Assembly: GCA_021286765.1 (NCBI GenBank)
Contig: JAJTBS010000002.1
Location: forward strand, 310,001-374,000
DNA from: Holophagaceae bacterium
Lineage (GTDB): Bacteria; Acidobacteriota; Holophagae; Holophagales; Holophagaceae
Reading direction: 5' to 3'
Length of the DNA stretch: 64,000 nucleotides
The notes under the pieces were generated by a model that searched no databases, was not told the DNA's origin, and saw only the letters and a program-made list of their open reading frames with translations. Made by a program: the position numbers and the translations under genes. Shown here piece by piece: positions 1 through 64,000 of the stretch; positions within the stretch are counted from its first letter, which is position 1; each line of letters starts with the position of its first letter.

Positions 1-602
1 TCGAGGGCGACCTGGCCAAGCCCAAGGCTGCCAAAGCGAAGATCACCCTGCGTCACGGCTGGCGCGCCCAGGCCCTCCGGGCCCGGAAGGAGCTGCGGGC
101 CTTGGATCTGGAAAATGCCCTCTCCAACCGCCTGAACCGCCTCCTGGCAAAGCTGTCGGTGGACCACTTCCGTTTCCTGGAAGCCGACCGCGACAAGGTC
201 CTGTTTGAGGCCGACGCGGACCTGACGGACTTCTTCATCCGCACGGACCTCCGCGTCTATGCGCCGTCGGCCCCCTTCCGCACGGTCTCGCCGGAGGGGC
301 TGGAACGGGGACAGGATCCCTACCCCCTGGAGGCGCAGGGCCCAGCCCACTACCTTCTCGACCTCTCCCTGACCGCTGAGGGCCTGCAGCCGAAGCCGGA
401 GCGGATCCAGCTGGGGCGCGAGGCTGCGGCGAGCCACTCGGCCAGTTGCGCGGCGGAGGCCGGCAGGGTCCACCTGGCATACGTCTTCACACAGCCGTTC
501 CGGATCGTCCCCTCGGAAGCCAGGGCCGAGTTCCTCGCCTTCTGCGGCCAGTACCTCCAGTCCAACCGGAAACTCTTCGTCCTCCAAAGGAGTGAACCGT
601 GA
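1..602 (+). CDS. C-terminal part of a DUF3857/transglutaminase-like protein (5' truncated by window)
   Basis: The reading frame is open from base 3 to the TGA at 600-602, so the gene begins outside the window. About 199 residues are visible. The first segment is basic and helical. The rest (residues DFFIRTDLRVYAPSAP onward) reads as a beta-rich module ending in a helix, similar in style to the C-terminal end of DUF3857 proteins with a transglutaminase-like core. The stop overlaps the GTG start of the next gene by four bases, so the two are translationally coupled and are probably paralogous or partner proteins. The catalytic core lies outside the window, so activity cannot be judged. The family assignment rests mostly on this pairing. 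Confidence 0.6.
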   Translation, partial: EGDLAKPKAAKAKITLRHGWRAQALRARKELRALDLENALSNRLNRLLAKLSVDHFRFLEADRDKVLFEADADLTDFFIRTDLRVYAPSAPFRTVSPEGLERGQDPYPLEAQGPAHYLLDLSLTAEGLQPKPERIQLGREAAASHSASCAAEAGRVHLAYVFTQPFRIVPSEARAEFLAFCGQYLQSNRKLFVLQRSEP

Positions 603-2569
603 AAGCCCTCCCCCTCCTGAGTGCGGCGCTCGTGATCCTGCTGATCGGCTGCAACAACTCCGCCCGGGTTGTCACCTTCCCCGACACGACGGTCGCTGCG
701 CCCTCCGAAGCGTTGGACCTGGACGCCCTGGAGAAGCGCCATCCCGGGCAGGACGGCGTCTATCTGAACCGGGACACCTCCTTCGAACACGTCACCAAGA
801 ACAACTGGCCCGCCCCGATCGAGTGGACCTTCTTTGAAACCCAGAACCGGAGCTATGTGGTCTTCAATCCCGATGCGACCTGGCTGTCCACCTTTGAAGT
901 CAAGGTCGCGCCGGGGTACGAACTGGAGCAGGTGGCCCTGTCCATCCGCGGCACGGACGGGAAGCCCCGCACCTTCGGCAAGGCTGACCTCAAGGAGGAG
1001 CGGGATTCGAACGGCAAGGTGACCTTCAAGCTGGCTTACCCGGACGTGCGGAAAGGCAGCCTCGTCAAGGAGGCCTACGTGCTCAAGAAGGCCAACTGCT
1101 GGAGCGCGCCCCCGCTCCACCACGAGGTGCCGCTGCAGTTCTCCATCCCATGCCAGCAGGCCAGCTTCCGGTTCCTCTACCCCGACTGGTGGGAGACCAA
1201 GGTGAAGGCCCTGGGGCCCGACCGCCGACTTCCGGTGGAGGTGCGGAAGGATGAGAAGGCCAACAAGGTGATCATGACCTACACCGCGAAGGACATCGCC
1301 GCCGTGGAGAAGGAGCCCTATGCCCCCTTCTTCAAGGAGGTCTCCAACTACGCGGAAATCATGGTGACCAAGCTCAATCTGGGGAATGCCACCTACCGGG
1401 CCGCCGCAAGCTGGGACGCCTACGCGGCGGAGTTCAAGGGCTACGTCATCGATCGGAATCCGATCTTCTCGCAGCGGGTGGTCCGGACGGCCGCGGAAGT
1501 CACCCAGGCCTGCAAGACCGACCGCGAGCGCCTCGAAGCCCTCGTGGGCTGGGTGCAGACCAATCTGGAAGTCGGCTACACCAAGGGGAACTTCGCGGAT
1601 GTGCTGGTCGCGAAGAAGGGCTCGGTCTACCAGCTCACGGGCCTCACCCAGAGCCTGCTGCAGAAGGCGGGCATCTACAGCCGCTTCCTGTTGATCCATT
1701 CGGCCGATGATGGGTTCTTCGACCGGGACTACGTGTCCAGCGAGGAGATGTACATCCCCGCCCTGCTGGTGGAGACCGGGGGGCGGCCCCACGTGGTGCT
1801 GCCCTACCTGAAGGACCTGCCCGTGGATCTCATTCCCGAGCGGTTCCAGGGCCAGACGGCCCTGGCCATCGAGGCCTCGGGCGGCGCGCAGATCATCACG
1901 GTCCCCACCGGCAACCTCGCCACCAACGAGGTGGTCGAGGACTATGCCCTGACCTTCTCCGAGGATGGAAAGGTCCGCGTGGTGGAAGAGAAGGTGTTCC
2001 AGGGTTCCAACGCCTTCAGTGTGCGGCGGAGCCTGTCCGCCCTGAACCGCGAGGAGACCGAGAAGGTGCTGAAGGGCCTCCTGACGTATTCCGAAGGCAA
2101 GGTCGAGTTCACGAAGTACGAGTTCGTGGACCAGAACGACTTCAAGAAACCCCTGAAGGTCCACCTCGAGTACGTCATCGACAACCTGGTCACCCTCACC
2201 CCCGAGGAGGTGATCTTCAACACCGGCGGGCTGTTCGCCCCCGCCTCGCGCCTCCGGACCAAGGTGGATCCCAAGGAGCGGCAGAATCCCGTGCGCATCT
2301 ACGTCAACGAGGCCTCGCGGAAGCACATCACCATGAGCTTCCCCTCGTCCTGGACGCTGGCTGGAGTCCCCAAGGACTTCCGCCTGGAGAATCGCTTCGG
2401 CTCGATCACCGGCGCCTACAAGAGCAGCCCCGGCCAGCTGCGCGTGGAGCAGGCCCTAGTCCTGAAGGAGAGCTCCGAATCCAGGGAGCGGGTGCAGGAA
2501 CTCCTGGAGCTCACGGGGAACCACAGCAAGCTCCACATCCCGGCCCTGGTGTTCAAGGTGAAGCCCTGA
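599..2569 (+). CDS. DUF3857/transglutaminase-like lipoprotein lacking the catalytic Cys
   Basis: This 656-residue protein begins at GTG 599, with AAAGGAG upstream. Its N-terminus is a lipoprotein signal, MKALPLLSAALVILLIGC, with Cys18 as lipidation site. Residues 60-280 resemble the DUF3857 beta domain. Residues 300-420 resemble a transglutaminase core, with a helix ending in LTQSLLQKAGI. In active members this helix starts with Gly-Asp-Cys; here the aligned residues are Gly-Ser-Val, so the nucleophile is missing. The His and Asp positions are not obvious either. It is probably a non-catalytic envelope protein, perhaps a binding or structural module. The start overlaps the preceding gene, indicating an operon. 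The family call is by motif reading only. Confidence 0.72.
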   Translation: MKALPLLSAALVILLIGCNNSARVVTFPDTTVAAPSEALDLDALEKRHPGQDGVYLNRDTSFEHVTKNNWPAPIEWTFFETQNRSYVVFNPDATWLSTFEVKVAPGYELEQVALSIRGTDGKPRTFGKADLKEERDSNGKVTFKLAYPDVRKGSLVKEAYVLKKANCWSAPPLHHEVPLQFSIPCQQASFRFLYPDWWETKVKALGPDRRLPVEVRKDEKANKVIMTYTAKDIAAVEKEPYAPFFKEVSNYAEIMVTKLNLGNATYRAAASWDAYAAEFKGYVIDRNPIFSQRVVRTAAEVTQACKTDRERLEALVGWVQTNLEVGYTKGNFADVLVAKKGSVYQLTGLTQSLLQKAGIYSRFLLIHSADDGFFDRDYVSSEEMYIPALLVETGGRPHVVLPYLKDLPVDLIPERFQGQTALAIEASGGAQIITVPTGNLATNEVVEDYALTFSEDGKVRVVEEKVFQGSNAFSVRRSLSALNREETEKVLKGLLTYSEGKVEFTKYEFVDQNDFKKPLKVHLEYVIDNLVTLTPEEVIFNTGGLFAPASRLRTKVDPKERQNPVRIYVNEASRKHITMSFPSSWTLAGVPKDFRLENRFGSITGAYKSSPGQLRVEQALVLKESSESRERVQELLELTGNHSKLHIPALVFKVKP

Positions 2570-2592
2570 ACATCGCCTGATCAAGGCCCTCC

Positions 2593-4167
2593 TCACCTGG
2601 GCGGAATGAACGCCATGGCGCGCTCGGCCAGGGCGGCGATGGTGAGGGACGGGTTCACTCCGGGGTTGGCTGAGATCGCGGCACCGTCAATGACATAGAG
2701 GCCTTCATAGCCGAACAGCCGGTGCCGGTGGTCGATGGCGCCGGTCTCGGGGGAATCGCCCATGGGCGCTCCGCCCAGGATGTGGGCCGTGGTGGGGATG
2801 CCCAGGAGGGTCTCCGTGAGCAGGCTGGTGGGGTAGCCATCCAGGTGCCTGGCGACGCGCTTGGAGAGGTCGGTGGCCTCGGGGGCCCAGGCCTTGGCCG
2901 GGGGCCCGCCGCCGGGTTCGGTCACGGCGCCGCGCAGGAATCCGGTCCGGAAGCCGCGGCCCAGCCGCATCTTGATGTGGCCGTCCACGGTGCGCATGTA
3001 GAGCAGGATCATGGTGAACTTCGCCCAGTCGGACACGAGGTAGGTTCGCAGGGTGCGGACGGGGTGCCGCAGCACCAGGCCCAGGGCGTTGGCGAAGCGC
3101 TGGAAGAGGGTGTCGCCCGGGGCCATGGGCAGCATCAGGGTGCGGAAGAAGCCTGCGCCTGCCGAGTACCGCACGGGTTCCAGGTGGGAGTGCTCGTCCG
3201 TGTGCAGGATCGAGCCGATGGCGATGCCTTTGGACAGATCCTGGTCGCGCCGCTGGGTGACGACGCCGACCAGCACTTCCGAGTTGGTGCGCACGAAGTC
3301 ACCCACGCGGCTGGACAGCTTGGGCAGGCCCGAAGCTGCCTCTTTGAGCTTCAGGAGCAGGGGCACGGTGCCCAGCACGCCGCCCGCGAAGATCACGTTC
3401 CGGGCCCGGTAGGTCAGCTTCCGGTTCAGGGCCGGGAGGGCCCAGGTGCCCTGGCGGACCTCGACCTCGTAGCCCTCGCCCAGGGGTTTCACCCAGGTGA
3501 CCTCGCTGTCGGCCTCGATCCTCAGCCCGAGCTTTTCGGCCAGGTAGAGGTAGTTGCGGTCCAGGGTGTTCTTGGCGCCGTGGTTGCAGCCCAGCATGCA
3601 GCCCCCGCAGAGGGTGCAGCCCGTGCGATCCGGCCCCAGGCCGTTGAAGAAGGGATCCGGCACGGTTTCACCGGGCTTCCCGAAGTAGACCGCCACGTTC
3701 GTCTGCTCGAAGGTGGACTCGCGGCCGATCTCCTGGCCGACAGCCTTCAGCACTTCGTCTGGATGGGTCAGGGCGGGGTTCCGGGTGGCTCCGAGCATGT
3801 GGAGCACGCGCTGGTAGGGTTCGGCCAGCTCCGCTTTCCAGTCTGCCAGGTGGGCCCAGGACGGAGCCTCGAAGAAGGGATCCTTGGGCACGGGCAGGGT
3901 GTTGGCGTAGACCAGGGAGCCGCCCCCCACACCCACGCCCGAGAGGGCCGTGACATGCCCCAGGAAGGTCATCTTGAAGAGGCCACGGAACCCCACCTGG
4001 GGCAGCCAGAAGAAGCGCTTCAGGTTCCAGTTGGTCTTCGGGAAGTCGCCGGCCCGGAGGCGGCGTCCCTTCTCTAGCACCAGCACCTTGTAACCCTTCT
4101 CCACCAGCCGCAGGGCGCTGACGCTGCCGCCGAAGCCCGACCCGATGATGATGTAGTCCCACTCCAC
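2593..4167 (-). CDS. GMC-family FAD oxidoreductase (cholesterol-oxidase-like)
   Basis: This 524-residue protein starts at GTG 4167, with AGGAG five bases upstream. The N-terminal dinucleotide-binding fold is clear (YIIIGSGFGGSVSALRL, then VLVLEKG). VGVGGGSLVYANTL is the second FAD-binding motif of GMC enzymes. CTLCGGCMLGCNHGAKNTLD is the Cys-rich stretch common in cholesterol-oxidase-like GMC proteins. The C-terminal HILGGAPMGD and NPGVNPSLTIAALAERA close the FAD site. It should oxidise an alcohol or sterol-like substrate, but the substrate cannot be told from sequence. It is divergent from ruvX, with 41 bases between the starts. Confidence 0.85.
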   Translation of the reverse strand: MEWDYIIIGSGFGGSVSALRLVEKGYKVLVLEKGRRLRAGDFPKTNWNLKRFFWLPQVGFRGLFKMTFLGHVTALSGVGVGGGSLVYANTLPVPKDPFFEAPSWAHLADWKAELAEPYQRVLHMLGATRNPALTHPDEVLKAVGQEIGRESTFEQTNVAVYFGKPGETVPDPFFNGLGPDRTGCTLCGGCMLGCNHGAKNTLDRNYLYLAEKLGLRIEADSEVTWVKPLGEGYEVEVRQGTWALPALNRKLTYRARNVIFAGGVLGTVPLLLKLKEAASGLPKLSSRVGDFVRTNSEVLVGVVTQRRDQDLSKGIAIGSILHTDEHSHLEPVRYSAGAGFFRTLMLPMAPGDTLFQRFANALGLVLRHPVRTLRTYLVSDWAKFTMILLYMRTVDGHIKMRLGRGFRTGFLRGAVTEPGGGPPAKAWAPEATDLSKRVARHLDGYPTSLLTETLLGIPTTAHILGGAPMGDSPETGAIDHRHRLFGYEGLYVIDGAAISANPGVNPSLTIAALAERAMAFIPPR

Positions 4168-4208
4168 GGCGTCTCCTGGGCAGCAGGGGTTCCCGCTAGG
4201 CTGATGGC

Positions 4209-4646
4209 ATGCGCTGGCTTTCCCTCGATCATGGCACGAAGAAGATCGGCCTCGCCTTCTCGGACGAGCTGGAGATCCTGGCCTCGCCCTTTGAGGTGTG
4301 GCCCCAGGAGGGGGAGCGCACCCTGGATCGTCTGGCGCGCCTTTGCCGGGAGGAGGGCGTCCAGGCCCTCTGCGTGGGACTGCCCCGCCATAAGGACGGC
4401 ACGGAGAGCGCCACGGCCCCGGCGGCCCGGGCTTTTGGCGAGGCCCTGGCTGCCCGCACCGGCCTGCCCCTGCGCTTCGTGAACGAGCACCTCAGCAGCG
4501 CCGAAGCCGACCGTCTGCTCCGCGAGCGGGGGGTGAAGCCCGACAAGAGGAAGCTGCTGCTGGACGCCGCGGCCGCGGCGGTGATCCTTGGGGAACTGCT
4601 GGAGGCACGACGGACGAAGGGGTTGCCGGTGGAGCGCCTGGACTGA
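4209..4646 (+). CDS. ruvX: Putative pre-16S rRNA nuclease / Holliday junction resolvase-like YqgF
   Basis: This 145-residue protein has the usual YqgF/RuvX length and fold. The RNase H-like first strand is LSLDHGTKKIGLAFSD, with the catalytic Asp in LDHG. The second acidic motif is FVNEHLSSAEADRLL, and the third is LLLDAAAAAVIL. The second motif normally reads DERxTT; here Asp is Asn and Arg is His, but the Glu is kept. The family processes the 5' end of 16S rRNA and was earlier proposed to resolve Holliday junctions. It ends six bases before the stop of the convergent Sel1-repeat gene. Confidence 0.88.
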   Translation: MRWLSLDHGTKKIGLAFSDELEILASPFEVWPQEGERTLDRLARLCREEGVQALCVGLPRHKDGTESATAPAARAFGEALAARTGLPLRFVNEHLSSAEADRLLRERGVKPDKRKLLLDAAAAAVILGELLEARRTKGLPVERLD

Positions 4647-4652
4647 CCGGAC

Positions 4653-6398
4653 TCAGTCCTCGTCCTCCGGGCCCGGATCGGGCTGGGGCTTCCTCTCAAG
4701 AAGTTTGAGCAAACCTCTGGCCTGCTCGTCTCCGCCATCTGCGGACTGCTGCAACCATGACTGGGCCAGGTTCTGGTCTGTCGGCCCACCCAGTCCCAGG
4801 AGGAGGCAGCGCCCCAGCTCCCGCATGCAAGCCTTGTCCTTGAGGGCGGCGCCTTCTCCGAAGGCCCCTCTCGCCTTCTCGGGGTTCGAGAAGGGGTGTC
4901 CAGGCTGAAGGAGGACCGAACCCGCCCTGAACCAGGCCCAGGCATAGTCCTTTCCGCCGGCCTTGTAGTACTGCTCGAGGGCCAAGCCCAGGTCCCGCGG
5001 AATGCCAAGCCCGTTTTCGTGCATCCAGCCGATCTGGGCCATGGCATTCGGATTGCCATGCTCTGCTGCGATGCGATACCAGCGCAGCGCCTCCGTATGG
5101 TCTTGGGTGACGCCGATGCCATTCAGGTAGATCCAGCCCATGCGCGACTCGGACCAGGACCAGCCCGCCTGGGCCGCCTGCTGATACCTCTGGATGGCGG
5201 TCTGGATGTTCTTCTCCACGCCCATCCCGGATTCGTAGCACCAGCCCACCTGGTGCACCGCCGCGGGAAAATCCATGTCGGCTGCACGGAGGTAGAACTT
5301 CAAGGCCTCCTTGGGATCCTTCTCGACCCCGATGCCCTCCTGGTGGCACCACCCGAGGTTATAGAGCGAGCCGGGCTCGTTCAGGTCGGCACCCTTGCGG
5401 ATCCACTTCAGCGCGGCGGGGATGTTCGGTGCCGTCCCCCGCCCGTGGAGGTAGCACTGGCCGACCCAACCAATGGCCACGGGAAATCCGGCCTCCGCCG
5501 ATTTCAACACCCACTTGAAGCCTTCCTCCGGGTTTCTCTCCGTTCCCAGGCCCCTCTGGCAGAACACCCCCAGGATCAACATGGCGATCGGCTCGCCGGT
5601 CAGGGCCGTCTTCCGGTAGAGCTGGAAGGCCTGCACGGGGTTTTCAGAAAGCCCTTCACCCTTCTCGATCATCAGGGCGAGTTGCATCAAGGCCTGCGGG
5701 TTGGTCAGGTTTTCCGGTGCCGTCAACAACGCCAGGGCCTTGGAGGGATTCTTGTCGGTCCCGATGCCCCGTCTGTAGTAGGTGGCCAAGTGGATTCCTG
5801 CGGTTCCGTAGCCTTCCGTGCTGGCGCGGAAGGCCTCCTTGAAGGCCGCGTCGGAATCCTTGGCGAAGCCATGGCCCTCCCGGAGCAGCCAGGCCAGCGT
5901 CCCGGGATAGAACTGATCTCGGGGAAGGGTGGCCGCCTTCCGGAACAAAACTTCGGCTTTCTCGCGGTCCCTGGGGACCCCGTGCCCATACCAGTGGCAC
6001 TGGCCGAGTTCGGCCAAGGCGTCCGGGGAACCGGCCAGGGCGGCCTGCTCCAGGAGCCGGGCGTAGGTTTCCTGGCTTCGCTCCACGGCCACGCCATCCT
6101 GGTACAGCTCAGCCAGATGGTAGAGGCCGCGACCGTTCTTGCGCGCGGCGCTCTTCTGCAGCCAGACCAGCGCCAAATCAGGCTGCTTTGGAATGCCTTC
6201 CCCGCGGAAGAACATCCGGCCCAGGTGGGCCATCGCTTCCGCGTGCCCTGCCTCAGCCGCGGCCCGATAGCATTCGGCGGCCTGGGCTCGATTATGCCTG
6301 CGCCAGAGGTTCAGTCCCTGCTGGAAGAGCGCCTCTGGAGCCGGTTGAGGCACCGTCATGATCAGCGCAGATGTGGTTGCCAGGATGGCCAGGGACAT
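4653..6398 (-). CDS. Sel1-repeat (TPR-like) exported protein
   Basis: This 581-residue protein has an N-terminal hydrophobic segment (MSLAILATTSALIMTVPQ) that looks like a signal peptide or anchor. The rest is a run of about a dozen Sel1 repeats of 36-40 residues, with the recurring pattern A-x-x-x-L-G-x-x-Y-x-x-G-x-G-V-x-x-D (for example WCHQEGIGVEKDPKEALKFYLRAAD). Sel1 proteins are helical scaffolds for protein contacts, with no catalytic role. The C-terminus is acidic (PDPGPEDED). It lies 21 bases downstream of lolD on the same strand and may be the last gene of that unit. The partner is unknown. Confidence 0.85.
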   Translation of the reverse strand: MSLAILATTSALIMTVPQPAPEALFQQGLNLWRRHNRAQAAECYRAAAEAGHAEAMAHLGRMFFRGEGIPKQPDLALVWLQKSAARKNGRGLYHLAELYQDGVAVERSQETYARLLEQAALAGSPDALAELGQCHWYGHGVPRDREKAEVLFRKAATLPRDQFYPGTLAWLLREGHGFAKDSDAAFKEAFRASTEGYGTAGIHLATYYRRGIGTDKNPSKALALLTAPENLTNPQALMQLALMIEKGEGLSENPVQAFQLYRKTALTGEPIAMLILGVFCQRGLGTERNPEEGFKWVLKSAEAGFPVAIGWVGQCYLHGRGTAPNIPAALKWIRKGADLNEPGSLYNLGWCHQEGIGVEKDPKEALKFYLRAADMDFPAAVHQVGWCYESGMGVEKNIQTAIQRYQQAAQAGWSWSESRMGWIYLNGIGVTQDHTEALRWYRIAAEHGNPNAMAQIGWMHENGLGIPRDLGLALEQYYKAGGKDYAWAWFRAGSVLLQPGHPFSNPEKARGAFGEGAALKDKACMRELGRCLLLGLGGPTDQNLAQSWLQQSADGGDEQARGLLKLLERKPQPDPGPEDED

Positions 6399-6419
6399 GG
6401 AGAACCTTTTCCGGGTAAT

Positions 6420-7070
6420 TCAGCCCAGTCGCACGGTCCGCATGCAGCGCTCGGCCAGTCCAGGATTGTGGGTGACGAGCAGGGTGGTGGGGCGCAGTTC
6501 GGCATGCAGGCCAAGGAGGAAGCCGAACACCTCTTCCGCCGTGGCGGGGTCGAGGTTGCCGGTGGGTTCGTCCAGCAGCCACAGGGCGGGCTTGCGCACG
6601 AGGGCCCGGGCCAGGCCGGCGCGGGCGGCCTCGCCGCCGGAGAGCTGGCCGGGCATGCGCGCGCCTAGGCTGCCCAGGCCCACGGTGCCCAGGAGCTGGT
6701 CGATCCAGGCTTCGGCCTCCGGGGCCACCTCCCCCTCGATGAGCAGGGGCATGCGCAGGTTTTCCCGCACGGTGAATTCCGGCAGCAGGTGGGGCTGCTG
6801 GAAGGCCAGCCCCACGGAGCGGCGGCGGTAGAGGGCCCGGGCTTCGCTGCCGCCGGGGACGGGGGCGCCGCCCACGGTGATGCCGCCCCTCTCCCAGTGG
6901 TCCAAGCCCGCCACGCAGTTCAGGAGGGTGGTCTTGCCCACGCCGGAGACGCCCACGATGGCGCAGAGGCTGCCGGCCTCCACCTCCAGGTCGAAACCGT
7001 CGAACACGGGGTGCGCGTTGCCTGGATAGGTCTTGTGCAGGCCGCGGATGGAAAGTGTCTGGCCGATCAT
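6420..7070 (-). CDS. lolD: ABC transporter ATP-binding protein, LolD-like
   Basis: This 216-residue ATPase has Walker A VGVSGVGKTTLLN, signature LSGGEAARAGLARAL, Walker B LWLLDEPTGNLD and switch His in VTHNPG. The size and these motifs fit the MacB/LolD subgroup, which powers extraction of lipoproteins from the inner membrane. Its ATG overlaps the stop of the LolC-like permease by four bases, which supports the pairing. Several lipoproteins encoded in this window (at 599, 15948, 19328 and 38366) would be potential cargo, which is inference. Confidence 0.87.
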   Translation of the reverse strand: MIGQTLSIRGLHKTYPGNAHPVFDGFDLEVEAGSLCAIVGVSGVGKTTLLNCVAGLDHWERGGITVGGAPVPGGSEARALYRRRSVGLAFQQPHLLPEFTVRENLRMPLLIEGEVAPEAEAWIDQLLGTVGLGSLGARMPGQLSGGEAARAGLARALVRKPALWLLDEPTGNLDPATAEEVFGFLLGLHAELRPTTLLVTHNPGLAERCMRTVRLG

Positions 7071-8293
7071 TCCGCCCTCAGCGCGTCAACGGGATCCAGG
7101 CCGGCGGCCTTCTTGGCGGGGTATCGCGCCGCCAGCCAGGACACCACCAGGGGGAAGGCGGCCACCAGCACGATGTCCAGCACCTTGAGGCGGAAGGGCA
7201 TGTAGGTGATGAAGTCGTAGGCGGCCGCGGGAAGCTTGAGCAAGCGGAAGCGGTCGAGGACGAGGCACAGGGGGATGCTGACCCCCAAACCCCAGGCCGT
7301 GCCCACGGCACCGATGCGAAGGCCCTGCAGCTCGAAGAGCCGCTGGATCTGACGGGGCGTGGCGCCCAGGGCCAGCAGCACGCCCAGGTCGCGCCGCTTC
7401 TCCGTCACCAGGAGCACCAGGGAGGCCACGACGTTGAAGGCGGCCACCAGCACGATAAGGCCGAAGACGGCGGCGAAGGCCCACTTCTCCACCACCAGGG
7501 CCGCGAAGAGGGCCTTGTTGGAGTCCCGCAGGTCCGTGGCCTGGAAGGCGGGGCCGAGGGCTTCCAGCACCCGGGGCTTCACGGACTCGATGGCGTCGAT
7601 GCCGCTGGCGCGGACCTCGATCATCTCGGCGCGGCGCTCGGCCTTGGCGATCCGCGTGGCATCCCCAAGATGGATGAAGGCCCAGCCCTTGTCGTATTCG
7701 GAGCTGTGGCTGTGGAAGATGCCCGCCACCCGGAAGGCGGCCACCTTCGGCTGCTGGCCGCCCAGGCCCAATTCGAGCTTGAAGAAGGCCAGGGCCACGG
7801 TGTCGCCCACCTGCAGGCTCAGGCGCTGGGCCAGCTCCTTGCCCAGGACGATCTCACCCTCCTTCAGCTGCTCGATGGGCACGGGGCGCATGGAATCGAA
7901 GATGCTGGTGGTGCCGTGGGCCGTGGCGGGATCCACCGCCTTCACGACGACGGCCTCGGGGGGCAGCTCGCTGTCGGGGCGGCGCAGCAGACCCTTCTCC
8001 ATGCGGATGGGCGAGGCGGCCTTCACCCCCGGCACGGCCCGGATGGCCTTCAGGGCGCCCTCGGTATCCGGGATGTCCCCGGCCAGGTGGAAGACCGTGA
8101 AGTGGGCCGTGGCGCTGAAGAGGGTGGCCTGGATCTCTTCGCGGAACCCGTTCATCACGGCCAGGGTCACCACCATGGCGAACACGCCCACGGCGGTGCC
8201 GCCCCGGGCGAAGCGCACCATGATCCGCACGAAGGCCCCTTTGCGGTGGGTCCTCAGGTAGCGGTCGGCGACGGTGCGTTCGAACAAGGGCAT
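7067..8293 (-). CDS. lolC: Lipoprotein-releasing ABC transporter permease (LolC/LolE family)
   Basis: This 408-residue protein has one N-terminal membrane helix (VGVFAMVVTLAVMNGF), a large periplasmic MacB-like domain (residues 50-260), and three C-terminal FtsX-type helices, including WAFAAVFGLIVLVAAFNVVASLVLLV. The motif NVVASLVLLVTEKRRDLGVLLALGA is typical of LolC/LolE. Only one permease gene is next to lolD, so the transporter may be a homodimer, or a second permease lies elsewhere. It starts nine bases after the stop of the PilZ gene, on the same strand. Confidence 0.88.
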   Translation of the reverse strand: MPLFERTVADRYLRTHRKGAFVRIMVRFARGGTAVGVFAMVVTLAVMNGFREEIQATLFSATAHFTVFHLAGDIPDTEGALKAIRAVPGVKAASPIRMEKGLLRRPDSELPPEAVVVKAVDPATAHGTTSIFDSMRPVPIEQLKEGEIVLGKELAQRLSLQVGDTVALAFFKLELGLGGQQPKVAAFRVAGIFHSHSSEYDKGWAFIHLGDATRIAKAERRAEMIEVRASGIDAIESVKPRVLEALGPAFQATDLRDSNKALFAALVVEKWAFAAVFGLIVLVAAFNVVASLVLLVTEKRRDLGVLLALGATPRQIQRLFELQGLRIGAVGTAWGLGVSIPLCLVLDRFRLLKLPAAAYDFITYMPFRLKVLDIVLVAAFPLVVSWLAARYPAKKAAGLDPVDALRAE

Positions 8294-8302
8294 GACACAA
8301 GA

Positions 8303-9616
8303 CTAGCTGATGCCCAGGTGTCCTTCGATCATCTGCAGGAACTCGGCATCCAGGCCATAGGGTTTCACCAGCACTTGGGCCACCCCCACCTCCTGGGCGC
8401 CCAGCACCAGCCCTGCGTCCACGGAAGCCTCGGCCAGCACCACGGGAGTCCCCTCGTCATCCAGGCGCTGGCGGAGCAGGGAGGCCAGGGCGAGCCCCTG
8501 GAGCTCGGCCACGCCCCCATCCACGAACACCAGCTGCACCTCATCCAGCTGATCCAGCAGCTCCGTGAGGGTGGCCGCGACCCGGAGCTTGCCGTAGCCA
8601 TCCGCCGTGAGGAATCCGAGCAGGGCTTCGCGATCCGGCCCCTCGGGCATGGCCAGCAACACGCCGCGGGTGCGTTTCTTCATGCGGTACAGGGCGGACC
8701 CGCGATTGGCGGAATCGGGTTGGGGGAAGCTGGCCACGGGAATGGGGGCGGCGGCCGCAGGCTGGGGATCCGGGGCGGCCGCCGGGGGCGGAGCGGGGGC
8801 CGGGTCCGGTTCCTTTTTCTGAATGGGGCGCGGGGGGGCCAGTTCGATGGAGGGCTCGGCCGGTTCGGCTTTGGGCATCTGGCGCCGGGCCTTGGGTGGC
8901 ACCACGGTGGGGATCGAGCCGGACCGGCTCGTCACCATGGCCTTGACGGGGCCCAGGAGCGATTCCTTGCCTGCCTCAAAGGTGATCCCGACAGAAAGGC
9001 CGGGCCCTTCGGAGGCCACATGGGTGGCGATGCCCCCCACTTCGATCAAAGGGCACTTGGGCAGCTTGTTGAGCTTGATCACCATGAAGACTTCGCCCAC
9101 GGACAGCAGGTTGGGTCCCATGTGCATGGGGCCCTGGGTCTTCACGTTCATGGCCCGGCCGACCTTGAGGCACATGCCGCCTTCGGAGATGTTGTCGATG
9201 GCGCCCGTGAGGCCGATGCCTTCGAACAGGCCGGTGAGGGCGATGGCGGTGGCGCCCTCCCGCTGGTTGAGCCGGGCCCGGGGCCTCTTTCTGCGCTCGG
9301 CCAGGGTGATGGCCGTGGGCAACTCCATGACCAGGGTGCCGGTCTTCAGCTCCTGGAGACGACCCGTGGCCTTGAGCCGGAGGCCATCCAGGTAGAACAA
9401 GAGCCCGATGGCCTCTCCCTTTTCGGCCATGATCCGGCCCTGGAGGCCGAGGGTCACCCGTTCCTCGGTGACGACGACGAGGGAGGCCGGGATCTCACGC
9501 CCTTTGGGGTCCACGGCGAAGACGGTGGCCCGCACCCTCTGGGCGTCCTCCAGGTAGGCCAGGACCAGCTCGGATCCTTCCGACGGCTTGGATTTTTTCA
9601 ATCCGAACATGGCCAT
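8303..9616 (-). CDS. PilZ-domain protein with degenerate C-terminal receiver
   Basis: I take the ATG at 9616 (MAMFGLKKSK), because GGGAG lies ten bases upstream; an in-frame ATG at 9643 is possible. The product is 437 residues. A PilZ domain spans roughly residues 10-220 and carries the c-di-GMP motif pair RRKRPRARL and DNISEGGMCL. A Pro/Ala-rich linker follows. The last 120 residues look like a response-regulator receiver that keeps an Asp (LVFVDGG) and the Lys (VLVKPYG) but lacks the acidic pair after strand 1 (VLLAMPEG). It probably senses c-di-GMP and signals through protein contacts. It lies just upstream of lolC and is divergent from hflX. Confidence 0.78.
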   Translation of the reverse strand: MAMFGLKKSKPSEGSELVLAYLEDAQRVRATVFAVDPKGREIPASLVVVTEERVTLGLQGRIMAEKGEAIGLLFYLDGLRLKATGRLQELKTGTLVMELPTAITLAERRKRPRARLNQREGATAIALTGLFEGIGLTGAIDNISEGGMCLKVGRAMNVKTQGPMHMGPNLLSVGEVFMVIKLNKLPKCPLIEVGGIATHVASEGPGLSVGITFEAGKESLLGPVKAMVTSRSGSIPTVVPPKARRQMPKAEPAEPSIELAPPRPIQKKEPDPAPAPPPAAAPDPQPAAAAPIPVASFPQPDSANRGSALYRMKKRTRGVLLAMPEGPDREALLGFLTADGYGKLRVAATLTELLDQLDEVQLVFVDGGVAELQGLALASLLRQRLDDEGTPVVLAEASVDAGLVLGAQEVGVAQVLVKPYGLDAEFLQMIEGHLGIS

Positions 9617-9697
9617 GAAGTCGTAACTCCCAATCCTCTGCATCGACCCCGGGGGCAAGGGCTTGATTATTACCGCAGGGGCAGGCAGGTTTGCCAT

Positions 9698-10897
9698 ATG
9701 GATGAATCGCCCCTGCGCTGTCTGCTCATTGCCCGTCAGGGCCCCGAGGACCGGGAGGAGCGCATCCAGGACCACCTGCTGGAACTGGCTGATCTGGCCC
9801 GGAGCTGTGGCTTCGAGGTGCAGTCCCGGAGGGCCCTGAAGCGTCCCCAGATCGCGCCCAAGACCTTTTATGGGTCCGGCCAGCTGGAGGCCCTGGCCGA
9901 CGAGGCAGGCCGCCATGGCGTGCGCCACCTCATCTGCGATGACGAGCTGAGCGGCAGCCAGGTGAACGCCATTGAGAAGGTCACAGGCCTCATCTGTCTG
10001 GACCGCACGGGCCTCATCCTCAGCATCTTCGAGCAGCGGGCCCAGACCCGGGAGGCCAAGGCCCAGGTGGAGCTGGCCCGTTGCGAGTACGAGCTGCCCC
10101 GCCTGAAGGGGGCCTGGACCCACCTGGAGCGCCAGGGCGGGGGCGTGGGCCTGCGTGGGGGCCCAGGCGAAACCCAGATCGAGGTGGACCGCCGCATGGT
10201 CCGCACCCGCATTAGCCAGCTCAAGCGGGAGCTCACGCACCTGGAGCAGGTGCGCGAGACCCAGCGCCAGGGTCGGCCCAAGGGGCTGCCGCGGGTGGCC
10301 CTGGTGGGCTATACCAATGCCGGCAAGACGAGCCTCCTCAAGGCCCTGACCGGGGAAGGCGAGCCTCGTGATCTGCTCTTCGCCACCCTGGACACCACCA
10401 CTCGCAAGGCCTGGCTGGGTCAGGACTTCAATCCGGAGACCGGCGAAGGCAGCCTGGAACCCAAGCACTGCCTTGTGGCCGACACGGTGGGCTTCATCCG
10501 CAAGCTGCCCCACCAGCTGGTGGCCGCCTTCCGCAGCACCCTCGGGGAAGTCCGCACCGCCGATGCCCTGCTGGTTGTGGCCGATGCCGCCCATCCCGAC
10601 CTGGAGGACCACCTCAAGGTCGTGGGCGCCACCCTGCGGGAGATCGGCTGCGAGCCGGAGGGCATGGAGGCACAGCCCAGGCTTCTCATCCTCAATCAGG
10701 TGGACCGCCTCCACCGGCCCCAGAAGCTGGAGCTCCGGAGGCAGCATCCTGGCGCGGTGCAGGCTTGTGCCATCCAGGATCTAGGTTTGGACGAAATCCG
10801 CCTCTGGTTGCGCGAGCTGATCCCCGGTCCAGCGAAGCCCCGGGAGCTCGAGGCCTGGGAACTGCCTGAGCCCGAGCCCTACGCTGCTGGCTCTTGA
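9698..10897 (+). CDS. hflX: GTPase HflX
   Basis: I chose ATG 9698 (MDESPLRCLLI), where homology to the family begins; the open frame upstream is antisense to other genes. The 399-residue product has the HflX N-terminal domain (TFYGSGQLEAL), the Gly-rich linker (RQGGGVGLRGGPGETQIEVDRR), and a G domain with G1 GYTNAGKTS near residue 203, G3 DTVGF and G4 NQVD. HflX binds the 50S subunit and rescues or splits stalled ribosomes. Its end overlaps the convergent DUF4149-like gene by 19 bases. Confidence 0.92.
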   Translation: MDESPLRCLLIARQGPEDREERIQDHLLELADLARSCGFEVQSRRALKRPQIAPKTFYGSGQLEALADEAGRHGVRHLICDDELSGSQVNAIEKVTGLICLDRTGLILSIFEQRAQTREAKAQVELARCEYELPRLKGAWTHLERQGGGVGLRGGPGETQIEVDRRMVRTRISQLKRELTHLEQVRETQRQGRPKGLPRVALVGYTNAGKTSLLKALTGEGEPRDLLFATLDTTTRKAWLGQDFNPETGEGSLEPKHCLVADTVGFIRKLPHQLVAAFRSTLGEVRTADALLVVADAAHPDLEDHLKVVGATLREIGCEPEGMEAQPRLLILNQVDRLHRPQKLELRRQHPGAVQACAIQDLGLDEIRLWLRELIPGPAKPRELEAWELPEPEPYAAGS

Positions 10898-11406
10898 TCC
10901 TTGCCGCCCCGGGGCATCAGGCCCACGGTGGCCGCCAGCCCCACGGCCAGCAGGATGCGCAGGAAGAACAGGTTGCGGCTCAGGCCGTGAGCCTTGTTGT
11001 AGGCCACGCGGTCGGCTGAATCGGGGGCGAGGCTTTCGATGGGCGCATTGATGCGGGCCCGAATGGCCTGCACCTTGGGGGTGACGACGAAGCTGCTGGC
11101 CAGGCACATGAGCAGGGCCACCATCAGGCCGCCGCTCCAGAGGCGGATGGGACCGATGAGATCCTCCTGGACCTCGGCGACCCAGCGGCCCACCCAGCTG
11201 AGCCCCGCCAGGCCGAACACCACCCAGGCGGCCCAGTCCAGGCGGCCGATGATGAGCCCGGCGATGCGGCCAGCCACGTCCCGGCTGGGCAGCTCCCGGA
11301 AGAATACCGGGGCAGAGAAGATGCCGAAGCCCAGGGCCGCGCCCGCCCAGAGCAGGAGCAGGATCAGGGACAGCTGGTCGAGGCGGCGGAGGGTGGTCGG
11401 GTTCAT
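10879..11406 (-). CDS. DUF4149-like integral membrane protein
   Basis: The ATG at 11406 (MNPTTLRRL) has AGGA just upstream and avoids overlap with the pilin gene; an ATG at 11436 would overlap that gene by 11 bases. The product has about 175 residues and four hydrophobic helices: LILLLLWAGAALGFGIF, AAWVVFGLAGLSWVG, LMVALLMCLASSFVV and LFFLRILLAVGLAATVG. The layout and the phrase SSFVVTPKVQAIRARI fit DUF4149/TMEM205-like proteins, whose function is unknown. It is possibly co-transcribed with the upstream pseudopilin. Confidence 0.65.
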   Translation of the reverse strand: MNPTTLRRLDQLSLILLLLWAGAALGFGIFSAPVFFRELPSRDVAGRIAGLIIGRLDWAAWVVFGLAGLSWVGRWVAEVQEDLIGPIRLWSGGLMVALLMCLASSFVVTPKVQAIRARINAPIESLAPDSADRVAYNKAHGLSRNLFFLRILLAVGLAATVGLMPRGGKDQEPAA

Positions 11407-11425
11407 GGGTTCCTGCGCGGGCTCA

Positions 11426-11827
11426 TTACCATTCATTGTAGGCGATGCCGTTCGCCCCCTTTTCGGCGGAGCCGCTGCGCACGCGGAAGACGCCCAGCTC
11501 AGCCTCGGGGTTGTCCGGATCCGGGGGTTCCAGTTCCGTCTGCCAGGTATCCCTGGACTGGGTCATGGGATCGTACGGGATGTCCCGCAGGTAGCCCAGC
11601 TCCCGCAGGGGGCCGAGGCTGGAGGGGTACCGCCCCCGGTCCGCTCGGTACTGCTCCAGAGCGTGGTTGATCTGGAACAGGTTCTCCTTGAGCACCGCCT
11701 CCTTGGCCGTCCGCACCTTCTGGCGATATCCGGCCAGCCCCACGGTGGCCAGGAGGGCCAGGAGGGTCATGACCACGACCAGTTCGATGAGGGTGAAGCC
11801 GCGCTGGCGGGAGGGGAAAAGGCGCAT
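11426..11827 (-). CDS. Type IV pilin-like / type II secretion pseudopilin (GspG-like)
   Basis: This 133-residue protein has a textbook prepilin N-terminus: a short basic leader, then G-FTLIELVVVMTLLALLATVGLAGY, to be cut after Gly10 by prepilin peptidase and methylated on Phe. Glu5 of the mature protein is present. The body after the helix (ALEQYRADRGRYPSSLGPLRELGYL) and the C-terminal segment with DPDNPEAELGVFRVRS resemble GspG-type major pseudopilins. No other secretion or pilus gene is nearby, so whether it serves a T2SS or a pilus is open. Confidence 0.8.
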   Translation of the reverse strand: MRLFPSRQRGFTLIELVVVMTLLALLATVGLAGYRQKVRTAKEAVLKENLFQINHALEQYRADRGRYPSSLGPLRELGYLRDIPYDPMTQSRDTWQTELEPPDPDNPEAELGVFRVRSGSAEKGANGIAYNEW

Positions 11828-11909
11828 GGAATCACCTTAACGCAAGGAATGCGGTGGGGCCCAGGGAGGTTCGGAGGGTGGCATCCTGGAGTCCCCATCC
11901 GGAGTCGCC

Positions 11910-12392
11910 ATGGCCAGGGACCTCGACCTGCTCCTGCTCACCCTCGACCAGGCCTATGACCGGAAATCGTGGCATGGCAGCAACCTTAAGGGCGGCCTGA
12001 GGGGCCTGTCAGTGGACCTTGCCGCCCTGCGCCCCGCGCCGGGGCGCCCCTCCATCCAGGAGCTGGTGGTGCACCTGGCCTAATGGAAGTACTCCGTGCT
12101 GCGCCAGCTCACGGACCTGCCCCGGGGCGCCTTCCCGCTGAAGGGCTCCAACTGGTTCCCCCGGCCCCGGGCCTCGGCCACCCAGTGGAAGGAGGACCTG
12201 GCCCTCCTGGACCGCATGCATCGTGAGCTGCGTGAAGCTGTGTCGGCCTTGGCCCCATCCGATCTGAACCGGCCCTCCGCCAAGGCCAAGTACCGACTAC
12301 GGGATCTAATCCTGGGCGCCGCGGCTCACGACCTGCACCACGGGGGACAGATTCAGCTCGTCAAAAGGCTGGTTCGCCCGGCCGAGGCGTAG
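11910..12392 (+). pseudogene. DinB-like family gene interrupted by an in-frame TAA
   Basis: An ATG at 11910 follows GGAG with five-base spacing. The frame then runs MARDLDLLLLTLDQAYDRKSW to VVHLA, meets TAA at 12081-12083, and resumes in the same frame with WKYSVLRQL through to TAG 12390-12392. Both halves make one DinB/YfiT-like four-helix protein of about 160 residues. Metal-ligand-type His residues lie in VVHLA and in HDLHHGGQIQLVKRL near the end. The stop sits where a Tyr would be expected (HLAYWK), so one base change explains it. It is a recent nonsense mutation or a sequencing error. No alternative start close after the stop would rescue a full protein. Confidence 0.75.
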
Positions 12393-12788
12393 CACCCGGA
12401 GTGTCTGACTTTTTCTTTACAGCCGGAGGGACTGGCAGGGCCTCGCGAAGGCGCCATTTCGGGGATGAATGGTAAGACCACCCGGACTAACTCCCTATTT
12501 TCATATTCGTTAGAAGTTGATTGAGTCCTGCCGGGCGAACCAGTACCTGGAGTCAAGGTACAGGGAAGTCTTCAGATGGAAGGGACGTTACAAAGTTGTT
12601 CCGTGACATCGGTCATAGACACCCTGAAGGTTGAAGGAGACCTTCGAGAGGATATCGTCCCGATCGTCCGTACTCCCGGGGGCCCGGCCCCCACCGCCAT
12701 GACCGAAGCAGGAACCTGCGCTTGCCCTCGCCCTGACCCGTTCCCGCTTCCTTCTTTCTGATCTGCCCCCGTGGGGCAAGGAGCCTTG
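12393..12788 (+). other. Intergenic leader region upstream of the Oar receptor gene
   Basis: No convincing gene lies here. Around 12493-12525 there is an AT-rich stretch, a likely promoter area, though I cannot name clear -35/-10 boxes. Short dyads are visible: GTACCT/AGGTAC at about 12543-12561, GAAGGT/ACCTTC at about 12625-12644, and TGCCCC/GGGGCA at 12764-12778. The leader would be long, about 200 bases or more, if transcription starts in the AT-rich part. It does not match a cobalamin or c-di-GMP riboswitch that I can recognise. Confidence 0.4.
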
Positions 12789-15700
12789 ATGCCAGCCCGA
12801 AGAACCACAGCCCTCCTCCTTTCAGCTCTGGCCTGCTCGGTGGTCGCCCATGCCCAGACCAGCACGACCTCGGGGGCCCTCCGGGGGACGGTCAAGGCCA
12901 AGGCCAAGGGCGTGGTCGCCAATGCCTCCCTCACCCTGCGGAACCTTGAGACGGGCCTCACCCGCACCACCAGCACCAACGCCAACGGGGAGTACCACTT
13001 CGCCTTCCTGCCGGTGGGTGCCTATGAACTGACCGTGGTCGCCCCCGGCCTGAAGACCGCCAAAGACGCCTCCCTGCGCGTGGGCCTCGGCCAGACGGCA
13101 CTCCAGAATTTCAGCCTCGACGCAGTGGAAGCCAGCGCCGTGGTCACGGTGGTGGCAGAGGCCACGGCCCTGGATTCGGCCCAGATCAACACCCAGTCCT
13201 CCATCTCCCAGGAGCTGGTGGAGGCGATCCCCGTGAACGGCCGCAACTTCACGGACCTGGTCCAGCTCACCCCCGGCGCGGCCGTGGGCAACACCAGCTA
13301 CTACACGACGGTGGAAGGCGCCCGGGGCATTCAGAACAACCTGCAGATCGACGGTGGCAGCTACAACTCCAAGTTCAACGGTGAGCAGCGCGGCGGCACC
13401 CGCATTCCCTTCACCTTCGGCCAGGATTCCATCAAGGAACTGCAGGTCATCACCAACTCCTTTGACGCCCAGTTCGGCGACGCCGTGGGCGCCGTCATCA
13501 ATGCCGTCACCAAGACCGGCACCAATGACACCCAGGGCATGGCCTTTGTGCTGTTCCGCCCCAATTCCCTGACCGCAAAGGTCAAGCCCGTTCCCTACGA
13601 TCCCAATGGGGTGAACGCCGATGAGGTTCGCACCCGCAGCTATCAGAGCCTGCAGGTGGGCATGAACCTGGGTGGCCCGATCATCAAGGACAAGCTGCAC
13701 TACTTCATCAATGTGGAGATGGCCCGCAAGCGGGAGGACAGCGTCCCGGTCTTCGGAGACGGAACCGCAGAATCCAACGCCTTCTTCGCCCCGGGCACGG
13801 GCATGGGCGCCCTGCTGCGGACCATGCCGGGCCGCACCCTGGCTCAGGAAAACCACAGCGCCTGGACCGACGAGCAGAAGAACTTGGTGATCATGGGTCG
13901 CCTGGACTGGGACATCAACCAGGATCACCGGGCCACCCTCCGGATGAACTCCCAGAACTACCAGGGGCTCAACGACATCTACGCCGGTTCCCGGCGCACG
14001 GACACCGCCGAGTCTGGCAACTCCACCATGAAGTTCAGCAGCCTCTCCACGGTGGTGGAACTGGCCTCCACCCTGTCTCCCAGCCTGCTGAACGAGGCCC
14101 GCATCCAACTCTCCAAGGAGAAGCGGCCCACCACGCCCAACACCACCCTATCCTCTCCTGTGCGCATCGGCCGGCTATCCAACGGTGGGTATGACATCAA
14201 CGCGGGCCAGTACTACATCGACCCCCGCACCACGGATGAGACCACCACCCAGATCCAGGACAACCTCACCTTCATGACCGGTGACTGGGTCTTCAAGGGC
14301 GGCATCGATTTCCAGTTCATCGACATGAAGAACCGCTACCTGCCCAATGGCAATGGCAGCTGGGTCTTCCCCTCGTACCTCGCGGCCCAGAACTGGTTCA
14401 CCAGTTCCCCAGCCTCCGCCCTCAGCGGCGTGACCTACACCCAGGGTTACTCACCCACGGATGGCGTCAGCAGCTTCAGCGAGAAGTTCCTGGCCGGCTA
14501 TGTCCAGGCTCAGAACGGCTCCCTATTCAACAAACGCCTACTGGTGAGCCTAGGCCTGCGCTACACCGCTGAGATCTGGAGCGACAACCCGAATCACAAC
14601 CCCAAGCTCCAGGGCCTGGACCGCGCTCCCAACGACAAGAGCCTGGACCCCCGTTTCGGTTTCACCCTCGACCTGTTCGGCAACGCCAGGACCCTAATCC
14701 GGGGTGGCTACGGTTGGTTCAGCGTGAGCAACCCGGGCCAGACCACCTCTGGCGCGATCATGAACAACGGCATCAACCTGGTGTCCTACTACTTGCCGAC
14801 GAGTGGTGATGCTTCTCTATGGTCACCTGATGGCACTCATCCCGCGTATCTCTCCGCGGCGGCCCGGTGGAGCGGCCCCTTGACGGCGCCTGGATCGCTA
14901 ACGGCGATTCCGACATCTGCCCTGCTCTCGGATACTAGGTTCAAGGTCGACACCATCACCCCCACCATCATTGATCCCGAAGCCAAAATGACCCAGGCCC
15001 GGGCGACCTCCCTGGGGGTCGAGCAGGATCTCGGCAATGGATTCATGGTGGGAGCCCGAGCCACCTACAAAAAATTCCTCAACTTGCAGTACGCCGTGAA
15101 TATCAACCTGGGACAAGCGGCTCCCGGAACGACGACGCTGGACAGTGTCGCCATCTATAATGATGGCTACCCTTCTACGACCAACTTGTTTTTCCGAAAC
15201 AATCGACCCGGGCGCGCCATCGTCCGCGGCCGGGCCTTGGACCTCAGTGGTTTCGGTGACGTAATCCTTTCCAAGTACGACGGCGAGGGGCGCTACCGAA
15301 GCTTGGTGCTGGAGGCCGGCAAGAAGCCCAGCGATGGCGGCTGGGGCTTCAAGAGCAGCCTTACCTTCGCCAAGGCGGAGGACAACAATTCCAATGAGCG
15401 GGCCACCCTGACCTCTACCAACGCCCTCACAGAAAATCCGGCGGATCCCCTGGGATCTTGGGCCCTGAGCGACAACGACCACACGTTCCGCGCCACCCTG
15501 GCCTGGTTCGCCCCCACCTTCTTCGGGATCCGAGTGTCAGGCATCACCACCTACACGACAGGCCGACCCTGGAATGCAGTCTTTTACGATGACAAAAACG
15601 GTGACGGAAAGTACATCGACACGGTTGGTGGACGCAACACACACCGCCAGCCCAGCGAGAAGACTTTTGACCTGAGGATCTCCCGCGAGTTCCGGATCGC

Positions 15701-15896
15701 CCGATCCTTCTCGCTGGAGGGGACCATCGATATCTACAACGTCTTCAACTGGGCAAATCAGTACACCAGCCAGACTGGCTACACCATCAAGGACCCCAAC
15801 AGTTCCGCGGTCATCGTGAACCCCAACTTTGGTTCTATCGACCGCCCCGACAACCGCTCGCGCGAAGTCCAGTTCACCCTCAAGGCCCGGTTCTAG
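12789..15896 (+). CDS. TonB-dependent receptor, Oar-like, with N-terminal carboxypeptidase-like domain
   Basis: The start at ATG 12789 is set by AAGGAG five bases upstream. The product is 1035 residues. A signal peptide (MPARRTTALLLSALACSVVAHA) precedes a carboxypeptidase regulatory-like domain (residues 25-110). A plug-like segment with IPVNGRNFTDLVQLTPGA and QFGDAVGAVINAVTKTGTN follows, then a long beta-barrel ending in an aromatic strand (REVQFTLKARF). This is the acidobacterial/myxobacterial Oar type of outer-membrane receptor, thought to import or export large or oligomeric substrates. The Shine-Dalgarno lies in the dyad CAAGG-AG-CCTTG directly against the ATG. The next two genes follow on the same strand, which suggests a shared substrate. 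Confidence 0.88.
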   Translation: MPARRTTALLLSALACSVVAHAQTSTTSGALRGTVKAKAKGVVANASLTLRNLETGLTRTTSTNANGEYHFAFLPVGAYELTVVAPGLKTAKDASLRVGLGQTALQNFSLDAVEASAVVTVVAEATALDSAQINTQSSISQELVEAIPVNGRNFTDLVQLTPGAAVGNTSYYTTVEGARGIQNNLQIDGGSYNSKFNGEQRGGTRIPFTFGQDSIKELQVITNSFDAQFGDAVGAVINAVTKTGTNDTQGMAFVLFRPNSLTAKVKPVPYDPNGVNADEVRTRSYQSLQVGMNLGGPIIKDKLHYFINVEMARKREDSVPVFGDGTAESNAFFAPGTGMGALLRTMPGRTLAQENHSAWTDEQKNLVIMGRLDWDINQDHRATLRMNSQNYQGLNDIYAGSRRTDTAESGNSTMKFSSLSTVVELASTLSPSLLNEARIQLSKEKRPTTPNTTLSSPVRIGRLSNGGYDINAGQYYIDPRTTDETTTQIQDNLTFMTGDWVFKGGIDFQFIDMKNRYLPNGNGSWVFPSYLAAQNWFTSSPASALSGVTYTQGYSPTDGVSSFSEKFLAGYVQAQNGSLFNKRLLVSLGLRYTAEIWSDNPNHNPKLQGLDRAPNDKSLDPRFGFTLDLFGNARTLIRGGYGWFSVSNPGQTTSGAIMNNGINLVSYYLPTSGDASLWSPDGTHPAYLSAAARWSGPLTAPGSLTAIPTSALLSDTRFKVDTITPTIIDPEAKMTQARATSLGVEQDLGNGFMVGARATYKKFLNLQYAVNINLGQAAPGTTTLDSVAIYNDGYPSTTNLFFRNNRPGRAIVRGRALDLSGFGDVILSKYDGEGRYRSLVLEAGKKPSDGGWGFKSSLTFAKAEDNNSNERATLTSTNALTENPADPLGSWALSDNDHTFRATLAWFAPTFFGIRVSGITTYTTGRPWNAVFYDDKNGDGKYIDTVGGRNTHRQPSEKTFDLRISREFRIARSFSLEGTIDIYNVFNWANQYTSQTGYTIKDPNSSAVIVNPNFGSIDRPDNRSREVQFTLKARF

Positions 15897-15947
15897 GAGG
15901 CTGGCATGAAAATCCTCCACTCTGCCCTGCGCCATTCAGGAGTCCGC

Positions 15948-18900
15948 ATGTCCATCCACTCACTGCGTCAGGGATCCGGGAGGGTCCTCCTGGCCCTGTC
16001 CATGGGCCTCGGCCTTACCGGACTGCACACCGCCTGCGTCAAAAACGACAGTAACTACACCGATCCCGCTCCGGCGATTTCCGGCTTCTATGTCTCTAAA
16101 ACTGAGGGTTTCCCTGATCTTGTCAAAAACGTGCCGATTCCAGTGGGTGGCACGGCCTGGTTCCGCGCCAACTTCGGTGTCAAGGACGGCACTGCCGTCA
16201 TCACCCCTGGAAACATCACGGTGGTGAGTAACAAGGCCTTCCCGATTTCGGGCATCAACTCGACCACGACTTACACCCTCACCGTAACCAGCGGCAGCGG
16301 CAAGAAGACCACCGACACGGTCACTGTGACCGTGCTGGCCGCGCCCTCGGGGCTCACCTACGCCCATGAGGACGTCACCTACTACGCCAGTGTGAAGATC
16401 GCAGATAACACGGTGGCTACCATCGCCGGGGACGCGCCCATCACCTTCACGGTGAATCCGCCCCTGCCGAATGGACTCACCCTGAACCCCGCAACCGGAG
16501 CCATCTCCGGCACGCCGGCGGCCGAGAAGGCTCAGGCCATCCATACCGTGACGGCCACCAACACTGTGATCAACCGGAGTGTCAGCCGCGACCTCAAGAT
16601 CGCTGTGGCCGCCACCCCCCTCAGTTTCTCGGCGAGCCCCACCACCCTGGCCCCTGGCTCCAGCACTGTTCTGAGCTGGGATGCGAACTCGGTCCCCGGG
16701 ATCTTCAGCGCCGTGACCATTACGGCCAATCCAGCAGACATCACCCTTCCTGCCACCTTCGCTCTGGCTGGTACGGCCAACGCGACACCTGTGGTGACCA
16801 CCACCTACACCTTGACGGCCACTCCGGCCGGCGGGGGCGCGGCCATCACCAAGACCGCCGATGTGACCGTGGGCTCGGCCCCAGTGCGCTTCACCTCATT
16901 CACTGCGACGCCTGCCAGCGTGGTGCTCGGCCAGACCACCAACCTGGCGTGGTCCTACACGGGCCTGGCCCTGGACCTCACCCTGAACGGCAGCAGTGTT
17001 TTGGGTAGCACCGGCCAGACTGTCACGCCCTATGGCCGTCAAAACTACAGCCTTGCCGGTTCCAACCTGCTGGGCGGGGATTCCGCCACGCTGAAAGTTG
17101 GTGCGAAGGGCTTCTACCACGTGGCCGGCTCCTTCAGTTCGGGCACCGGCAATGTGGATGGCGGCCCGGATGCCGTGACCGGCATGTCTACCGCCCGGCT
17201 TTACCGCCCCAATGCCATCACCTGGGATGAGAGGGCCAACGACGGCACCATGATCGTGGCCGACTACACCAACAACCTGATCCGCCGGATCACGCCCGAT
17301 CGCAAGGTCACAACCATCGCTGGCACACCCGGTGTGGGTGGTGTGGCTGGCACCAACACCGACACGAACAGCCTGATCACGCCCCGCAATACAGCCGTGG
17401 ACCCTGTTACGGGCGACATTTACGTGGGTGGCGAGAACTACACCACCAAGCGCCTGCTCAAGCTCTCCCCCAACGGCGACGGCACCTACACGGCGAGCCT
17501 TGTCACGGGCTTCACCTTCAACACCAATGCCTTCGTCATCGACGCCAGCCGGAAGATGTACTTCATCGATTTCGCCACGGCAGCAGGAAGCCTCTACACC
17601 ATGGACCTCACCTCGGCCACCCCGACGCCCACCCTGGTCGCCAGTCTCACCGCCAATGGCGTGGTGGCTGCCACGGCCATGGCCAAGGACTTCAATGGCG
17701 GCCGTAAGCTCCTTTACGTGGCCTGCAGCACCACCGGCGTCAACAAGATCATGAAGATCGACGTCTCCGGCGCCAGCCCTGTCGTGAGCCTCTTCGCGGG
17801 TGCCGGCGCCCAGGGCTATGCGGACAATGCCGCGGCCACCGCCGGCCTGCTGAACGGCCCCAGTGGTGTCTGTGCAGATGACAGCGGCAACGTCTACATC
17901 GCGGATACCTTCAACATGGCGATCCGCATGGTGCCGGCGAGCGGGCCCCTTGTCGGCGCCCTCATCACCATCGCTGGCAAGACCGGAACCGCCACAGAAG
18001 GGTATGCACCCTCCGCCACCACCTGGGATGGCACGGCCACCCTGCCCACCTCGACCATCGCCTGCCTGGCCCGCCCCTATTACGTGGCGGCCCGGGGCAA
18101 TGGCGCCGCTGGCACCAAGCTTTACGTGGCGGATGCCACAGGCAGCACCTACACGGTGCAGGCCATTCGCGAGATCGCGGTCACCTCGCCATCTGCGGGT
18201 CAGCTCACCTGGACCCTGGACGATGACACCAAGCCCGCGGGCTATGCCTATGCGGGCGGCCCGCGCGTGGTCGGCGCCGCCATTGACGAGGTGGGCGCCC
18301 GCGCGCGTTTCAACTTCGGCACCGCCTTCGGCGCCAACCTGGCCACCCTGCCGGACGGGAGCAAGACCTTCGCCGCCGACACCGGCAACAACCTGGTGCG
18401 CGTCATCGCCGCCGATGGCACCGTGACCACCCTCAAGGATGCCACCTCCACGGCCATTGCCTTTTTCACGCCCAAGGGTGTGGCTGTGCAGGTCGATCCC
18501 ATCACCAAGGCCCTAGTCGCCCTCTTCGTGGCCGACACAGGCACCACGAAGAAGCTGCGCAAGTTCACTCCCAATGTGGATGGCACCTTCACGGAGGCCA
18601 CCTTCACCGTGGCCGGGGGCACCTATCCCGTCGCTCCGAACCACTCGGGCTTGGCGGTGGATTCCACGGTCGGCATGATCTACGCCACGGACAGTTCCGC
18701 CAAGGTGTTCAAGATCGACGCCGCCACCGGCGCCAGCACGGACTTCGTGGCCGCCACCGGCGCCAACCCCACGGGCATCACCCTCGCCGCCGACGGTTCG
18801 GTGTGGGTCTCGGTGACTGGCACCTTCCAGGTGAAGAAGTTCGATGCCACCGGTACCCTGCAGCTCACCGTGGGCACGGGCACCCAAGGCTGGGTGGACG

Positions 18901-19259
18901 GCGCCTTCAACGTCGCGCAACTCGCCGCGCCCCTCGGCATCGCTGCCAGCGGGAACTTCGTCTATGTGACCAACTACACCAACAGCCAGTCCAACCCCCA
19001 GAACGGTATCCGTGCGATTGATGCGCTCGGCAATGTCACCACCCTGCTGGGTTATGCCTCCAGCACCACGCTGGCCAACCTGATGGGCCTGAAGCCCGGT
19101 CTCCTGAATCCCGAGACCAGTGGAGGCAGCCTCGCCGCCAAGAGCATGACGGGCGCCGTGGTCTTCGTGCCACAGGGCCTGTCTGTCAACGCGGACGGCG
19201 ATCTGATCATCAGCACGCCGCACTCGGTTTACCAGCTGGTAGCTCCGGCCAACCAGTAG
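15948..19259 (+). CDS. Secreted NHL-repeat / Ig-like lipoprotein
   Basis: Two good starts exist: ATG 15906 (after AGGAGG) and ATG 15948 (after CAGGAG, five-base spacing). Only the second gives a normal signal peptide (MSIHSLRQGSGRVLLALSMG, with a lipobox-like HTAC), so I prefer it; the product has 1103 residues. The N-terminal third carries Ig-like modules, including a putative-Ig motif PNGLTLNPATGAISGTP. The rest is an NHL-type beta-propeller (LYRPNAITWDE, LNGPSGVCADDSGNVYIAD, GLAVDSTVGMIYATD). It is probably displayed on the surface and binds protein or polysaccharide. It lies 51 bases after the Oar gene. Confidence 0.8.
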   Translation: MSIHSLRQGSGRVLLALSMGLGLTGLHTACVKNDSNYTDPAPAISGFYVSKTEGFPDLVKNVPIPVGGTAWFRANFGVKDGTAVITPGNITVVSNKAFPISGINSTTTYTLTVTSGSGKKTTDTVTVTVLAAPSGLTYAHEDVTYYASVKIADNTVATIAGDAPITFTVNPPLPNGLTLNPATGAISGTPAAEKAQAIHTVTATNTVINRSVSRDLKIAVAATPLSFSASPTTLAPGSSTVLSWDANSVPGIFSAVTITANPADITLPATFALAGTANATPVVTTTYTLTATPAGGGAAITKTADVTVGSAPVRFTSFTATPASVVLGQTTNLAWSYTGLALDLTLNGSSVLGSTGQTVTPYGRQNYSLAGSNLLGGDSATLKVGAKGFYHVAGSFSSGTGNVDGGPDAVTGMSTARLYRPNAITWDERANDGTMIVADYTNNLIRRITPDRKVTTIAGTPGVGGVAGTNTDTNSLITPRNTAVDPVTGDIYVGGENYTTKRLLKLSPNGDGTYTASLVTGFTFNTNAFVIDASRKMYFIDFATAAGSLYTMDLTSATPTPTLVASLTANGVVAATAMAKDFNGGRKLLYVACSTTGVNKIMKIDVSGASPVVSLFAGAGAQGYADNAAATAGLLNGPSGVCADDSGNVYIADTFNMAIRMVPASGPLVGALITIAGKTGTATEGYAPSATTWDGTATLPTSTIACLARPYYVAARGNGAAGTKLYVADATGSTYTVQAIREIAVTSPSAGQLTWTLDDDTKPAGYAYAGGPRVVGAAIDEVGARARFNFGTAFGANLATLPDGSKTFAADTGNNLVRVIAADGTVTTLKDATSTAIAFFTPKGVAVQVDPITKALVALFVADTGTTKKLRKFTPNVDGTFTEATFTVAGGTYPVAPNHSGLAVDSTVGMIYATDSSAKVFKIDAATGASTDFVAATGANPTGITLAADGSVWVSVTGTFQVKKFDATGTLQLTVGTGTQGWVDGAFNVAQLAAPLGIAASGNFVYVTNYTNSQSNPQNGIRAIDALGNVTTLLGYASSTTLANLMGLKPGLLNPETSGGSLAAKSMTGAVVFVPQGLSVNADGDLIISTPHSVYQLVAPANQ

Positions 19260-19327
19260 CCCACCATCCATAACATCTCTTGGTGGCCCAAGAACCCGGG
19301 TCCCCTGAACCACACCTTGGAGTGGAA

Positions 19328-22300
19328 ATGTTCCAGATGAAGAGATCTGTTCAATGGGCGATAGGAATTGCCTTGGCATCCATCCTAGGGCTAAGCCTCG
19401 CCTGTAGCCCCAACAAGGCAACCTCCGGGAAGGTGGCACCTGTCGAGTTCGCGCCACAGATCCTCAGGCAACCTCAGCCACTGACTGTAAACGGCGGCCA
19501 AGAGGCGACCTTTGATCTAAGCGCTACAAGCAGTGTCGCAATGACCTGTCAGTGGACGAAGAATGGTGTTGCCCTGACAAATGGTGGGCGCATCTCAGGA
19601 GCTACAGACTGGACTCTTCATATTGCCGGCACGCAGGTGTCAGACGCCGGAATCTATGCATGCACGGTAAGCGCTACCCTCAACGGTTCGACCAAGACAA
19701 CTACCAGCTCGAGTGCGACCCTATCGGTGAATCCACCAGTCGCCACTCATTTCGCTGTGGCTGGGTTCACCAGCCCGACGAACCCAGGGGTTTCGCACAC
19801 ATTCACGGTTACAGCCCTGGATGCGTCCAACGCAATCGTCCCCGGCTTCACCGGTACCGTGCATTTCACTAGCTCAGATGGGGCCGCGGTTCTTCCAGCG
19901 AACTACACCTTCGTTGCCGGCGACAGTGGTGTTCACACCTTCAGTGCCACTTTGAATACAACCGGGACTCAGTCTTTGACGGCGACTGACCTTGCCACGG
20001 CCACCATCATGGGTAGCCAGGCAGGGATCACCGTCAACCCACCCCCCGCGACTCATTTCGCCGTAACCGGGTACCCAAGCCCTACGACCATGGGGGTTGC
20101 CCACAACTTCACCGTCACAGCCCTGGACGCCTCGAACCAAGTGGTTCCGACCTATACGGGTACGGTGTCTTTCAGCAGCACGGATGCGTCAGCGGTTATC
20201 CCGGCGAATTACACCTTTGTGGGCTCCGATAATGGAACTCACACCTTTAGCGCCACCCTGAACACCGTTGGTACGCAATCACTTGGGGCCGCTGACACCC
20301 TCACGGCTTCCTTGAATGGGGTCCAGACGAATATTTCTGTCCTGGCCCCGCCAGCCACCCACCTACGGGTGACCGGGTATCCAAGCCCCACGACCATTGG
20401 GGCCTCCCATGCCCTTACCGTGACGGCCCTCGATGCCTCTAACAATGTGGTCCCCGCATACATTGGGACCGTGCATTTCACCTGCACTGATGCTGGGGCA
20501 GTTCTGCCAGCGGATTACACCTTCACAGTCGCCGATGGTGGAACCCACAGCTTCAATGTTGCCTTCAATACGGTCGGCACCCAGGCGCTAACGGCCACCG
20601 ACACAGTGACCGCCTCCATCACCGGCAGCCAAGCCAGCATCACCGTCAACGCAGGGGCCGCGACTCATTTCACCATCACGGGTTTCCCGAGTCCAGCTAG
20701 CCCAGGTGTTTCCAACACCTTCACCGTCACCGCACTCGACTCGCAGAACAACACCGCCACTGGCTACACGGGGACGGTTCACTTTACGAGCACCGACGGC
20801 GCCGCGGTTCTCCCGGCTAATTACACCTTCCAGGCCGCCGACGCAGGGATTCACTCCTTCAATGCCACGCTCACGACTGCTGGAGCTCAAACCCTGAGTG
20901 CGACCGATACGGTGGCCGCTTCGATCACCGGAATTTCCGCCAGTATTTCGGTCTCGGCTGTGGCCCCATCCATTCTGGTACAGCCGCAATCGAAGACGGT
21001 GGTTCCTCCGGACGCTGTGACATTCACTGTCACGGCTCAGGCCAATAATGGCGGCACCCTTTCCTATGTTTGGAAGAAGAACGGTACGGCCATTTCTGGG
21101 CAGACTTCCACCTCCTACACGGTGTCATCGACTGAGTTCCCGACGAACACGGATGCCTATTCGGTCACGGTCTCCGAAGGCGGCCTGAGCACGGACAGCG
21201 ACACCGTCTATGCCCTGGCCTCGGTGCCTTCACCAGCCTATGCAGGTGACCCTGTGCCAGTGCCTTCTCGGCCGATCACGGTGCTTCCGTCCCTGCATGT
21301 GGACGCAGTCAATTTTCCCAATGGGGCCTTCCGTCTCGGATATGACGAAGCTCTGAAGAACCCGGTGTGGACAGCGTACGTGAATTTCCCGGTGAAACTG
21401 CCCTATGCGAATTCCACAGCCGACTACACGGCAGATACGCGCCTCCAAGCCCCCCAGGTAGGTAAAACCGACTACAACGGCCTCTACACCAGCGGAGCCA
21501 ACTCCCCAGACAGCTACGATCGCGGGCATCAAGTTCCTCGGGCCGATATCTCCTACCGCTACACTCCGGTCGCGGGGGATGACGCCACCATCATGAGCAA
21601 TCTGGTGCCTCAGATCTCTCAGTTCAACCAGCAGACCTGGCAGAAACTCGAGGACGCCATCGGGGGCAATGGAGGCGGCTCCACGGACGGATTGACCTCG
21701 TTCAAGGGTCGCATCTGGGTATACACCGGCTCGGTCTTCCCCGCCGCCCCCACCTGGTGGAATTCCCAGGTGACCCCTGGCTTGAAGATCGCCATTCCGG
21801 TTTCCTGCTACAAAATCGTGGTTCATGAGGTAACCCCTGGCCACCCAGAGGTCCTGGCGATGCTCATGCCCAATGTCTGGGGTCTTCCGAACAGCCTGAC
21901 GACCCTGACGAGCTACGTGACTTCGGTCGCGCGCATCGAGGCCCTTACTGGACTAGATTTCTTCCCGAACCTTGCCGCTGTTGCTCCGACTCTGGACATT
22001 CCCACCTGGAAGGCCACCGTCGATGTCCGTGGATGGCGTATCCCGTTTGAGCAGGCGACAGGGCCCAATGTCCATGTAATTCGGCCCAGCTACGACGAAA
22101 CCGTGGACGAGGGCACCACTGTGGCCTTCGACGGGGCCGCGACGACTCCATCAGGTGCCGCAGTTGGGACGACCATTGCCAGTACTACTTGGAACTTTGG
22201 AGACGCGACCCCGACCACCACAGGGTATTCGACGACACACCTCTACACGACGGCTGGAACTTACAGCGCCACCTTTACCGCCTCCGATAGTCTTGGTGGC

Positions 22301-23152
22301 TCAAACACAATCACTCGAGTCATTCGAGTGATTCCCCCAGCCTCGAACAATTCGGCTCCCTCCACCACCCCGGCGATCATCCCGGACCAAACAACCCTGG
22401 TGGACCAGGCAGCCACAGTGAATTTCACTGTGGCTGATGATCGCACTCCTGTCGGCTCCCTGGTAATTGCAGCCAACTCGGATAATGCGAGCTTGCTGCC
22501 CGCCAGCGGGATCGTTGTGAGCAATAACTCGGGGGCAGCGAGTCTCGTGCTTACCCCAGCTGCAGGCCAAATCGGGAGCGCAACCATTACCGTGACGATC
22601 ACCGACGGGGATGCCTTGGTGACCACCAGGACCTTCCTCTTTACAGTGAACGCTCCTGCTGCGAATACCCTTAGCGAAGGCTTCGAGACTGGCACCAAGG
22701 GTAGCTACGCCGCCGCAGCAGTGGCTCTCGGAACGGGTTCCTGGACCTTGACCGATGCCCTGATCGCCAAGTCCACCTCCAATGGCGGCTCGGCCAGCGA
22801 CCACTTCAATGGTTTGCAGGGATGCCGGATTCAAAATGCAGCTGCCGGGGCCGCAACTGGCAAAGTCACCATGGGCTTTGACTACAGCTTTGGGGCACAG
22901 TCTGTCTCTATTAGCATCGCGCAGTACACCACCGATTCCGCGGCTCCTGGAACCCTTGGCCTTTGGTACTCCACAGACCAAGGCGGTAGCTGGACTCAGG
23001 CTGCTGGCACAGTCACGCCAGCTTCAACCACCCCGGTGACTTTCACCTGGACTGTTGGCGTGAATGCTCCGATCCGTATCGAGCTTCGTAGAACCGATAC
23101 GATCAGCAAGGGGCGTATTTGCATTGATGACATTGTTATTAACGGTTATTAG
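19328..23152 (+). CDS. Modular surface lipoprotein with DNA/RNA non-specific endonuclease domain
   Basis: ATG 19328 follows GGAG with five-base spacing. The 1274-residue product has a lipoprotein-type signal (ending LGLSLAC). It continues with an Ig-like domain (residues 40-135), four tandem 102-residue modules (about 139-546), a second Ig-like domain, and a NUC1-type nuclease (about 650-890) with the catalytic motif DRGHQVPRAD near residue 730 and a downstream Asn-rich helix (SNLVPQISQFNQQTWQKLE). A PKD domain (WNFGDATPTTTGYSTTHLYTTAG cut short) and a beta-sandwich C-terminus follow. The His and Asn expected for Mg-dependent cleavage are present. It should degrade extracellular DNA or RNA at the cell surface. 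Confidence 0.86.
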   Translation: MFQMKRSVQWAIGIALASILGLSLACSPNKATSGKVAPVEFAPQILRQPQPLTVNGGQEATFDLSATSSVAMTCQWTKNGVALTNGGRISGATDWTLHIAGTQVSDAGIYACTVSATLNGSTKTTTSSSATLSVNPPVATHFAVAGFTSPTNPGVSHTFTVTALDASNAIVPGFTGTVHFTSSDGAAVLPANYTFVAGDSGVHTFSATLNTTGTQSLTATDLATATIMGSQAGITVNPPPATHFAVTGYPSPTTMGVAHNFTVTALDASNQVVPTYTGTVSFSSTDASAVIPANYTFVGSDNGTHTFSATLNTVGTQSLGAADTLTASLNGVQTNISVLAPPATHLRVTGYPSPTTIGASHALTVTALDASNNVVPAYIGTVHFTCTDAGAVLPADYTFTVADGGTHSFNVAFNTVGTQALTATDTVTASITGSQASITVNAGAATHFTITGFPSPASPGVSNTFTVTALDSQNNTATGYTGTVHFTSTDGAAVLPANYTFQAADAGIHSFNATLTTAGAQTLSATDTVAASITGISASISVSAVAPSILVQPQSKTVVPPDAVTFTVTAQANNGGTLSYVWKKNGTAISGQTSTSYTVSSTEFPTNTDAYSVTVSEGGLSTDSDTVYALASVPSPAYAGDPVPVPSRPITVLPSLHVDAVNFPNGAFRLGYDEALKNPVWTAYVNFPVKLPYANSTADYTADTRLQAPQVGKTDYNGLYTSGANSPDSYDRGHQVPRADISYRYTPVAGDDATIMSNLVPQISQFNQQTWQKLEDAIGGNGGGSTDGLTSFKGRIWVYTGSVFPAAPTWWNSQVTPGLKIAIPVSCYKIVVHEVTPGHPEVLAMLMPNVWGLPNSLTTLTSYVTSVARIEALTGLDFFPNLAAVAPTLDIPTWKATVDVRGWRIPFEQATGPNVHVIRPSYDETVDEGTTVAFDGAATTPSGAAVGTTIASTTWNFGDATPTTTGYSTTHLYTTAGTYSATFTASDSLGGSNTITRVIRVIPPASNNSAPSTTPAIIPDQTTLVDQAATVNFTVADDRTPVGSLVIAANSDNASLLPASGIVVSNNSGAASLVLTPAAGQIGSATITVTITDGDALVTTRTFLFTVNAPAANTLSEGFETGTKGSYAAAAVALGTGSWTLTDALIAKSTSNGGSASDHFNGLQGCRIQNAAAGAATGKVTMGFDYSFGAQSVSISIAQYTTDSAAPGTLGLWYSTDQGGSWTQAAGTVTPASTTPVTFTWTVGVNAPIRIELRRTDTISKGRICIDDIVINGY
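19742..20965 (+). repeat. Four tandem 306-bp coding repeats in the nuclease gene
   Basis: Units start at 19742, 20048, 20354 and 20660, each exactly 306 bases (102 codons). Each begins with Ala-Thr-His and contains HTFTVTALDASN, TGTVxF, ANYTF and LTATD-like blocks. The protein units are similar but not identical, and the DNA has diverged at many third positions, so the duplication is old but no indel has been kept. They read as bacterial Ig-like beta-sandwich stalk modules. Confidence 0.9.
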
Positions 23153-23181
23153 TCGTATCCGAGATTAATCATTTCAAGCCG

Positions 23182-23227
23182 AAGCAAAGACAGAGCCTTA
23201 CTTATTTGTAAGGCTCTGTCTTTGCTT
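23182..23227. terminator. Intrinsic terminator, 20-bp perfect stem
   Basis: A perfect 20-bp inverted repeat (arms 23182-23201 and 23208-23227) with a six-base TTATTT loop lies 29 bases after the nuclease stop. Its arms end in AAGC and GCTT, and the following bases are A/T-rich. It likely ends the three-gene envelope unit, and could also stop transcription from the convergent hppD gene. Confidence 0.85.
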
Positions 23228-23305
23228 AAGCTATTTCGAAAAATATCCCGAGCACCTGTGCCAAGTGTGGTCGTTCCATGGTGGCCAGCTGGGTATAGGG
23301 CGAGT

Positions 23306-24430
23306 CTAGAGCACGCCCCGCTTCTTCTGGTCTAGTTCAATCGAGTCGTACAGGGCCTGGAAGTTCCCCTCGCCGAAGCCCATGTTTCCCCGCCGCTGGA
23401 TGATCTCGAAGAACAGCGGGCCGATCTGGTCCTCGCTGAAGATCTGGAGGAGGTAGCCGGTCTCGTCGCCGTCGATCTGGACGCCCATCTCCTTCACGGT
23501 GGAGAAGTCCTCGCGGACGGTGTACCCACTGCGGGCCACGCGGCCTGGGAGCAGGTCGTAGTAGGTATCCGGGACGCGCAGGAACTGGAAGCCCTGGTCG
23601 CGCAGGGTGCGGAGGGTGTGGAAGATGTCGTTGGTGGACATGGCGATGTGCTGGACGCCCTGCCCCCGGTGGCGGGTCACGTATTCCTGGACCTGGCTCT
23701 TCTCGTCCGTGGGCTGGTTGATGGGGATGATCACCTGGTTATTGGAGCTCTGGACGACCTTGGAATCGAGGCCGGTGCCCAGCGCCCCCCGGATGTGGAA
23801 CTCGCGGGTGACCACGAAGCCGTAGACCCGCTCGTAGAAATCCACCAGGGCCTCCATCTCGCCTGGGCCCACGTTGTTGGTGAGGTGGTCCACCCGCACC
23901 AGGCCGGGATCGCAGTAGGCCGGCGCGGGCTCGGGGGAGAGCCCAGGCCAGAAGCTGTCGAGCTCGCCACGCCGCTCCACAAGGTAGTTCCAGACATCGC
24001 CCACCCCCTGGATGGCCGCGAAGCGCAGGGTGCCTTCCCCGAGCTCATGGGACTGGGGTTCGAGCGTGACCTGCGCCCCCTGGGCGCGTGCCCGCGCCAG
24101 GGCAAGGTCCAGGTCCTCCACGGCGAAGTTCAGGGCGCAGACGCCCTCACCATGGGCCTGGAAGTACCGCCCGGCCGGATGGCTGGCATCCGCCTCGAAG
24201 ATCAGGATGTCCATGCGCTGCTGGCGCAAGTGGGCCACGACACCCCAGGCGTGCCTGCCCACGGCCACGCGCTCGAAACCGAGGCGGCGGTAGAGGGGCT
24301 CGAGGTGGTCGATGGAACCGGTCAGCTGGAAGTGGTCGATGCGGCTGAGCCCGAGGGGGTTCGAGGCGGGCTTGGCTTCGACCGGGGCGCTGAGTTCGAA
24401 CCTGGGCGTGGCGGGGGGTGGGGTCGACAT
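23306..24430 (-). CDS. hppD: 4-hydroxyphenylpyruvate dioxygenase
   Basis: I prefer ATG 24430 (MSTPPPATPRF), with AGGA six bases upstream, over the upstream in-frame 24487. The product is 374 residues, with two vicinal-oxygen-chelate halves. The iron ligands are visible as His in VRVDHLTNNV, His in GVQHIAMST and Glu in FFEIIQRRG. The C-terminal GFGEGNFQALYDSIE helix is typical of HPPD. It converts 4-hydroxyphenylpyruvate to homogentisate in tyrosine catabolism. Hydroxymandelate synthase shares the fold, but the C-terminal motif favours HPPD. The rest of the pathway is not in the window. Two dyads lie in its upstream region. Confidence 0.92.
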   Translation of the reverse strand: MSTPPPATPRFELSAPVEAKPASNPLGLSRIDHFQLTGSIDHLEPLYRRLGFERVAVGRHAWGVVAHLRQQRMDILIFEADASHPAGRYFQAHGEGVCALNFAVEDLDLALARARAQGAQVTLEPQSHELGEGTLRFAAIQGVGDVWNYLVERRGELDSFWPGLSPEPAPAYCDPGLVRVDHLTNNVGPGEMEALVDFYERVYGFVVTREFHIRGALGTGLDSKVVQSSNNQVIIPINQPTDEKSQVQEYVTRHRGQGVQHIAMSTNDIFHTLRTLRDQGFQFLRVPDTYYDLLPGRVARSGYTVREDFSTVKEMGVQIDGDETGYLLQIFSEDQIGPLFFEIIQRRGNMGFGEGNFQALYDSIELDQKKRGVL

Positions 24431-24473
24431 GAGGGGTCCTGGGAGCGAGAGACCAGTGTGCGGATCAATGCCG

Positions 24474-24515
24474 GTGACAAGGGTCACAGCAAAATTGATT
24501 ACTTCAGCCTAATCA
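24474..24515. promoter_or_regulatory. Two palindromic candidate operators upstream of hppD
   Basis: GTGAC-AAGG-GTCAC (24474-24487) and TGATTA-N8-TAATCA (24496-24515) are perfect dyads, 44-86 bases upstream of the hppD start. Such spacing fits binding sites of a dimeric regulator. No regulator gene is adjacent, and which protein binds is unknown. Confidence 0.4.
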
Positions 24516-24555
24516 GCATTTGAACACCATTGAGTCAGATATGGGGAAAAATGAA

Positions 24556-24578
24556 AAGGGCCCGCCAGGCGGGCCCTT
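24556..24578 (-). terminator. Intrinsic terminator after infB
   Basis: The arms AAGGGCCCG and CGGGCCCTT form a nine-base-pair stem with a five-base loop. On the minus strand it is followed by a T-rich tail (TTTTCATTTTT). It starts about 20 bases beyond the infB stop and likely ends the rimP-nusA-infB transcript. Confidence 0.85.
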
Positions 24579-24597
24579 GGTCCAATCCGGCAGGGGA

Positions 24598-27500
24598 TCA
24601 GCTGAGTGAAGTGGCGATCACCTTCTCCTTGCTGAAGAACTCGAGGATGTCCCCTTCCTTCAGTTCGTCGAAGCCGTCGAGGGAGATGCCGCAGTCGAGG
24701 CCGTTCTTCACCTCGGTCACGTCCTCCTTGAACCGCTTGAGGTTCTTCAGGCCGCCTTCGAACAGGACCGCTTCGCCCCGCTTGACGCGCACCTTGAAAG
24801 CCTTCTGGACCTTGCCTTCGGTGACGAAGGAGCCGGCGATGACCGCGCGGCCGATCTTGAAGAGCTGGCGCACCTCGGCCTGGCCGTGGACGGTCTCCTT
24901 CTCGGTGGCGTCGAGCATGCCGACCATGGCCTGCTCGATCTCTTCCGTGACCTTGTAGATGATGTCGTGGAAGCGCAGGTCCACGCCCTCCTCGCGGGCC
25001 AGCTCCTCGGTCTTCTTCTCGGCCTTGGTGTGGAAGCCGATGATGGTGGCCTTGGAGGCTTCGGCGAGCAGCACATCGTTCTCGGTGACGGTGCCGGCGG
25101 CGCTGTGGATGATGCGCACCCGAACCTTTTCGGTGCTGAGGCGCTCCAGCTGGCCCACCAGTGACTCGACGGAGCCCTGGGTATCGGCCTTGATGATGAG
25201 GGCGAGTTCCTTGACCTGGCCATCCTTGATGGTGCTGAACAGGGTCTCCAGGGTGGCACGCTGCTTCTGCTGGGCGGCCTGCTTGGCTTTCTCCTGGCGG
25301 AAGGCCACGATGCTGCGGGCCTTGGCCTCGTCCTCCACCACCTGGAAGTTGTCCCCGGCGCTGGGCACTTCCTCGAAGCCGAGGATCTGAACGGCGCTGG
25401 AGGGCCCGACTTCCGTGACCTTGCGGCCCAGGTCATCGAACATGGCGCGGACACGGCCCATGGTGGCGCCAGCCACGAAGATGTCGCCGGCTTTGAGGGT
25501 GCCGCGCTGGACGAGCAGGGTGGCCACGGGACCGCGGCCCCGGTCGAGGCGGCCTTCGATGATGGACCCGGCGGCGGGGCAGTCGTAGACGGCCTTCAGC
25601 TCCTTCAGGTCCGCCACGAGCAGGATGGTCTCGAGGAGCTCATCCAGGCCCTGCTTGGTCTTGGCGCTGACGAGGACGGCGGGCACATCGCCGCCGTAGG
25701 CCTCAGTCTGGACGCTGTGCTGGAGGAGGCCCTGCTGGACCTTGTCCGGGTTGGCGCCGGGCTTGTCGACCTTGTTGACGGCCACCACCAGCGGGACGTC
25801 GGCGGCCTTGGCGTGGTTGATGGATTCCACCGTCTGGGGCATGACGCCGTCGTCGGCGGCCACCACCAGGATGGCGATGTCCGTGACCTTGGCGCCGCGG
25901 GCGCGCATCTTCGTGAACGCCTCGTGGCCGGGGGTGTCGAGGAAGACCACCTGGCGCATCTCGCCGCTGTTCGGGTCCTTCACGTCTACGTGGTAGGCAC
26001 CCACATGCTGCGTGATGCCGCCAGCTTCGCCGGCCGCCACCTTGGTCTTGCGGATGGCGTCCAGCAGGGAGGTCTTGCCGTGGTCGACGTGGCCCATGAT
26101 GGTGACGACGGGCGGGCGGGACTTCTTCTCGCCCTGCACGTCACCGGACTCGTCGGCCATGATCTGGACGTCCTCTTCGAAGGAGACGATGTCGGCCAGG
26201 AAGCCGAATTCCCGGGCGATGTCCTTGGCCATCTCGGTGTCGAGGGGCTGGTTGATGGTGGCGAAGATGCCGCGGTGGAGGAGCTTGGCGACCACATCCT
26301 TGGCGGGGCGGTTGCACTTCTCGGCGAGTTCCTTGACCGTCACGCCTTCGGACAGCATGACGATGCCGATTTCCTCTTCGATGTACTCGCTGGCCACCTG
26401 CTGGGCGCGGGAGCGCGGCTGGCGGAGCTTCAGGTCGAGTTCCTCTTCCTTGCTCCGGACGTAGCCGCCCTTCTTCTTCTTGCCGCCCACATGGGCGCCG
26501 CGACCGGGGCCCTTCTGGCTGTTGGGATCAATGGGGCCGGAGGCCGGGATGGAGGGGCCTCGGCCGGGACCGCCGGGGCGGGAGCCCATGCCGGGTCGTC
26601 CGCCGGGGCCACCGGGGCGACCACCAGGGCCGCCAGGGCGCCCACCGGGACCGCCGGGGCCACGGCCGGGGCCACCCGGGCCACCGGGACGACCACCGGG
26701 GCCGCTGGGGCGACTGCCGGGGGCAGGCCGGGCCTGGGGGAGCTGGATGTAGCGGGCAGGTTCCGTGGAGCGCGGCGCGGGGGCCGGGGTATCCGAGGTC
26801 TTGATGCGGCTGAAGCCCTGGTCCGTCCGCATCTCCGTGATGGCGGGGGGGATGTAGGGGCGCCGGGTGGGGGTGACAGGCTGAACGGGCTCATGGCGCA
26901 CTTCGCCGCGGCCGGTGTTGGTGGCCATCTGCAGAACGGCCTTCTCTTTCTGCGGCATGCCCGAGCGCTGGACATTGCTGGGCGACTGACCCGGGCGCTG
27001 GACGATGGGCCGGGCTCCCGCTTCGGGACGGGGGCCGCCGACCGGCGTCTGGGGCTGGGGGGCCGCGGGGGGCTGGGCCGGGCGCGGGGCCACGGGACCC
27101 GTGGGACGCGCGGGGGGCAGCTGGATGTAGCGGGCGGGCTTGTCCTCGCGAGGGGCGGGGACCGGGGCGGCCGTGGACACCTTGAGCCGGGAGAAGGTCT
27201 CCTGCACGGGCTCGGCGGGGGCCGGCGCGGGAGCCGGAACCTTGGCGGGCGCCTCGACGACAGGAGCTTCGGCCACCACGGGTTCGGCGGCCTTGGGGGC
27301 GGGCTGCACCTCAGGGGCGGGTTCGGCCGGGGGCTCCGGCTTGGGCTCAGCCTTCTTCACCAGCACAGCCGGGGCGGGCTTGGCTGGCTCGGGCTGGGGC
27401 TGGGGCTCGGGCTTGGGCTCGACCTTGGGCTCGAGGCGGACGGCGGGAGCGGCGGGGGCGGGGCCCTTCACCACCTTCACAGCGGCGGAAGGCTTGTGCA

Positions 27501-27690
27501 GGGCGAGGGGCGGGGCTTCCTGCTCACCCTTGTGCTTGCCCTGGAAACCCCGGCGGAGCTGGTCGGCCTGGTCATCGGTGAGGTTGGAGCTGTGGCTCTT
27601 CCCCTGGAGGCCCAGACGCTTTTCGCAGGCCTCGATGACCTCCTGATTGGCGACTCCGAGCTCTTTGGCGAGTTGGTTGATGCGCAGCAT
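24598..27690 (-). CDS. infB: Translation initiation factor IF-2
   Basis: This 1030-residue protein starts with the IF2-N helical motif ([22 protein letters not shown]). A long Pro/Ala-rich then Gly-Pro-Gly-rich linker covers residues 60-400. The GTPase domain has G1 [13 protein letters not shown]3 DTPGHEAF and G4 NKVDKPG. Domains II-IV follow, with the fMet-tRNA-binding C-terminus ([24 protein letters not shown]). It is longer than E. coli IF-2 (890) because of the linker. It is third in the conserved order rimP-nusA-infB. Confidence 0.97.
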
Positions 27691-27748
27691 GTAAGCGGAT
27701 TACCTCGGCCTGGGGTGGGAAGAAGGAAGGGGGCTGCAGGACGACAGC

Positions 27749-29077
27749 CTACTCCCCGAAGTGAGCCTGCACGGCATCGATGAGACGGAAGGCCAGATCC
27801 TGGTCCATGCCCTCCACCTGCATCAGCTGTTCGGCTGTAACAGTGTAAAGGGATTTGGCGTCAGGGAAGCCGGCCGAGGCCAGCCGGTCGGCCAGGTCGG
27901 CATCCAGGCCTTCGACCTGGATGGTCTCAAGCAGGGTGGAAGCTGGCGCCGCCGCCTCGTCCGCGGGGACATCCACGGCCTCCGGGACGGGCAGGGCCAG
28001 GCCCATGGCGACTTCCGCCTCGCGGCGCTTGTCGGCCTCGCTGCGGACGTCGATGTTCCAGCCGGTGAGCTTGGCGGCGAGGCGCACGTTCTGGCCGCGC
28101 TTGCCGATGGCCACGCTCAGCTGCTCGTCATCGACCACCACTTCCACCCGGCGGCTCTCGGGATCCCCGAGGTTCACGCGGATGGCCTTGGCGGGGTTCA
28201 GCGCGTTGGCGATGAACTGGGCGGCGTCGTCGGAGTAGCGGACGATGTCGATCTTCTCGTTCTTCAACTCGCGGATGATGGCCTGCACGCGGCTGCCCTT
28301 GAGGCCCACGCAGGCGCCCACGGGATCGACATCGGGGTCGAGGCTGTGGACGGCCACCTTGGCCCGGTCGCCCGCTTCGCGGACGCAGTTACGGATGACC
28401 ACGGTGCCGTCATGGATTTCGGGCACTTCGTTCTCGAAGAGCTTGATGAGCAGCCGCGGATCGGTGCGGCTGACCTGCACCTGGGGGTCCTTGGCGCTGC
28501 GGTCGACGCTGACGATGACGACCTTGATGCGCTGGCCCTTGTCGAAGCGGTCGCCGCGAAGGGCTTCGCTGCGGCGCAGCATGGCCTCCACGCGGTCGAT
28601 CTCGAGGATGATGGCGCTCTTCTCGAAGCGCTTCACCTCGGCCACCACCACCTCGCCGATGCGGTCGGCGAACTCGGTGAAGATGCGCTCGCGCTCTGCC
28701 TCGCGGACTTTCTGCACCAGCACCTGCTTGGCGGCCTGGGCGGCGATGCGGCCCAGCTGGCTCGTGTCCTGGGGCAGCCAAAGGGTGTCCCCCTCGGCGG
28801 CGTCGGGGTTCAGGGTCTGGGCCTCGACCAGGCTGATCTCCAGATCCTCTTCCTCGACCTCGGCCACGACCTGCTTCAGGGCGTAGACGTGGAACTCGCC
28901 GGTCTCCCGGTCCATCTGGGCCTGGAAGTTGCCGTAGAAATCCTGGGCATTGAAGTACTTGTCCGCAGCCTTGGCGAGGGCTTCCTCGACCGCGGCAAAG
29001 ACATCCTCTTCAGGGATGCCCTTCTCAGCGGCGATCATCTTCACGCTGTCGAAAAAGGTCGTTGCGACGTTTGCCAT
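27749..29077 (-). CDS. nusA: Transcription termination/antitermination factor NusA
   Basis: This 442-residue NusA starts at ATG 29077 after GAGGAGG. The N-terminal RNA-polymerase-binding domain comes first, then S1 (about residues 130-200), then KH1 and KH2 (GACVGLKGSRVQAIIREL; VAIGKRGQNVRLAAKLTGW). The C-terminus has one helix-hairpin-helix-like region (LADRLASAGFPDAKSLYTV and LMQVEGMDQDLAFRLIDA). It is one base from the rimP stop, so the two are translationally coupled. NusA modulates pausing and termination and could act on the terminator in its own leader. Confidence 0.97.
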   Translation of the reverse strand: MANVATTFFDSVKMIAAEKGIPEEDVFAAVEEALAKAADKYFNAQDFYGNFQAQMDRETGEFHVYALKQVVAEVEEEDLEISLVEAQTLNPDAAEGDTLWLPQDTSQLGRIAAQAAKQVLVQKVREAERERIFTEFADRIGEVVVAEVKRFEKSAIILEIDRVEAMLRRSEALRGDRFDKGQRIKVVIVSVDRSAKDPQVQVSRTDPRLLIKLFENEVPEIHDGTVVIRNCVREAGDRAKVAVHSLDPDVDPVGACVGLKGSRVQAIIRELKNEKIDIVRYSDDAAQFIANALNPAKAIRVNLGDPESRRVEVVVDDEQLSVAIGKRGQNVRLAAKLTGWNIDVRSEADKRREAEVAMGLALPVPEAVDVPADEAAAPASTLLETIQVEGLDADLADRLASAGFPDAKSLYTVTAEQLMQVEGMDQDLAFRLIDAVQAHFGE

Positions 29078-29078
29078 C

Positions 29079-29648
29079 TCAGGCCTCCTCTTCCTCGATG
29101 GCGCTTGTCTCTACGCCATCGGCATCAGGTAGTTCCGTGAACCGGCCGGTGAGGTGCTTGGGCCGGGGGGTCTTTTCTTCGTCAAAGGGGGCCAGGCGGG
29201 CCTTCTGGATCGCCTCGATGGGCACGACCTTGAGCACGCCGTCTTCTTCCAGGGTGACGCCACCGTCGGCCACGGGGCCGATCCAGCCCTTGAAGCGCTT
29301 CTGGCCGTTGATGGGGGCGGCGGTCTGCACGCGGCAGAGGCGTCCGGCGAAGCGGCGGAAGTGGTCCGCCTTCACCAGGGGGCGCTCCATGCCGGGGCTG
29401 CTCACTTCCACGCCCAGATGCTCGCGGAGGTCGGGGAATTCCACATCCATCCAGAGCAGGAGGCCTTCGTGGGCCGCGGTGCAGTCGTCCAGCGTGACCT
29501 TGCGGTGGCTGGTCTCGGCATCCAGGTGGTCGATGTAGAGGCGCAGCATGTCGTCCTTGCCTTCGCGGACGGACTCCAGGTGCACCAGCTCATAGCCCAG
29601 CAGGGCCAGCTGGCGTTCAAGGGGAGCCTGCACTTTCTTCAAATCCAC
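29079..29648 (-). CDS. rimP: Ribosome maturation factor RimP
   Basis: I take GTG 29648 (MDLKKVQAPLERQL) as start: GGAG lies five bases upstream. The longer open frame runs through the leader terminator. The product has 189 residues. The N-terminal domain has GYELVHLESVREGKDDMLRLYID and VTLDDCTAAHEGLLLWMD, followed by the conserved YxLEVSSPG-type motif (LGVEVSSPGMERPL). A C-terminal SH3-like domain and an acidic tail follow. RimP helps assemble the 30S subunit. It is first gene of the rimP-nusA-infB operon. Confidence 0.93.
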   Translation of the reverse strand: MDLKKVQAPLERQLALLGYELVHLESVREGKDDMLRLYIDHLDAETSHRKVTLDDCTAAHEGLLLWMDVEFPDLREHLGVEVSSPGMERPLVKADHFRRFAGRLCRVQTAAPINGQKRFKGWIGPVADGGVTLEEDGVLKVVPIEAIQKARLAPFDEEKTPRPKHLTGRFTELPDADGVETSAIEEEEA

Positions 29649-29671
29649 TGACACTCCGACAACAGAACAAC

Positions 29672-29694
29672 AAAAAAGGTGGGTCGAACCCACC
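29672..29694 (-). terminator. Terminator in the rimP leader (attenuator candidate)
   Basis: On the minus strand GGTGGGT-TCG-ACCCACC is followed at once by six Ts, then 14 bases, then the rimP Shine-Dalgarno. It sits between the promoter at 29741-29769 and rimP. Similar terminators in front of rimP are known as the rimP-leader in other bacteria. It probably lets read-through, perhaps NusA-dependent, set operon expression. Confidence 0.75.
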
Positions 29695-29740
29695 CAGTCT
29701 TGGCGCCCGAGACGGGAAGCCATGGCCGAATTGAGCTTGG

Positions 29741-29769
29741 AGTCTAGCGCGATATCCCAGGATTCTCAA
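29741..29769 (-). promoter_or_regulatory. Predicted sigma-70 promoter for rimP-nusA-infB
   Basis: On the minus strand, -35 TTGAGA (29769-29764) and -10 TAGACT (29746-29741) are separated by exactly 17 bases. A perfect 7-bp dyad, GATTCTC-N7-GAGAATC (29761-29781), overlaps the -35 box and could be an operator. Transcription would start around 29734, giving an 86-base leader that contains the terminator. Confidence 0.6.
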
Positions 29770-29812
29770 GGAAAGAGAATCTTGATGAGGGCCAGGGTCC
29801 CCTTGGGATTCA

Positions 29813-29833
29813 ATGGAACCAGGGGGGTTCCAT
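29813..29833 (+). promoter_or_regulatory. Hairpin enclosing the folD Shine-Dalgarno and start codon
   Basis: ATGGAACC (29813-29820) pairs with GGTTCCAT (29826-29833) around an AGGGG loop. The stem covers the first two bases of the folD ATG (29832), and the loop carries the Shine-Dalgarno. The stem is a perfect eight base pairs. Confidence 0.6.
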
Positions 29834-30746
29834 GGCCACGATCCTGGACGGCAAGGCTCACGCGGATCGCATGCTGGAGGTGGTCCGGCAGGGGGTCGAG
29901 GGGCGCCTGGCCCAGGGGCTGCGGGCCCCGGCCCTGGCGGTGGTGCTGGTGGGCGATGACCCGGCCAGCCAGGTCTATGTCCGCAACAAGTCGGCCGCCT
30001 GCGCCAAGGTGGGCATCACCTCCCTCGAGCACAAGCTGGCGGCCGACACCCCCCAGGCCGACCTGGACGCCCTCATCGACCAGCTCAACGCCGATTCCGG
30101 CGTGGATGGCATCCTGGTGCAACTGCCCCTGCCGCAGGGACTGGACTCCAAGCGCGCCCTGCACCGGATCAGCCCGGCCAAGGATGTGGACGGCTTCCAT
30201 CCCGTGAACCAGGGGCTGCTGCTGGAGGGCCTGCCGGGCCTGCGTCCATGCACCCCCACTGCCTGCATGTCCCTCCTGGCCCACCATGGCGTGGCGCTCA
30301 AGGGCATCCGGGCCGTGGTGCTGGGCCGCAGCGAGATCGTGGGCAAGCCCATGGCTCTCATGCTGCTGGAGCAGCATGCCACGGTGACCATCGCCCACAG
30401 CCGCACGAAGGATCTGGCGGCGGTCTGCCGGGAGGCGGACCTGCTGGTGGCCGCCGTGGGGCGCCCCGGCTTGGTGGAGGGTTCCTGGATCAAACCCGGC
30501 GCCGTGGTGGTGGACGTGGGCATCAACCGGGTGGAAGACGAGGCCCAGGGCGCCCTGATCTTCGCAGCCGAACCCAAGAAGCTGGAGACCCTCCGCGCCA
30601 AGGGCGGCGTCCTCTGCGGTGATGTCCGTTTCGGAGAGGCCATGGAAGTGGCTTCGGCCGTGACACCGGTCCCCGGAGGCGTGGGGCCCCTCACCATCGC
30701 CGGCCTGCTCAGCAACACCCTGGTGGCCGCCAACCAGAAGGTCTGA
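29832..30746 (+). CDS. folD: Methylenetetrahydrofolate dehydrogenase / cyclohydrolase FolD
   Basis: This 304-residue enzyme contains the catalytic motif SQVYVRNKSAACAKVGI (Tyr and Lys), VDGILVQLPLPQGLD, PAKDVDGFHP, the NADP-binding GRSEIVGKPMALMLL near residue 165, and the C-terminal TPVPGGVGPLTIAGLL. It interconverts 5,10-methylene-THF and 10-formyl-THF and so feeds one-carbon units to purines, fMet-tRNA and, through MetF, methionine. Its start codon lies inside a hairpin. Confidence 0.97.
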   Translation: MATILDGKAHADRMLEVVRQGVEGRLAQGLRAPALAVVLVGDDPASQVYVRNKSAACAKVGITSLEHKLAADTPQADLDALIDQLNADSGVDGILVQLPLPQGLDSKRALHRISPAKDVDGFHPVNQGLLLEGLPGLRPCTPTACMSLLAHHGVALKGIRAVVLGRSEIVGKPMALMLLEQHATVTIAHSRTKDLAAVCREADLLVAAVGRPGLVEGSWIKPGAVVVDVGINRVEDEAQGALIFAAEPKKLETLRAKGGVLCGDVRFGEAMEVASAVTPVPGGVGPLTIAGLLSNTLVAANQKV

Positions 30747-30802
30747 CCGGGCATCGCCCTTCCGCTCGGAGGTGCGGAATCCCTGCGCTTCGGTAACACT
30801 TT

Positions 30803-30819
30803 TCGGAGGACCCCTCCGA
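30803..30819 (+). promoter_or_regulatory. Hairpin sequestering the Shine-Dalgarno of the response-regulator gene
   Basis: TCGGAGG (30803-30809) pairs with CCTCCGA (30813-30819) around a three-base loop. The left arm is the Shine-Dalgarno, and the right arm reaches the A of the ATG at 30819. The stem is seven perfect base pairs. Confidence 0.55.
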
Positions 30820-31202
30820 TGCCGACTCTCCTGCTGGTGGAAGACAATGAGATGAACCGGGACGCCATCTCGCGTCTGCTGGAGCGCCGTGGCTTCACGG
30901 TGATCACCGGCGAGGATGGCGAACGGGGGCTGGAACTCTGCCGGGAACGCCAGCCGAACCTGGTGCTCATGGATGTCGGGTTGCCGGGCATCGATGGCTA
31001 TGAGGCCACCCGGCAGATCAAGGCCGATCCCCGGACCGCGCACATCCCCGTGGTGGCCCTCACCGCGAGGGCCCTCACCTCGGACCAGCAGGAGGCCATG
31101 GCCGCGGGCTGCGATGACTTCGACACCAAGCCGGTGGATCTGGTCCGGCTGGTGGGTAAGATCAACGCCCTGCTGGGGTCAACAGCCGGTCTGGGCCTCT
31201 AG
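30819..31202 (+). CDS. Single-domain response regulator (CheY/DivK-like)
   Basis: This 127-residue protein is a receiver domain only. The acidic pair is Glu8/Asp9 (LLLVEDNEMNRD), the phospho-acceptor is Asp52 (LVLMDVGLPG), the switch Thr is in VVALTARA, and the Lys is in DTKPVD. The EDNEMN motif is typical of receivers that work with hybrid histidine kinases or as DivK-like relay proteins. No kinase gene is adjacent. It overlaps the convergent SDR gene by four bases at the stops. Translation may be damped by the hairpin over its Shine-Dalgarno. Confidence 0.9.
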   Translation: MPTLLLVEDNEMNRDAISRLLERRGFTVITGEDGERGLELCRERQPNLVLMDVGLPGIDGYEATRQIKADPRTAHIPVVALTARALTSDQQEAMAAGCDDFDTKPVDLVRLVGKINALLGSTAGLGL

Positions 31203-31957
31203 GGGCAGAGCCCCCCATCGACGTTGATGATCTGACCGCTCATGTAGCTGGCCCACTCGGAGCAGAGGAAGGCCACCACGCCGGCCACCTCCTCGGGTTC
31301 GCCTTCCCGCTTTAGGATGGCCGGGGCCAGCATCTCGCGGCGCATCTCTTCGGATACGTCCTGGGTGAGTTCGGTGTGGATGAGGCCGGGGTTCACCGCG
31401 TTGACCAGGACACCGAAGGGAGCCATCTCCCGGGCCAGGCTCTTGGTGAGGGCGATGACCGCACCCTTGCTGGCGCCGTAGTTGGTCTGGCCCGCTTTGC
31501 CGATGATGCCCGTGGGGCTGACGATGTTGACGATGCGGCCCCACTTGCGGGCCATCATGCCGCGCACGAAGGCCTTGGTGGCGTAGACGGTGCCGCGGAG
31601 GTTCACGTTCATGACCTCCTCCCACTTCTCATCTCCCATGAGGATGAAGGGACCGTCCTGCCTTGTGCCCACGTTGTTCACGAGAATGTCTACGGGTCCC
31701 AGCTCTGCCTTCACGCGGTCGGCCGCGGCCTCCAGTTCCGCCTTCACCCGCACGTCCGCCAGGACCACCATGGCGCGGCGGCCCAGGCCGCGAATCTCCG
31801 CCGCCACGGCCTCGGCCAGCTCCAGGTTCTTCTGGGCGTGGACCACCACATCCGCCCCCCAGTGGGCCAGTTCCACGGCGATGGCCCGGCCGATGCCGCG
31901 GGAAGATCCACTGACGAAGGCGATGCGGCCGAGGAGAGGGGGGTGCTGGAAGGGCAT
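31199..31957 (-). CDS. Short-chain dehydrogenase/reductase (FabG-like)
   Basis: This 252-residue classical SDR has the cofactor motif SGSSRGIGRAIA, the NNVG strand motif (LVNNVGTRQDG), the catalytic Ser in NIVSPTG, Tyr and Lys in YGASK, and a C-terminal YMSGQIINVDGG. It is close to 3-oxoacyl-ACP reductase (FabG) in sequence style, but no other fatty-acid gene is nearby, so the substrate is uncertain. It is divergent from the pterin dehydratase gene, with 65 bases between. Confidence 0.88.
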   Translation of the reverse strand: MPFQHPPLLGRIAFVSGSSRGIGRAIAVELAHWGADVVVHAQKNLELAEAVAAEIRGLGRRAMVVLADVRVKAELEAAADRVKAELGPVDILVNNVGTRQDGPFILMGDEKWEEVMNVNLRGTVYATKAFVRGMMARKWGRIVNIVSPTGIIGKAGQTNYGASKGAVIALTKSLAREMAPFGVLVNAVNPGLIHTELTQDVSEEMRREMLAPAILKREGEPEEVAGVVAFLCSEWASYMSGQIINVDGGLCP

Positions 31958-32022
31958 GGCGGGCTCGAAGTGGGCGTAACAAATCCGGAGGCAACGGATT
32001 AGGATGCACCAGGGGGGAAAGC

Positions 32023-32331
32023 ATGTCCAAGGATCTGGTCAGCCCTGAAGCCATGGAGGACTTCCTGGCGCGCCATCCCGAGTGGGTGGCCCAGGGCGAC
32101 TCCCACGGCCTGACCCTGCGCCGGCGCTTCGTGTTCTCGTCCTATCCCCGCGGGCTTGGTTTCGTGGTGGCCGCCGCGGAACACGCCGAGGCCGTGAACC
32201 ACCACCCGGACCTGACCCTGGGCTACCGGTGGGTTGTCGCCGTCCTCATGACCCACGTCAGCCTCGGCATTACCCAGCGGGACCTGGATCTGGCCGAGGC
32301 ACTGGACCAGCTGTACCTGGAGCACCTCTAG
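32023..32331 (+). CDS. phhB: 4a-hydroxytetrahydrobiopterin dehydratase (pterin-4a-carbinolamine dehydratase)
   Basis: This 102-residue protein has the family's usual length. The active-site motif AEAVNHHPDLTLGYRWVVAVL carries the paired His, and VSLGITQRDLDLAEALDQL is the C-terminal helix. It dehydrates 4a-hydroxypterin, the product of phenylalanine hydroxylase. No phhA is in the window, but hppD (tyrosine catabolism) lies 8 kb away. The start at ATG 32023 follows GGGGGGAAAGC. The stop overlaps the convergent small gene by four bases. Confidence 0.88.
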   Translation: MSKDLVSPEAMEDFLARHPEWVAQGDSHGLTLRRRFVFSSYPRGLGFVVAAAEHAEAVNHHPDLTLGYRWVVAVLMTHVSLGITQRDLDLAEALDQLYLEHL

Positions 32332-32795
32332 TTCGCCGGGCCCGACCTCACCGGCGAGCCGCTTGGGGGCAGGCGATTGAAACGCTCCTGCATAGACTTC
32401 ACCTTGGTCAGGTCCAGCTTCTGCGGCTGGCTGGGATCAGACTGCATGATGTCGCTCAGCTCCAGGGCCTGGAGCTTGGGGGGAGGTTGCGCGAGGGCCC
32501 GGGAGAGGCGCTCCCGCAGGCCCCCCAGGTAGAGGCCGAAGGCTTCGCGGCGCGGTGAGCCGGGGGGGAGCAGATCCCAGACCTCCACGGTGGCCTCGGA
32601 GCCCCGGCGGCGCCGGGGTGGTGGCGCGGCGGCGCCGAGGAGCAGCCCATCCCAGCATCCCGGGGGGGCCAGCTGGATTCCGGCCACCGGATCCGATCCG
32701 AGGGCCGACCAGGCGCTGGGCAGCCGCTCAAGGCCCGGTCCTGGCGTCTGAGCGGCCAGGGTCGAGGCAAGGAGGAGGGTGCACAGGGTTCGCAT
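32328..32795 (-). CDS. Hypothetical secreted protein
   Basis: This 155-residue protein has a signal peptide (MRTLCTLLLASTLAAQ) and no domain that I recognise. The mature part has a Pro/Arg-rich patch (AAPPPRRRRGSE) and an amphipathic region (RREAFGLYLGGLRERLSRALAQ). Its C-terminus is polar and reads LDLTKVKSMQERFNRLPP. There is no clear Shine-Dalgarno. It lies 26 bases downstream of the RluA-type synthase stop... in gene order it precedes that stop on the same strand only by position, and co-transcription from the synthase gene is likely. Function is unknown. Confidence 0.6.
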   Translation of the reverse strand: MRTLCTLLLASTLAAQTPGPGLERLPSAWSALGSDPVAGIQLAPPGCWDGLLLGAAAPPPRRRRGSEATVEVWDLLPPGSPRREAFGLYLGGLRERLSRALAQPPPKLQALELSDIMQSDPSQPQKLDLTKVKSMQERFNRLPPSGSPVRSGPAN

Positions 32796-32821
32796 CGGAA
32801 CAGGAATGCGCTGGCGGGAGC

Positions 32822-34657
32822 CTAGGGTTTCCTGGATTTGGGTTTGCCCGTCCGCGGGCCGGGCTTGCCCTGGGGGCGGGCGCCGGGGCCTTCCCGACGG
32901 GGACCCGCCGGCCGGTCGGCAGGCCCGAAAGACCGCCGTGGCCGGCCTTCGCTGCCCTCCGAACGGGGGCGGGCGGGGCGATCCGCGGGACCTGATGCGG
33001 GCCTGGGCCGGCGGACCTCGCCGTCTTCCCGGCGGGGCCGGGCTGGCCGTTCGGTGGAACCGAAGCTGCGGCGGGGGCGCTCATCACCCTCGTCCCGCCG
33101 GGGTCGGGCCGGGCGATCGGCAGAGCCATAGGTGCGGCGGGGCCGCTCATCGCCATCCTCGCGCCGTGGGCGGGCGGGACGGTCGGAAGAACCGAAGCTG
33201 CGGCGAGGTCGCTCATCACCCTCGTCCCGCTGGGGTCGGGCAGGGCGATCGGCAGAGCCATAGGTGCGGCGGGGCCGCTCATCGCCATCCTCTCGCCGTG
33301 GGCGGGCGGGACGGTCGGAGGAACCGAAGCTGCGGCGAGGTCGCTCATCACCCTCGTCCCGCCGGGGTCGGGCAGGGCGATCGGCGGAGCCGAAATTCCG
33401 GCGGGGCCGCTCGTCGCCTTCCTCACGGCGGGGGCGGGCAGGACGGTCGGCGGAGCCAAAGCTGCGGCGGGGGCGCTCATCGCCATCCTCGCGTCGGGGG
33501 CGGGCGGGACGGTCGGAGGAACCAAAGCTGCGGCGGGGACGCTCCTCACCCTCGTCGCGCCGGGGCCGGGCGGGGCGATTGGGGACCTCGTCGCGGTCCT
33601 CATAGCGCTTGGCGCGGGCTACGCGCTTGAGCTTGTGGTCGCGGCTCTCGGTGGGCTGGAAGATGCCCTCTTCGCCCTTCACGCCCGTGGAGGCGCGCAC
33701 CAGGCGGGCCTGGTTGCGGAGGACCTTCAGGGCCGCCTCCATGTCCGCGGGCATGGGAGCCGTGACGGTAACCTGTTCCTCTGTGATCGGATGCTTGAAA
33801 CCCAGCAGCTCGGCGTGCAGGGCCTGCCGGTCCAGCAGGGGGCTCTCCACACCGTAGACCTGGTCGCCCAGGAGCGGAAAGCCGCGGTCGGCAAACTGCA
33901 CGCGGATCTGGTTGCGGCGCCCGGTCTCCAGCTTGACCTCGACCACGGTGTGGCCGGGCAGGCGTTCGATGACGCGGTAGTGGGTCACGGCCTCCTTGGC
34001 GCCAGCGGGCATGCGCTTGCCGCCGCCGGGGCCCTTGCGCTCCTTGGCCACGGACATCTTGAGGGACTTGGCGTGCTCGATGAGATGGCCAGCCAGGGTG
34101 CCGCTGTTCTCCGGCAATTCGCCCACCAGCACGGCGAAATAGACGCGCTGGAGACGGTGCAGCTCGAAGTGCTTCTTCAGGCCGTGGAGGGCCTCAGGTG
34201 TTTTCGCAAAGACCAGCACGCCACTGGTGAATCGATCCAGGCGATGCACGATGTAGAGGTTGAAGCGCTTGAACCCACGGCGCCGGTAGGCCTCGGTGAT
34301 GGCCTCCGCCAGGCTGGGCTCGCCGCCCTGTTCGGCGGGCACCGTGAGTAAGCCTGCGGGCTTGAACACGAAGAGCAGGTGGTTGTCCTCCCACAGCGTC
34401 TCGAAAGGACCGGCCTTCAGCTTGCGCTCCGGGGGCAGCACCTCGTAGGTCTGCTCGGGATCGAAGGTCACCTTGACCGTGTCGCCCACCTTCAGGCGGT
34501 GGCCGTGTTTCTGCACGATCTCGCCGTTCACGGAGATGCAGTTGCAGTCGATGAAGCCCTTGGCCTGCCGGTGGCTGATGACCATGATCCGATGCAGCTC
34601 GGAAGCCAGGGCCGAGCCCTCCTGTTCCGCCTGCCACTCCCGTTCGATGCGTGCCAT
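32822..34657 (-). CDS. RluA-family pseudouridine synthase with long Arg/Pro repeat tail
   Basis: ATG 34657 is preferred (GGAGG eight bases upstream) over 34675; the product has 611 residues. Residues 10-75 form an S4 RNA-binding domain (HRIMVISHRQAKGFID). Residues 85-300 are the RluA catalytic domain, with the active Asp in VHRLDRFTSG, RNQIRVQFADRGFPLLGD near the end and HAELLGFKHP. From about residue 360 the tail is ten near-identical 22-residue units rich in Arg, Pro, Asp and Glu. The enzyme makes pseudouridine in rRNA or tRNA. The tail is probably disordered and binds RNA. The specific rlu subfamily is not decided. Confidence 0.88.
   Translation of the reverse strand: MARIEREWQAEQEGSALASELHRIMVISHRQAKGFIDCNCISVNGEIVQKHGHRLKVGDTVKVTFDPEQTYEVLPPERKLKAGPFETLWEDNHLLFVFKPAGLLTVPAEQGGEPSLAEAITEAYRRRGFKRFNLYIVHRLDRFTSGVLVFAKTPEALHGLKKHFELHRLQRVYFAVLVGELPENSGTLAGHLIEHAKSLKMSVAKERKGPGGGKRMPAGAKEAVTHYRVIERLPGHTVVEVKLETGRRNQIRVQFADRGFPLLGDQVYGVESPLLDRQALHAELLGFKHPITEEQVTVTAPMPADMEAALKVLRNQARLVRASTGVKGEEGIFQPTESRDHKLKRVARAKRYEDRDEVPNRPARPRRDEGEERPRRSFGSSDRPARPRREDGDERPRRSFGSADRPARPRREEGDERPRRNFGSADRPARPRRDEGDERPRRSFGSSDRPARPRREDGDERPRRTYGSADRPARPQRDEGDERPRRSFGSSDRPARPRREDGDERPRRTYGSADRPARPRRDEGDERPRRSFGSTERPARPRREDGEVRRPRPASGPADRPARPRSEGSEGRPRRSFGPADRPAGPRREGPGARPQGKPGPRTGKPKSRKP
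32915..33577 (-). repeat. 66-bp tandem coding repeats in the pseudouridine synthase tail
   Basis: Ten units of 22 codons (one of 23) run from 33577 down to 32915, with consensus RPARPRREDGDERPRRSFGS plus Ser/Ala-Asp. A second level is visible: two neighbouring 132-bp double units (around 33119-33250 and 33251-33382) differ by only a few bases, which indicates a recent duplication. All units stay in frame. Outer units are more diverged. Confidence 0.93.
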
Positions 34658-34740
34658 GGCGCCGCCCTCCGTCATCGCCCCGCGTCCTGATCAACGCCAA
34701 GCGGATCACCAGAAGACCATGAAATGGACCATGTTCCTAA

Positions 34741-34774
34741 CGAAAAGAGGGCGGCATGGGCCGCCCTCTTTTCG
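34741..34774 (-). terminator. Intrinsic terminator after the M16 peptidase gene
   Basis: A perfect 15-bp stem (34741-34755 with 34760-34774) has an ATGG loop. On the minus strand the distal arm ends in CTTTTCG, giving a T-run inside the stem. It lies about 20 bases beyond the M16 stop, and separates that gene from the pseudouridine synthase gene. Confidence 0.82.
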
Positions 34775-34792
34775 CAAAGTCAAGGGATGGGC

Positions 34793-37606
<2,814 letters not shown>

Positions 37607-37723
37607 GGAGCCTCCAGGCTGTGAAAGATCCCCGCTGGGGAAGCACCCAGGGTACGCAAGGTTGCGCCCTGGTGGCTGTTAAGAGTTAGTAAGACAACAT
37701 CGAGGTAACCAAGGTCAGCCCCA

Positions 37724-38359
37724 TCACGGCTCGCTCATCCCGCCTGGGGATAGGTGCCCGGTTATCAGCAGCGCCTGGAGGCGGATTTGCCACTCCGTCC
37801 TCAGGTCCTCGAGCCTCAGCCCCTTGCCCCGATTCGGCGCGCCCTGCAGCAAGCCCTGGGCGCTGGGATGGGGCAGGGCATGGAGGTCGAAGGTCGCGGC
37901 CCCGGGCAGGCGGGTGAGCACCCATTCGGCGCGCTTGCCGAAGGCGATGACCCGCAGCGGCGAGGTCCGACCTGCAGCGGCCCGGTCCAGTTCTGCGGAG
38001 AGCCGGGCCAGGTTGGCGGGGGCCAGCAGATCCCGATTGGAGGGAGCATGAAAGTGCTCGCCGTCCTTGGTGGGGCAGGCGGGGTAGGCGTTGCTGAGGG
38101 CCGTGCCATCGAGGCGCGGCGTGAGGCCCAGGGCCTTGAAGCGGGCGCCATCCCAATCCGCCCAGGCGGCCTCGGGCACCTTGGCCCGACCGGTGGCGGC
38201 CAGGGCGCGGTAGACCGTGATCCCGGCGCCATCACCCCAGAATGGGATGCCCGACTGGTCGGCGCCGCGGGGGCCAGGAGCCTCCCCGAAGATCATGACG
38301 GAGATCGGACCGGAATCCGGGAACAGGGCGGGGACGGGATGGCCTTGGATGCGCGGCAT
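37724..38359 (-). CDS. Uracil-DNA glycosylase superfamily protein
   Basis: This 211-residue protein has the UDG-fold motif FGEAPGPRGADQSGIPFWGDGAG near residue 24, the central SNAYPACP, and the late motif ALPHPSAQGLL near residue 162. The GEAPG form is typical of families 4/5/6-like glycosylases. It lacks the four Cys of the iron-sulfur families in their usual positions. It probably removes a damaged or deaminated base from DNA, but the exact family is undecided. It is the last gene of a four-gene minus-strand row, six bases after the cytochrome-like gene. Confidence 0.75.
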   Translation of the reverse strand: MPRIQGHPVPALFPDSGPISVMIFGEAPGPRGADQSGIPFWGDGAGITVYRALAATGRAKVPEAAWADWDGARFKALGLTPRLDGTALSNAYPACPTKDGEHFHAPSNRDLLAPANLARLSAELDRAAAGRTSPLRVIAFGKRAEWVLTRLPGAATFDLHALPHPSAQGLLQGAPNRGKGLRLEDLRTEWQIRLQALLITGHLSPGGMSEP

Positions 38360-38365
38360 GGTGGC

Positions 38366-38779
38366 CTAGGGGGCGTGGATCCGCCCGGCCGCTCCGCCCG
38401 AGGCCGGCAGGGTGTGGCAGCGGTTGCAGTCCCCTGCGGGGACGCCGCCCATGTCGGTGCGGGTGCCGTTGCGCACCACGGCGGCCTTCTTCAGGGGCAG
38501 GGCCAGGGGCGCGGTGGAGAAGAAGTTGCCCGCGGCGTTGGTGGTGAGCGTGGTGTCCACGGAGTTGGCGTCCGTGATGATCACCGTGATCCCGCCCAGG
38601 CCGCTGCCGGTGTCAGCATTGGCGGTGCCAAACACCGTTCCCGCCACGGTGAAACCATGACAGGCCAGGCAGTTCTGGCCAGGGGCCATCAGCTCGTTGT
38701 TCTTGTCGTCATCGTCATGGCCTCCGCAGGCCAGGCCGAAGGCGAGGAGGAGGGCGGCGAGGGACGGGATCAGCTTCAT
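38366..38779 (-). CDS. Diheme c-type cytochrome-like lipoprotein
   Basis: This 137-residue protein has a lipoprotein signal (MKLIPSLAALLLAFGLAC, Cys18), then a short acidic linker (GGHDDDDKN). Two heme-binding motifs follow: CLACH (37-41) and CNRCH (118-122). The 75 residues between them read as a beta-rich module (GGITVIITDANSVDTTLTTNAAGNF) rather than a cytochrome helix bundle. It should carry two covalent hemes on the outer face of a membrane, which fits extracellular or periplasmic electron transfer in a Geothrix-like organism. No other cytochrome gene is in the window. Confidence 0.8.
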   Translation of the reverse strand: MKLIPSLAALLLAFGLACGGHDDDDKNNELMAPGQNCLACHGFTVAGTVFGTANADTGSGLGGITVIITDANSVDTTLTTNAAGNFFSTAPLALPLKKAAVVRNGTRTDMGGVPAGDCNRCHTLPASGGAAGRIHAP

Positions 38780-38782
38780 GGG

Positions 38783-39376
38783 TCAGCCCTGGGGCTGGCC
38801 TTCTTTCATGAGCGCCGAGAGGGCCTTGAACTGGGGGTGGTTCTTGTCCCGGGCCCACTCGAAAGCCACGGACTCGTGGTTGGTGATGGTGGCACCGGCG
38901 GCCGCCATGCGGGCCAGGGCGTGCTTGCAGTAATCCTCCCCCCGGCCGCTGATGGCGTCCCAGCAGAGATGCACTTCGTGGTCCGAGGCCAGCAACTCCA
39001 GCACGGTCTGCATGACACAGACATGGGCCTCAATGCCCGCGATCACGATCTGGCGCTGCGAGGGCCGCAGCCCGGGCCGGGCCTGCTGGAGCAGGGTTTC
39101 GAACCCCGCATCCCCGCAGCAGCCGAAGGCGGTCTTCTCCAGAAAGTACTTTGGGGTGGCGAGGCCATCGTAGATGGCGCGGATGCTCTCCTCCGTGGGG
39201 CCGATTCCCTTGGGGTACTGCTCCGTGAGCACCACGGGCACCGCGAAGAGGTCCGCCAGCCGGAGGAGGCGGCGGGCCGATTCCAGCACCGGTGCCGGAC
39301 GGTGCACCATGTGGACGAGCTTTCCCTGGAAGTCGATGACGACGAGGATGCTGCGGGTGGAGTCGAGAAGGGCCAT
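38783..39376 (-). CDS. Isochorismatase-family hydrolase
   Basis: ATG 39376 follows GGAGG with five-base spacing and is preferred over GTG 39394. The product has 197 residues. The catalytic triad of the cysteine-hydrolase superfamily is visible: Asp in VVIDFQGKL, Lys in FLEKTAFGCC and Cys in GIEAHVCVMQTVLELL. This resembles YcaC-like or nicotinamidase-related hydrolases; the substrate cannot be told. It starts just beyond the stop of the M13 peptidase and precedes the diheme lipoprotein by three bases. Confidence 0.85.
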   Translation of the reverse strand: MALLDSTRSILVVIDFQGKLVHMVHRPAPVLESARRLLRLADLFAVPVVLTEQYPKGIGPTEESIRAIYDGLATPKYFLEKTAFGCCGDAGFETLLQQARPGLRPSQRQIVIAGIEAHVCVMQTVLELLASDHEVHLCWDAISGRGEDYCKHALARMAAAGATITNHESVAFEWARDKNHPQFKALSALMKEGQPQG

Positions 39377-39393
39377 GGAAGCCTCCGGATTCA

Positions 39394-41442
39394 CTACCAG
39401 ATCTTCACCCGATCCGCCGGGGCCAGGTAGAGGGTCTGGCCGGGTTTCACCTGGAAGGCGGGATACCAGGCATCCAGATTCCGCACGGTGGTTGGGCGGA
39501 AGGCGGCCGGCGTGTGGCCATCCGTGAGGATCTGCTGCCGGAGCTGCGGCTCACGGGTCTTCTCCCGCCAGCTCTGGGCGTAGCTGAGGAAGAACTGCTG
39601 GTCCCCGGTGAGTCCCTGCACCACGGGAGCGGCCTTTTCGCCCAGGGAGAGGCGGTAGGCGTCATAGGCGGCGGCCAGTCCGGCCACGTCCGCGATGTTC
39701 TCGCCCAGGGTCTGCCGGCCCTTGAGGTGCAGGCCCGGGAAGGGCTCGTAGGCGTCGAACTGCTTCACCAGCTGCTCAGCCGAGGCCTCGAAGTGCTTCA
39801 GATCCTCGGGCGTCCACCAGTTGTTGAGCTTGCCGCTGGCATCGAAGAGGCAGCCGGAGTCGTCGAAGCTGTGGCTGATCTCGTGGCCGATGACAGCGCC
39901 GATGGCGCCGTAATCCATGACCATGGCCCGCTTCGGATCGAAGTAGGGGGGCTGGAGGATGGCGGCCGGGAAGTTGAGGGCATTCATCACCGGCAGGTTC
40001 ACCGCGTTCACCAGCTGGGGGTTCATCACCCATTCCGTGCGATCGATGGGCTGGCCCAGCTTGCGCAGGTTGCGCTCGTACTCGAAGCGCTCGGCCCGCT
40101 CGGCGTTGCCGAAGGCGTCTCCGGCCACGATCTTCAGGGCGGTGTAGTCCCGCCACCGATCGGGGTACCCGACGCCCACCTTGAGCGTGTCCAGCTTGGC
40201 GAAGGCTTTGGCCTTGGTCTCCGGGGACATCCAGGCCAGGGCTGCGATGCGGGCCCGGAAGGCCGCGATGAGGTTGGTCACCATCTTCTGGGCACGGGCC
40301 TTTTCGGAGGGCGGGAAGTATTTCGCCACGTAGGCCTTCCCGATGGCCTCGCCCAGGGCCTGGTTCGTGACCGCCACACCGTAGACCCAGCGCTCGCGGG
40401 GCTTGGCGGCCCCGCTGAGGACCTGGCCATAGAAGGCGAAGGACTGCTCCGCCACGGCCTTGGGCAGCACCCGGGCCCGGCCCTGCAGGGCGTGGAAGGT
40501 GAGGTAGTCCTTCCACACCTCCAGCGACACCTCGGCCGTCAGGGCGGAGATGCCCTGGAAGGCGCCCGGCTGCCAGACCACGAAGGTCTCCGGCTGGCTG
40601 AGGCCGGCGGAGGCGAAGTAGGCCTCCCAGTCGAGTCCCGGGGCCTTCGCGCCGAAATCTGCGCGGCGCCAGTGGTTGTTGCCCTTCAGGACATCGCCTG
40701 ATTCCTCGCGGCCGGCGTGGGCCGTGGCCATGCGGGTCTCCAGGTCCAGCACCGTCTTCGCCCTGGTCTCGGCCTGGGGCACGCCCGCCAGCTTCAGCAT
40801 GGCCGTCACGTGGGCGAGATACTTGGCACGGATCTTCGCCATGCCTTCGGAAGGATCCAGGTAGTAGCTGCGCTCGGGCATGCCCAGGCCGCCCTGCAGC
40901 AGGAAGGGCGAGTACTTGGTGGGCTCGTCCAGGTCCTGGGCCACCCATAGGCCGAAGAGGTTGGCCGTGTAGTAGTTGGTGGCGTTCAGCACATCCACAT
41001 CGGCCCGCAGCGTGGTGCCCAGGTAGCGGGCGAGGTCCTTGCGGTCGCGGATGGCCGCGATGGCCTGGAAGGTGGGCTGCAGGGGCTCCAGGCCCTTGGC
41101 TTCGATGGCCTTCTCGTCCATGAAGCTGGTGAAGCAGTCGCCGATCTTGCGCTGCTCCGACCCGGCGGGTGCCTTGGCCGCCGCCGCGGCCTTGATGAGG
41201 GCGGCCACCCGGCGATCCGTGAGGTCGGTCACCTCATGGTCCACCCCGAAAGAACCCCGGTCGCCGGGGATCTCCGTCCGCTTCACCCAGCCGCCGTTGG
41301 CGTAGGCGAAGAAATCATCGCCGGGCGCCACGGTGCGATCCATGCCCGCCAGATCGAGGCCACGGTTTCCCGCCTTGGGAGGGGTGGCCGCCAGGACCGG
41401 GACGGCCAGGCAGAAGACCAGGGAGGAGGCAAATCGGCGCAT
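39394..41442 (-). CDS. M13-family metallopeptidase (neprilysin/PepO-like)
   Basis: This 682-residue exported protein has a signal peptide (MRRFASSLVFCLAVPVLAA). Peptidase M13 N and C domains follow. The zinc site is HEISH near residue 518 with the third ligand in GENIADVAG near residue 580. NALNFPAAILQPPYFD and the C-terminal YPAFQVKPGQTLYL-style end are also typical. It cleaves oligopeptides in the periplasm. It is the first gene of a packed four-gene row with isochorismatase, diheme lipoprotein and UDG-like genes, whose functional link is not obvious. Confidence 0.94.
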   Translation of the reverse strand: MRRFASSLVFCLAVPVLAATPPKAGNRGLDLAGMDRTVAPGDDFFAYANGGWVKRTEIPGDRGSFGVDHEVTDLTDRRVAALIKAAAAAKAPAGSEQRKIGDCFTSFMDEKAIEAKGLEPLQPTFQAIAAIRDRKDLARYLGTTLRADVDVLNATNYYTANLFGLWVAQDLDEPTKYSPFLLQGGLGMPERSYYLDPSEGMAKIRAKYLAHVTAMLKLAGVPQAETRAKTVLDLETRMATAHAGREESGDVLKGNNHWRRADFGAKAPGLDWEAYFASAGLSQPETFVVWQPGAFQGISALTAEVSLEVWKDYLTFHALQGRARVLPKAVAEQSFAFYGQVLSGAAKPRERWVYGVAVTNQALGEAIGKAYVAKYFPPSEKARAQKMVTNLIAAFRARIAALAWMSPETKAKAFAKLDTLKVGVGYPDRWRDYTALKIVAGDAFGNAERAERFEYERNLRKLGQPIDRTEWVMNPQLVNAVNLPVMNALNFPAAILQPPYFDPKRAMVMDYGAIGAVIGHEISHSFDDSGCLFDASGKLNNWWTPEDLKHFEASAEQLVKQFDAYEPFPGLHLKGRQTLGENIADVAGLAAAYDAYRLSLGEKAAPVVQGLTGDQQFFLSYAQSWREKTREPQLRQQILTDGHTPAAFRPTTVRNLDAWYPAFQVKPGQTLYLAPADRVKIW

Positions 41443-41465
41443 GAAAGAACCTCAGAGAGCGGTGG

Positions 41466-41494
41466 TTGGAAAAGAGCATCGTGGAGTGCATGAT
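41466..41494 (+). promoter_or_regulatory. Possible sigma-70 promoter for the tricorn homologue
   Basis: TTGGAA (41466-41471) and CATGAT (41489-41494) are separated by 17 bases, each matching four of six consensus positions. It would give a leader of about 100 bases to the ATG at 41600, containing the terminator-like hairpin at 41533-41570. Confidence 0.35.
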
Positions 41495-41532
41495 ACCGGT
41501 CCCGGGATTCGCGATCGGCAAGCCTTGACCCG

Positions 41533-41570
41533 GGCCCCGGCGGAAGCGCAAGGTGGAGGGGCCCTTTTTA
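41533..41570 (+). terminator. Terminator-like hairpin in the leader of the tricorn homologue
   Basis: GGGCCCC (41533-41539) and GGGGCCC (41559-41565) form a seven-base-pair all-GC stem with a 19-base loop, followed directly by five Ts. It points along the plus strand and ends 30 bases before the ATG. No plus-strand gene lies upstream that it could terminate. Confidence 0.5.
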
Positions 41571-41599
41571 TACATCGTCTTGCTATGGAAGGACACCCC

Positions 41600-44500
41600 A
41601 TGCCCCAGCGCCCCTCTTCCCTGACCCCCTTGGCCCTGGTCATGGCCGCGGCCCTCGTCCAGCCCCTCGCGGCGGTGGACTTGCAGGACACCCGACTGGT
41701 GGCCTCGCCAGCCCTCAGCGCCCGCCAGGTGGCCTTCCTCTATGCGGGGGACCTTTGGACCAGCGCCCCGGACGGCGGCGCGGCTCGACGGCTCACCAGC
41801 CGCGGGGGCTGTGTGGGCACGCCCCGCTTCAGCCCCGACGGCGCCTGGATCGCCTACACCGTGGCCCTGGAGGGGAATGCGGACGTGTGGGTGATCCCCG
41901 CCGCCGGCGGCGTGCCCCGGCGCCTCACCTGGCACCCCGGGGCCGACGTGGTGCAGGACTGGACGCCGGACGGCAAGGCCGTGCTGTTCACCTCGGGCCG
42001 TTCGGTGCACACCACCCGGTTCACCCAGCTCTTCACCGTCCCCCTGGCCGGGGGTATGCCCACCAAGCTGCCCATCCCCAATGCCGCCCGGGCCACCTAT
42101 TCGCCGGACGGCAGCCACATCGTCTACAACCCGCTGTCGGACGCCTTCCGTCAATGGAAGCACTACCGGGGCGGCACGGCCTCACGCCTCTGGATCTACC
42201 GGGTCAAGGACCACGAGGTGACCCAGATCCCGCAGCCCCAAGATCAGCCCCAGGGCCGCTGCAACGACATCGACCCCATGTGGATCGGTGGCAAGATCTA
42301 CTTCGTGTCGGATCGGGCCGGGGAGTTCAACCTTTTCAGCTACGACCTGGCGACCAAGGCCGTGGTGCAGCTGACGAGGCACGCGGACTTCCCCATCCTG
42401 GCCGCCAGCCACGGCGCCGGCCGGATCATCTACGAGCAGGCGGGTTGGCTCCACAGCTTCGACCCCGCCACTGGACAGGCCACGCGGCTGAAGGTGGCCG
42501 TGGCGGCGGATCTGCCGGAAACGCGCAGCCGCTGGGCCTCCGGCGCCAAGTGGGTGCGGGGCATGGACCTCTCGCCCTCCGGCAACCGCGTGGCGGTGGA
42601 GTTCCGCGGGGAGATCCTCAGCGTTCCCGCCGAGAAGGGCGATGCCAGGAACCTCACCCGCACGCCCGGTAGCCACGAGCGCAATCCCGCCTGGTCACCG
42701 GACGGCAAGGCCATTGCCTATGTTTCGGATGCGGGAGGCGAATACGCGCTGAAGGTGCAGGCCCAGGACGGCAAGGGCGAGGTGCGCAGCTACGCCCTGA
42801 AGGGCGCCGGGTTCTACCGCGACCTCAAGTGGTCGCCGGACGGGAAGCGCATCGCTTACATCGACAACGCCATGGCCCTGTACATCCTGGATCTGGGGAC
42901 GGGGGCGGCGAAGCCCATCTCCAGCGAGCTGCTCTACACGCCCTCGCCGACGCTGACCCACAACTGGTCGCCGGATTCGCGCTTCCTCGCCTATACCCGC
43001 AACACCGAGTCCGGCATGCAGCGAATCCATGTCTATTCGCTGGAGGAGGACAAGTCCACGGCGCTGACCGATGGTTTGGCCGATGCGGGCGAGCCCGTCT
43101 TCGACCGCAGCGGCAAGTACCTCTACTTCACCGCCAGCACCGAGGCGGGCCCGGTCCGGGACTGGTTCGCCCAGTCCAATGCCGATGCCCTCATGCGCGG
43201 GAACCTCTACCTCATGGTGCTGGCCAAGGACACCGTCTCGCCCCTGGCCAAGGAGAGCGATGAGGAGTCCGGGACGGGCAAGGCGGAGGACAAGGGCAAC
43301 GGCGGCGAGAAGAAGGGCGCCAAGGCCGAGGTGAAGGTCCGCATCGACTTCGAAGGCCTGGCGGAGCGCATCGTCCCCATCGAGGCCGCCAAGAGCGCTG
43401 CCTTCACGGATCTGGCCACGGGCGAGGAGGGGAGCCTCTTCTACCTCCGCAAGGCCGGTGGCGAGAACCGGTTCAATGCGAACGAGCCCGCCACGCTCTG
43501 CCGCTTCGATCTCAAGAAGCGCGAAGAGACCGTGCTTGTGGAAAAGGCAGATGCCTACGGGTTGTCCGCCGATGGCAAGAAGCTCATCTACCGCCTGAGG
43601 GACGCCGCCACCATCATCCCCACCTCGGGCAAGCCCGAACCGGGCAAGGGCCGCGTGGGACTGGAGGGCCTGCAGGTGCAGATCGAGCCTCGTCAGGAGT
43701 GGGCCCAGATCCTCGACGAAGTCTGGCGCATCAACCGAGACTTCTTCTATGCCCCCAACATGCATGGCGCCGACTGGAAGGCCATGAAGCAGAAGTACTC
43801 GGCCTTCCTGCCGGACCTGGCCACCCGGGCGGACCTGAACCGCGTGATCCAGTGGATGTGCTCCGAGCTGGCCGTGGGGCATCACCGCGGCGGTGGCGGC
43901 GACCTGCCGGACACCGGCAAGGCCATCCCCGGCGGCTTGCTGGGCGCGGATCTCGACGTGGCCAATGGCCGCTACCGCTTCACCAAGATCTTCGGGGGCC
44001 TGAACTGGAACCCGGAGCTGCGCTCACCGCTCACGGAGCCTGGCGTCAACGTGAAGCCCGGCGAGTACCTGCTGGCCGTCAATGGCCGCGACCTCGCGGC
44101 GCCGGAGAACCTCCATGCCCGCTTCGAGAACACGGCCGGGAAGCTGGTGGAGCTGACGGTGGGCAGCGATCCCTCCGGCAAGGGGGCGCGGACGGTGACG
44201 GTGGTGCCGGTGGAGAGCGAGGCGGCCCTGCGCAACCGCGACTGGGTGGAGGGCAACCTGAAGAAGGTGCAGGAGGCCACCGATGGCCGCGTGGCCTACG
44301 TCTACGTGCCCAACACCACGAGCCTGGGCCACACCTACTTCAAGCGCTACTTCTACCCCCAGGCCCAGAAGGACGCCATCATCGTCGACGAGCGCTACAA
44401 CGGCGGCGGGCAGGTGGCCGACTACTACATCGACCTGCTGCGCCGGCCCTTCATCGCCATGTGGGCCATGCGCTACGGCCAGGATCTGAAGTCGCCCCAG

Positions 44501-44887
44501 GCTTCGATCCAGGGCCCCAAGGTCATGCTGGTGGATGAGACCGCGGGCTCCGGCGGTGATCTGCTGCCCTGGATGTTCCGCAAATTCGGCCTGGGACCCC
44601 TGGTGGGTCGCCCCACCTGGGGCGGGCTGGTGGGCATCCTCGGTTTCCCCACCCTCATGGACGGCGGCAACATCACGGCCCCGAACCTGGCCATCTGGAC
44701 CGAGAAGGGCTGGGTGGTGGAGAACGAGGGTGTGGCGCCCGACATCGAGGTGGAGCAGCTTCCCAAGGACGTCATCGCCGGCCGCGACCCGCAGCTGGAG
44801 AAGGCCATCGAGCTGATGAAGGCCGAACTGAAGAGGAATCCGCCCCAGAAGCTGGTGCGCCCCACCTTCCCGGTGCGGACGAAGTAG
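41600..44887 (+). CDS. Tricorn protease homologue (S41 family)
   Basis: ATG 41600 has AAGGA six bases upstream; the product is 1095 residues. A signal-like segment (LTPLALVMAAALVQPLAA) suggests export, unlike archaeal tricorn. Residues 30-540 form TolB/WD40-like beta-propeller blades (FSPDGAWIAYT, WSPDGKAIAYVSD, WSPDGKRIAYID). An acidic/Lys linker lies at about 555-580. A PDZ domain follows (about 770-860, KPGEYLLAVNGRDL), and then the S41 catalytic domain with the probable Ser in ETAGSGGDLLPW near residue 984. It cuts peptides into small fragments. It is divergent from the M13 gene. Confidence 0.93.
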   Translation: MPQRPSSLTPLALVMAAALVQPLAAVDLQDTRLVASPALSARQVAFLYAGDLWTSAPDGGAARRLTSRGGCVGTPRFSPDGAWIAYTVALEGNADVWVIPAAGGVPRRLTWHPGADVVQDWTPDGKAVLFTSGRSVHTTRFTQLFTVPLAGGMPTKLPIPNAARATYSPDGSHIVYNPLSDAFRQWKHYRGGTASRLWIYRVKDHEVTQIPQPQDQPQGRCNDIDPMWIGGKIYFVSDRAGEFNLFSYDLATKAVVQLTRHADFPILAASHGAGRIIYEQAGWLHSFDPATGQATRLKVAVAADLPETRSRWASGAKWVRGMDLSPSGNRVAVEFRGEILSVPAEKGDARNLTRTPGSHERNPAWSPDGKAIAYVSDAGGEYALKVQAQDGKGEVRSYALKGAGFYRDLKWSPDGKRIAYIDNAMALYILDLGTGAAKPISSELLYTPSPTLTHNWSPDSRFLAYTRNTESGMQRIHVYSLEEDKSTALTDGLADAGEPVFDRSGKYLYFTASTEAGPVRDWFAQSNADALMRGNLYLMVLAKDTVSPLAKESDEESGTGKAEDKGNGGEKKGAKAEVKVRIDFEGLAERIVPIEAAKSAAFTDLATGEEGSLFYLRKAGGENRFNANEPATLCRFDLKKREETVLVEKADAYGLSADGKKLIYRLRDAATIIPTSGKPEPGKGRVGLEGLQVQIEPRQEWAQILDEVWRINRDFFYAPNMHGADWKAMKQKYSAFLPDLATRADLNRVIQWMCSELAVGHHRGGGGDLPDTGKAIPGGLLGADLDVANGRYRFTKIFGGLNWNPELRSPLTEPGVNVKPGEYLLAVNGRDLAAPENLHARFENTAGKLVELTVGSDPSGKGARTVTVVPVESEAALRNRDWVEGNLKKVQEATDGRVAYVYVPNTTSLGHTYFKRYFYPQAQKDAIIVDERYNGGGQVADYYIDLLRRPFIAMWAMRYGQDLKSPQASIQGPKVMLVDETAGSGGDLLPWMFRKFGLGPLVGRPTWGGLVGILGFPTLMDGGNITAPNLAIWTEKGWVVENEGVAPDIEVEQLPKDVIAGRDPQLEKAIELMKAELKRNPPQKLVRPTFPVRTK

Positions 44888-44898
44888 CCGAGACCTTC

Positions 44899-45456
44899 CT
44901 ACAGTCGCAGGGCCGTCTCCGCGGCCTCCTCGTCCCGCGCCTTCAGGTGATCCAGCTGGATCAGGTACCAGCCCAGAGCCGCCAGCAGAGCCTGCCGGTA
45001 GTGGGCCGCCCCGCTCATGTCCAGGTCCACGTCACACGCCTCGAGTTCGGGGTGTGAGGTGAGGTCCCGGCCGAGATGGGCCTGGAGGTGGATCAGGGGC
45101 CTACCGGCGTCATCCAGGAAGGCTCCGCCGGGGCCGAGCTGGTGGAGCCAGGCCCAGTCAAAGGCCGCGCCATCCAAGAATTCAAGCTTCCCGTGGCGCA
45201 GGGCGTGGGGGTGGAAGATGGCCAGATTGACCCGGCTGCCCTCCTCCCGCAGGGTGATGACCGGGTTCAAGAGTCCCAGGTGCTTGACGGTCCAAGTCCC
45301 CTCGGCGGTCCGGATTCGCGCCAGCGACTTTCCTGCTTCCAGGAAGGTGAGGGTGGCGTAGACGCCCTGGGTCCCCTGCAACTCGAAGTCGGGAGGAGCC
45401 GAGGCGCTCCGGCGCCAGGTCAGGATGGCGCAGGGAAGCAGCGTGAGCGATTTCAT
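44899..45456 (-). CDS. Hypothetical protein
   Basis: This 185-residue protein has no domain that I recognise. The first 20 residues (MKSLTLLPCAILTWRRSASA) are a weak signal candidate. The middle is beta-rich, with alternating strands (GTQGVYATLTFLEAGKSLARI, GTWTVKHLGLLNPVITLRE), and the C-terminal 50 residues are helical (GAAHYRQALLAALGWYLIQLDHLKARD). A tubby/LURP-like beta-barrel is conceivable, but I cannot support it. It is convergent with the tricorn gene, with 11 bases between stops. Confidence 0.65.
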   Translation of the reverse strand: MKSLTLLPCAILTWRRSASAPPDFELQGTQGVYATLTFLEAGKSLARIRTAEGTWTVKHLGLLNPVITLREEGSRVNLAIFHPHALRHGKLEFLDGAAFDWAWLHQLGPGGAFLDDAGRPLIHLQAHLGRDLTSHPELEACDVDLDMSGAAHYRQALLAALGWYLIQLDHLKARDEEAAETALRL

Positions 45457-45543
45457 GGCATGCCCCTTGACTCGCGGGGATGCATCCGCGCAGGGGAAAG
45501 GTACGTCCCTTGGCGCGGCCGCGTCAGGGGTGTTGGGAGATTT

Positions 45544-46296
45544 TCAGGACTGCACCACGCCACCATCCAGGTTCAGGCACTGGCCCACCTGCATGGTATT
45601 GGCGGGGCTGAGCAGCCACCCGATGCCTTGGGCGATCTCCTCGGGCTGGAAGAACCGCTTCACGGGGACCGCCGCCTCGGCCTGGGCCCGGAACTGGGCC
45701 TCGGTCTGACCCGTGGCGGCGGCGATCTGGCGGATGCCGGTCTGCGCCATGTCCGTGTCCACCCAGCCCGGGGCCACGGCGTTCACCACGATGCCCCGGT
45801 CGATGAGTTCCAGGGCCAGGGCCTTGGCCAGGCCGATGAGCCCGTGCTTGGCGGCGCAGTAGGCACCGTAGCCCGGCACGCCGAAGCGGCCCAGCACGCT
45901 GGAAACCAGCACCATGCGCCCTCCTGGGCCCATGGCCGGCAGGCAGGCCCGCACGGTGTTCCAGGGGCCTGTCAGGTCGGCGGCCACAATTTCATCGAAG
46001 AAGGCATCTGAGTCCCGGTCCACGGGGGTCATGCCGGAGATGCCGGCGGCGGCCACGAGCCCGTCGAGGGCGCCGACCGATCCCGAGAGGGCGGCCATGG
46101 CGGAGCGGTCGGTGACATCAACCACCCGGAACTCGGCGGTTCCACCCGCCTGCCGCACAGCCTCGGCCACGCTTGCGAGGGCCTGGGCATCGCGGCCCAG
46201 AAGGAGCAGGTGGGCGGCCTCGCTCTGGGCCAGCCACAGGGCGCAGGCCCGGCCGATGCCGCGCGAGGCGCCGGTGATGAGGATGCGTCGGGTCAT
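45544..46296 (-). CDS. Short-chain dehydrogenase/reductase
   Basis: This 250-residue SDR starts at ATG 46296 after AAGGAG. Cofactor motif TGASRGIGRACA, an AAAG-type strand (LVAAAGISG), catalytic Ser in LVSSVLG, Tyr and Lys in YCAAK, and the C-terminal LNLDGGVV are all present. It differs from the SDR at 31199 in carrying a longer substrate loop (TGIRQIAAATGQTEAQFRAQ). The substrate is unknown. It is preceded by no obvious partner gene. Confidence 0.88.
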   Translation of the reverse strand: MTRRILITGASRGIGRACALWLAQSEAAHLLLLGRDAQALASVAEAVRQAGGTAEFRVVDVTDRSAMAALSGSVGALDGLVAAAGISGMTPVDRDSDAFFDEIVAADLTGPWNTVRACLPAMGPGGRMVLVSSVLGRFGVPGYGAYCAAKHGLIGLAKALALELIDRGIVVNAVAPGWVDTDMAQTGIRQIAAATGQTEAQFRAQAEAAVPVKRFFQPEEIAQGIGWLLSPANTMQVGQCLNLDGGVVQS

Positions 46297-46382
46297 GGTG
46301 GCTCCTTTCCCCGAGGGTGGCAGGCGAGGGGTGGCGCGGGTAGCGGGGAAGCCTATCTTTTAGATTCCACAGGGGAAAGCGG

Positions 46383-46613
46383 ATGGTCTGCGAAACACAG
46401 GGCGAGCGGCGCCAGGCTTCCATGCCGAGGGATCTCGATGGCCGGGGGGCCCTCTGGACCCTGCCTGATGGTCAACGGCTTCCCAACCTGATTGAGGCAG
46501 CCCCCCTGGTGGTGGGTGATCCCGCCCATCCGGCTCGGCTGCTCCCGACGGACCTGGACAATCCAGAAGGTTTCCACAGCCGTCTCACGGCCTGGCTGCT
46601 GCGGCAGGGCTAA
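46383..46613 (+). CDS. Small hypothetical protein
   Basis: This 76-residue frame starts at ATG 46383 after AGGGGA; an in-frame ATG at 46422 is also possible. It reads as a plausible small soluble protein (LWTLPDGQRLPNLIEAAPLVVGDPAHP) with no recognised domain. It fills the gap between two minus-strand genes and overlaps the lysC stop by four bases, an arrangement common for real convergent genes here. Coding status is uncertain. Confidence 0.45.
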   Translation: MVCETQGERRQASMPRDLDGRGALWTLPDGQRLPNLIEAAPLVVGDPAHPARLLPTDLDNPEGFHSRLTAWLLRQG

Positions 46614-47938
46614 TAGCCCAGCACACAGCGCGAGTGCAGGCGGGGGATGAGGCTGCCCAGCCGCGACTCGGGGACCAGGAAGGCCATGGAGACCGTGCTG
46701 CTGCCCGTAAGCAGGCCACCCACGGGCTCCTGGCCCAGCTCGCCCAGATGCCGCAGGGCCGCCACCGGATCGGCGCGCAGGCCCTCGCCTACCAGGGCCA
46801 CCACGGCCCAGCCGGACTCGCAGGGGACGCCGGAGGCCGCCAGGGTGCCCAGCACTTCCGTGGCCGCATGGGTCTCTGGGCGGATGGCCAGCAGGGTGCC
46901 TGCCGGGCTGGAGATCAGGCCGAAGCGCAAGGCGCCGGCTTCCTCCAGGCTCCGGGCCGCCTCCAGAGGGGGTTCGAGGCCCGCCGAGGCCGGGAAGCGC
47001 AGGAGGCTGATGCCCTCCTTGTAGGCCACTGAGGTGACGGCGCCGGCGGCCCGGGGGGGCGGTACGGGCAGGATCTCCGTGCGCGAGGCATCGGGGCGCA
47101 GCGTGTTGGCCACCACCAGGCGGAACCCGGCCCGGCCCCCAGGGGCCAGGGAGTCCGCATGCAGGACCTTGGCCCCGAAGGCGCTGAGGGCCTCGGCCTC
47201 GCCCAGGCTCATCTGGGGAATGGGGCGGGCCTCCTTCACCAGGCTGGGATCGGCGGTAAGCACGCCGTCCACATCCGTCCAGATCTGCACCTCCTCAGCA
47301 TCGAGGGCCTCGCCCAGCAGGGTGGCGCTGGTGTCGGACCCTCCCCGGCCCAGGGTGGTGGTGACGCCTTCGGGTGAAGCGCCCAGGAAGCCCTGGGTGA
47401 TCCAGAGGGCGCCCTCGGCCAGGGCCTGACGCCAGGGGACGGCGGCTTCGCGGAGGGCCTCCAGGTGGGGTCGGGCCTTGCCGAAGCGGGCATCGGTCTG
47501 CAGAACCTGCCGCACGTCCTGGAAGGTGCCCTGGAAGCAGAGGGCGGCGAGATTGGCCGAGAGGGTCTCGCCCACGGCCAGAGCGGCGTCCCGGGCCCGG
47601 GCCGTGGTCTCGCCCAGCATGGCCATGCCTGTGAGCAGCTGGTCAAACCTGGTGAAGAGGGGGGCCCAGGCCGCTGCCACGGCCTGGGCGAGGCCGAGGT
47701 CCTCGGCCACGGTCTGGTGCCGCGCCTGGATGGCGGCCTGGATGGCCTGAGCCGTGGCGAGGTCGCCCCGGCCGGCCGCAGCGCAGGCATCGAGGATCTG
47801 GTCCGTGGTGCCGCGCAGGGCGGAGACCACCACCAGGCCGCCCCCGGGGAGCTCGTCGCCGACGATGCCGGCGGCCCGACGCAGGGCTTCGGCACTGCCC
47901 ACCGAGCTGCCGCCGAATTTGAGAACCTTCAGGCTCAT
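46610..47938 (-). CDS. lysC: Aspartate kinase
   Basis: This 442-residue enzyme has the aspartokinase start [12 protein letters not shown], then [33 protein letters not shown] for substrate and ATP binding, and a C-terminal region (residues 300-442) in the position of the two ACT domains. Those ACT domains look diverged from the usual lysine/threonine-sensing motif. Its ATG overlaps the metA stop (ATGA), and it is third in the SAM-riboswitch unit metY-metA-lysC. Tying the first step of the aspartate pathway to SAM suggests a methionine-dedicated isoenzyme. Confidence 0.92.
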
Positions 47939-48870
47939 GCCTTTCCCCCTTCCACCGCAGGAAGCCCCAGGTCGAAGGGCGTTTCCTGATAGACGAAGTA
48001 GTTCAGCCAGTTGGAGAAGAGCAGGTTCGAGTGGCCGCGCCAGCGGACCTGGGGCGACCGGGTGGGGTCGTCCCCGGGGAAGTAGTTCTGGGGGATGCCG
48101 ATGGGCAGGCCCTTGCCCAGGTCCCGGGCGTACTCACCCTGCAGGGTGCAGGGATCGTATTCCGAGTGCCCCGTGACAAAGGCCAGCCGGCGATCCGCGG
48201 ACTGCACCAGGTACACCCCGGCCTCGTCCGACTCGGCCAGGAGCACCAGGCGCGGCTCCGCCTGGATGTCCTCCCGGCGCGTTTCCGTGTGGCGGGAGTG
48301 GGGGGCGTAGAACACATCGTCGAAGCCCTGCACGAGCCGCTCGTGGGCCACCCGCAGGTGGTGGGGGAAGACCCCGAACATCTTCTCCGGCAGGGGGCGC
48401 TTGGGGATGCCGTAGTAGCGGTGGAGGGCGGCCTGGGCGCCCCAGCAGATGAAGAGGCAGGAGAAGACGTTCGTCCTGGCCCAATCCAGGATCTGTATGA
48501 GCTCCGGCCAGTAGTCGACCTCTTCGAATGGGAGGGTCTCCACCGGCGCCCCGGTGACGATGAGGCCGTCGAAGGCCTGATGGCGCACCTCCTCGAAGGA
48601 GACATAGTGCTCCAGCAGGTGCTCGGCGGAGGTGTTCTTCGAGGCGTGCGAAGCCATGTGCAGGAGGGTCACTTCCACCTGCAGGGGGGTATTCCCCAAC
48701 AGGCGGAGGAGCTGGGTCTCCGTGGCCACCTTGGTGGGCATCAGGTTGAGGATGGCGATGCGCAGGGGGCGGATGTCCTGGTGGAGGGCCCGGCTCTCCT
48801 CGATGAGGAACACGTTCTCCGCCTCGAGCACGTCGCGGGCCGGCAGGGAGGCTGGGATCTTGACGGGCAT
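47935..48870 (-). CDS. metA: Homoserine O-acetyltransferase, MetA family (Glu111 type)
   Basis: ATG 48870 gives 311 residues; the open frame further upstream is antisense to metY. Family motifs are present: [15 protein letters not shown] near residue 45, nucleophile Cys in [11 protein letters not shown], His in APHSRHTE, and the His/Glu pair in GHSEYD. The specificity position is Glu111 (VTGAPVE), which in MetA proteins goes with acetyl-CoA; Gly there goes with succinyl-CoA. The product should be O-acetylhomoserine, the substrate of MetY encoded five bases upstream. Confidence 0.93.
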
Positions 48871-48874
48871 GGGA

Positions 48875-50390
<1,516 letters not shown>

Positions 50391-50399
50391 TATGGAACT

Positions 50400-51022
50400 G
50401 ACAAGGATCTCGTATGAGAACGGCCCCGAAGGGCCGGTGGAGAAAGGTAGCGCCCCGGGCCGGGGGATGCAACCCCTGTCGTGAATGCCAGCCGGCCCGG
50501 CGGGCAGACTCCCTCCAATGCCTTGGATTAACCTCCTGCCGTATCATCAATCCGGAGTTGCCTGTAGAGGCACAAACCGATTGAGAACGGTGCTGGTTGT
50601 CCGCGCTGGAGGCGCCTTGGCGCAGGGCCAGCCGACCCGGTTCTTGGTCCAGGGAGGGCTCTGAGATCTGGCGGATTCGAACTGGCGGCGGCCCATCGAC
50701 CCGAATCAGAGGCGAGAAAACCTTCTGCACAGCGGGTGGGCTCACCTGGAGCCGCGGGGAGGGCACCTACGAGTTCCGCTCGGGAGTGCTCTGCCCTGAT
50801 TCCCTGGCGAGTACCGGGTGATCGCCCAGTCCGGCCGGCCCGGCCCCAAGCTTGGGCAGCGGGTTCCAGGGAGCCCCCACGGGGCGATCCTGCTGCCCTG
50901 CCGGTTCGGGGGGATCTAGCCCCCAGGGCGCTTCCTGGCCTGGGAGCGGCTTTCCAGGGGCCATTCCAGGTGAATTCCGGGAGACTGCTCCCAGGCAACA
51001 GCGATCATCACCGGGGGACACC
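50400..51022. other. Long intergenic region between metY riboswitch and fliB
   Basis: No gene is supported in these about 620 bases. Open frames on both strands give low-complexity Pro/Gly/Arg/Ala peptides with no recognisable family. The region holds several GC-rich dyads, such as CGGCCC-CGAA-GGGCCG (50421-50436) and GGGGG-ATCTAG-CCCCC (50909-50924). It must contain promoters for the riboswitch transcript and for fliB. It could also hold an unrecognised RNA or the remains of a gene. Confidence 0.4.
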
Positions 51023-52249
51023 ATGAAGCAGCTGATCACCGCCAGGATGCTGATGCCGGCCTATGCCGCGCGCTTCGCCTGCATCGGCGGGGACTGCGAA
51101 GACACCTGTTGCGCCGGGTGCCACATCCAGCTGGACCGGTCGAGTTTTCTCAACTACAAGGCCTCTCTCGATCCTGAACTCAGACCCCTGTTCGAGAAGC
51201 ATGTGCAGCGCAATCCCGGATCAACTGCTCACGGGGACTATGGCACCATCGGCCTCAAGGATGACGCCTGGAAGACCTGTGCCTTCCTGAGTGAAAGGAA
51301 GCTCTGTCGAATCCAAGAACGCATGGGGGAGCAGGCTCTCTCCGATACCTGCGCGCATTATCCCCGCACCATCCTCGAATGCGGCCCCCTGCAGCATGTG
51401 ACGCTTACGCTCGCGTGTCCGGAGGCTGCCCGCCTGGCCCTCCTGGAGCGGGATGCCTTCGATCCCGTGACGCAGCCGGAGACTGTCAGCCAGGATTACG
51501 TGGGAAAAATCGAATCCAGATTCGGCTTCTCCCTGGATGTCATGGATGACGTCCGGACACTCCTGTTCCAGGTGCTGGCCATCGGGGAGGTTCCGCTTGC
51601 CAGCCGGCTGAAGGTGATCGGCCTGTTCTGTGATCGCCTCACGGGCCTGATCCAGACCAAGCAGATCGCCGAACTCCCAGCGGTGGTCCAAAGCCTGGCG
51701 CGGGATCTGGAGGACGCTGAAACCTCGGCTCCGGGTGCTGGCCAGGGGGTGTTCCCCGATGCGGTGCCCCAGGCCGCAGCAAAGTATTTCTTGGTGGGTC
51801 GGGAAGCATTCCAAACCCCCCATGTCCGGAAGGTTCTTGATGAGGTGAGTCGGGGACTGGGGTTTCATGGCGACCAGGCGCCGGAGGATGCCGAACTGGA
51901 ACGTGCCTGCAAAGTCGGTCAGGAACGCCTTGCACCGGCTCTGGAGAGGGTGCCTTGGCTGCTGGAGCACTATCTGAGCAATGAGTTCCTGAAAGAGTTT
52001 TTCCCCTGGGTCCTTGGGAGTCCCAGCCGCCACTACGCCACGGTGATCCTCCGCTATTCGCTGATCCGCCTAATGCTCGCAGGGCGGGCGGCAGCGTGCG
52101 AGGAACCACTCACCCCTATCGAATTGGCTGAGACCATCCAGGTGGGTTGCCGGCGCTATGTCAATGACAAGGGGTTCACCCTTCGCCTGGCCGAGGACTT
52201 GGCCAGGTCCGGCTGGGACTCCATCGAGAGGCTCAACACCCTTTTGTAG
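51023..52249 (+). CDS. fliB: FliB-like flagellin lysine-N-methylase
   Basis: ATG 51023 follows GGGGGACACC; the product has 408 residues. The N-terminus holds the FliB cysteine cluster (FACIGGDCEDTCCAGCHIQLD), with further Cys in KTCAFLSERKLCRIQ and SDTCAHYPR. This is the pattern of the YkgJ/FliB cluster-binding fold. The helical C-terminal part (VPWLLEHYLSNEFLKEFF, HYATVILRYSLIRLML) also fits the family. FliB methylates surface lysines of flagellin in enteric bacteria. No flagellar gene is in the window, so its target here is open. Confidence 0.82.
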   Translation: MKQLITARMLMPAYAARFACIGGDCEDTCCAGCHIQLDRSSFLNYKASLDPELRPLFEKHVQRNPGSTAHGDYGTIGLKDDAWKTCAFLSERKLCRIQERMGEQALSDTCAHYPRTILECGPLQHVTLTLACPEAARLALLERDAFDPVTQPETVSQDYVGKIESRFGFSLDVMDDVRTLLFQVLAIGEVPLASRLKVIGLFCDRLTGLIQTKQIAELPAVVQSLARDLEDAETSAPGAGQGVFPDAVPQAAAKYFLVGREAFQTPHVRKVLDEVSRGLGFHGDQAPEDAELERACKVGQERLAPALERVPWLLEHYLSNEFLKEFFPWVLGSPSRHYATVILRYSLIRLMLAGRAAACEEPLTPIELAETIQVGCRRYVNDKGFTLRLAEDLARSGWDSIERLNTLL

Positions 52250-52259
52250 GCGCCGCGCC

Positions 52260-55200
52260 TCAAACGGAGAAGTACCGGGCCTGGGGATGCCACGCCACCA
52301 GGGCGCTGGTGGTGTACTCGGGATCCATCTGGTGGCTGTCGCTGAGGGTCACGCCGATTTCGCTGCCGCGCAGGAGATCGAGGAGGGGACCGTTGCCTTC
52401 CAGGTCAGGGCAGGCGGGGTAGCCGTAGGAGTAGCGGGAGCCCTGGTAGCCCTGGGCGAAGAGGGCACGGCCAGGCAGGTCCTTGCCGGCGATGCCCAGT
52501 TCCCGGCGGATGCGGGCGTGGAGCCGCTCCGCGTAGGCCTCGGTGAGCTCGGTGGCGAGGCCGTGGAAGGCAAAGTAGTCGGCATATCCATCTTCCTGGT
52601 ACAGCTTCGCCGCGTGGTCGGCGGCGTCCTGGCCCAGGGTCACCAATTGAATGGCGAGCACATCCGTGGCATCTCCGCGGAAAAAATCCGCGATGCACAG
52701 ACGACGACCCGTGGCCTGCCGGGGCAGCCTGAGCCGGGCGAGGGTCCTGGTGGCGTCGGCCGGATCGAAGACCCGCAGGGTGTCGCCCTCGGCTTGCACG
52801 GGGAAGTAGCCGTAGCGGGCCCTGGGCTGGAAAAGGCGATCCTTGGCGAGGCGCTCCCGCCAGTAGGCCAGCTGCGGTTCGGCCTTGTCCTTGAGCACCG
52901 CGGCAAAAGCCTCGTCACCCTGGGCGCCCTGGCTGAAGCCCCAGCGGTTGCGGATCAGGGCGAACTCGTCCAGATGTTCAAAGAGGTCCGCAGGGGCATC
53001 CGTGAGCTCCCGCACGCCCCAGAAGGGGGGCTGCGGCGGAGCAACCTCATGCCGCACCCAGCTGCTCTGGCCCCTCTCTGTCAGTGCCACGGCTGTGCCA
53101 CCCCGATGGAGCACTTTGATCTCGCCAGCCCCGACGGAGGCTGGTGTTGCAACCGGCACGCTGGTGTCGCCGGATACCAGGGCCTGCATGTGGCGAAGGC
53201 CCTCGAAGGCGTCCTCGGCGTAATAGACCGAACCGCCGTAGGCGCGCCGACAGTCGCCTTCGACGTAATCCCGCGTGAGGGCGGCACCGCCCAGAATCAC
53301 CGGCACCTTTAATCCCAGCGAATCCATGAAGTGCAGATTCTCCTTCATGATCACGGTGGACTTCACCAGCAGGCCCGAGAGGCCGATGGCATCTGCGGGC
53401 CAGGCCTCCAGGGCCTTGAGGATCGCTTCGATGGGCTGCTTGATGCCCAGGTTCTTCACCTCGAAGCCGTTGTTGCTGAGGATGATGTCCACCAGGTTCT
53501 TGCCGATGTCGTGCACGTCGCCCTTCACCGTGGCCAGCAGGATGCGGCCCTTCTGGTAATTGGATTCCTTGGGCAGGTGCGGTTCGATGCGCTTGATGGC
53601 GGCCTTCATGGCTTCGGCGCTCTCCAGCACAAAGGGCAGCTGCATCTCACCCGCGCCGAAGCGCTCGCCCACCACCTTCATGGCGCCCAGCAGGGTCTCG
53701 TTGATGAGCTTGAGCGGATCGTGGTCCTTTAGGGCCTCGTCCACATCCGCGAGAATGGCCTGCTTCTCGCCATCCAGGATGCCGCGGTGGAGGCGCTCCA
53801 GCACCGGCATGTCGGCGCGGCGGTCGTCAGCCACGGCGGCCTTGCGGTCGCTGAAGCGGGCCATGAGGGCCTTCAGGGGATCGTAGCCCTCGGCGCGGCG
53901 GTCGAAGATGAGATCTTCCACGATGCGCCGATCCTCGGGATCGATCTTGGCCACGGGGATCACCTTCGAGGCATTGAAGATGGCCATGTCGAGGCCGTGC
54001 TTCACGCTGTGGTAGAGCATCAATGCGTTGAGGATGTGGCGGGTGGCCGGGTTGAGCCCGAAGCTCACGTTGCTGACGCCGAGGATGGTCATGACGCCAG
54101 GCAGATTGGCCTTGATGAGCTTCAGGGCCTCCAGGGTCTCGATGGCAGAGCCGCGGAACTCCTCGTCACCGCTGCCCAAGGTGAAGGTGAGTGGATCGAT
54201 GATGAGGTCGCCGGGGTCGAGGCCGTATTCGGTAACGGCAAGCTCGTAAAGACGCTTGGCCACCTCCAGCTTCTGCTCGCGGCTCTTGGCCATGCCGCGC
54301 TCGTCGATGGTGAGGGCCACCACGGCGGCGCCATAGGTCTTGCACAGCCCGAGAATGGCCCGGGCCTTGGCGTCGCCATCCTCGAAGTTGATGGAGTTGA
54401 TGACGCATTTGCCCGGAGAGCGCTGCAGGGCCTTCTCGATGACCGGGAATTCGGTGCTGTCGATCATGAGTGGCAGGGTGACCTGGGAGACAAGGCGGCT
54501 CAGCAGCTCGTCGGCGTCGCGCACTTCATCGCGGCCCACGTAGGCCACGCAGAGGTCGAGCAGGTGCGCACCTTCACGCTGCTGCTCCTTGGCCAGGGTG
54601 ATCATGCCGTCCCAGTCTTCGGCGGCCAGGAGGTCGCGGAATTTCTTGGAGCCGTTGGCGTTCGTCCGCTCGCCCACGATGAGGGGGGCGGGTTCCTGCC
54701 GGAGGGTCACACTCTGGTAGAGGCTGGCGGCGGCGCGCTCCAGGGCGGGTGTGCGTTTGGGCGGGTTCAGCTTCTCCACGCCGGGGGCCAGGGCCCGGAT
54801 GTGATCGGGTGTGGTGCCGCAGCAGCCTCCTAGGATGGCAAGGCCGAACTCCGAGGCGGCGTGCAGCACCTTGGGCGCGAAGGCTTCGGGATCCAGCGGG
54901 TAGACCACTTGGCCGCCACGGTTCTCCGGAAGGCCGGCGTTGGGCAGACAGCTGATGGCGAAGGGGCTGGCCTCGCAGAGGGTCTGCAGGTGCTGGTGCA
55001 TCTCGTCGGGGCCGGTGGCGCAGTTGAGGCCCAGCACGTCGATGCCCAGGGGCTCCACGCTGGTGAGCACGGCCGAGATGTCGGAGCCCACCAGGAGGGT
55101 GCCTGTGGTTTCCACGGTGGCCTGCACCCAGAGGGGGATGCGGCGCCTTTTCGCGGCCATGGCCTCGCGGGCAGCGCGCACGGCCACCTTGATCTGGCCC

Positions 55201-55682
55201 AGGTCCTGGCACGTCTCGATGAGGATGGCGTCGGCGCCGCCGTCCAGGAGCCCGTCCATCTGCACGCGGTACGAGGCCAGCAGCTCGGCGTAGCCCACGT
55301 GGCCCAGGGTGATGAGCTTGGTGCCCGGTCCCACGGAGCCGATGACGAAGCGGGGACGGTCGAAGCTGCGGGCCACCTCCTTGGCGAGGGTGGCGGCTTG
55401 CACATTCAGGGCATAGGCCTTGTCAGAAAGGCCGAACTCGCCCAGCACCAGGGGGTTCGCGCCGAAGGTGTTGGTCTCCACGGCATCGGCGCCAGCGTTG
55501 AAGTAACTCGCATGGATTTCGCGAATCCATTGGGGGCGTCGCTCGGTGAGCAGGTCCACACAGCCTTCCAGGGCTGCGCCCCCGTAATCCTCCACCGTGG
55601 GTTTCCGCGCGAAGATCTGCGTGCCCATGCCGCCGTCCAGCAGCAGCACCTTGTCACGGAGGATCGTGTCGAGGGTGGTCAT
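52260..55682 (-). CDS. metH: Cobalamin-dependent methionine synthase
   Basis: This full-length 1140-residue MetH has four modules in order. The homocysteine domain (1-310) keeps all zinc ligands: GLNCATGP and ILGGCCGTTP. The pterin domain (330-590) has VGERTNANGSKKF. The cobalamin domain (640-860) has the axial His in DVHDIGKN near residue 722. The activation domain (870-1140) ends in RYSYGYPACPDLEG. It transfers methyl from methyl-THF to homocysteine. One base separates its ATG from the ferredoxin stop. It is third gene of the second SAM-riboswitch unit. Confidence 0.97.
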   Translation of the reverse strand: MTTLDTILRDKVLLLDGGMGTQIFARKPTVEDYGGAALEGCVDLLTERRPQWIREIHASYFNAGADAVETNTFGANPLVLGEFGLSDKAYALNVQAATLAKEVARSFDRPRFVIGSVGPGTKLITLGHVGYAELLASYRVQMDGLLDGGADAILIETCQDLGQIKVAVRAAREAMAAKRRRIPLWVQATVETTGTLLVGSDISAVLTSVEPLGIDVLGLNCATGPDEMHQHLQTLCEASPFAISCLPNAGLPENRGGQVVYPLDPEAFAPKVLHAASEFGLAILGGCCGTTPDHIRALAPGVEKLNPPKRTPALERAAASLYQSVTLRQEPAPLIVGERTNANGSKKFRDLLAAEDWDGMITLAKEQQREGAHLLDLCVAYVGRDEVRDADELLSRLVSQVTLPLMIDSTEFPVIEKALQRSPGKCVINSINFEDGDAKARAILGLCKTYGAAVVALTIDERGMAKSREQKLEVAKRLYELAVTEYGLDPGDLIIDPLTFTLGSGDEEFRGSAIETLEALKLIKANLPGVMTILGVSNVSFGLNPATRHILNALMLYHSVKHGLDMAIFNASKVIPVAKIDPEDRRIVEDLIFDRRAEGYDPLKALMARFSDRKAAVADDRRADMPVLERLHRGILDGEKQAILADVDEALKDHDPLKLINETLLGAMKVVGERFGAGEMQLPFVLESAEAMKAAIKRIEPHLPKESNYQKGRILLATVKGDVHDIGKNLVDIILSNNGFEVKNLGIKQPIEAILKALEAWPADAIGLSGLLVKSTVIMKENLHFMDSLGLKVPVILGGAALTRDYVEGDCRRAYGGSVYYAEDAFEGLRHMQALVSGDTSVPVATPASVGAGEIKVLHRGGTAVALTERGQSSWVRHEVAPPQPPFWGVRELTDAPADLFEHLDEFALIRNRWGFSQGAQGDEAFAAVLKDKAEPQLAYWRERLAKDRLFQPRARYGYFPVQAEGDTLRVFDPADATRTLARLRLPRQATGRRLCIADFFRGDATDVLAIQLVTLGQDAADHAAKLYQEDGYADYFAFHGLATELTEAYAERLHARIRRELGIAGKDLPGRALFAQGYQGSRYSYGYPACPDLEGNGPLLDLLRGSEIGVTLSDSHQMDPEYTTSALVAWHPQARYFSV

Positions 55683-55683
55683 G

Positions 55684-55968
55684 TCACAGCCCCAGGTAGT
55701 CGATGGCGATGTCGCCGTGGACGCAGACCTGGCAGGCTAGGCGCTGGTCGGCGGGGGCCCCCAGGCCCTTCAGGAAATCGCGTTCCTCAGGTCCAGGGTC
55801 GCTGCAGAGGGCCTGACCTTCCACCACGCGCACGCGGCAGGTGCCGCAGGAGCCCGTGCGGCAGCCGAAGGTGATGTCCGCGCCGGCGGTATCGGCGATC
55901 TGCTGGAGGGAGGTGCCTGCCGGCGCCTCCACCAGCAGATCCTCCAGGCGGAAGTGCACCTTCACCAT
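55684..55968 (-). CDS. [2Fe-2S] ferredoxin
   Basis: ATG 55968 follows GGAGG; the product is 94 residues. Plant/adrenodoxin-type cluster ligands are Cys36, Cys41, Cys44 and Cys79 in FGCRTGSCGTC and RLACQVC, the classic C-x4-C-x2-C...C spacing. It overlaps the MetF-fusion stop by seven bases and ends one base before metH. Being locked between the two, it is probably the electron donor for MetH cob(II)alamin reactivation or for the MetF flavin. This role is inference. Confidence 0.9.
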   Translation of the reverse strand: MVKVHFRLEDLLVEAPAGTSLQQIADTAGADITFGCRTGSCGTCRVRVVEGQALCSDPGPEERDFLKGLGAPADQRLACQVCVHGDIAIDYLGL

Positions 55969-57830
55969 GGGGCCTCCGGCTTGGGCAGCAAGGGCGCCAC
56001 CAGCTCCACCTGGCCGAAGGGGGCCGAGAGCTGCAGGCCGCGGATGCGGGGGCGGATGGCCTCGATGACTTCCTGGGCGATGGCGAGGCCCTCCTTTACC
56101 TGGTCTTCGGCCGTGGACCACTTGGCCATGCGGATCAGGACGGCCTTGGGCACGTAGGCGCCGGGCACCTCGTTGGCCATGAACTCGGCGTTGCGCAGGC
56201 TCTTCAGGGGCCAGATGCCCGCGATGATGGGCAGGCCGCCCTTGCCATCCAGCGCTTCGGTGAAGTCGAGGAACCGGAACAGGCTGTCCGCGTCGAAGAC
56301 CGGCTGGGTGATGGCCCACTGGGCACCGGCCTCCACCTTGTAGCGGAAGCGCGCCTTCTCCCGCTCCAGATCCGCCGCCACGGGGTTGGCGCCCACGCCC
56401 ACACTGAAGGAGGTCGGCTTGCCGATGCTGGCGCCACCGAGGTCGAGGCCGGTGTTGAGGCGCTTGAGCATGTTCACGAGGCCGATGGCATCCACGTCGA
56501 AGACGGCGGTGGCCTGGGGGTAGGGTCCGAGCTTTGGCGGATCGCCGGTGACCGCCAGGATGTTGCGCAGGCCCAGGCCCGCGGCGCCCAGCAGGTCGCT
56601 CTGCATGCCCAGCAGGTTCCGGTCGCGGCAGGCGTAGTGGAGGATGGTCTCCAGCCCCACCTGCTGCTCGATGATGAGGGCCGTGGCCAGGGCGGACATG
56701 CGCGCCATGGCGCGGGGGCCGTCGGGCACGTTGATGGCATCCACGCCCAGGGCCCGGCACTGGCGGGTCTTCGCCACGAGCTTGTCGTATTCCATGCCCT
56801 TGGGGGGCACCAGCTCCACGGTGTGGATGAACTCGTTCTGGGCCAGCTTCAGGCTGAAGCGGCTGCGGAAGGCGAAGGGCACCTCGGGCTGGGGCTGCTC
56901 GTGGGGCTTCAGCTCGAACCCCCCGCCCCCCTGCACGAAGGCGCGCTCCTGGCGGAAAGCCCCTCGCATGGCGCGGATGTGCGCAGGCGTGGTGCCGCTG
57001 CAGCCGCCCACGGCGCGGGCTCCCGCGGCCAGAGCACGGCCCGCGAAGCCGCCCAGGTACTCGGGGCTGGCACCGTAGATCAGGCGGCCATCCACCATGT
57101 TGGGCAGGCCGGGGTTGGGCTGGAGGACGATGGGCTTGGCCGTCACGGCCTTGAGCTTCTCCAGCAGGCGCAAGTGCGGCGCGGGGCCATTGCCGCCGAT
57201 GAGGCCCACCATGTCGGCGCCCCAGGTGTCCAGCTGCTTGATGAACCAGTCTGGCTCGGCGCCGAAGAGCGCCTGGCCGTCCTCGTTGGTGGTCATGAGC
57301 GCGGCGATGGGCAGCTGGCCCGCCTCCTGCACTGCGAGGATGGCTTGGTGGATTTCGTTGAGGTCCTCGAAGCCCTCCAGGACGATGAGATCGGCCCCGG
57401 CCTCGATGAGTGGGGTGGCCTGCTGGCGGAAGAGGGCCCGGGCCTCGTCGAAGGAGGTGGGTCCCCAGGGCTCGATGCGCACGCCCAGGGGGCCGATGCA
57501 GCCTGCCACCCAGGCCCGCGCGCCCTGCTGGGCGATGGCCCGCCGGGCCAGTTCCACGCCCTGGCGGTTGATGGCGTCGAGCTCGCCGTCGAGGCCCCGG
57601 GTGGCGAGCTTCAAGCGCCCGGCCCCCCAGGTGTTGGTGGTGAGCACCTGGGCGCCGGCGGCGAGGAACTCGCCATGGATGGCCAGCAGCAGGTCCGGCG
57701 CCTTGAGGTTGCACTCCTCGAAGCTGCGCTGCAGCGTGATCCCGCGGTCATGCAGAGCCGTGGCGGTGCTTCCGTCGAAGAGGAAACATTCGCCCGCATC
57801 AAGGGCCTGCTGGAAGGTGGGATGAGTCAT
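55962..57830 (-). CDS. metF: Methylenetetrahydrofolate reductase fused to a degenerate homocysteine S-methyltransferase domain
   Basis: This 622-residue protein resembles Bacillus YitJ. The N-terminal homocysteine-methyltransferase-like barrel (1-300) starts LFDGSTATALHDRGI. Its zinc site is broken: the first Cys is Gly (VGLIGGNGP near residue 210), and the CC pair is Cys-Ser (VGGCSGTTP near 276). The C-terminal MTHFR domain (330-610) is intact: TVELVPPKG with catalytic Glu, NVPDGPRA, LAVTGDPP and WAITQPVFD. It reduces methylene-THF to methyl-THF for MetH. The first half is probably not a working methyltransferase. Confidence 0.92.
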   Translation of the reverse strand: MTHPTFQQALDAGECFLFDGSTATALHDRGITLQRSFEECNLKAPDLLLAIHGEFLAAGAQVLTTNTWGAGRLKLATRGLDGELDAINRQGVELARRAIAQQGARAWVAGCIGPLGVRIEPWGPTSFDEARALFRQQATPLIEAGADLIVLEGFEDLNEIHQAILAVQEAGQLPIAALMTTNEDGQALFGAEPDWFIKQLDTWGADMVGLIGGNGPAPHLRLLEKLKAVTAKPIVLQPNPGLPNMVDGRLIYGASPEYLGGFAGRALAAGARAVGGCSGTTPAHIRAMRGAFRQERAFVQGGGGFELKPHEQPQPEVPFAFRSRFSLKLAQNEFIHTVELVPPKGMEYDKLVAKTRQCRALGVDAINVPDGPRAMARMSALATALIIEQQVGLETILHYACRDRNLLGMQSDLLGAAGLGLRNILAVTGDPPKLGPYPQATAVFDVDAIGLVNMLKRLNTGLDLGGASIGKPTSFSVGVGANPVAADLEREKARFRYKVEAGAQWAITQPVFDADSLFRFLDFTEALDGKGGLPIIAGIWPLKSLRNAEFMANEVPGAYVPKAVLIRMAKWSTAEDQVKEGLAIAQEVIEAIRPRIRGLQLSAPFGQVELVAPLLPKPEAPW

Positions 57831-57897
57831 GGCTGCGCCTGGAGAGGGACAGTCGCTTGATCGGCATCCAGGTCGGTTCGGGTCAGTCTGTGACGGT

Positions 57898-58003
57898 TCG
57901 GTATCTTCCCCCCGGGCGCGCCGGAGGCAGGAGTTGGCACCTTGCTGTCGCAGGTTGCCAAGGTTTCACAGGGCCTTTCCCTCCACCTTTCTGGATAGCG
58001 CTC
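57898..58003 (-). ncRNA. SAM-I (S-box) riboswitch upstream of metF-ferredoxin-metH
   Basis: The minus strand shows AGAAAGGTGGAGGGA, TGAAACC, GGCAACC, a P3 hairpin with GCAAGGTGCCAACTCC and a closing GAAGATA, matching the S-box pattern and most bases of the metY copy. The 68 bases between the aptamer and the ATG at 57830 contain no stem followed by Ts, so control may be at translation or by an unusual platform. Confidence 0.95.
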
Positions 58004-58053
58004 TAGGACTGCCAAAGATCGAGGATCAAGAATGAATGGCCCAGTGTGTCCCG

Positions 58054-59481
58054 TCAAGCCGGTGGCGCTGGGGGCGGCTGGGGGCCGATGCCCTTGCGCT
58101 TCATCTGGCCCCAGCCCTCCTTGCCCCGGAACCAGTCGATGGTGCCCTTCAGGCGCCACCACACCGTCATCTGCCGGTAGCCGAAATTCTCGACCACGGC
58201 CGTGAAGAGCAAGAGGGACCAGGCTCTGAGCCCCTGGTACCGGTGACCGCTGATCTCCTGGAGGACCACGGACACCACGGAGTTCAGCACGCCCAGCAGG
58301 AGGGCCACATAGATGAAGAGGATCGCGAAGGCGCCGTTGATGGCGTGGGTCCACAGCGACCACACGAACACGGCGTAGCCCAGGACCTCGATGACCGGTG
58401 CCAGCGCCTCGAAGAAGATGAAGTAGGGCATGGAGAAGAGGCCGACGCGCCCGTACTTCGGGTTGAACCACATGCGCCGGTGCTTCCAGAGGGTCTCCAG
58501 CAGGCCCCGTTGCCAGCGGTTCCGTTGCCGGCCCAGGACCTTGGCGTCCTCAGGTACCTCGGTCCAGCAGACAGGGTCAGGCACGAGGGTGATGTGGTAG
58601 GGACGTTCCCACTCGCGCAGGCACCGGTGCATGCGCACCACCAGCTCGAAGTCCTCGCCGATGGTGGCGGTTTCGAAGCCGCCGGCCTGGACGATCAGCT
58701 CCTTGCGGAACACGCCGAAGGCCCCGCTCACGATGAACATGGTGTCCAGGGAGGCCAGGCCCACGCGGCCGAAGAGGAAGGCCCGCAGGTATTCCACGAT
58801 CTGGAAGCGCGCCAGCCAGGAGTCGGGGAGGTGGATCCCGCGGATGCCCATGGCCGTGACCCGGCATCCGTTGAGGGGGCGGATGACGCCGCCCGAGGCC
58901 ACCAGATGGGGGCGATCCATGAAGGGCCGGGCGATGCGGAGGAGCGAATCGTTCTCCAGCAGGCTGTCTCCGTCCATGCAGCAGACCAGCGGGTAGCGGG
59001 CGAGGTTGATGCCGCAGTTGAGGGCATCGGCCTTGCCGCCATTGGCCTTGTCCACCACCACGAGGTTGGGCACGTAGGCGCTTTCGTAGATGCCCCGCAC
59101 CTCCTTCGTGGGCAGGAGCTGACGGAGCACGCGGTGGCTGGGCTTCAGCCGGAAGGCCTCGATGAGCTTCTCCAGCGTCGCGTCCTTGCTGCCATCGTTC
59201 ACCACCACCACCTGGAACTCCGGGTAGCGGAGGCTGATGAGGCTGTTCACGCTGGGGACCACGCCCGCCTCTTCGTTGTAGGCGGGGCAGATGAGGGTCA
59301 TGGGCTTGTAGTGCGTGGTCTCGAAGGCGGTGTCGAGGCGATCGGTCTCCACCTCCTCGAGGTAGCGCCGGATGGAGAAGAAGGCCCGGAGGATCAGCGA
59401 CAGGTGCGTGAGGTGGAGGGCCAGGAAGTAGGCCAGGATGCCCCACTCGACGAAGACCGTGACGAAGCCGCGGAAGCTCAT
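58054..59481 (-). CDS. Processive family-2 glycosyltransferase (BcsA/PgaC-like), membrane protein
   Basis: ATG 59481 overlaps the HEAT gene stop (ATGA); the product has 475 residues. One N-terminal helix precedes the GT-A domain. Motifs are VNDGSKDATL near residue 95, MDGDS, GEDFE and QRNRW near residue 320: the D, DxD, ED, QxxRW set of processive GT2 enzymes. Three or four helices follow (LFSMPYFIFFEALAPVIEVLGY, AFAILFIYVALLLGVL, SLLLFTAVVEN). It should polymerise and pass a beta-linked polysaccharide through the membrane. No PilZ domain is present. Confidence 0.9.
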   Translation of the reverse strand: MSFRGFVTVFVEWGILAYFLALHLTHLSLILRAFFSIRRYLEEVETDRLDTAFETTHYKPMTLICPAYNEEAGVVPSVNSLISLRYPEFQVVVVNDGSKDATLEKLIEAFRLKPSHRVLRQLLPTKEVRGIYESAYVPNLVVVDKANGGKADALNCGINLARYPLVCCMDGDSLLENDSLLRIARPFMDRPHLVASGGVIRPLNGCRVTAMGIRGIHLPDSWLARFQIVEYLRAFLFGRVGLASLDTMFIVSGAFGVFRKELIVQAGGFETATIGEDFELVVRMHRCLREWERPYHITLVPDPVCWTEVPEDAKVLGRQRNRWQRGLLETLWKHRRMWFNPKYGRVGLFSMPYFIFFEALAPVIEVLGYAVFVWSLWTHAINGAFAILFIYVALLLGVLNSVVSVVLQEISGHRYQGLRAWSLLLFTAVVENFGYRQMTVWWRLKGTIDWFRGKEGWGQMKRKGIGPQPPPAPPA

Positions 59482-60557
59482 TGATGCCCCCGCTCGTCGG
59501 CCCACTCCAGGCGCTCCTTCGCGATGTCGCGGGCGAAGCGGTCGGCCGTGGGATCTTCCGCCAGCCAGGTCAGTGCCGAGGTGCCAGCATGGCCCAGGTC
59601 GGCCATGCCCTGGGCGGCGTTGCGGCGGACCTCGTAGATCGGGTCGCTGGTCAGGGCGATGAGGGCGGGAATGGCATCGGGGCCGCCGATCAGGCCGAGG
59701 GCCTTGGCGGCCTGGGCGCGGACGGCCCAGGCTTCGTGCCGGGCCAGAGGCTCCACCCTGGCATAGGTGAGGGGATCGGCCAGGGCCGCGAGCGCCTTCA
59801 GGGCCGAGGCCTGGATGTCCACGTCGGGGTGGGCGATGAGTTCCAGCAGCCGGGGTGCACTGGCGCGATGGCGGTGCGATCCCGCCAGCAGGGCGAACAG
59901 GATCCAGGGTTCCGGAGCGGCCTCAGGCGGGTCGAGATGGGCCTCCAGCCAGGGAAGGAGGTCCGGGCCGAACCCCTCCAGCACCCGCAGCAGCCGCTCC
60001 CGCTGATAGCGTTCCTCCCGCAGCACCCAGTCGACCACGGGCTGGGCGAAGCGGAGGTCGCCGTTCAGGGTGAGGGCCTGCGCCGCCAAGTGGGTTACGT
60101 AGGGCACGGGGTCGTCCAGGAGTGGGACCACCGCCTCCAGATACTCCCCCAGCCTGAAGATTCCCACTTCCTGAGCAGCCTGTGCGCGGACGGCCGTCTG
60201 CCGCTGCTTCAGGCGCCGGGGGAGGGACCGGTGCACCCCCAGGTCCAGGTAGAGCTCCCTCAGGGCCTCAGCCTCCTTGCCGGCGAGCGTGGCGTGATAG
60301 CGGGTGAGGAATTTCTGGAAGAGCTGCCGGTCCTCCTTCGCGACGCGAGGGAAGGTCCGCGGGGTGCCCTCGCCGCTGAAGAGGTAGGCGGCCAGGTCGG
60401 CCTCCCAGGCTTGATAGCGGGCGATGCGGTGCCGGTTCTGCCGGTCGCGCCGCAGCTGGATGCCCGCGCCCAGGAGGATCAGGCCGGAGACCAGGCTGCC
60501 CAGGATCACCGTTCCCCAGACCAGGATCCGGAGCACCATCGCCGGAGGCAGGTGCAT
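59478..60557 (-). CDS. Membrane-anchored HEAT-repeat protein
   Basis: This 359-residue protein has one N-terminal helix (ILVWGTVILGSLVSGLILLGAGI) followed by a basic stretch. From about residue 110 it carries HEAT-like repeats (VVPLLDDPVPYVTHLAAQALTLNG, LIAHPDVDIQASALKALAALADP, HEAWAVRAQAAKALGLIGGPDAIPALIALTSDPIYEVRRNAAQGMADLG). These form protein-binding solenoids. It sits between a response regulator and the GT2 enzyme, with an ATGA overlap to the latter, so it is probably a scaffold for the synthase. Confidence 0.85.
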   Translation of the reverse strand: MHLPPAMVLRILVWGTVILGSLVSGLILLGAGIQLRRDRQNRHRIARYQAWEADLAAYLFSGEGTPRTFPRVAKEDRQLFQKFLTRYHATLAGKEAEALRELYLDLGVHRSLPRRLKQRQTAVRAQAAQEVGIFRLGEYLEAVVPLLDDPVPYVTHLAAQALTLNGDLRFAQPVVDWVLREERYQRERLLRVLEGFGPDLLPWLEAHLDPPEAAPEPWILFALLAGSHRHRASAPRLLELIAHPDVDIQASALKALAALADPLTYARVEPLARHEAWAVRAQAAKALGLIGGPDAIPALIALTSDPIYEVRRNAAQGMADLGHAGTSALTWLAEDPTADRFARDIAKERLEWADERGHQ

Positions 60558-60563
60558 GGGCCC

Positions 60564-60968
60564 TCAGCCCGCGCTGGAGGAGCGCTGATGCATGCGCCAG
60601 AGGCGTTCCACCAGGACCTGCGCCGAGATGGGCTTGGTCATGTAGTCGTCGGCCCCGGCGGCCAGGCAGCGGATCATGTCCTGCTCGTTCTGGTTGCTGG
60701 AGACCAGCAGGATGGGCACGCGCCCTTTGGGCGGCGGCAGGTCGCGGATCTCCTGGACCAGACGGAAGCCGTTCATGGCGGGCATCATCAGATCCGTGGT
60801 GACGAGGTCGATGGGTTCCCGCTGGAGGATCTCCAGCCCCTCGACACCGTGGGGGGCCACGTAGACCTTCAGCCCCTCCATCTCCAGCCGCGCCTGGATG
60901 AGCCGGGCGGTTGCCTGGTCATCCTCCACGACTAGGACCCGTGTGGGGTCAGGCCACTTCCGACTCAT
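60564..60968 (-). CDS. Single-domain response regulator
   Basis: This 134-residue receiver has the acidic pair in VLVVEDDQATARL (Asp16/Asp17), phospho-acceptor Asp59 (LVTTDLMMPAMNG), Ser in LLVSSNQ and Lys in YMTKPIS. There is no output domain. It lies seven bases before the HEAT gene, in the same row, so it likely signals to the polysaccharide machinery through protein contacts. No kinase gene is visible, and no strong Shine-Dalgarno is seen. Confidence 0.88.
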   Translation of the reverse strand: MSRKWPDPTRVLVVEDDQATARLIQARLEMEGLKVYVAPHGVEGLEILQREPIDLVTTDLMMPAMNGFRLVQEIRDLPPPKGRVPILLVSSNQNEQDMIRCLAAGADDYMTKPISAQVLVERLWRMHQRSSSAG

Positions 60969-61025
60969 GCGGAAAGATTAGCAAACATGCGGGCGATTCA
61001 GCGGATTCCCTTGCCCCATATGTGA

Positions 61026-62249
61026 TCAGAACCGCCACTCCAGACCGGCGCTGAAGGTCGTCTGCGCCCGCTCAGTGCCCTGGCTGAGCTCCTGCTTTTC
61101 GTAGGCGAGGCTGCCGGACAGGATGAGCCGCCGGTGGACCCACCCCTGGGCGGCGAGGCTGGCCTTGCGGGAGCGCAGGTTGAGGATCTCGGCGCTGGGG
61201 TTGGGCTGGTCCGGCGAGACCCCGGAACCGAGGCTGAGGGTCAGGTGGTTCTCGCCGTCGCCGAAGTAGCGCCGCACGGCGATGGAGCCGGACTCCGACG
61301 AACCGATGGAGCTGGGGGTGGCATTGGCCCGGAGGCTGAAGAGGTAGTCGCCCCAGTACTTCCCCAGGGAGCCGGTGTAGATGGTGACGGTCGAGGCGCT
61401 GAACCGCAGCTGGCGGAAGCCGAGGGAGCCTTCGATCCCCTTGGGGAAGGTCTGGAAGATCTCCCCGCCGTAGCGGCGGTGGGGGAAGAGGCTGGATTCG
61501 GAGAACCCGGCGTTCAGGTAGAAGTAGGTGCCGTCCTTCCACCGTGGGTAGGCGTCCACTTCAAGCTGGCTGCCCGTATCGCCGAAGCGGGAGGCGCGGT
61601 TGACACGGCCGATGAGGGAACCGGCGTCGAAGCGGTGGGCCACGCCCAGGGAGGTCATCCTCCAGGGATCGAAGGTGCGGTCGAAGCGATCGTAGGTCTG
61701 TGTCAGGGTCACCTTCGAGCGCTGGCTCAGCTCGGCGAGGTTCTCGATGAGCTGGCGGGCCTCGTAGAGCCCGGGATCAGCCACCAGGGATTGCTTGGCG
61801 GTTTCAAGCGCCTCTGCGTAGCGGCCCAGGGCCTTCTGGGCCCGGGCCTTCCGGAGCAGCAGGAGCGGCTGGACCGGGCGGAGGACCAGGCCCTCGTCGC
61901 AGAGGCTGAGGGCGGTTTGCGGGTGATCCGACCAGAGCTCCAGGTCCACCAGGGCCACGCGCCCGTCCAGGTGGCCCGGCTCCGCGCGCAGCACCTGCTG
62001 GAGCTCGGCCCGGCCCTCATCGTAGCGGCCCTCCCAGGCATGGATGCGACCCACGAGGATGCGGATGTCGTGGTAGCCGGGGCTGCGCTGGAGGGCCGTG
62101 CGGCAGAGCTCGAGGGCCTCCGCCCGCTTGCCGTCGAAGGCGAGGCGGCGGGCCCTGGCGAATTGCTCGTCCACCCCCTCCTGGCCCCACAGGGCGAGCC
62201 CCGCCATGAGCAGCGGCACGGATCGACGGAGCCTGGGGAAGGGCATCAT
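61026..62249 (-). CDS. TPR / YaiO-like outer-membrane beta-barrel protein
   Basis: This 407-residue exported protein has a short signal (RRSVPLLMAGLALWG). Residues 25-190 are TPR-like helices (GKRAEALELCRTALQRSPGYHDI, LGRYAEALETAKQSLVADPGLYEA). Residues 195-407 are an antiparallel barrel ending in an aromatic strand (TTFSAGLEWRF), as in YaiO proteins. TPR-plus-barrel proteins such as PgaA and BcsC export polysaccharide. Its start overlaps the stop of the alkaline-phosphatase-superfamily gene by four bases. Confidence 0.86.
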   Translation of the reverse strand: MMPFPRLRRSVPLLMAGLALWGQEGVDEQFARARRLAFDGKRAEALELCRTALQRSPGYHDIRILVGRIHAWEGRYDEGRAELQQVLRAEPGHLDGRVALVDLELWSDHPQTALSLCDEGLVLRPVQPLLLLRKARAQKALGRYAEALETAKQSLVADPGLYEARQLIENLAELSQRSKVTLTQTYDRFDRTFDPWRMTSLGVAHRFDAGSLIGRVNRASRFGDTGSQLEVDAYPRWKDGTYFYLNAGFSESSLFPHRRYGGEIFQTFPKGIEGSLGFRQLRFSASTVTIYTGSLGKYWGDYLFSLRANATPSSIGSSESGSIAVRRYFGDGENHLTLSLGSGVSPDQPNPSAEILNLRSRKASLAAQGWVHRRLILSGSLAYEKQELSQGTERAQTTFSAGLEWRF

Positions 62250-64000
62250 GGGGATCCTTTTCCGGGCGTGAATGCATAGAAGGCGTTGAGGTGGTCGATC
62301 TCCTGGAGAATCAACCGGTCGTAGCGATGCTTCAACTCAGGGGTGACGGTGACCCGGGTTCCCTTGGGATCGGAACCGAGGTCGAAGCAGTGGTCGGCGA
62401 AGTTCACGCCATCCGAGACATAGAGGGTTTTCCCGTCGCCGCTGAGAATGCCCCAGACGGCGCCGTAGCTGGAGGCGATGAGGTGGTGGTCACGGCGGGC
62501 GCGAGTCTGCTCGGCCTGGGTCTGCGTCCAGAGGGGGCGCCCCAGGACGGCGTCCGAGGCCAGGGGGCGGTGCCCCAGGAGGTAGTAGAGCGTCGGCGTG
62601 ATGTCCGTGAGGAAGGCCGGCTGCTTGGGATCCATGACCAGTCCCGCCCGGAGTTTCTCGGGCACGTGGAGGAGGAGGGGCACCTTCATGATCTCGGGGA
62701 ACAGGGTGTAGGCGTGGCCGAAGCGCCCCTCCTCCCCCAGCGAATCTCCATGGTCCGCGGTGAAGATGATGAGGCTGCGGTCGTAGCGGCCCCGGTCCTT
62801 CAGATACTGGATGAAGGCCCCAAACGCGGCGTCCAGGCGGCGCAGGCGGCTGGCGTAGGGGGCGTAGAAGCCGGGGTAGTCCCCCCCGCCGGGCACGTCC
62901 TTGCCCTCGCGGCTGATGGAGGAGATGTGGAGGTCCTGGGCCTGGCTGTAGACGAAGACCGGGCGACCCGCGGGGGCCTGGTCCAGCTTCCCCTGGAGGT
63001 CTTTCAGGGTGGCACCCAGGCGCAGGTCTCCGGTGCCGATGCCCGCATCCAGCCTGACGAGGTCCGGCGTGGGTTTCACCACCACATCAAGAATGGAGTC
63101 CATGGACAGGTAGGGCCGGTAGCCGTGGGCCTCCACCAGCTTCTGCAGGGTATTCAGGGGATGGAAAGGGACGATGTACTGCTTGTGCAGGATCATCCCC
63201 CCCACCCAGATGGAGGGCTCGGAGAGACCCGTGGCGCCGTAGCGGGTGAAGGCCTTGGGAATCACGGTGCTCTCGGCCGCGAAGCGGTCGAGGTTCGGCG
63301 TGAAGGTCACCCGCGGGTTGTAGGCCCCCAGGTAGTCCTGGCGCAGGCTGTCCACCACGAAGATGTAGATGTCGGGCCGGTCCACGGCCGTTCCGGCGGT
63401 GAGGGGCTCCACGAAGCGCAGATCCTTCGCATCGACCTTCACCGCGTGGGGGATGTTGCTGTTGGCCAGGAGGGTCCGGTAGATGGATTCGCCGCTTCCA
63501 GCCGGGGGGCGCAGCAGGTTGGCCACCAGGTGGGCGGAGGCGTCGAAGCCTGTGTGCGCCTCCACCACCCGCGCCACCGGGCGCGGCAGCCAGTCCTTCG
63601 TCGGCTGTGGCAAGGGAGTGCCCCAGAGCCGGAACAGGGCGAGCAGGATCAGCGGCGCGGCGAAGAGCCGGGGCGACCAGGAGTGGGGCCCGGGGGCCGC
63701 GGACTGGCTCAGGTAGATGGGCGTGAAGACCAGGATCGCCACGAGGATCGCGCCCAGCTGCTGGAACAGCTGGTTCCAGTCGAAGCGCGAGACCTTCAAT
63801 CCGAACAGGAGGGCCACGCCCAGAGCCAGAAGCAGACCCGCCGCCACGCTCCAGCGGTTCACCCGGGCTGGATGGAGGGGACGGAGGAAAACCTCCAGGG
63901 CGCTGCCCACCGGGCGAGCTCCAAGTCCCAGCTGGGCCAGCAGGGCCGTCACGCAGAACCCCAGCAGCAGGGCCACGGCCCAGGCGAAGGGGCCGGCGAA
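62246..64000 (-). CDS. Membrane sulfatase/phosphotransferase-like protein of the alkaline phosphatase superfamily (5' truncated)
   Basis: The frame is open past 63976 to the window edge, so the N-terminus is missing. At least three membrane helices (MALLLGFCVTALLAQL, VAAGLLLALGVALLFGL, LGAILVAILVFTPIYL) precede a soluble domain. That domain has metal-site motifs IFVVDSLRQDYLGAY and IIFTADHGDSLGEEG and a possible nucleophile in RYGATGLSEPS. The CxPxR signature of true sulfatases is not seen. So it may move phosphoethanolamine, phosphoglycerol or a similar group onto a glycan, as LtaS/EptA relatives do. It begins the row that ends in the GT2 gene. Confidence 0.82.
   Translation of the reverse strand, partial: FAGPFAWAVALLLGFCVTALLAQLGLGARPVGSALEVFLRPLHPARVNRWSVAAGLLLALGVALLFGLKVSRFDWNQLFQQLGAILVAILVFTPIYLSQSAAPGPHSWSPRLFAAPLILLALFRLWGTPLPQPTKDWLPRPVARVVEAHTGFDASAHLVANLLRPPAGSGESIYRTLLANSNIPHAVKVDAKDLRFVEPLTAGTAVDRPDIYIFVVDSLRQDYLGAYNPRVTFTPNLDRFAAESTVIPKAFTRYGATGLSEPSIWVGGMILHKQYIVPFHPLNTLQKLVEAHGYRPYLSMDSILDVVVKPTPDLVRLDAGIGTGDLRLGATLKDLQGKLDQAPAGRPVFVYSQAQDLHISSISREGKDVPGGGDYPGFYAPYASRLRRLDAAFGAFIQYLKDRGRYDRSLIIFTADHGDSLGEEGRFGHAYTLFPEIMKVPLLLHVPEKLRAGLVMDPKQPAFLTDITPTLYYLLGHRPLASDAVLGRPLWTQTQAEQTRARRDHHLIASSYGAVWGILSGDGKTLYVSDGVNFADHCFDLGSDPKGTRVTVTPELKHRYDRLILQEIDHLNAFYAFTPGKGSP

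Follow-up and report, generated by a model that had tools for sequence, protein, structure and literature searches.

A lineage-wide arginine-rich tail of fast-changing repeats on an RluA-family pseudouridine synthase of Holophagaceae, and its possible role as an RNA tether

A 64,000-nucleotide stretch of a Geothrix genome (Acidobacteriota; family Holophagaceae, whose members live in soil and sediment; named Geothrix and Holophagaceae relatives are 81-93% identical), hereafter the window, carries a gene in which the catalytic domain of a pseudouridine synthase is followed by a long array of charged tandem repeats. This raises the question of whether the array is a local accident of repeat expansion or a lasting part of the enzyme, and if the latter, what it might do. 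The reading we favour, at about even odds (probability near 0.5), is that this is a Holophagaceae-specific RluA-type synthase whose Arg/Pro-rich, probably disordered polyampholyte tail would act as an electrostatic RNA tether. The features of the locus are listed here in window coordinates.

32822..34675 (-), whole synthase gene, 617 aa from the listed start
33716..34657 (-), catalytic core with an N-terminal S4-like region, to about residue 320, with HRLDR at residues 144-148
33587..33643 (-), linker predicted at low confidence to be a basic helix, residues 345-363, directly before the repeats
33050..33577 (-), repeat units 1-8, 22 aa (66 bp) each, mostly in alternating 132-bp pairs
33248..33379 (-), 132-bp block formed by units 4-5, 3/132 mismatches against units 6-7
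33116..33247 (-), 132-bp block formed by units 6-7, 3/132 mismatches against units 4-5
32981..33049 (-), unit 9, 23 aa, the same 23 residues in the closest relative (L106)
32915..32980 (-), unit 10, 22 aa, in frame
32825..32914 (-), degenerate unit 11 (about 32849-32914) and the C-terminal end GKPKSRKP

The true start of the listed 617-aa frame is probably Met7 (position 34657), since orthologues open with MARxxxxW and this methionine is invariant in 20 sequences. In three orthologues from genus g16 a TGA stop lies just upstream of the matching conserved start; a reading of these as TGA codons inside the genes was rejected, as they are ordinary upstream stops.

The tail begins at residue 367. 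After the catalytic core, the 663 bp from 32915 to 33577 are filled exactly by a run of ten in-frame units, the first eight of 22 aa, the ninth of 23 and the tenth of 22. The count of ten in-frame units agrees with the first-pass annotation, and its observation of two nearly identical neighbouring 132-bp blocks also holds, as units 4-5 and 6-7 differ by only the three mismatches given above. Tandem Repeats Finder reported an array at 33018-33574 with a period of 132 and a score of 743, against a best score of 149 for other arrays in the window. DNA identity among units 1-8 is 73-98%, and unit 9 is 55-56% identical to these eight; the values of 27-48% obtained for units 10 and 11 are too low, as these units were compared one codon out of register. 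The linker helix at residues 345-363 has a pLDDT of about 53-59 in a structure model of the core only, and its residues K348, R351, R354 and R357 do not vary among 20 Holophagaceae sequences. The opposite strand and the other frames also hold long open frames, which were read as shadows of the array in GC-rich DNA, and the frame control described below favours the annotated frame. Elsewhere in the window, Gly/Pro/Arg-rich short tandem repeats occur at 26591-26734, in the N-terminal region of an apparent translation initiation factor IF-2 (24598..27690, (-)).

By its sequence, the gene product is an RluA-family pseudouridine synthase, and presumably catalytically active. The class assigned at first pass was upheld by matches to both PF00849 (108.1 bits, cut-off 26.8) and TIGR00005 (197.1 bits, cut-off 192.7, residues 18-320), each above its curated cut-off. 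The catalytic motif, of the HRLDxxTSG type, is intact (H144, R145, L146, D147); R145 and D147 are invariant in 30 sequences, and H144 and L146 are conserved in at least 90%. We take D147 of the HRLD motif to be the catalytic aspartate. The S4-like region gave sub-threshold matches to PF01479 (19.5 bits, cut-off 22.8) and PF13275 (21.4 bits, cut-off 24.6). The core-only model, built from a more diverse alignment, has a mean pLDDT of 84.5, and among PDB entries its fold comes closest to E. coli RluD (2ist; 342 aligned columns, TM 0.55/0.62).

Assignment to a named member of the family was rejected in each case. RluD identity fell to a score of 127.3 against 351 bits for NF008385, and to placement in a separate clade from E. 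coli RluD; RluC (NF008249, 88.1 against 378 bits), TruC (NF008321, 75.4 against 328 bits) and the RluA equivalog (NF007543, 69.1 against 286 bits) scored lower still. In a quick-search tree of 75 rows, whose deep branches are weak and which left out five loci and the paralogue L004 (motif unmatched), the window sequence grouped with 12 other Holophagaceae rows in a 13-member clade (SH-aLRT 99) that excludes E. coli RluD. Three further TIGR00005 matches in the same genome extend past the core by an amount within 0-34 aa and lack the tail. The top TIGR00005 match of this genome is another gene (C1:249850-250788, 259.7 bits, tail-free 330-aa frame).

How widely the tail occurs was answered by orthologues across the family. 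The core orthologue is present in 69/77 Holophagaceae genomes and in 11/11 genera. The remaining eight genomes (G004, G021, G030, G011, G081, G091, G097 and G099) show only distant paralogues, and three of them (G004, G021 and G030) reach a completeness of 95% or more. Whether through real loss or through assembly gaps, the gene is missing there, and the family can probably do without it. Of 70 rows fetched, two pairs (L062/L156 and L068/L136) are duplicates, leaving 68 genes, 56 of them complete and 12 cut by a contig end. A basic C-terminal extension of 63-376 aa past the core profile was found in all 56 distinct complete Holophagaceae genes. For comparison, 80/80 RluA-branch rows, from other genes and other phyla, have 0-34 aa after the core; these derive from 85 control loci, among which L207 gave no match and four RsuA-type partial matches below 50 bits (L206, L210, L211 and L212) were dropped because their extension figure counts unaligned catalytic domain, and some controls are one gene represented twice (for example L076/L198 and L094/L195).

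The form of the tail differs between genera. It measures 161-352 aa in Geothrix (32 complete genes) and 40-252 aa in the other genera. Most Geothrix tails are tandem arrays, with a 22-aa spacing in 196 of 257 parsed cases and variants of 21, 20, 23 and 31 aa. Divergent periods occur in L034 and L063 (93 bp) and in L062 (102 bp); the last, a Geothrix tail represented by L062/L156, has no 22-aa array and is a case of a repeat replaced inside the genus. Tails of the other genera are basic and have different repeats or no obvious ones; that of genus g16, whose genomes measure 0.9-1.2 Mb, is a short Lys/Arg stretch of 63-66 aa. The C-terminal end is RK plus one residue in 31 of the 32 complete Geothrix tails and RRS in one. 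Since a basic tail of low hydrophobicity lasts across genera, the 22-aa array can be regarded as its Geothrix form.

The tail is thus a constant, lineage-wide trait of Holophagaceae on an enzyme branch that is otherwise tail-free in the rows sampled. The first-pass view of the tail as unusual for its enzyme family therefore stands for the RluA-branch rows sampled, but not within Holophagaceae, where it is the rule, nor for pseudouridine synthases more broadly, as the Ensifer RsuA-type enzyme L212 and eukaryotic Cbf5 have charged tails. Searches with the tail found no match to a known domain in Pfam (E<=1), PHROG (<=0.001) or PDB sequences (<=0.01), and a search of its own genome at E<=10 returned this gene only. 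In 199 genomes of the phylum, matches at 1e-10 were found in 13, all from the window's genus. Among titles and abstract openings we found no account of a repeat tail on any bacterial enzyme of the RluA type, and our literature search found no paper combining 'Geothrix' and 'pseudouridine'.

In many of 38 loci searched, as far as contigs reach, the orthologue has the same neighbours as in the window, namely genes for an M16 peptidase, a short hypothetical protein, a pterin-dehydratase-like protein, an SDR and a DNA-glycosylase-like protein; these gene names are our reading of the sequences. These neighbours give no clear hint of the function of the synthase. Elsewhere in the window's own genome, two DEAD-box helicases (L213, G000:C5:33533-34054, and L214, C4:374974-375456, both with flanks) have basic low-complexity tails. 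The L214 tail, in which R, K, P, D and E abound, has a composition close to that of the synthase tail. Basic low-complexity tails are therefore not confined to the synthase.

The composition of the tail sets it apart both from the core and from what its bases would encode by chance. The charged fraction is 0.48 in Geothrix tails, 0.225 when their nucleotides are shuffled and 0.255 in the core; the hydrophobic fraction is 0.044, 0.110 and 0.310 in the same order. Arginine outnumbers lysine 2194:256 in Geothrix tails and 813:639 in the cores; the window tail contains 29.5% Arg, 1.6% Lys and about 19% acidic residues. Net charge is positive in 56/56 tails (0.097-0.288 per residue). In Geothrix it averages 0.128 per residue, against 0.134 in nucleotide shuffles, and as a sign of selection in this genus net charge was rejected for being no higher than in shuffles. 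In the other genera (25 rows representing 24 genes) the figure is 0.187 against 0.119. A full-length structure model assigned no secondary structure after residue 360, although the low confidence of the tail is no proof of disorder, because this model is poor as a whole (mean pLDDT 43.8).

These charge data bear on the possibility that the tail mainly self-associates and concentrates the enzyme in RNA-rich condensates, like other disordered regions of alternating charge. The window tail is a strong polyampholyte, with a charged fraction of 0.51, a net charge of +0.12 and a kappa of 0.153 by our own implementation. This kappa falls inside the range of 0.1-0.4 that is linked with self-association of Cbf5 tails in PMC11528048. 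The basic low-complexity tails of the two DEAD-box helicases described above point the same way. However, aromatic residues are few in the tail, and charge segregation does not exceed that of shuffles of the same residues (z=0.7 in the window, -1.7 to 1.3 in Geothrix rows), while in other genera the charges of many tails are more evenly interspersed than in shuffles, with z down to -2.9. Charge blocks in the style of condensates were rejected on this ground. The result speaks against selection for blocks more than against condensates as such, and we consider self-association as the main role unlikely.

The array itself turns over quickly. Across the 32 complete Geothrix genes, identity between 22-aa units is 85.0% at a distance of two (127 pairs) and 82.7% at a distance of four, but 67.6% between neighbours (132 pairs) and 68.1% at a distance of three. 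As units two apart are more alike than neighbours, the natural working unit is the 132-bp pair and not the single 22-aa unit. Unit identity within arrays was 0.748 and reached at most 0.700 when labels were shuffled 300 times, so units resemble others of their own genome more than those of different genomes.

The first-pass suggestion that copy number is changing was borne out between species, the level at which it was compared, with one genome per species. L016 and L022 share 97.3% identity across the final 300 codons of the core, and the lengths of their tails are 44 aa apart, equal to one 132-bp step; the two align with a single 132-bp gap at 89%, and their assemblies consist of one and two contigs. 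L022 and L047, with 96.6% core identity, have tails of equal length. Among distinct Geothrix genes, 222 pairs have the same core length and more than 85% core identity, and just 2 of these agree in tail length. In the closest relative of the window gene, L106 (97% core identity), the 23-aa unit near the end is identical and the preceding units differ, as expected if the interior of the array is remade and its edge is left. A contig ends in or near the tail in 10 of 42 Geothrix genes (L009, L025, L026, L028, L031, L032, L033, L052, L055 and L065). The near-identical repeats probably break short-read assembly at the array, and copy numbers taken from drafts consequently need care.

Such turnover could reflect tolerated repeat expansion, in which slippage or recombination adds copies to a disordered C-terminus with no role beyond being harmless. 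Sequence, period and length vary freely, close pairs rarely agree in tail length, other genera have different repeats or none, and the net charge of Geothrix tails is what their base composition would give, all as this explanation would predict. The encoded peptide is nevertheless constrained. Between equal-length units, pN/pS is 0.37 in frame (35 arrays) and 1.69 and 1.85 in the two shifted frames; for units 1-8 of the window it is 0.17, or 0.23 with wider parsing, all values being descriptive since the units are related copies and the pairs are not independent. Furthermore, the tail is retained in every complete gene, even in the genomes of about 1 Mb of genus g16, and the basic end beyond the array is conserved. 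We therefore regard harmless expansion as rather improbable as the full explanation. From these patterns, selection appears to hold the reading frame, the kind of residue and the basic end, and neither the exact sequence nor the exact length.

The weakest alternative is a protein-docking or spacer arm, reaching for instance to ribosomal proteins or a helicase, with the repeats as copies of a short linear motif: an RPxRPRR core does recur in Geothrix while the residues between change, but it is not kept in other genera, where the basic tail is, making this reading very unlikely.

The electrostatic tether is favoured because the tail is kept in all 56 complete genes, is constrained in frame, and combines high charge and low hydrophobicity with a preference for Arg over Lys. 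Under this model, alternating Arg-rich and Asp/Glu-rich stretches would keep the enzyme near RNA loosely and reversibly, and the folded core would pick the uridine in the presumed RNA target while the tail tethers. Two-unit blocks of 132 bp would be gained and lost in register, and in this way the array would be rebuilt. In accord with the tether, Arg-rich low-complexity regions are reported as enriched in bacterial RNA-binding and rRNA-processing proteins in PMC6821194. With about 19% acidic residues, the RNA affinity of the window tail would be weaker than that of a plain basic tail, which counts against the tether. Acidic clusters of RNA-binding proteins can suppress nonspecific RNA binding, according to PMC8348266, and the DEGDE stretches may plausibly have such a role.

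Taken together, the tail is broader than one gene, being a conserved character of the lineage built from fast-changing repeats, with a function that we infer to lie in RNA association. It provides a natural series of tail lengths attached to a single conserved enzyme; along this series residue composition and reading frame are kept, whereas the sequence and the number of copies change. This series makes it testable whether a disordered polyampholyte tail helps an RNA-modifying enzyme find its RNA, and whether repeat number tunes the effect.

Compared with RluD, RluC, RluA and TruC, the Holophagaceae enzyme is alike in catalytic domain, HRLDxxTSG motif and fold. It differs in scoring below all four E. 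coli-type equivalog cut-offs, in forming its own clade, and in a long C-terminal tail that is absent from the 80 comparison rows. A bacterial likeness is the RsuA/RluB-type synthase of Ensifer (L212, 1149 onward (+), 566-aa frame), which also has a long charged C-terminal extension. This single inspected example belongs to the other branch of the superfamily and shows no tandem repeats by eye. It suggests that charged tails arose on the other synthase branch too. The Arg-rich low-complexity regions of bacterial rRNA-processing, helicase and RNA-binding proteins, as described in PMC6821194, share the arginine enrichment, whereas the tail of the window gene is a clean tandem repeat with turnover from species to species; the word 'pseudouridine' is absent from the main text of that paper.

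The closest described parallel is the KKE/D tail of Cbf5/dyskerin (PMC11528048). It is likewise a terminal, highly charged, net-positive alternating polyampholyte on a pseudouridine synthase, with similar kappa, and is described there as promoting accumulation near nascent rRNA. Yeast Cbf5 without its lysine-rich tail shows strongly lowered rRNA pseudouridylation, reconstituted particles are reportedly active without it, and the tail peptide forms salt-sensitive coacervates with RNA (PMC11528048). KKE/D-type regions are absent from archaea according to this account. When the features that define KKE/D regions were applied to the window tail, its charge fraction, net positive charge and kappa agreed and lysine doublets were lacking. 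The window tail uses arginine in 22-aa repeats on a stand-alone bacterial enzyme, in contrast to the lysine doublets and guide-RNA particle of Cbf5 (PMC11528048). That it is an independently evolved arginine counterpart in the full sense, recruiting the synthase to nascent rRNA and tuning RNA bodies through its number of 132-bp blocks, we consider distinctly improbable. The two tails are not homologous, with no demonstrated common ancestry, and the likeness is one of analogy; if the tether reading is true, a strategy described for eukaryotic Cbf5 arose in bacteria as well.
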